DNA from: a virus
Length of the DNA: 23,455 nucleotides
IMG/VR virus record: IMGVR_UViG_3300046007_000664
Location: 1 to 23,455 of that record
Direction: 5' to 3' (one strand)
The notes under the pieces: model-generated
What the model saw: only the letters and a program-made list of their open reading frames with translations
What the model was told of the DNA's origin: nothing
Databases searched by the model: none
Program-made: the position numbers and the translations under genes
Shown here: positions 1 through 23,455 of the stretch, piece after piece
Position numbering within the stretch: position 1 is the first letter of the stretch
Layout: every line of letters begins with the position of its first letter

Positions 1-2240
1 TAGAATCTTGTATCACTCACGCTACCAAAATAATAACGTAGTGAGCGAACTAAAATTTGATATCTACGATTGCCTAAGCTTGTGAATTTAACAAACCAAT
101 TTGCGTCACTATGTGGTCTTATAGTCCATCTATCTTGGTTTACTAATAGTGAGTTGTTGAATACTAACGTAAAATCTTGTTCTAATTCCATTTTAATAAT
201 AGCTTCTTGAATATTAGAAATGCTTATAGAATTATCAAACACGGGTATTATCTGTGTTAATAAGCAGCCGCTAGGTACAAATCCGTTCAACGTCACAGGA
301 CCAGTACCATTACTGAAATTACCTTCGCCATTATTAGATCCATCACCGACAACATTTAATACTGTTGTCCATAATGTAGTTGGATTAGTACCAGGTAATC
401 CTAATACTAATCTATTATTGACATCAAAATAATAACCGGTTGGCGCCGTAAATTGTAGCATAGCACCTTTAGTGATGTATTTTGTATTGTTAGTTGAGAA
501 GATACCTATCTGTGTAGGTGTTCTGATAGTCAAATCAATATTATAAAAATATCCGTTTTCACTATTAGCATCTACAGTGCTTGTTTGCCAATATACCGCT
601 GATGATCCTGTAGTTGGTAAAGTAAATCTTTTATACCAACTACCTTCGTTTATCGATGATTCATTTATATAATATTGATTTGCGCGATTTAATGATAATG
701 CACCTGCTAAAGTATCAGTAAAGAAATTAATAACATCGCTGTTATTGTTAATTGTTAAATCTAAAACAATATTATCATCGTTTTCCCATATTGCGCCATC
801 GTCGCCGAAACTATTGATGCTTGAATATTTTCCAGTTGGATCTAGTAAATCTAAATTTTTTGATACGCCGATACTACTACGGTTTATTGATTTTGATTTA
901 ATGATTGAACTGTATAATGTATAAGGAAAGTTGTTGTAATCCTCACCGTTCACCATGCGATTCTGTGTGTAGTAGCGTGTTGGTGCGCGTTGCTTGATGC
1001 TTGGCAAACTTTCGCGTGCCTGCGCATTGCTTACAGGTTGTGTTAACTGTAAGCCTAAAGTTAAGGTCTCGGCGCGACCCTCTCTTGTGATGTACGTGAA
1101 CGCGACCGTCACACCTTGCATCTCGTTTGGATCGATTGTATAAGTCAATCCATTGCTTGCACGAACATAGGCTCTAAATGTCCCGACAGGAATATTACTA
1201 AACACACCATCACCAAAATTGTAAGTGACTTGATCGTTAAATCTTGAGCTTACACTAAAAATACTTTTACGTGATGTTTCTGTTTGCAAATAAGCATCAG
1301 CATAAACATTATCAACTTGATTCCACAAAATGCGTGTATTGTTATTGGCATTAAGTTGATATAACCATGTGTCTGTATTATTGATACCTTGTATATTGAC
1401 CGGCACCGCTTGGTTAGCAATTTGTTGTTCTAGCACAAAGTCATAATTGTTAAGCGAACCTTGTTTGAAGTAAAAGAAATAACCTGTATTTGCGCTACCG
1501 AATCCTAACTTGTCATTTCTGTATAACATGTTGAATTTGCCGGTAGGCGCAGGAGGTAATTCATATAATGCATCACTATCTACACTTGATACACTTACCA
1601 ATTCGAAATTCATACTGATGCCATCTACTGATGTGCTGAACGGTACTATCGGCAAACTATTAGCAGGTATTTGTAATGCATATTCCGCTGTTGCGATTCC
1701 TAATAAATCACTCACATTTCCTGGGCGACCGATGCGCTGACTGCTTATCAATGCAGCGTTAATGATCGTATTATATTGTTCAAACCAATTTGGATTTGCT
1801 GGATCGTTCCAAAGTATGATGGCATTACTTAGATTAATGCCGTTAAAATCTGTGATGTTCTGTGTTGTTTGTATGCTTACTACCTTTAACATTCCCTCAG
1901 CACATAAATTGCGTTTTGGGGTATAGCTCACAAGATTAGCTAGTTTGATGACGCTATCGCGGCGTTCGGCTGTATCTATAAAGTTTTCGCGGGCGTTTAG
2001 ATCGTTTCTGAATGCTAGACCTTGACCCATGAACGCCATAACGTCTAATAATGCTATGAATTCTGAACTTTCTACATAGTCATTATATGTTTCAGGGTAG
2101 TAAATGCGTAGGTAATCTATGAAACTTTTACGTAATGTTTCATAGTCATAACTGCGGAAGTCGGCTTCACGGAAGGTTTGATAGATTGTTTTCCAATCAT
2201 TTATACCAAACAATGCTGCCTGTCTAGAACTTGTAGCCAT
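1..2240 (-). CDS. 6: Baseplate wedge protein, T4 gp6-like (3' end cut by window)
   Basis: The leftward frame is open from the ATG at 2240 to the window edge (746 codons, no stop), so the C-terminus is missing. I translated it by hand. The N-terminus reads MATSSRQAALFGINDWKTIY, followed by segments such as ETLRKSFIDYLRIYYPETYN, SSEFIALLDVMAFMGQGLAF and RENFIDTAERRDSVIKLANL. These are the conserved N-terminal features of T4-superfamily gp6, which dimerises to form the inner ring of the baseplate wedge and contacts gp25 and gp53. The visible part already exceeds T4 gp6 (660 aa), so this homologue is enlarged, mainly in the Asn/Thr/Ser-rich beta-like C-terminal half. It lies directly downstream of gp25, as expected for wedge genes. 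A late-type element at 2261-2268 and a GAGAT ribosome-binding site precede the start. The family call is secure; the final length is unknown. Confidence 0.9.
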   Translation of the reverse strand, partial: MATSSRQAALFGINDWKTIYQTFREADFRSYDYETLRKSFIDYLRIYYPETYNDYVESSEFIALLDVMAFMGQGLAFRNDLNARENFIDTAERRDSVIKLANLVSYTPKRNLCAEGMLKVVSIQTTQNITDFNGINLSNAIILWNDPANPNWFEQYNTIINAALISSQRIGRPGNVSDLLGIATAEYALQIPANSLPIVPFSTSVDGISMNFELVSVSSVDSDALYELPPAPTGKFNMLYRNDKLGFGSANTGYFFYFKQGSLNNYDFVLEQQIANQAVPVNIQGINNTDTWLYQLNANNNTRILWNQVDNVYADAYLQTETSRKSIFSVSSRFNDQVTYNFGDGVFSNIPVGTFRAYVRASNGLTYTIDPNEMQGVTVAFTYITREGRAETLTLGLQLTQPVSNAQARESLPSIKQRAPTRYYTQNRMVNGEDYNNFPYTLYSSIIKSKSINRSSIGVSKNLDLLDPTGKYSSINSFGDDGAIWENDDNIVLDLTINNNSDVINFFTDTLAGALSLNRANQYYINESSINEGSWYKRFTLPTTGSSAVYWQTSTVDANSENGYFYNIDLTIRTPTQIGIFSTNNTKYITKGAMLQFTAPTGYYFDVNNRLVLGLPGTNPTTLWTTVLNVVGDGSNNGEGNFSNGTGPVTLNGFVPSGCLLTQIIPVFDNSISISNIQEAIIKMELEQDFTLVFNNSLLVNQDRWTIRPHSDANWFVKFTSLGNRRYQILVRSLRYYFGSVSDTRF

Positions 2241-2260
2241 GATCAATCTCGTATTTTAAT

Positions 2261-2268
2261 TATTTATC
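2261..2268 (-). promoter_or_regulatory. Late promoter element GATAAATA upstream of gp6
   Basis: On the minus strand this reads GATAAATA, 7 of 8 matches to the T4 late element TATAAATA. It lies 20 nt upstream of the gp6 start codon. Transcription would begin about 6 nt downstream, leaving a short leader with a GAGAT ribosome-binding site. It could give gp6 a late promoter separate from the long operon transcript. This rests on motif and position only. Confidence 0.5.
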
Positions 2269-2294
2269 TAACCATAAAAACCGGTTTTTTAAGA

Positions 2295-2744
2295 TCAAGC
2301 TACGCTAGCACTGTTTGTATTAGCGTCTAAAAATATGCTTAATAGTTCTGTTTGATTGAAGGGGACGATAGACATCTCTACTTCTAATAATATACCGTTT
2401 TGTTGCGGGTAAGCATTAACATAATTGACCATCAATCTAGGATCCTGACTGGCGATACGTCTAATTTCAGTTTCTAAAGCAAGTTGTGTGTCTTGTATGT
2501 TAGGATCAAAAACATATCCCCATATCGTTGTCCCATAGTCGGGTTGACCTACTTTCTCGCCCTGACGTATGTTTAGAGCATTGATTAAATCCTGTACGAC
2601 TAGTCTTTCATCAACTATACGATACTTTTTTCCTGCAATAATTGGATTAGTTATTGAACCTACACCTCCCTGATAGCCAGGAGTCATGTTTGTGGATCTA
2701 GGCTTGTTTGCGTTTATTGTACTGAATCCAATATATTGTGGCAT
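2295..2744 (-). CDS. 25: Baseplate wedge protein, T4 gp25-like
   Basis: The 149-aa protein matches the gp25/GPW family in size and in the core around residues 45-135. Visible features are the VQDLINALNIRQGEK segment, PDYGTTIWGYVFDP, and the ETEIRRIASQDPRL helix. The C-terminal strands contain the pattern GILLEVEMSIVPF. In contractile tails gp25 joins the inner baseplate to the sheath and helps trigger sheath assembly and contraction. It sits between a 649-aa unknown gene (12-nt gap) and gp6, which matches the gp25-gp6 pairing in relatives. No good Shine-Dalgarno sequence precedes the ATG. Instead, an AATAAATA element ends exactly 6 nt before it, so a leaderless late transcript is possible. 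The ATG at 2744 is the only sensible start. Confidence 0.93.
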   Translation of the reverse strand: MPQYIGFSTINANKPRSTNMTPGYQGGVGSITNPIIAGKKYRIVDERLVVQDLINALNIRQGEKVGQPDYGTTIWGYVFDPNIQDTQLALETEIRRIASQDPRLMVNYVNAYPQQNGILLEVEMSIVPFNQTELLSIFLDANTNSASVA

Positions 2745-2750
2745 ATAACT

Positions 2751-2758
2751 TATTTATT
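2751..2758 (-). promoter_or_regulatory. Late promoter element AATAAATA abutting gp25
   Basis: On the minus strand this reads AATAAATA (7 of 8 matches to TATAAATA). It overlaps the stop codon of the upstream gene and is followed by 6 nt before the gp25 ATG. If used as a late promoter, the transcript would start at or next to the A of the ATG. An AT-rich coincidence is possible. Confidence 0.4.
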
Positions 2759-4706
2759 AACCTCTACTTCCAACGCCGCTAGATAAACTTCCCGATACAA
2801 CTCTATTAGTTGGCTGACCACTAGTAGTCTGGCTTGTGCTGTTTTTACTTGTATCTGCGGTGTTTCTTATAGCGAATTGTGGGAATTCGTTATATAGATT
2901 GTCCAATTGTTTCTTTACCGCATTGCGCTCTGCTGCTTTTGCTTCATATTTTGCTCTTAGGCTTGCTACTACGCTTGATCCTTGCGGCAATGTGTTTTCA
3001 GCTAAACCATATGCTGTGTAGGCTGCTATAAATTCGTCATTTTTCTTTTTATACTCTTCTTTAAGTTGTTTTTGTTTCACGATAAATTCTTTTCTTTCTT
3101 CAGTGGTCTTTTCAATTTTACCAGATGCTTGTTCACTTACACCTATATAATTAGGCTCAGGTATTGCAGCATCATTCATAGCATTCTTAAGTTCGGCTGC
3201 AATTGTTTTTCTATCTGGCACAGTATTGACGCCGGCGCTAGGGGACTTTAATCCTAAACCTGCTGCAGCGATTGAACCTAATGCGTTTTGTAAAAGAGAA
3301 GCTGCGCCGGCGGGTAACTTACTTGTAGCCATATCAATCAAGCCATTCACGCCTGCTTCCTTTAACGACGTTAAATTATTTTGTGAAAATAAACTGTTTG
3401 CTAACGATAAAGCATTTGACTGTATGTTGTTTAATGCGTCTGTTGACAAGTTTTTGAGTTGTGCTTGTAAGTCGGCAGTGCCGGGCAATGAGGGAAGATT
3501 TCCCTTGCTAAAGTCTGTGATGCTTGCTACTGATCCTAAAGCGCCGGGTAAATTGTTTAACCCTGCCGCTAAAGATGCTGCTGTTGTAGACAAAGAACCT
3601 GTAACTGTCGCTCTAGATAAATCTTTTAATGTGTTTCCGGTAAATGGATTTGACAGTAAGTCTGGTAATTCAGCTTGTCCAAAAGGACTTGCTATAGAAC
3701 TACTTATAGATTGATTTGATTGTACTGATTCACTTCCATTGCTAGGCATGTTAGCTAAATTCATCAATGATTGACCGATATTAGTAATATTTTGAGGTAA
3801 TTTAGTAATATTTGAGATTTTACCCTGTGCTTGTTGAGCCAATTGATTTGATGATGCGCTCAATGATGCTCCGGACACTTGTAATGCTTTATTTTTTTGT
3901 GCTTCTGTTAAATCATTTGGTACATTTGGTTTTAAATTTGGAATGCTATTTTTTATGGTCTCATAAGCATCAGCTTGCAACCCTCTTCCTGTGCTTACTA
4001 AACCACTTGTAGCCGGATTTTTTGCTAAACTTTGCAATGCTGTCTCTACACCATCTAAAGAGCCTAATCCGCTTTCTGCAAGCTTACCTGCAAAGTTACC
4101 TGCTTCAATATCTTTTTGAGTTGCGTTTAAATCGCCTCTTGGTTCTTTTTGAAGTATACTACCATTTACATCTTTATTACTTTTGATAACACCTAAAACG
4201 TTATCAACGCCGTTATTTGCTGCGCTTAAAATGACTCCATTGATCTCGCTAGGTGCTTCCGCTCCAGTAATTAATCCTGCATTCTGAAGGCTAGTCTGTG
4301 CAACTTGCAAGTTTTTTACAACAGCATTTGATTGTGCAGGTATATTTCTTACAAAACTATTATAATCTTTTGCTCCAGATTTACCTGTAAAGATTGCAGG
4401 TGGCATGGCTTTTGATATGTCTACACCTGATGATAGTAAACTTTGTACTAAACCAGATGAGCCCGGCTTTATTATACCTGCGTTCTCTAACTGTTTAGGT
4501 GTAAGTGCATATTGTCCTATATACGTGTCTATGCCCTGTTGAGTTTCTACAGTTGTAAATCCTTTAGTAGCAGCAGGTGCTAAATTACTTTGAGCAACAT
4601 TTTGTGCTATAGTTCCAAGTGTTGCTTGCGTGGTTAAAGGTCCTATGCTAGGACTGACCTCAGGGGTTTTAGTTGCTTTTATGATATTTGCATTTTCAAC
4701 TATCAT
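2757..4706 (-). CDS. Uncharacterised 649-aa baseplate-region protein
   Basis: I do not recognise a domain of known function. The protein is rich in Ala, Ser, Leu, Asn and Gln. Residues about 60-180 contain YALTPKQLENAGIIKPGSSG and a later GLITGAEAPSEINGVI stretch, a pattern I recall from structural proteins of marine T4-like phages. The middle is low-complexity with recurrent LxNLPG/LPSLPG turns. Residues about 530-610 contain a charged segment (EERKEFIVKQKQLKEEYKKK) that should form a helical coiled coil. The gene sits between the gp5-like spike (6-nt gap) and gp25 (12-nt gap), with a GGAAG ribosome-binding site, so it is almost certainly co-expressed with the baseplate. A structural role in the baseplate or central spike complex is an inference from this context. 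It has no obvious signal peptide or membrane segment. Confidence 0.75.
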   Translation of the reverse strand: MIVENANIIKATKTPEVSPSIGPLTTQATLGTIAQNVAQSNLAPAATKGFTTVETQQGIDTYIGQYALTPKQLENAGIIKPGSSGLVQSLLSSGVDISKAMPPAIFTGKSGAKDYNSFVRNIPAQSNAVVKNLQVAQTSLQNAGLITGAEAPSEINGVILSAANNGVDNVLGVIKSNKDVNGSILQKEPRGDLNATQKDIEAGNFAGKLAESGLGSLDGVETALQSLAKNPATSGLVSTGRGLQADAYETIKNSIPNLKPNVPNDLTEAQKNKALQVSGASLSASSNQLAQQAQGKISNITKLPQNITNIGQSLMNLANMPSNGSESVQSNQSISSSIASPFGQAELPDLLSNPFTGNTLKDLSRATVTGSLSTTAASLAAGLNNLPGALGSVASITDFSKGNLPSLPGTADLQAQLKNLSTDALNNIQSNALSLANSLFSQNNLTSLKEAGVNGLIDMATSKLPAGAASLLQNALGSIAAAGLGLKSPSAGVNTVPDRKTIAAELKNAMNDAAIPEPNYIGVSEQASGKIEKTTEERKEFIVKQKQLKEEYKKKNDEFIAAYTAYGLAENTLPQGSSVVASLRAKYEAKAAERNAVKKQLDNLYNEFPQFAIRNTADTSKNSTSQTTSGQPTNRVVSGSLSSGVGSRG

Positions 4707-4712
4707 AATTTT

Positions 4713-6191
4713 TTATCTTCCACCTCGTAACGAGGCTTTAGGTGATTGCGGTAATTTATTATTAGCTGCACCACTTGTTTGTACATTAACCCCTAATCCT
4801 GCCATGTCCCAAGGAGCATGTGCAGGTGCACGGCTTGTAATGCTCTTAAGTTTATTAGGAGCAGCAGTCCAACCTTTCGTGTTATCAAACAACGTATCAG
4901 TATGTTGAGTTTGATCGATGACTGGCACTGTTTGTGGGTTAGTCGATGTTTTTCCTGAATTTAAATTAACTCGACTACCATTCACAAATGCTTTCGCACC
5001 ACTAGCCATGCTAATATCGCCTTGACTATACATGCTATATGGACCATCAGCTTTAACAGTATGTGTGCCCATAGTATATTGATTAAAGTTAGCGCCTACT
5101 CTTACTTTTGTATCTTTTTTACTTTCAATCTGTATATTTTCTGCTTGTATGTTTAAATTTTTAGTAGCGTTTATGTTTATATTATTATCAGCATGTAAGT
5201 TGATGTCGCCCTGTGTTCTTACGTTAAAACTGTTTGTTGAGTAAATGTCTACAGTTCCTTCTTTACCTAATTCAACATAACTTTGTCCATTAGCATGTAA
5301 TATCATTAATGTTTGACCGCTATCGCTCATCATTATTTGATGACCTAACGAACTACGTATACGTATTAAATTATCTTTACCGGCGATGTCGCCATCATCC
5401 ATAACTAAAGTATGTCCGCCTCTTCTGGCAACAACTTTTAATTGTTTATTTTTTTCTTGTAAGTTGTCAACAACCGTCTCGTCGTTGTATCCACCTTCAT
5501 AAATTGGTCTGCCGGGAGTGCTTATACCAAATCCTACTCTACTAATATTCTCGCGCTGTGCGCTACTAGTGATTGGTCCACGAATAGGATCGCGGATTAC
5601 GCCCTGCTGCCACATCGTGCTTGCTATCCAGCTTTGTACTGGTTTAGCCGCGGTCAAATATTTTGTTGTTTTTGTAAATTCTGGATTGTTTGAATTTATA
5701 TTTGTAGTGGGCAATATAGGAGCATCACCGTATTTTTTTGCTTCAGCCTGATTAGGTACGATCACATTTGTCGCGCCTATAGCAGGAACCATTTGTAATG
5801 CGTCAGCTTCAGGTATGCAACCTATATAAAATCCGCTATCCAATTGACCATCAGCAAAAATACAAAGCACTTGTGTGCCGACATCAGGTGGACTAAACCA
5901 CATGCCATAACTACTTGAATTTCCTTTGTATGTGCCTTCACCTGATTCAGGGCTTGCTGCTCTAGTCAGCCCATAGAAAGGGCTTAAGAATTGTACTTTG
6001 CGCCAGTTGCGATAATCTTCAGGATCGGTGCCGCTGTTGTCAAGCAAATATACTTCTAACGTACCCATTCGTTTTGGGTCGCTATTATTTTTCACTATGC
6101 CTATAACGGGAGCAATTCTAGGATTAGCTCCACCGCTAAATGGACTACTACGTTTTGTAGGACCTTTTGCTTTTTGAACGTCTTGTGCCAT
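4713..6191 (-). CDS. 5: Baseplate central spike, gp5-like, lacking lysozyme domain
   Basis: Residues about 25-130 form the gp5/VgrG-type OB-fold: NPRIAPVIGIVKNN, MGTLEVYLLDNSG, then PPDVGTQVLCIFADGQLDSG and FYIGCIPE. Residues about 250-410 are a regular beta-helix with alternating polar and hydrophobic short strands (DINLHADNNININATKNLNI and similar), as in the trimeric needle of T4 gp5. T4 gp5 (575 aa) has a T4-lysozyme domain between these parts. Here the linker (about 131-250) has no recognisable lysozyme motif. The protein therefore probably acts as a membrane-piercing spike without cell-wall hydrolysis, as in several marine T4-like phages. The gene follows the 988-aa hub gene after 13 nt and has a good GGAGAT ribosome-binding site. 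Confidence 0.88.
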   Translation of the reverse strand: MAQDVQKAKGPTKRSSPFSGGANPRIAPVIGIVKNNSDPKRMGTLEVYLLDNSGTDPEDYRNWRKVQFLSPFYGLTRAASPESGEGTYKGNSSSYGMWFSPPDVGTQVLCIFADGQLDSGFYIGCIPEADALQMVPAIGATNVIVPNQAEAKKYGDAPILPTTNINSNNPEFTKTTKYLTAAKPVQSWIASTMWQQGVIRDPIRGPITSSAQRENISRVGFGISTPGRPIYEGGYNDETVVDNLQEKNKQLKVVARRGGHTLVMDDGDIAGKDNLIRIRSSLGHQIMMSDSGQTLMILHANGQSYVELGKEGTVDIYSTNSFNVRTQGDINLHADNNININATKNLNIQAENIQIESKKDTKVRVGANFNQYTMGTHTVKADGPYSMYSQGDISMASGAKAFVNGSRVNLNSGKTSTNPQTVPVIDQTQHTDTLFDNTKGWTAAPNKLKSITSRAPAHAPWDMAGLGVNVQTSGAANNKLPQSPKASLRGGR

Positions 6192-6204
6192 TAATATCTC
6201 CTAA

Positions 6205-9171
6205 TTAAGGTCCTGTAAATCTTCCTGTGCGAATCGCTTCAATCTCATCTGGCATATAGCCTAAATTAAACAATTCAGCATCACTCAATCTATTTAAATC
6301 TGTTGGTTCTCTACCTTGGTTTTCTGTTTGCGGGGCGTTGTCCGGAGTTGGTTGAACATTACTATCGTCATCAGCGACGGCGCCTTGAGGCGTATTTTTA
6401 GTTTGTTGACTACTTTGTTGTGCAGGTGCTGATTGTATCGCGGGAGAACCTTCTTGCGGTGCTTTAGCAGGTTTGCTTCCCGGAAATGTCGGGCCTATCA
6501 AATTCAATGTTTGCTCAAATCTACCGTTTGCAAATACACTATCAACTTCAGTAAGTATATAAACTATATTATCCTTTGCTATAGCTTTAACATCGTCTGG
6601 ATATTCAATGAACAAAATGTTTTGATTTATGTTTTGCAAACCTGTTTTATCTTTATAGTCTTTGCCTTCTTTAAAAGAAACTTCGACAAAGACTTGTCCG
6701 CCCTGTGCATTGATAGTAAATCCATCTGTATCATAAAATTGATCATACAGAGAATTGATAGAGGTCGCTGCATCTCTTATAAGAAAATCGGGGTCGCCTA
6801 AGATTTTCATACGACCTGAATAATATGCTCCCAAATCATTTAAGTAGGTTAATACACTATTTTGTGCTTCTAGGCCCACACCTAATGCTGATGTCCTGTC
6901 GCCGTTATTTCTTACACCGGTCGCGATGGGCATCACGCCACCGCCTGTCGCTGTACCGGCTGGATTGTCTCCTCCGCCGCCATCTGAACGCAATCCTGTA
7001 TTACCCGCACTACCAGTACCATTTGAGCCGCCTGTACCGGGTCCAGAATTATTTGCAGGATTTTGTGATTCTCTACCACCTGCGCTTGTCTGTCCACCAC
7101 TACCGGCTGCCTCAACTGATGGTCCTAATCCTAACACACTATTAAAATATAGATAGTTAAAATTAAAATCCATATCTAAAATTTCAGTGTTCTGCCCTGT
7201 AAACCAATACTGATATCGTTTGTGCGGACCATAATATTTTTTACCTGCGATACCATATGGTGTCTCGATGCTTGGTACATCATACATTTGAATTATATAA
7301 TTCATTTTGTACGTCCAATCGCCTATAATAGGATCCCAGTTAGCCTCTGTTATTTCTGGTTTTATATTAACCCAACGTATGGGAGCGGGTTCTTTTTGTG
7401 TTTGTTCATAATTTTTCTTTTCTGGATCAGGTTCTTGTGCATTGACAAATATAGTTTTTAATGCCTTCTCCATCAATGTACTTCTTTTTATGATTGTTTC
7501 GATTGCTGAAATAATAGTAGTGTCTTGATTAAATTGAAACTCTCTTTCTGTAGGTTCGGCAGTTTTAAAATTTTGTCCGTCTGTAGATTCATCTGTTGTT
7601 GTGGCTGTAGTAGATCCCCAACGATATTTTTTAAGATCGGCATCTGATACTAATGGTGCTTCTTTTACTAATGTCTCGGCATCTCCTAAATATGTTACAG
7701 TAAATTCATTGGCAAATTTCTGGCTAGGTGGGTTTAGAGTAGTTTTATCTTTTTCTATTTTATTAAGATTTTTAAATAATCCTAATTCGCCCATCAATGC
7801 ATCGTGAACTGTTTTACCTTTGACTTTATTTCCCTGTGGCATTCTTCCACGCTTCACGCCTAATAAGGCTTGCCCATTGATGCTTACAGCCCTACACTGA
7901 TACTGAACCGCTCTACCGTTAATTTGAAACTTCATCTCACTAATCTGTATATCATAAAAGTTTTCAAATAACGCATCGCCACCTAATGGGTCAATTGCGT
8001 TTCCATAACGTGCATCTGAACCTTTCACTAATCTACCATCTTGATCGTAACCATAAAAACGAATGCCTAATACGAAAAACTGTCTAAAGGCATTAAACAA
8101 TTTTTGATAGTCCGGGGTGCTACTATAGGCCTTAAGTGCCTCGCTTGCTCGTTTTAAATCACTTAAGAAACTAAAACCATATGGTTCAGTGATTGTAAAA
8201 GATAATTCTGATACAGCGGTTGCTGATGTTCCTGTAGATTTTGTGCTGGTCAATGTTTTGAATCTTAAATTATCTATAAAATAGTCTACAGGTTCATTTT
8301 GACTTGAAGGGGGCATTCTTTGACTATTTTGAGCATTAATACCGCCGCTTTGTGCGATAATAAAAGCTCCGCCTGTGGGAGGTTTAGAGCCTTGACCTAC
8401 AGGAGTGGCGCGACTTAATGCATCTATCTTTCTTCTACCCGATGCAACGAAAGCCTTGTATGCGTCAGGTGTTATCATATAAAGTGAAATGTTGTATGTA
8501 TAACTAGCCATTTTACTTAATGGATTATACAATCTACGACCTGGTTTGCCTGCTGTAGGTTTTGGTTCTGGAACTCGTTTACCTGTTACAACTACCTCTT
8601 CTAGTTCATCCTTGCTTGCTGAAATTCCTATCTCTGGTACGCCGTCAGCGCCTATAGTTGCCTGTTGTCCAGGATCATTAGGACCAAATCCATCTACTGC
8701 ATTAGTCTTATTAGGATTACTATCGTCATCAGCTTGGCCTGTCAATTGAGGTTTTTTTGCTGCGGCTGCAGGGTCTTGCGGGTTGTCTGGAGCCTGTGCT
8801 GTGGGATTAGCCTCTGTTGCAGGTTCGGCAGGTTTAGTTTCAGCAGGAGAATCCTCACCTAACCATTTTCTGTAACCAGATGCAGTTTCATTATCTACTT
8901 GTACAATTTCTGAAAATTGAGTGCGTAAAGTCTCGGCTAGCAATGCAGATTGTTCAGGATTTAGGCCTGGTACACCTCCTGCATTCCTTATTCGTTGCCA
9001 GTATGCTAAATCACCTGTTACCTGTTTTCCCGGTAAAAATAAAGTAATAGTAGGTTTGTTAGTAGAAGGATCAATGGTGCCAGTAAGTACCATTTCATAT
9101 CTAGGAAATTCTGAATTTACATTCGGAGGTGTTTTGACAGTAACCGACGATTGATAATCTACATAGGCCAT
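6205..9171 (-). CDS. Large baseplate hub protein (gp27-like role inferred)
   Basis: A 988-aa modular protein. Residues 1-105 form a small N-terminal region. Residues 106-187 are an acidic Pro/Ala/Glu linker, and a TonB-box-like motif LEEVVVTGKR lies at 190-199. Residues about 215-670 look like a folded beta-rich domain starting ASYTYNISLYMITPDAYKAF. Residues about 680-760 are a Gly/Ser/Asn-rich spacer. Residues about 770-900 resemble the hub barrel of tail proteins (GRMKILGDPDFLI, GQVFVEVSFKEG, FANGRFEQTLNLIGP). The tail is Gln/Pro-rich and ends near SDAELFNLGYMPDEIEAIRT. Its position just upstream of the gp5-like spike and the hub-type C-terminal segment suggest the platform that holds the spike (T4 gp27 role). 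This is inference, because overall similarity to gp27 is not evident by eye. An AGG lies about 10 nt before the ATG. Confidence 0.72.
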   Translation of the reverse strand: MAYVDYQSSVTVKTPPNVNSEFPRYEMVLTGTIDPSTNKPTITLFLPGKQVTGDLAYWQRIRNAGGVPGLNPEQSALLAETLRTQFSEIVQVDNETASGYRKWLGEDSPAETKPAEPATEANPTAQAPDNPQDPAAAAKKPQLTGQADDDSNPNKTNAVDGFGPNDPGQQATIGADGVPEIGISASKDELEEVVVTGKRVPEPKPTAGKPGRRLYNPLSKMASYTYNISLYMITPDAYKAFVASGRRKIDALSRATPVGQGSKPPTGGAFIIAQSGGINAQNSQRMPPSSQNEPVDYFIDNLRFKTLTSTKSTGTSATAVSELSFTITEPYGFSFLSDLKRASEALKAYSSTPDYQKLFNAFRQFFVLGIRFYGYDQDGRLVKGSDARYGNAIDPLGGDALFENFYDIQISEMKFQINGRAVQYQCRAVSINGQALLGVKRGRMPQGNKVKGKTVHDALMGELGLFKNLNKIEKDKTTLNPPSQKFANEFTVTYLGDAETLVKEAPLVSDADLKKYRWGSTTATTTDESTDGQNFKTAEPTEREFQFNQDTTIISAIETIIKRSTLMEKALKTIFVNAQEPDPEKKNYEQTQKEPAPIRWVNIKPEITEANWDPIIGDWTYKMNYIIQMYDVPSIETPYGIAGKKYYGPHKRYQYWFTGQNTEILDMDFNFNYLYFNSVLGLGPSVEAAGSGGQTSAGGRESQNPANNSGPGTGGSNGTGSAGNTGLRSDGGGGDNPAGTATGGGVMPIATGVRNNGDRTSALGVGLEAQNSVLTYLNDLGAYYSGRMKILGDPDFLIRDAATSINSLYDQFYDTDGFTINAQGGQVFVEVSFKEGKDYKDKTGLQNINQNILFIEYPDDVKAIAKDNIVYILTEVDSVFANGRFEQTLNLIGPTFPGSKPAKAPQEGSPAIQSAPAQQSSQQTKNTPQGAVADDDSNVQPTPDNAPQTENQGREPTDLNRLSDAELFNLGYMPDEIEAIRTGRFTGP

Positions 9172-9172
9172 A

Positions 9173-9487
9173 TTATATACCTAATACTTGTCTTAGTGTC
9201 TCTAATTTAGGTATGTATATTTGAACTCCGGCAACAAAATCAAAATATGGATCAAAGCCTAATCTATTAGGATTACGTGCAGCGAATATCCACCATAATC
9301 TTCCGTCACTGTACAAGTCATATGCTAGTAAGTCAGGACGATATTGATAAACTTCAGGTATAGTATAAAGCACATCGCTAGAGAAACTTGGTATTGGTCT
9401 GTAGACCATGAAGTCCAAATACTTCTCATTAAAAATTCCTGTATCTTTATAAGGACTTGTTGATGGATATAAATTATTCTGTGCCAT
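9173..9487 (-). CDS. 53: Baseplate wedge protein, T4 gp53-like
   Basis: A 104-aa protein with the gp53-family layout: YRPIPSFSSDVLYTIPEVYQ, then the core YRPDLLAYDLYSDGRLWWIF, the AARNPNRLGFDP segment and the end GVQIYIPKLETL. In T4-type baseplates gp53 is the last wedge component. It clamps adjacent wedges through gp6 and allows them to join around the hub. The shape (short, LysM-like, YxDxRLWWxxAxxNxN) is typical, although T4 gp53 is longer at 196 aa. Translation is coupled: its ATG shares one base with the stop codon of the 554-aa gene (TAATG). It is separated from the 988-aa gene by a single base. Confidence 0.82.
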   Translation of the reverse strand: MAQNNLYPSTSPYKDTGIFNEKYLDFMVYRPIPSFSSDVLYTIPEVYQYRPDLLAYDLYSDGRLWWIFAARNPNRLGFDPYFDFVAGVQIYIPKLETLRQVLGI

Positions 9488-11151
9488 TACCAGTGACCTG
9501 CTCCTTTTCTACCTTGTGCTCCATAACCTCTGATTAGATTACCATTAGCATAATCCTTGAGACTGAACACGTTGCTTGTTTCGTAGCGTGACATGATCGG
9601 TACGCAGCTTATTTGTAAATTGATTTTAGTTGGTACATAAGTGACATTTTGTTCATTTACGAATGAGCCAGGTTTAAAACCTGATTGTACCCAATTAGGA
9701 GCCGATAATGCGCCACCGGGGGTTAGATTTAATCCCACTGCATTTCCTATCGTAGCTATCCCTTGTGATAGTCGGCCTTGTATATAATCTTGCGCTATCT
9801 GTCCCCAACCTTTTTTGATCACAGGTTTATTTGGAATACTTGATTCTCTTCTTCCTGTGACTGTAACTTCTTCTAATCCATCTAGTTCTGGATTAGCTCC
9901 GGCTCTTATATAATCTACATCTGAAGGTAAGCTATAGTTAAAATTTTGTATCGCTAAAGGGTGTGCGTTAAATTGAAATTCTCCTAAACCATATAAGAAG
10001 CACATAGGAGGTGGTGTGCCCGGTTTAGGATTTTGATCTTGACCATAAAACATTTTAGTGGCGCTTCTAAAGAAATGTATCACGGCTAGTAGATATCTAG
10101 CCTCTTGCGTATCTTGCGCTGTAAATTCACAGCCGATAGAGATGTTATCAACATAACTATTTTCATATTGATAGTATCTATAATTGCTATGTGCAGGATC
10201 TACTGGCTGATAATTTGCGCCATATGTTACTTGTATGCTAGGTGTATAAGGAAATATAACACCGTCTGTATTACGCAATGGTTGAAGCAATGAATTGCTA
10301 CTATCATTATACAAATAAGTTGAACTTGGTGCTAATGCAAGTCGCACTCTCCAATCTTTTCTTGCTTTGAAATTAGTTGACTCTCTTTCTGTTGCCTGAT
10401 TTCTAGCATTACTAGTCGCGCCCGTCGTACTGTTAGGTCTTTTAGCTGTGATAGTAACTTCTTCTAGTTCGTCAGCAGGATCGATGTTTATTTGCGGTGC
10501 ATCTACATCAACAACGCCGGCATCAATCAGGTTCGGTTCGCTAACTGTTAATGGTCTGTCTTGTATTCTGTTTCCTTGTACCGTAACTTCTTCTAATGGC
10601 TCTTCGGCATTAGGATCAGAGCCAGGTTGTAATTTAGTTTCGTTTGCTCTTCTTGCTAATATTGTAAATTCTGGTAGCGTGTCACCCGGTTGTGTAGTTT
10701 CGATAGCACCGGGTATGCTGATAGGCGTGGTAGATGCATCTTTTCCTTTACCTGCTGTTCCAGGAGTTCCTGTACCTGCATTATTTGCACTTTCTGTTGA
10801 CTGTGTTGTTGCTCTTTGTGCTTCTCTAAATGCGGTATTAGCTTTAGTTGCTAGAGGTATTAAACGTTGTTGTAAGCTTTGAAATTGTAGCAACAATGAT
10901 TTTGCTTGATCAGCTTGTGCTTTACACCCTGCCTTAGTCGCTTGTGAGATAAACTGTGTTAAATATGAAACGATTAAATCAACTTGGCCGGCATCTACGT
11001 TAAGGGCGTTTGCTATGCTACTTAAAGAGCCGATATCAGCCGGCAATGATCCCGAACCGCGTGATATACTTTGATTTGCGCGATTGGCATAGCCAGCAAA
11101 ATCGCCTCGTTGGTCATCAAGTTCTTTTTGAAAATCTGCACAAGTTGCCAT
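9487..11151 (-). CDS. Putative baseplate/tail-tube junction structural protein, 554 aa
   Basis: This is the first gene of the leftward tail operon. Residues 1-120 are helical and Gln/Ala-rich. Residues 120-255 are a disordered Pro/Thr/Glu linker with LEEVTVQGNR (186-195), LEEVTITAKR (229-238) and a weaker LPEFTILARR (159-168). Residues about 260-420 are a folded beta-rich domain (DWRVRLALAP, VIFPYTPSIQVTYGANYQPV, YRYYQYENSYVDNISIGCEF, LAVIHFFRSATKMFYGQD, FNYSLPSDVDYI). Another LEEVTVTGRR lies at 426-435. The C-terminus (about 500-554) returns to strands (KINLQISCVPIMSRYETSNV). I recall this folded domain from other marine T4-like phages next to baseplate genes. A role like T4 gp48/gp54 at the tube base is only a guess. 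Late-type element GATAAATA at 11195-11202 likely starts the operon. Confidence 0.65.
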   Translation of the reverse strand: MATCADFQKELDDQRGDFAGYANRANQSISRGSGSLPADIGSLSSIANALNVDAGQVDLIVSYLTQFISQATKAGCKAQADQAKSLLLQFQSLQQRLIPLATKANTAFREAQRATTQSTESANNAGTGTPGTAGKGKDASTTPISIPGAIETTQPGDTLPEFTILARRANETKLQPGSDPNAEEPLEEVTVQGNRIQDRPLTVSEPNLIDAGVVDVDAPQINIDPADELEEVTITAKRPNSTTGATSNARNQATERESTNFKARKDWRVRLALAPSSTYLYNDSSNSLLQPLRNTDGVIFPYTPSIQVTYGANYQPVDPAHSNYRYYQYENSYVDNISIGCEFTAQDTQEARYLLAVIHFFRSATKMFYGQDQNPKPGTPPPMCFLYGLGEFQFNAHPLAIQNFNYSLPSDVDYIRAGANPELDGLEEVTVTGRRESSIPNKPVIKKGWGQIAQDYIQGRLSQGIATIGNAVGLNLTPGGALSAPNWVQSGFKPGSFVNEQNVTYVPTKINLQISCVPIMSRYETSNVFSLKDYANGNLIRGYGAQGRKGAGHW

Positions 11152-11173
11152 TGTTTTACGTCCGTATTGCTAG

Positions 11174-11181
11174 TATAAATA
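11174..11181 (+). promoter_or_regulatory. Late promoter element TATAAATA, rightward
   Basis: A perfect TATAAATA on the plus strand. It faces the late sigma factor gene, with about 100 nt of leader to its ribosome-binding site. It lies opposite the minus-strand GATAAATA at 11195-11202, with starts offset by 21 bp. If active, the late sigma factor would boost its own synthesis. Confidence 0.5.
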
Positions 11182-11194
11182 GCATGTCTGTGTG

Positions 11195-11202
11195 TATTTA
11201 TC
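11195..11202 (-). promoter_or_regulatory. Late promoter element GATAAATA for leftward tail operon
   Basis: On the minus strand this reads GATAAATA (7 of 8 matches to TATAAATA), 43 nt upstream of the ATG at 11151. It is the only promoter-like site found for the 11-kb leftward block of baseplate genes apart from the internal sites at gp25 and gp6. Confidence 0.6.
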
Positions 11203-11234
11203 GCCCTAAAAATCACCAATTTTTACTATAGGAC

Positions 11235-11263
11235 TTGACATTCATCGTCGGGCGTTGTATCAT
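11235..11263 (+). promoter_or_regulatory. Sigma70-type early promoter for the sigma/gp47/gp46 genes
   Basis: A perfect -35 box TTGACA (11235-11240), a 17-bp spacer and a -10 box TATCAT (11258-11263, 5 of 6 matches). Predicted transcription start is near 11270, about 11 nt before the AAGAGG ribosome-binding site. This would let unmodified host RNA polymerase express the late sigma factor early in infection. Confidence 0.78.
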
Positions 11264-11290
11264 TTTTACAACACTTTTATAAGAGGAATT

Positions 11291-12187
11291 ATGTCTACAG
11301 CAAAGAAACCAGTAAACTACCTAAACAATAAAGATATTCTAAAAGAAATACACGCAAGCAAATCAAGTTATTGCTGCTATAGCCGTCAAGAATATCATCA
11401 ATATGATCTAATTATCGACATGCCACAAAGCTCATTAGAGAAGTCATTAGATCAATTATCAAGACCAAAAAACATAAAAGCTGCTAGAGAAGCAAGGGCA
11501 GCAAGAATTTTAGTCCAGACCGGAGAAGAGGTCAAGCTAAAGGACATCCCAGTAACCGATCTAGTATTTCGTGTCATGACTTGGGATCATATTCCAGTCA
11601 GCCCAAAACAACCACGTAAGGTCGTAAAGAAAAAGACTGCTAAAGACATCCTCGAATTTGATGACGTTGAAGATGAAAATCTATTTGAAGATTTAGAGAT
11701 TGAAGAAACGAAGGATGATGTAGATGACATGGTTCATGTCAAGGTCAACTTTCCTCCTTTCCAACATTATAAGTTAGACGAAAACAATAGTGCTGTATGT
11801 GTTGGCAAGAGTCACTGGAAGGGTGGCGTCAAGACCGGAGAGTTCAGCAAGGATCATGGTAAGATTACAGACAAGTTAGCAAGAATGTTCATCATGCTTT
11901 GTGAAAAGTATGCCATGAAATTCAATTGGCGCGGATATACTTACAACGATGAGATGCGCAATAGCGCCATTCTACAGTTGACTTATGTTGGATTGCGTTT
12001 CAATGAAGCAAAGAGTGCTAACCCATTCGCATATTACACAGCAGCTATCACAAATAGTTTCTGCCGTGTATTGAATACCGAAAAGCGTAATCAAAACATC
12101 CGTGACGATATTTTAGAAATGAATGGATTGAACCCAAGTTTCACTCGTCAAATGGCTGGAACAAAATTCAATCAGTATGAAGAATAA
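11291..12187 (+). CDS. 55: Late-transcription sigma factor, T4 gp55-like
   Basis: A 298-aa protein of the type annotated as late sigma factor in marine T4-like phages. Residues about 193-272 form the region-2-like helical core: DKLARMFIMLCEKYAMKFNW, RGYTYNDEMRNSAILQL, ANPFAYYTAAITNSFCRVLN, then EKRNQNIRDDILEMNGL. The N-terminus (1-45) contains VNYLNNKDILKEIHASKSSY. A highly acidic linker lies at about 122-147, and the VNFPPFQHYKLD/GKSHWKGGVKTGEFSKDHG segment at about 152-190. T4 gp55 is 185 aa, so this version carries a long N-terminal extension. It recognises late promoters without a classical -35 contact, together with the sliding clamp. I chose ATG 11291 because AAGAGG precedes it by 4 nt. 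A TTG at 11255 in the same frame lies inside the promoter before the -10 box and cannot be on that transcript. Confidence 0.85.
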   Translation: MSTAKKPVNYLNNKDILKEIHASKSSYCCYSRQEYHQYDLIIDMPQSSLEKSLDQLSRPKNIKAAREARAARILVQTGEEVKLKDIPVTDLVFRVMTWDHIPVSPKQPRKVVKKKTAKDILEFDDVEDENLFEDLEIEETKDDVDDMVHVKVNFPPFQHYKLDENNSAVCVGKSHWKGGVKTGEFSKDHGKITDKLARMFIMLCEKYAMKFNWRGYTYNDEMRNSAILQLTYVGLRFNEAKSANPFAYYTAAITNSFCRVLNTEKRNQNIRDDILEMNGLNPSFTRQMAGTKFNQYEE

Positions 12188-12196
12188 CCAAAAAAG

Positions 12197-12225
12197 TTGA
12201 ATAGAATCAATAACTTACATATAAT
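12197..12225 (+). promoter_or_regulatory. Sigma70-type promoter abutting gp47 (possible leaderless start)
   Basis: TTGAAT (12197-12202, 4 of 6 matches to -35), a 17-bp spacer and a perfect TATAAT (12220-12225). Six bases separate the -10 box from the gp47 ATG, so position +1 would be the A of the start codon at 12232. No Shine-Dalgarno sequence precedes this ATG, which agrees with leaderless translation. Confidence 0.6.
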
Positions 12226-12231
12226 AACTAG

Positions 12232-13248
12232 ATGTCCAACTTATTCAAGAAGGCAGCAGTATTTACTGACATACATTTTGGTCTGAAGTCAAACAGTCTT
12301 GAGCATAATCAAGACTGTTCAGATTTCGTCGACTGGTTTATACAGACTGCCAAACAAGAAGGCTGTGAGACCTGTCTTTTCTTAGGTGATTACAATCACC
12401 ATCGTGCAAGCATCAATATCCACACAATGCAGTATGGCTTACGTGCCCTCGAAAAACTAAATGATGCATTTGACACGGTGCATTTCATTCCAGGCAATCA
12501 CGATTTATATTATCGTGATCGTAGAGATATTCATAGTGTTGAATGGGCAAAACATTTATCAAATGTTCATATTGTCAATGATTGGTTTAGTGAAGGTGAT
12601 GTGACCATCGCGCCTTGGATCGTAGGAGACGAATATAAGAAACTGTCAAAGTTCAAAACAAAGTATTTGTTTTCGCATCTTGAACTGCCACACTTCTACA
12701 TGAACGCAATGGTTGAGATGCCTGATCTTGGTGAGATCAATGATAACCATGTATCGGGATTTGAACAAGTTTATAGTGGTCACTTTCACAAACGACAAGC
12801 ACGTAAGAACATTTGGTATATGGGCAATGCATTCCCACATAACTATGCTGATGCAGGTGATGATGCTAGAGGTATGATGATATTAGAATGGGGTCGTGAC
12901 CCAGTATTCAAATCATGGCCACAACAACCTGTATTTCGTGTTTATAAACTAAGTGATATATTAGAAAATCCTGAGGGATTATTATTGCCAAGAGCAAGTG
13001 TCCGTGTGCATCTTGATATTGATATCAGCTATGAAGAAGCGAACTATATCAAAGAAACACTGATACCAAAACATCAACTACGTGAAATGGCATTGATACC
13101 AATCAAACTAGAACAACATCAATTGGATCTTGCCCCAGGTGAGTTGAAATTTGAAAGCGTTGATCAGATAATAACAGATCAAATCAGTAATATTGAAAGT
13201 CAATTTTATGACAATAAATTATTACTAGAGATTTATAGGAACTTATGA
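12232..13248 (+). CDS. 47: Recombination nuclease subunit gp47 (SbcD/Mre11-like)
   Basis: A 338-aa metallophosphoesterase with all expected motifs: D13-x-H15 (FTDIHFG), G52-D53 (FLGDYNHH), G88-N-H-D91 (IPGNHDLYY), H149 (YLFSHLELP) and G183-H-x-H186 (YSGHFHKRQ). These residues bind the two metal ions. With gp46 it forms an Mre11/Rad50-type complex that resects DNA ends and feeds recombination-dependent replication. Length equals T4 gp47 (339 aa). The stop codon overlaps the gp46 ATG (ATGA), so the two subunits are translationally coupled. No ribosome-binding site is visible. A TATAAT box sits 6 nt upstream, so the message may be leaderless from its own promoter, besides read-through from the sigma gene 44 nt away. 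Confidence 0.95.
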   Translation: MSNLFKKAAVFTDIHFGLKSNSLEHNQDCSDFVDWFIQTAKQEGCETCLFLGDYNHHRASINIHTMQYGLRALEKLNDAFDTVHFIPGNHDLYYRDRRDIHSVEWAKHLSNVHIVNDWFSEGDVTIAPWIVGDEYKKLSKFKTKYLFSHLELPHFYMNAMVEMPDLGEINDNHVSGFEQVYSGHFHKRQARKNIWYMGNAFPHNYADAGDDARGMMILEWGRDPVFKSWPQQPVFRVYKLSDILENPEGLLLPRASVRVHLDIDISYEEANYIKETLIPKHQLREMALIPIKLEQHQLDLAPGELKFESVDQIITDQISNIESQFYDNKLLLEIYRNL

Positions 13249-15008
13249 TTCATCTAAAGAATATCACATTACGAAACTTTTTAAGTATCGGCCAAGTCAC
13301 GCAGGCTGTCAACTTTGACAGCAAAGAACTAACATTAATTCTTGGTGAGAACCTAGATCTAGGTGGCGATGGCGCACGTAATGGCACTGGTAAGACTACA
13401 TTGATTCAGGGATTAAGTTATGTATTGTTCGGTACTCCAATCAACAACATACGTAAAGATAATCTAGTCAATCGCACTAATGGCAAGGGCATGATGGTCA
13501 CACTAGAGTTTAGTGTGAATGGTGTTGATTATAAGATTGAGCGTGGTCGCAAGCCAAACATACTAAAATTTTATGTAGATAATAAAGAAGAAGAATGTGT
13601 CAACGATGCTCAAGGTGAGAATAAGGAAACACAAGAGCATATTGAACGTGCTATAAACATGACACCCGATATGTTCAAGCATATCGTTGCATTGAATACT
13701 TATAGCGAACCGTTTTTGGCTATGAAAGCCAATGATCAACGTAATATCATTGAACAGTTGCTTGGTATCACACTACTCAGTGAAAAAGCGGATCTAATCA
13801 AAGAACAAATCAAAAGTACAAAAGATAAAATTACCGAAGAAGAATATAAGAACAAAGCGATTGAAGAAGCCAATAAACGTATACAAGAACAAATCGACAA
13901 TCTAAAGCGCAGAGCAAAACTGTGGGATACTAAGCACGATGAAGATTTGCAAAAACTACGTGACGATTTAGAGGAGTTACAAAAGATTGATATTGATCTT
14001 GAATTGCAAGGTCACAAAGACCTTACCCTTTATAATCAGCGAAAGAAAGATCACGCAGACTTAGATAAAAGCATCAATAGAACAGAAGATGACAACAGTA
14101 AAGAAGAAAAGTCACTAAAGAAAATAGTAAAAGAATTAGAACAACTACAAGACCACAAGTGTTATGCTTGTGGTCAAGATTTCCATGATGAAAAACATAC
14201 GAAGGTTGTAAAAGAAAAAGAAAAATCAAAGCGTGAGTGTGAAAAGAGCATCAAGGAATATACTGAATTATTAGTAGAGCTAAAGAAAGCTAAAGAAGAA
14301 TTAGGCCCTATCGGCAAGCAACCTAAGCTATATTACGATACAGAACAAGAGGCGTTCCAGCATCGTAGTCTAGTTGACAGTTTAGTGAAGTCGATAGACG
14401 AAAAAGCTAACGATGTGAACCCGTACAACGATCAAATAAGTGAAATGGAAAACCAAGCACTTCAAACTATATCTTTTGATAAGATCAACGAATATTCAAG
14501 ATTGGTCGATCATCAAAAGTTCTTGCTTGACTTATTGACAAGTAAGGATAGTTTTGTGCGAAAGAAAATTATAGACCAAAACCTCAGTTATCTCAACGCA
14601 AGACTCACACACTACTTGGACAAGATAGGTCTGCCTCATCAAGTTATATTTTTGAATGACCTGTCGGTTGAGATAACTGAACTTGGACGCGAATTAGATT
14701 TCGATAATCTTAGTCGTGGTGAACGCAATCGTTTGATTCTTGGCTTATCATTTGCTTTCCGTGATGTATGGGAAAGTTTATACAGACCAATCAATACATT
14801 GTTCATCGACGAATTGATTGATAGTGGATTAGATAGCATTGGTGTTGAAAACAGCATGGCTATTCTCAAGGACATGAGCCGCAATCGTAATAAGAGCGTA
14901 TGGCTAGTCAGTCACCGTGAAGAATTAGCAGGTCGTGTGCCTAGCGTATTGAAAGTAGTGAAAGAAAATGGATTTACTACGTATAATACTTGTCATGATT
15001 TGGCATAA
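13245..15008 (+). CDS. 46: Recombination nuclease subunit gp46 (SbcC/Rad50-like ATPase)
   Basis: A 587-aa SMC-type ATPase. Walker A is GARNGTGKT (43-51). Two long coiled-coil arms (about 175-300 and 315-400) flank a zinc-hook C306-YA-C309 that joins two molecules. The ABC signature is LSRGERNR (489-496), Walker B is TLFIDEL (518-524) and the switch histidine lies in SHREE (556-560). T4 gp46 is 560 aa, so size and layout are normal. The protein uses ATP to control the gp47 nuclease during end processing, and is required for late replication by strand invasion. It begins within the last codons of gp47. No missing residues or frameshifts were seen. Confidence 0.96.
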   Translation: MIHLKNITLRNFLSIGQVTQAVNFDSKELTLILGENLDLGGDGARNGTGKTTLIQGLSYVLFGTPINNIRKDNLVNRTNGKGMMVTLEFSVNGVDYKIERGRKPNILKFYVDNKEEECVNDAQGENKETQEHIERAINMTPDMFKHIVALNTYSEPFLAMKANDQRNIIEQLLGITLLSEKADLIKEQIKSTKDKITEEEYKNKAIEEANKRIQEQIDNLKRRAKLWDTKHDEDLQKLRDDLEELQKIDIDLELQGHKDLTLYNQRKKDHADLDKSINRTEDDNSKEEKSLKKIVKELEQLQDHKCYACGQDFHDEKHTKVVKEKEKSKRECEKSIKEYTELLVELKKAKEELGPIGKQPKLYYDTEQEAFQHRSLVDSLVKSIDEKANDVNPYNDQISEMENQALQTISFDKINEYSRLVDHQKFLLDLLTSKDSFVRKKIIDQNLSYLNARLTHYLDKIGLPHQVIFLNDLSVEITELGRELDFDNLSRGERNRLILGLSFAFRDVWESLYRPINTLFIDELIDSGLDSIGVENSMAILKDMSRNRNKSVWLVSHREELAGRVPSVLKVVKENGFTTYNTCHDLA

Positions 15009-15045
15009 ATTTTTCAGTCACACTTACAAGAGATAAAATATAGTC

Positions 15046-15615
15046 ATGCCTAATCCACAAAAGCAAAAAGGAAATAGTTTTGAGAGAGAAGTCGCTACTT
15101 TTCTCAGTGAATTGTTTAACGAAAGTTTTATACGTGCGCCTGGAAGCGGTGCATATGTAGGTGGAAAAAATCAAGTTCGTACACAAATCTTACACGAAGG
15201 ACAGATACGCAGTTTCAAGGGTGATATTGTCCCTGGACAAAGTTTCAATAAGATGAATGCTGAATGTAAGAGTTACGCAGATTTCCCGTTTCATTTAGTT
15301 CTGACTGGTCATTGTAAAGTATTAGATGCGTGGTTAGATCAGATGATGTCTGTTGCTGAAAATGATGACCTAAATATATTGTTTATGAAATTCAACAGAA
15401 AAGGAAAATTTGTTTGTGTGCAAACATCTCTAACATGGGTGACAGATCAATTTTTATATTATACAAGTGAAAAACACAAAGATTGGATAATAATTGAATG
15501 GGATCATTTCTTTAGGCTCAACAAAGACCTTCTTAAAACATACTGTTCTGGTATAAAAGACATCAAGTCAACAAACATTGTAGAAATCAATACTTTAGTC
15601 AATACAAACAATTAG
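15046..15615 (+). CDS. PD-(D/E)XK nuclease, putative Holliday junction resolvase
   Basis: A 189-aa protein with the archaeal-Hjc/PD-(D/E)XK pattern: an N-terminal helix with a conserved acid (GNSFEREVATFL, E13 or E15), the R30-A-P-G-S-G loop, catalytic D60 (FKGDIVPG) and E73-C-K75 (NAECKSY). The region after (about 110-130) has a beta-strand DDLNILFMKFNRKGKFVCVQ. Such enzymes cut branched DNA. Located 37 nt downstream of gp46, it probably resolves recombination intermediates before packaging, the job of endonuclease VII (gp49) in T4, which has an unrelated fold. Substrate specificity cannot be read from sequence, and a general recombination or repair nuclease is the alternative. A weak AAGAGA lies about 13 nt before the ATG. 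It is the last gene of the rightward recombination cluster and is followed by the structured region at 15619. Confidence 0.75.
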   Translation: MPNPQKQKGNSFEREVATFLSELFNESFIRAPGSGAYVGGKNQVRTQILHEGQIRSFKGDIVPGQSFNKMNAECKSYADFPFHLVLTGHCKVLDAWLDQMMSVAENDDLNILFMKFNRKGKFVCVQTSLTWVTDQFLYYTSEKHKDWIIIEWDHFFRLNKDLLKTYCSGIKDIKSTNIVEINTLVNTNN

Positions 15616-15618
15616 TCT

Positions 15619-15941
15619 GATAGGGGTGCCCTATCCTCCTTGAGCAAGTCTAGTTTACTAGTCACCTGCGGATCTGGAGTAAAGACACATATTAATATGT
15701 GTCGAATACCGAGTGGGCAATCGACAGGTTTGCGAACCCACAATGAGTACATATCTTATTTCGTTTTGCTGATATGTAACATGCGTTGCAGTAGATGATG
15801 AGTCTACAACTACAGTCCATAAACTTTACAGTGCAACCGGTAGCGTGATACATCACAACAGGGTAGTGTCACGGGAACAAACGACATGGGTAATGGGCAG
15901 GCAAGTCCTTTATTGATGGTAGTGCTGAATAGCACTACCAT
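15619..15941. ncRNA. Candidate structured noncoding RNA, unknown family
   Basis: The 413-nt gap between the nuclease stop codon and the convergent leftward gene has no convincing coding frame but many strong inverted repeats. They are: GATAGGG/CCCTATC (15619-15635); a perfect 20-bp palindrome (15684-15703, 8-bp stem with TTAA loop); GTGGG/CCCAC extended by CAA/TTG (15713-15741); TACATATC/GATATGTA (15748-15778); GTTGCA/TGCAAC (15785-15837) enclosing GTAGA/TCTAC (15791-15807); CGTGATAC/GTGTCACG with one wobble pair (15844-15873); and an 11-bp perfect hairpin with GAAT loop (15916-15941). None is followed by a T-run, so they do not look like simple terminators. The wobble pair fits plus-strand transcription from the nuclease operon, but strand is not settled. 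I could not match it to tmRNA, RNase P, group I or II introns, or phage GOLLD-type RNA. Confidence 0.5.
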
Positions 15942-16011
15942 GGGTTCAAAGCGGCAAGTAATATAAATCCTTAAATAATAAAACTACTGAGTGAGCGATA
16001 GCGAACGAAGT

Positions 16012-16028
16012 GTTGTCCGAAGGACAAC
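16012..16028. terminator. Perfect hairpin between convergent genes, possible bidirectional terminator
   Basis: GTTGTCC-GAA-GGACAAC is a perfect 7-bp stem with a 3-nt loop. It ends one base before the stop codon of the leftward -1 frame gene and lies at the meeting point of two convergent transcripts. There is no T-run on either side, so intrinsic termination would be weak. A processing or 3'-end-protecting hairpin is equally possible. Confidence 0.35.
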
Positions 16029-16259
16029 TTAAAAGTAATTTAATCCAGTTTTCTTAACCGTTTCCATGTGTTCTTCTATAATCTCATTGATGAATTTTCT
16101 TTCGGAATTAGACATGTTAAGGATGTCTTGGTAACTAGCACCACCGCGAAGATGCCAAGCCATGGATAATGCTGATTTTTTAATGCCCCCGACTTCTGTT
16201 TCCATACTTTTAATTAACTTCTCAACCTCATCGGGGGTTGCGTTTAGAAGCCTTAGCCG
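16029..16259 (-). CDS. Tail-assembly-chaperone-like extension in the -1 frame of gp26
   Basis: This 76-codon frame is read by ribosomes that slip back one base at the end of gp26. It encodes NATPDEVEKLIKSMETEVGG, then IKKSALSMAWHLRGGASYQD, and ends ETVKKTGLNYF. I recall small T4-like phage proteins of this pattern next to gp26, with no known activity. In its own frame a TAG lies 3 codons before the CGG, and there is no ATG, GTG or TTG until codon 19 (ATG at 16205-16203). That ATG has only a distant GAGAAG, which would give a 58-aa product missing the conserved lead-in. The continuous frame from the slippery site therefore favours a gp26 fusion of 349 aa (273 + 76). By position it may correspond functionally to T4 gp51 or to the GT extension of lambda tail chaperones; that is inference. 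Confidence 0.75.
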   Translation of the reverse strand, partial: RLRLLNATPDEVEKLIKSMETEVGGIKKSALSMAWHLRGGASYQDILNMSNSERKFINEIIEEHMETVKKTGLNYF

Positions 16260-16265
16260 AAAAAA
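16186..16265 (-). promoter_or_regulatory. Programmed -1 frameshift site: U_UUU_UUC plus pseudoknot
   Basis: In gp26 reading phase the last codons are GAT TTT TTC GGC TAA, giving a perfect X_XXY_YYZ heptamer T_TTT_TTC (16259-16265). After an 8-nt spacer comes a hairpin: CTTCT (16246-16250) and CAACC (16236-16240), separated by a 5-nt bulge, pair with GGTTG (16223-16227) and AGAAG (16218-16222). The 8-nt loop contains CCCGA (16231-16235). It is complementary to TCGGG within TCGGGGG at 16186-16192, so an H-type pseudoknot can form. Spacer length and order are those of known frameshift signals. Confidence 0.72.
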
Positions 16266-17077
16266 TCGCTAGCGTTCAATGTGAAGGGTTGTTTATATTC
16301 ATGGCTGCATCCGGCGCATTGAATATCTAATGGTTTTAATTCTGTGCTTGCTTTGAGATTAGTATTATAATCTCTCATGGTTTCATACATGCCAGCATCA
16401 CAATTACGTAGGAAATCTAAAATAAAATCTTTCTCACGCACAACACCATTGGGGGTTTGGATATATTCTATTGATTTTGAAATCAATTGCATGGTTATAT
16501 CAGTGATGCTTTTGATAGCTACTTGTGTTGCAGCTATTTTTTGCTTTTCATCTTGAATCTTTTCAATCTCAGCAAAACTCTTTTGAACATCAAATTGACC
16601 CAATGCCGCTTCATTCATCTCGGCATAAGTCATTGGTTTAAATTTTATGGATAAATTATTAATTTCTAATTTTTGATCGTAGTTACCCTGTTTTAAAGTT
16701 TGTAAAACATTGACTAAATTTACTCCATACGTATTTGTTTCTTTACATGAAGGACATGATGTAGTGACATCTAAGGTAGTATCGCCGCCGGCAGCTCTTA
16801 TACCGATCAATATTGCGTCTAGATCGCTTGTTGTCAATCTCCAAGGATCTTTAATATTTGGTAAGCAACTTTTAATCACATCCGCAACAGCATTGCCGTT
16901 GAACAATGCATCAGGCGTTCTTAATGATATTTCATCGATTGCTGTCATAGGATAAACCGGCAATTCGCCGTTTTCCGGCATGTCTATCACATCAGGGCTA
17001 TAGTCTTTACCCCTACTAGGTAGATTGATAAACACGGCTGGTCTACGGAAGTACTGTTTTAGCGGATTATTGTCCAT
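16253..17077 (-). CDS. 26: Baseplate hub/tail assembly protein, T4 gp26-like
   Basis: A 274-aa protein of the T4 baseplate gp26 family. The N-terminal half carries RRPAVFINLPSRGKDYSPDV, the NGELPVYPMTAIDEISLRTP segment (36-55) and PDALFNGNAVADVIKSCLPN (55-74). Two cysteine pairs, C108-PS-C111 and C254-AG-C257, could make one zinc ribbon bringing the two halves together. T4 gp26 (208 aa) is needed for baseplate hub assembly, and it may function like the tail assembly chaperones encoded upstream of tape measure genes in other tailed phages. Here the gene is back-to-back with the tape-measure-like gene, 87 nt away. The ATG has a good AAAGAGG 9 nt upstream and a perfect late element at 17134-17141. 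The last codons carry a slippery site leading into the -1 frame extension. Confidence 0.88.
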   Translation of the reverse strand: MDNNPLKQYFRRPAVFINLPSRGKDYSPDVIDMPENGELPVYPMTAIDEISLRTPDALFNGNAVADVIKSCLPNIKDPWRLTTSDLDAILIGIRAAGGDTTLDVTTSCPSCKETNTYGVNLVNVLQTLKQGNYDQKLEINNLSIKFKPMTYAEMNEAALGQFDVQKSFAEIEKIQDEKQKIAATQVAIKSITDITMQLISKSIEYIQTPNGVVREKDFILDFLRNCDAGMYETMRDYNTNLKASTELKPLDIQCAGCSHEYKQPFTLNASDFFG

Positions 17078-17113
17078 ATATTAAACCTCTTTAAATTTGG
17101 CATTTTTGCCAAT

Positions 17114-17121
17114 TATAAATA
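17114..17121 (+). promoter_or_regulatory. Late promoter TATAAATA for tape-measure and portal genes
   Basis: A perfect match to the T4 late element, in the left arm of a perfect 12-bp inverted repeat (17111-17122 and 17133-17144, 10-bp centre). Predicted start is near 17128, about 37 nt before the ATG at 17165. Confidence 0.68.
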
Positions 17122-17133
17122 TATAAGTTGAGA

Positions 17134-17141
17134 TATTTATA
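17134..17141 (-). promoter_or_regulatory. Late promoter TATAAATA for gp26
   Basis: The minus strand reads a perfect TATAAATA in the right arm of the same inverted repeat. Predicted start is near 17127, directly back-to-back with the rightward start, and about 50 nt before the gp26 ATG. Confidence 0.68.
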
Positions 17142-17164
17142 ATTAGGTAAAATACCCATAAAAA

Positions 17165-20100
17165 ATGACACCCGAACAATTACAAGACCTGTCCAATAAT
17201 CTAAACGATCTACGTGCAGCTATTAATCAAATAGCAGGTGCAAGTAGCATCATGGCTAATAGTCTTAACAGAACTATACAGGGTTTAGGACAAGTCGATC
17301 CTACATTTAGACGAGCGGCATCAGCATTAGACGAAAGTGTTAATAGAACAAGACAAGCAGGAAATGCTATTCAACAAGAACAGCAGGTTGCAGCTCAAAC
17401 AATTAGAAGAAATGCACAAGATCAAGAAAATGCTACTAGGGGTTATGTAGCATCTTTAAGAACTTTAACTAATGGACTAACATCGGCAACAGCTAGTTTG
17501 CAAAATCTATCTGGGATAGCGCAAATTGCAGGTAATTCAGTTTCTTCATTAGGTATAAAAATGGGCGCTGCCGGGGATAAAGCTGATGCGCTTGGAAGAT
17601 TTGTTACCGGTATCGGCGAGAATATTTTTAAACAAGCGGAAGCATATAACGCTTTAAAAAACTCATTGCAACGAATGGGTGCTGCAGGAGAACATACAGC
17701 ATCTAGCCTATACCAGTACGGTAAAGCAGCAGGATTATACAGTGAAACATTAGGTTACATGCTCGGCCCAATAAAAGCATTGGGTACTAATATAATATCA
17801 TTAGGAAGAGGCGCTGGCGATGCTCAAAGAGCATTCATGGAGATGCTCCAAGTCAGCGATGACCAAAGAGCAATGTTTGCTCGTTTGGGCATGTTTCAAG
17901 AAGATTTAATTGCTAGACAAGCAGATTATGTAGCACAACAACAAGCAGCTGGTATCAGTATCAGGAACATGAATACTGATATGCAAAGTTTGCGTAAAGC
18001 AAGCCTTGACTATGTAAGAAGTTTATATGACTTGAGTGCATTGACCGGTCAATCAATCGAACAAGAAAGAGAAAAACAAAAAGAGGCTGTTTACGAACGT
18101 AGATTAATGACCGAAATGTTCGCTAAACAAGCGGAAGCTGCTCGCTTAAGAAGAGAAGCCGATCAAGCTGAAGCGTTAGGCACTCCGGAAGGTTTAGAAG
18201 AGGCAAGAAGAAAACGCGGTGAAGCGGCAGCGTTAGATAGACAAGTTCAGGCACAAGAAAAATTAATAAGATCATTAAGCGAATTGCCAAAAGAAATGCG
18301 CGATGGCATTATCGGGGCAATGACAACAGGCGGTATAGTTAATGAAGGTGCAGAAGTACTAGCACGCCAGGGTGTTCTTGATGACATCTTAGAAATAACA
18401 AGTAACCTAAAAGAACGTGCGGAAAGAGGAGAGCAAGTCGATCCAGAAATGGAAGCCCAACGCATTATGCAATTGATCGGTGAGGGTCAAGCACAAAATG
18501 CTGAAGTATTAAAAAATGCATTGTTAGTAGGCGGCGACGAACTTGCTAGAAAATTAGGTTTTAGTATCAAAGATATAGAATTTGCTAGAGATCAATTAGG
18601 TAGAGATCGCCCAGCAGAACTTGAAGCAGCCAGACGTAGAAGAGAAGCAGCAGAAGCCGGAGGTCAAGATTTAGTTTCTGATACTGCCGCAAGATTGCAA
18701 GGACTTTCTATCGCATTAAATCAAGCCGGAGAAGAACTAACTGCTGCAACTAGTCCCTTTATTCAAGGATTTAATTTAGTAACAAATGAATCTGTAAGAA
18801 CAGCAGGTGCAATACAATCTTTAGGAGAAGCTGCTGTTGATGCTATTGGTAAAATAGCCTCAACAACACAGGGTTTGTTACAAAATGCAGCAAATGCAAG
18901 TGATAAATTTTCAGGAATACCAACTCAAGGAGGTAGCAGTACAATAGGACGTAGACTCCCTGTTGATCAACAGGGTACAACACCTTCGCCTGTCGCACCA
19001 GTTGCAGCCCCTACCACACAAGAAACACAACCTCCTACTACACCAGCTGATACTACGCAGGTTGCGCCTACTGCCACAGCTACACCTGTACCTACATATG
19101 CCCCTATCACTGTTGAAACAAATTTAGGAAATAGAATCACATTAAATGCAGGTGCTGTTGGAAAAATTGCAGGACAAATTAAAGAAGGAAAAAATAGAGA
19201 CCAATTAAGAGGGGAAATAAGAAAATTAATTGGTAACAACACAAATTATAATCAAGCAACTATTGATAAAATTATTGATAAAGTTGCTGAAGTTGCAAAT
19301 TTACCTAAACCAGCTGGAAGTGCCGCAACAGCTACACCGACTACACCTGCAGCACAAGTTCCGACACAAGTACCAGAAGCTGTGCCGACTACACCTGTAA
19401 CGGAAGTTCCGACACAAGTACCAGAAGCTGTGCCGACTACACCTGTAACGGAAGTTCCGACACAAGTACCTACAGTAGCACCGTCTACTACCAATGCTCC
19501 ACCGGTAACTGGTGCAAGACCTGAACCAGCTACAGTTGCTAGACCTAGCCCAACTGCTACAGGTACACAAAGACCTCGAGTAACAACACCTGCCGCCGGC
19601 ACTGTTGCACCTAGAGATTTAGACGTATCAACTCCTAAAGTAATTGATACTGTAAGCTCAGAACAACGTAATTGGCAAAATCGTGAAAATGAGTTACGTA
19701 ATCGTTTAAGCGATATGGTGCGTAATAAAAAATCAATCACTAAAGATCAAGCAAATCAGATTTTAGATTACTATGATACATTAAAAGATAAGCCAGGTGC
19801 TATACCAACTGTTGATCAAATTATTCAGAATTCTGGAGCGTTGCGTAGACCTACTACGGCGACAACAGCGCCAGTCAATACAAATGGCGCCCGCCCAGAA
19901 GCAGCACCTAGAGTACAGGCAAATTTACGTAGACCTAGAGAGGTAACTCCGCCGGCTGATTTAGCAAGAAGAGCTGGATATAGAGAAACATTACCTGGTA
20001 ATGTTAATACTTCATTACCTGAAATGATAGAAGCAGGATTGCCACCAAGCGCATTACGCGGCAGCGGTATACAAGAACCGTTAGGGGGCGACAGAGATCC

Positions 20101-20833
20101 AGGAACATTTGACACGCACGGCGAAGGTGCTCAAATCGATCCAAGATTATTGACTGCTGTAAATCAATTAGTAGCAATGTCAGGAAGCGGAGCTGCTCCG
20201 TTTAAGATTTCGCATTTGACAGCACTTAATGACTATTATCATAACGTGAATTTACCGGGTAGTCAACATACAAAAGGTAGAGCGGTAGACTTTAAATTAG
20301 ACTTGCCGCCGGGACAAGAAGCACCTAGCGAAAGACAATTTCAAGAACTATCAAATTTCATGAAAGGAACTTTGGGTTTTGATGTCGTAATCAACGAATA
20401 TAAACAAAAATCAAGGGGATGGAACGGTCCTCATATTCATGCTCATTTTAATGACCCAGAAACAACAATGATGGGAGGGGACAATTATCAAGCACCTACT
20501 GATATGCTACAAGCAGCATTAGGTGGAATAGCATCAGGACCAAAATCAGGTTTCCCCATTATGCTGCATGGTAATGAAATAATTGTTCCATTAGATCCAA
20601 ACAGCATACTTGCTGATTTAGGAAAAAAATCGCAGGAACAAATCAAAACAGAGATGTCAACTTTCGATAAATCTGTTGCTACAGAGAAGTTAGATACTAC
20701 GATGTTTAGAGATATAGCAAGACAGAATCAGCAATTGATGGAAATGTTAGGAATTAAATTGGATAACGTAATTAATAAACTAGATACGGGTAATGATACT
20801 CAAAGCAAGATATTGCAATACAGTCAGGCATAA
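17165..20833 (+). CDS. Tape-measure-like tail protein with M15-type peptidase domain
   Basis: A 1222-aa protein. Residues 1 to about 590 are almost entirely helical with heptad-like Gln/Ala/Arg-rich stretches, as in tape measure proteins that set tail length and leave the tube first at ejection. Residues about 590-950 are a Pro/Thr/Val-rich flexible linker with a 16-residue tandem repeat. Residues about 980-1095 look like a zinc D-Ala-D-Ala peptidase (M15): GSQHTKGRAVDF with H1035 and D1042, and GPHIHAHF with H1090/H1092. The region after carries GGIASGPKSGFPIMLHGNEI and IVPLDP (about 1120-1145), a C-terminal pattern common in tape measures. It probably cuts peptidoglycan during DNA entry, compensating for the lysozyme-free gp5. 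No Shine-Dalgarno sequence is evident before ATG 17165. A distinct virion-associated tail lysin is the alternative. Confidence 0.78.
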   Translation: MTPEQLQDLSNNLNDLRAAINQIAGASSIMANSLNRTIQGLGQVDPTFRRAASALDESVNRTRQAGNAIQQEQQVAAQTIRRNAQDQENATRGYVASLRTLTNGLTSATASLQNLSGIAQIAGNSVSSLGIKMGAAGDKADALGRFVTGIGENIFKQAEAYNALKNSLQRMGAAGEHTASSLYQYGKAAGLYSETLGYMLGPIKALGTNIISLGRGAGDAQRAFMEMLQVSDDQRAMFARLGMFQEDLIARQADYVAQQQAAGISIRNMNTDMQSLRKASLDYVRSLYDLSALTGQSIEQEREKQKEAVYERRLMTEMFAKQAEAARLRREADQAEALGTPEGLEEARRKRGEAAALDRQVQAQEKLIRSLSELPKEMRDGIIGAMTTGGIVNEGAEVLARQGVLDDILEITSNLKERAERGEQVDPEMEAQRIMQLIGEGQAQNAEVLKNALLVGGDELARKLGFSIKDIEFARDQLGRDRPAELEAARRRREAAEAGGQDLVSDTAARLQGLSIALNQAGEELTAATSPFIQGFNLVTNESVRTAGAIQSLGEAAVDAIGKIASTTQGLLQNAANASDKFSGIPTQGGSSTIGRRLPVDQQGTTPSPVAPVAAPTTQETQPPTTPADTTQVAPTATATPVPTYAPITVETNLGNRITLNAGAVGKIAGQIKEGKNRDQLRGEIRKLIGNNTNYNQATIDKIIDKVAEVANLPKPAGSAATATPTTPAAQVPTQVPEAVPTTPVTEVPTQVPEAVPTTPVTEVPTQVPTVAPSTTNAPPVTGARPEPATVARPSPTATGTQRPRVTTPAAGTVAPRDLDVSTPKVIDTVSSEQRNWQNRENELRNRLSDMVRNKKSITKDQANQILDYYDTLKDKPGAIPTVDQIIQNSGALRRPTTATTAPVNTNGARPEAAPRVQANLRRPREVTPPADLARRAGYRETLPGNVNTSLPEMIEAGLPPSALRGSGIQEPLGGDRDPGTFDTHGEGAQIDPRLLTAVNQLVAMSGSGAAPFKISHLTALNDYYHNVNLPGSQHTKGRAVDFKLDLPPGQEAPSERQFQELSNFMKGTLGFDVVINEYKQKSRGWNGPHIHAHFNDPETTMMGGDNYQAPTDMLQAALGGIASGPKSGFPIMLHGNEIIVPLDPNSILADLGKKSQEQIKTEMSTFDKSVATEKLDTTMFRDIARQNQQLMEMLGIKLDNVINKLDTGNDTQSKILQYSQA
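19356..19470 (+). repeat. 48-bp in-frame tandem repeat in the tape-measure linker
   Basis: Two identical 48-bp units begin at 19356 and 19404, followed by a 19-bp partial copy at 19452-19470. They encode 16-residue units around VPEAVPTTPVTEVPTQ. A more diverged copy precedes them. The length is a multiple of three, so gain or loss of units would only change linker length. The identity of the copies suggests a recent duplication. Confidence 0.85.
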
Positions 20834-20834
20834 C

Positions 20835-20842
20835 AATAAATA
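20835..20842 (+). promoter_or_regulatory. Late promoter element AATAAATA for portal gene
   Basis: AATAAATA (7 of 8 matches to TATAAATA) in the 31-nt gap before the portal gene. Predicted start is about 16 nt before the ATG. No Shine-Dalgarno sequence is visible in that leader. Confidence 0.5.
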
Positions 20843-20864
20843 CTTAATAACCTAAAATAATATT

Positions 20865-22670
20865 ATGCCATATAAAAGAAAGTTTATAAACAAATCGGGT
20901 ATTAGCAGCCCAATATCAGGCGCCAATAGTAATAGTGGTGCTTGGAATGGCGGTCCAGGGCAAAACAATAGTAGTACTGATGGCTGGAATAATAATGATT
21001 TTGGTTATAAAAATTACATGTCACGTTTGCCTGAAGTTTATACAGGTCATCCGAACAGAATTGAACGTTATAATCAATATGAAATGATGGATGTTGATGC
21101 TGAAATTAACGCATGTTTAGACATCATCAGCGAATTTAGCACACAGAAAAACGAACATAATAAAACACCATTCAATTTACAGTTTAAACTTGATCCTACA
21201 CCACATGAAATCAATATTTTAAAAGAACAGTTACAGCAATGGTGTAAACTAAACGAGTTTGATCAAAGAATTTTTAAGATGTTCCGTAACGTAATCAAGT
21301 ACGGAGATCAAGTATTTGTGCGCGATCCAGAAAACTTTAAGTTATACTGGGTCGATATGGTTAAAGTAATTAAAGTCATTGTCAATGAAAGTGAAGGTAA
21401 ACTTCCAGAACAGTACGTATTAAAAGACTTAAACATTAATCTACAAAACTTATCGGTAGCACAGAAAACAAATACTGATTTTGCTGCTAATCCAGCAACA
21501 GGGCTAGGTGGTACAGGTGGGGGCACTAATACTCCATACACGGTACCTGCTATGCCATATAATACGTCTGGTAGCCGTTTCACATTAGGTCAGAGTGAAA
21601 GTGCTATCGACGCGAAACATATAGTACATCTAAGTTTAACAGAAGGACTTGATCGTTTCTGGCCTTTCGGTCAGTCCATATTAGAAAACATTTTCAAAGT
21701 TTACAAGCAAAAAGAACTATTAGAAGATGCTGTATTGATATATCGTGTACAACGTGCACCAGAACGTAGATTGTTTAAGATTGACGTTGGTAATATGCCA
21801 AGTCACATGGCTATGGCTTATGTTGAACGTATTAAAAATGAAATACACCAACGTAGAATTCCATCAGTTTATGGTGGTCAATCAATCGTAGATGCTACAT
21901 ATAATCCACTGTCAATGAACGAAGATTACTTCTTCCCAGTCACCGCAGACGGTCGCGGATCATCAGTAGAAGTTATGCCAGGCGGACAGAATCTAGGTGA
22001 GATTGACGACCTACGTTATTTCAATAACAGATTAGCACGTGGTTTACGTGTACCAAGCAGTTATTTACCAACTGGTCCAGACGATAGCCAAACACCATTA
22101 AGTGATGGTCGTGTTGGTACAGCGATGATACAAGAATACCGCTTTAATCAATATTGCGAAAGATTACAAAGTTATATCGCTACAAAATTAGATGAAGAAT
22201 TTAAGTTATTCTTGCGCTGGAGAGGTTTCAATATTGATTCAGGATTGTTCCAATTAGAATTTAATCCGCCGCAAAATTTTGCCGCTTATCGTCAGAGCGA
22301 GTTGGATACAGCGAGAGTAAACGTATTCAGTTCAATTGAGCAATTACCTTATATCAGTAAGCGTTTTGCAATGGAACGCTTTTTAGGTCTTACCGAAGAT
22401 GAAATCAATAAGAACGAAAAATTGTGGCGTGAAGAGAACGGTAAAGAGGCACTTGAAGAACCATCGGGTAGCGATCTACGCAGCGTAGGAGTAAGTGTCA
22501 GCGATATTCAAACAGACACAGAGACCGGTGAACAAATGACAGAACCAGAACAGGGTGCAGAGCAAGGCCCTGAAGTAGCAGGCCCAGTCACTGCAGGTGG
22601 ACCAACAGGCGCACCAGGTGGCACAGCAGCACCAACTACCCCAGCTACTCCTGCAAGTCCTCCGGCATAA
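20865..22670 (+). CDS. 20: Portal vertex protein, T4 gp20-like
   Basis: A 601-aa portal protein. The N-terminus is Asn/Ser/Gly-rich (about 11-48). The gp20 signature EMMDVDAEINACLDIISEF lies at 73-91. Further hallmarks are the WCKLNEFDQRIFKMFRNVIK and YGDQVFVRD region, HLSLTEGLDRFWPFGQSILE, VYRVQRAPERRLFKIDVGN-type and GQNLGEIDDLRYFNNRLARG segments, and the stretch RVPSSYLPTGPDD. The last 60 or so residues are an acidic then Pro/Gly/Ala/Thr-rich tail, longer than in T4 (524 aa), so the core is normal and the ends are extended. Twelve copies form the ring at one capsid vertex through which DNA is packaged by the terminase and which joins the head to the tail. Its position after the tape-measure-like gene marks the passage from tail genes to head genes. 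Confidence 0.95.
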   Translation: MPYKRKFINKSGISSPISGANSNSGAWNGGPGQNNSSTDGWNNNDFGYKNYMSRLPEVYTGHPNRIERYNQYEMMDVDAEINACLDIISEFSTQKNEHNKTPFNLQFKLDPTPHEINILKEQLQQWCKLNEFDQRIFKMFRNVIKYGDQVFVRDPENFKLYWVDMVKVIKVIVNESEGKLPEQYVLKDLNINLQNLSVAQKTNTDFAANPATGLGGTGGGTNTPYTVPAMPYNTSGSRFTLGQSESAIDAKHIVHLSLTEGLDRFWPFGQSILENIFKVYKQKELLEDAVLIYRVQRAPERRLFKIDVGNMPSHMAMAYVERIKNEIHQRRIPSVYGGQSIVDATYNPLSMNEDYFFPVTADGRGSSVEVMPGGQNLGEIDDLRYFNNRLARGLRVPSSYLPTGPDDSQTPLSDGRVGTAMIQEYRFNQYCERLQSYIATKLDEEFKLFLRWRGFNIDSGLFQLEFNPPQNFAAYRQSELDTARVNVFSSIEQLPYISKRFAMERFLGLTEDEINKNEKLWREENGKEALEEPSGSDLRSVGVSVSDIQTDTETGEQMTEPEQGAEQGPEVAGPVTAGGPTGAPGGTAAPTTPATPASPPA

Positions 22671-22673
22671 ATA
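22666..22673 (+). promoter_or_regulatory. Late promoter element CATAAATA before the repeat-protein gene
   Basis: CATAAATA overlaps the portal stop codon and ends 5 nt before the ATG at 22679. A transcript from it would have almost no leader. Match 7 of 8; AT-rich coincidence is possible. Confidence 0.4.
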
Positions 22674-22678
22674 AAATT

Positions 22679-23455
22679 ATGATATTATCAGGCATATCAA
22701 TCTCAGGTGGTGGATTAAGCTTACAAATACCAGGTGCAGGGCCTCAACCTGTTTTTGGTGGTACTAGTTATGGGTATACTGGTACAAGTTCGGTACCAGC
22801 TATAACAAGATACCCATATGCCTCAGATGCTAACGCAACAGGTGTAGGCTCGCTACAATCGCCTGGAATGGGTAGATGCTCAAATCCGGGTCAAGCAAGC
22901 GAAACTAATGGATACTTAGCAGGCAGTACCGCAATAAGCAGCGTGTCTGAAAGACGTTGGATACAAAAATATTCATACGCTACAGGCACACAAAATGCTA
23001 CTGTCACCGCATTGTTGACTAATGCAGGTAAATATGATACTGGGGGCGCGAGCTCCAAGAGTCAGGGATATGGTTATGTATTAGGTGGTGACACCGGAAA
23101 TCCTTCCAATACATTTGAAAAATTTAGTTTTAGTGCGGACACAAATGCTGTGGCTGTGGGAGTACTGGATGGATTTACCGGCGGCTATAATTTAGGTTTT
23201 TCAAGCCCTACCAATGGGTACAGCTCAGCCGGCACATCTATTAGAAAATTTCCGTTCGCCACAGATTCAAACGCAGTAGTGTCTGCAACGAATTCAATGA
23301 GTGCTGCTTATTTTAGTAATAGTTCCGAAACCAATGGTTTCATAAGTGGGTCAGGTCAAGATGTTGTTGAGATAAAACGCTTTAGTTTTACTAGTGACAC
23401 TAACGCTGCTAATGTGGCTTCTCTAGTCAGACCAACCACCGGCGGCTCGGCAATT
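22679..23455 (+). CDS. Beta-propeller-like repeat protein, possible tail fibre or whisker (cut by window)
   Basis: The frame is open from ATG 22679 to the window end (259 codons). After a Gly-rich start (MILSGISISGGGLSLQIPGA) it shows a repeat of about 42-53 residues. The first anchor is [YF]x[YF]xxDxNA at 45-53 (YPYASDANA), 98-107 (YSYATGTQNA), 149-157 (FSFSADTNA), 191-199 (FPFATDSNA) and 235-243 (FSFTSDTNA). The second anchor, SSxTNGYxxGG-like, lies at 73-82, 126-137, 175-185 and 215-226. This alternation is typical of Kelch-like propeller blades, and I recall the same blade pattern in uncharacterised structural proteins of aquatic phages. At least five blades are seen and more must follow. 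Attachment to host glycans or decoration of the virion are inferences. The gene starts 8 nt after the portal stop codon; no ribosome-binding site is seen. Confidence 0.7.
   Translation, partial: MILSGISISGGGLSLQIPGAGPQPVFGGTSYGYTGTSSVPAITRYPYASDANATGVGSLQSPGMGRCSNPGQASETNGYLAGSTAISSVSERRWIQKYSYATGTQNATVTALLTNAGKYDTGGASSKSQGYGYVLGGDTGNPSNTFEKFSFSADTNAVAVGVLDGFTGGYNLGFSSPTNGYSSAGTSIRKFPFATDSNAVVSATNSMSAAYFSNSSETNGFISGSGQDVVEIKRFSFTSDTNAANVASLVRPTTGGSAI

Follow-up and report, generated by a model that had tools for sequence, protein, structure and literature searches.

A conserved U_UUU_UUC heptamer and a probable -1 programmed frameshift at the end of a gp26-like phage gene

A gp26-like gene in a 23,455-nucleotide stretch of viral DNA (IMG/VR record IMGVR_UViG_3300046007_000664, positions 1 to 23,455; here called the window) very probably gives rise to two forms of a tail assembly chaperone, the longer of which would arise by -1 programmed frameshifting on the heptamer U_UUU_UUC with the aid of a downstream stem (Table 1). 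Across the sequences compared, the heptamer, its phase, the extension in the -1 frame, and the stem are conserved under selection. We infer frameshifting in cells, its efficiency, and the chaperone role along the following lines. The majority of ribosomes would halt at the gp26 stop and release a short form of 274 aa, and a minority would slip back one base on U_UUU_UUC and translate 76 more codons, giving a long form of 349 aa; the slip would be aided by a stem-loop 7 to 8 nt downstream and, in some relatives, by a pseudoknot. By analogy with G and GT of lambda, the tape measure protein would be coated by the short form, and the helical extension would connect it to tail-tube or hub assembly.

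Table 1. Coordinates in the window of the gp26-like gene, its candidate frameshift signals, the -1-frame extension, and the neighboring gene.
Feature	Position	Strand	Basis
gp26-like protein, 274 aa; putative short form, TAC-N or G equivalent	16253..17077	-	PF12322; phrog_150 "baseplate hub"
Slippery heptamer T_TTT_TTC, one codon ahead of the gp26 stop	16259..16265	-	In phase; clade-wide conservation
Outer stem, 5' arm GCUUCU, 7 to 8 nt past the heptamer	16246..16251	-	Pairs kept in 62 to 65 of 65 sequences; covariation
Outer stem, 3' arm AGAAGU; closing pair is G-U in the window	16217..16222	-	Pairing conservation
Loop strand CCCCCGAU, 5' strand of the candidate pseudoknot	16230..16237	-	Eight consecutive pairs, one of them G-U
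Downstream strand GUCGGGGG, 3' strand of the candidate pseudoknot	16186..16193	-	Pairs with the loop strand
-1-frame extension, 76 codons (RLRLLNATPDE...KKTGLNYF)	16032..16259	-	Open frame, stop at 16029-16031; selection
Tape-measure-like protein, 1,222 aa, divergent from gp26	17165..20833	+	Weak PHROG tape measure matches

The gene ends in GAT TTT TTC GGC TAA, and the slippery sequence that an earlier note had placed there, U_UUU_UUC in the correct phase, is present as TTTTTTC read T_TTT_TTC. The description of the -1 frame in that note was likewise borne out: the frame stays open for 76 codons past the heptamer, is closed 3 codons upstream by a TAG, and offers its first ATG, GTG, or TTG after 18 codons, and the predicted product sizes match the reading frames. 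Joined after F273, the extension would complete the long form, the equivalent of GT. The window gp26 scores 61.4 bits against PF12322, for which the curated Pfam cutoff is 24.5. Its AlphaFold model (pLDDT 85.4) had no match at E ≤ 0.001 in a fold comparison with the PDB, and its named top matches in a viral structure library were baseplate hub proteins. The extension is predicted to be helical (pLDDT 84.6) and, when compared alone with Pfam and PHROG, fell into no convincing family (best E values, 0.038 and 0.33, respectively). Rarity of the heptamer was considered as evidence and rejected: TTTTTTC is seen six times in the window against 8.65 expected by shuffling. Since the heptamer alone is not rare, conservation must carry the argument.

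A first scan of viral contigs yielded 25 loci of the window clade, with gp26 identities of 45 to 100%, and a second scan with a nine-sequence alignment yielded the best 80 of 522; five contigs were fetched in both scans, so the 105 window-clade loci correspond to 100 contigs. T_TTT_TTC stands in phase in all 105 loci and in all 80 members of a non-redundant set, no two of which are identical over the final 60 nt of gp26 and the extension. The downstream frame lies in the -1 phase in each of these 80 and encodes a complete extension in 79, that of L194 being cut by its contig end. No second in-phase TTTTTTC was found in the 80 gp26 genes (21,930 codons), and other in-phase XXXYYYZ heptamers are common there (82 elsewhere in the genes, 162 in total). 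The two slip-site Phe codons are TTT TTC in 80 of 80 sequences, preceded by GAT in 78 and AAT in 2; of the 681 Phe codons at other positions in these genes, 251 are TTC. One sequence, L024, and its duplicate, L025, continue gp26 for four codons beyond Phe-Phe, not one, and keep both the heptamer and the extension. By these counts, conservation of the in-phase heptamer exceeds chance, unlike the heptamer count itself. The earlier note had proposed to test whether relatives share the heptamer and the -1 phase of the downstream frame, and throughout this clade they do.

Is the downstream frame reached by frameshifting, or is it a gene of its own? The pooled pN/pS of the extension is 0.135 (15 hand-picked pairs), and by this measure the extension is under purifying selection. 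Conservation begins at residue one, with the pattern R1-x-x-L4-L5, and the 25 aligned extensions all carry R1, L4, L5, W35, R38, G39, Y43, E53, and K69. The alternative, a separate small gene that ribosomes reach from the gp26 stop by reinitiation or translational coupling, with the heptamer incidental, would agree with public annotation, in which 15 of the 17 phage records fetched give a small CDS ending at the extension stop, five of these (Phosso, BF, XbC2, Kaldavass, and PBECO4) overlapping the gp26 stop by one or four bases. It would also agree with the start codon found directly past the first extension codon in 11 of the 80 window-clade sequences; a first start 17 to 20 codons upstream of the shift, in 5 of the 80, likewise speaks against frameshifting. 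Most of the 80, however, have no start near the junction. The commonest first start lies after 18 codons (22 sequences) or 32 codons (19 sequences) of the extension. An SD-like motif precedes a start within the first 20 extension codons in just 1 of 80 (L218). Moreover, the invariant R1, L4, and L5 lie upstream of most of the possible starts, and the heptamer is itself invariant, all of which makes the separate gene an improbable reading. The remark in the earlier note that the downstream frame lacks a usable start close to the junction applies to most of the window clade and fails for those relatives whose start overlaps the gp26 stop. Under frameshifting, the reading that we prefer, the long chaperone is missing from these annotations, since 15 of the 17 records split the extension off and the other 2 omit it.

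For comparison of RNA structure, the window clade was thinned to 65 sequences of less than 92% identity. Each pair of a 6-bp outer stem is kept in 62 to 65 of the 65, with changes on both sides at three positions, and the same stem is predicted by RNAalifold. An inner stem is unpaired in 15 to 44 of 65 sequences per pair when held to one fixed register and is strong in 28 of 65 with a variable register. Pairing was also evaluated by a permutation test in which 3' arms were redealt among sequences in 2,000 shuffles, a procedure that ignores the relatedness of the sequences. The outer stem gave a z value of 7.6 and the inner stem 8.4, and the pairing of the loop with the downstream strand, a region picked after its pairing had been seen, gave 4.1; in each case, 0 of 2,000 shuffles reached the observed value, and four control region pairs gave z values of -0.5 to 1.6. 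An unsupervised scan found both the inner and outer stems and ranked the pseudoknot low (z, 2.4).

The hairpin that the earlier note had drawn shortly past the heptamer exists in the window as the stem CTTCT/AGAAG, and the 6-bp outer stem 7 to 8 nt downstream covaries among relatives. The pseudoknot proposed in the same place fared less uniformly. The pairing CCC(CC)GA/TCGGG(GG) is found in the window, which belongs to the pseudoknot subset with its eight consecutive pairs, and covarying versions (CCCTGA/TCAGGG, GCCCG/CGGGC, and ACCCG/CGGGT) occur in relatives at nearly the same downstream offset, but strong pairing (score of ≥11) is confined to 21 of 65 sequences. Judged from these alignments, the outer stem is the more general element. 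The 90 nt of downstream RNA from the window are not unusually stable on their own (z, -0.43; 62 of 200 shuffles as good), and in their minimum-energy fold a long-range CCCCCGA/TCGGGGG helix replaces the CTTCT stem.

Covariation of the stem in the window clade also bears on transcriptional slippage, by which the T run, and not the ribosome, would join the two frames. This alternative is favored by the run itself, which comprises six T here and seven or more in phiM12, HTVC008M, and XacN1. A run of six T is short for transcriptional slippage. TTTTTTC keeps its codon phase in all 105 window-clade loci and all 80 cyanophage-type loci; together with the covarying stem, this leaves transcriptional slippage very unlikely and argues for ribosomal frameshifting.

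The signal extends well beyond the window clade. With S-PM2 gp26 as the query, the best 80 of 276 matches were taken as cyanophage-type loci (51 non-redundant), and every one of them (80 of 80; 51 of 51) has the heptamer one codon before the stop, followed by a -1 extension. The 17 named phage records were fetched as representatives of two tblastn searches, the second of which matched 64 records, and in 16 of them a T6 heptamer stands in phase and is followed by a -1 extension of 69 to 79 codons. Four further IMG/VR loci, two of them identical to fetched phages, agree in heptamer and -1 extension. Six of seven named T4-superfamily phages (P-SSM2, S-PM2, HTVC008M, KVP40, phiM12, and W-14, but not T4) have the heptamer, and T_TTT_TTT takes the place of T_TTT_TTC in HTVC008M (L054), phiM12 (L055), and XacN1 (L043).

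Recurrence on this scale, in independent genomes, refutes the explanation that a single gene, decayed or mis-sequenced, was split into the two frames by a frameshift mutation. Such a gene would explain why both frames together resemble T4 gp51, which is one open frame, but the same -1 break is present in every one of the 105 window-clade and 80 cyanophage-type loci and in 16 of the 17 phage records, and the -1 frame is under purifying selection, so that the probability left to this explanation is close to nil. The earlier note had named random substitutions in the heptamer and downstream frames in other phases as evidence against programmed frameshifting; neither was seen in the window clade, but an exception lies outside it. 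Streptomyces phage BRock (L044, 1144-2227) has a gp26 relative without a T6 heptamer and an extension-like frame in the +1 phase (CTG TTT CGC ... TAA), and therefore a +1 or -2 shift is possible there. The extension-like frame of BRock precedes a large phrog_329 minor tail protein.

The two groups differ in the stretch before the slip site: among the cyanophage-type loci (L065-L144), 47 of the 51 non-redundant ones have an SD-like motif 6 to 18 nt ahead of the heptamer, versus 0 of 80 window-clade sequences. The frequent Glu-Gly at this site permits an SD-like motif with many codons, and its Glu codon is GAG in 30 of 42 cases versus 337 of 1,182 elsewhere in the same genes (Fisher P = 2e-8, relatedness being ignored). 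The downstream RNA structure of cyanophages is split between alternatives. Cyanophages may use a stimulator, the upstream SD-like element, that differs from that of the window clade.

T4 itself encodes two PF12322 proteins, gp26 and gp51. Gene 26 ends in GAG TTC TTT GAG TTA CTA TAA and lacks the heptamer. The frame of gp51 stays open throughout, and its C-terminal piece aligns with the S-PM2 extension (BLASTP E value, 6e-5). A profile of four phage extensions (S-PM2, P-SSM2, phiM12, and W-14) matched T4 gp51 in hhalign with an E value of 6e-5 and a probability of 65, and a mixed profile that included the extension of the window matched it weakly (probability, 11.8). The link between the window extension and gp51 is indirect, because the mixed profile is weak and the four-phage profile is better. 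Within the superfamily, T4 appears to obtain both forms from two genes, 26 and 51. The equivalence of gp26 plus its extension to G and GT, as put forward in the earlier note, gains indirect support from gp51, since this second T4 member of PF12322 has a C-terminal piece similar to the cyanophage extension, and by analogy the two products are most likely short and long tail assembly chaperones, as G and GT are. In a review (PMC3004832), T4 gp51 is described as required for assembly and absent from the particle, and gp26 is listed as a hub assembly chaperone. The same review states that genetic studies support gp26 as a component of the T4 hub, which speaks against the chaperone reading, since a pure chaperone would not be part of the hub.

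The position of gp26 beside a tape-measure-like gene and divergent from it, which the earlier note had pointed out, recurs among relatives. A relative of the tape-measure-like gene lies head-to-head with gp26 in 94 of 105 window-clade loci; of the remaining 11, ten have an opposite-strand ORF 45 to 285 nt away, and one has too little flanking sequence. PHROG tape measure matches of the 1,222-aa protein are weak (E values, 3.6e-4 to 2.5e-3). The location typical of G and GT, directly ahead of the tape measure gene and on its strand, is not that of gp26 in the window clade. Large ORFs lie downstream of the extensions of S-PM2, P-SSM2, and KVP40, and for these three the identity as a tape measure gene was not established. 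The S-PM2 ORF just past the extension (L052:2344-3690) matches the Pfam ADP-ribosyltransferase families PF01129 and PF03496.

How does the proposed system compare with those already known? The slippery site of lambda G and GT is G_GGA_AAG. As summarized in PMC5009743, lambda makes a short form and, by a -1 shift at a slippery site where the short gene ends, a rarer extended long form, both linked to tail assembly, which the window system would share; the window differs in its protein family (PF12322), the length of the short form (~274 aa), its heptamer (U_UUU_UUC), and the divergence of the gene from the tape-measure-like gene. T4 shares the Pfam family of gp26, and its gp51 carries a C-terminal piece like the cyanophage extension, but T4 has two genes and no heptamer, whereas the window and its relatives have one gene and a -1 frame. 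Cyanophage gp26 (S-PM2 and P-SSM2) agrees in the heptamer, its position, and a -1 extension with a similar C-terminal motif and differs in an extension of 60 aa in these two phages and in the SD-like element that precedes the slip site. TAC-N/TAC-NC of Pseudomonas phage Adele and Vandenendeviridae likewise have a proposed -1 frameshift at a poly-T motif (GTTTTT) where the short chaperone gene ends, but the locus there is upstream of the tape measure gene (PMC12846349).

Vladimirov, Gautam, and Davidson (2022) are reported to describe, for T4-like phages, a short chaperone gene and a fused long one, presumably genes 26 and 51, and a 2025 paper names Vladimirov et al. (2022) as the source for poly-T signals in the chaperone genes of T4-like phages. 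Frameshifting in T4-like phages is therefore probably already in print. Among the open-licence papers listed by the searches, none was found on such a frameshift in jumbo phages, a divergent arrangement, or a change of stimulator, and what is apparently new here is the reach into jumbo phages, the divergence from the tape-measure-like gene, and the varied stimulators around one heptamer. We lean slightly toward the view that the ancestor of the T4 superfamily, many jumbo phages included, already had the single U_UUU_UU(C/U) site, that the site was kept as the stimulator changed, and that near T4 a duplication put a short gene 26 and an in-frame long gene 51 in its place; if true, this would directly exemplify the exchange of a recoding site for a second gene. 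In PMC5009743, T4 is cited as the exception among long-tailed phages, which as a rule produce their two tail chaperones by frameshifting, and our comparisons suggest that the exception is T4 itself, not the wider group. The loci would also provide a test set of natural frameshift sites in which the heptamer is constant and the stimulators differ.

Two further observations concern the gp26 protein. In the viral structure library, predicted structures of 384- to 553-aa proteins of the jumbo phages RP12, Special G, RSL1, and Eowyn match gp26. The window gp26 also has two CxxC pairs (C108, C111, C254, and C257), invariant in a 20-sequence gp26 alignment, and this pattern suggests a putative zinc-binding site; with cyanophage sequences added to the alignment, C108 alone of the four Cys residues is still invariant.
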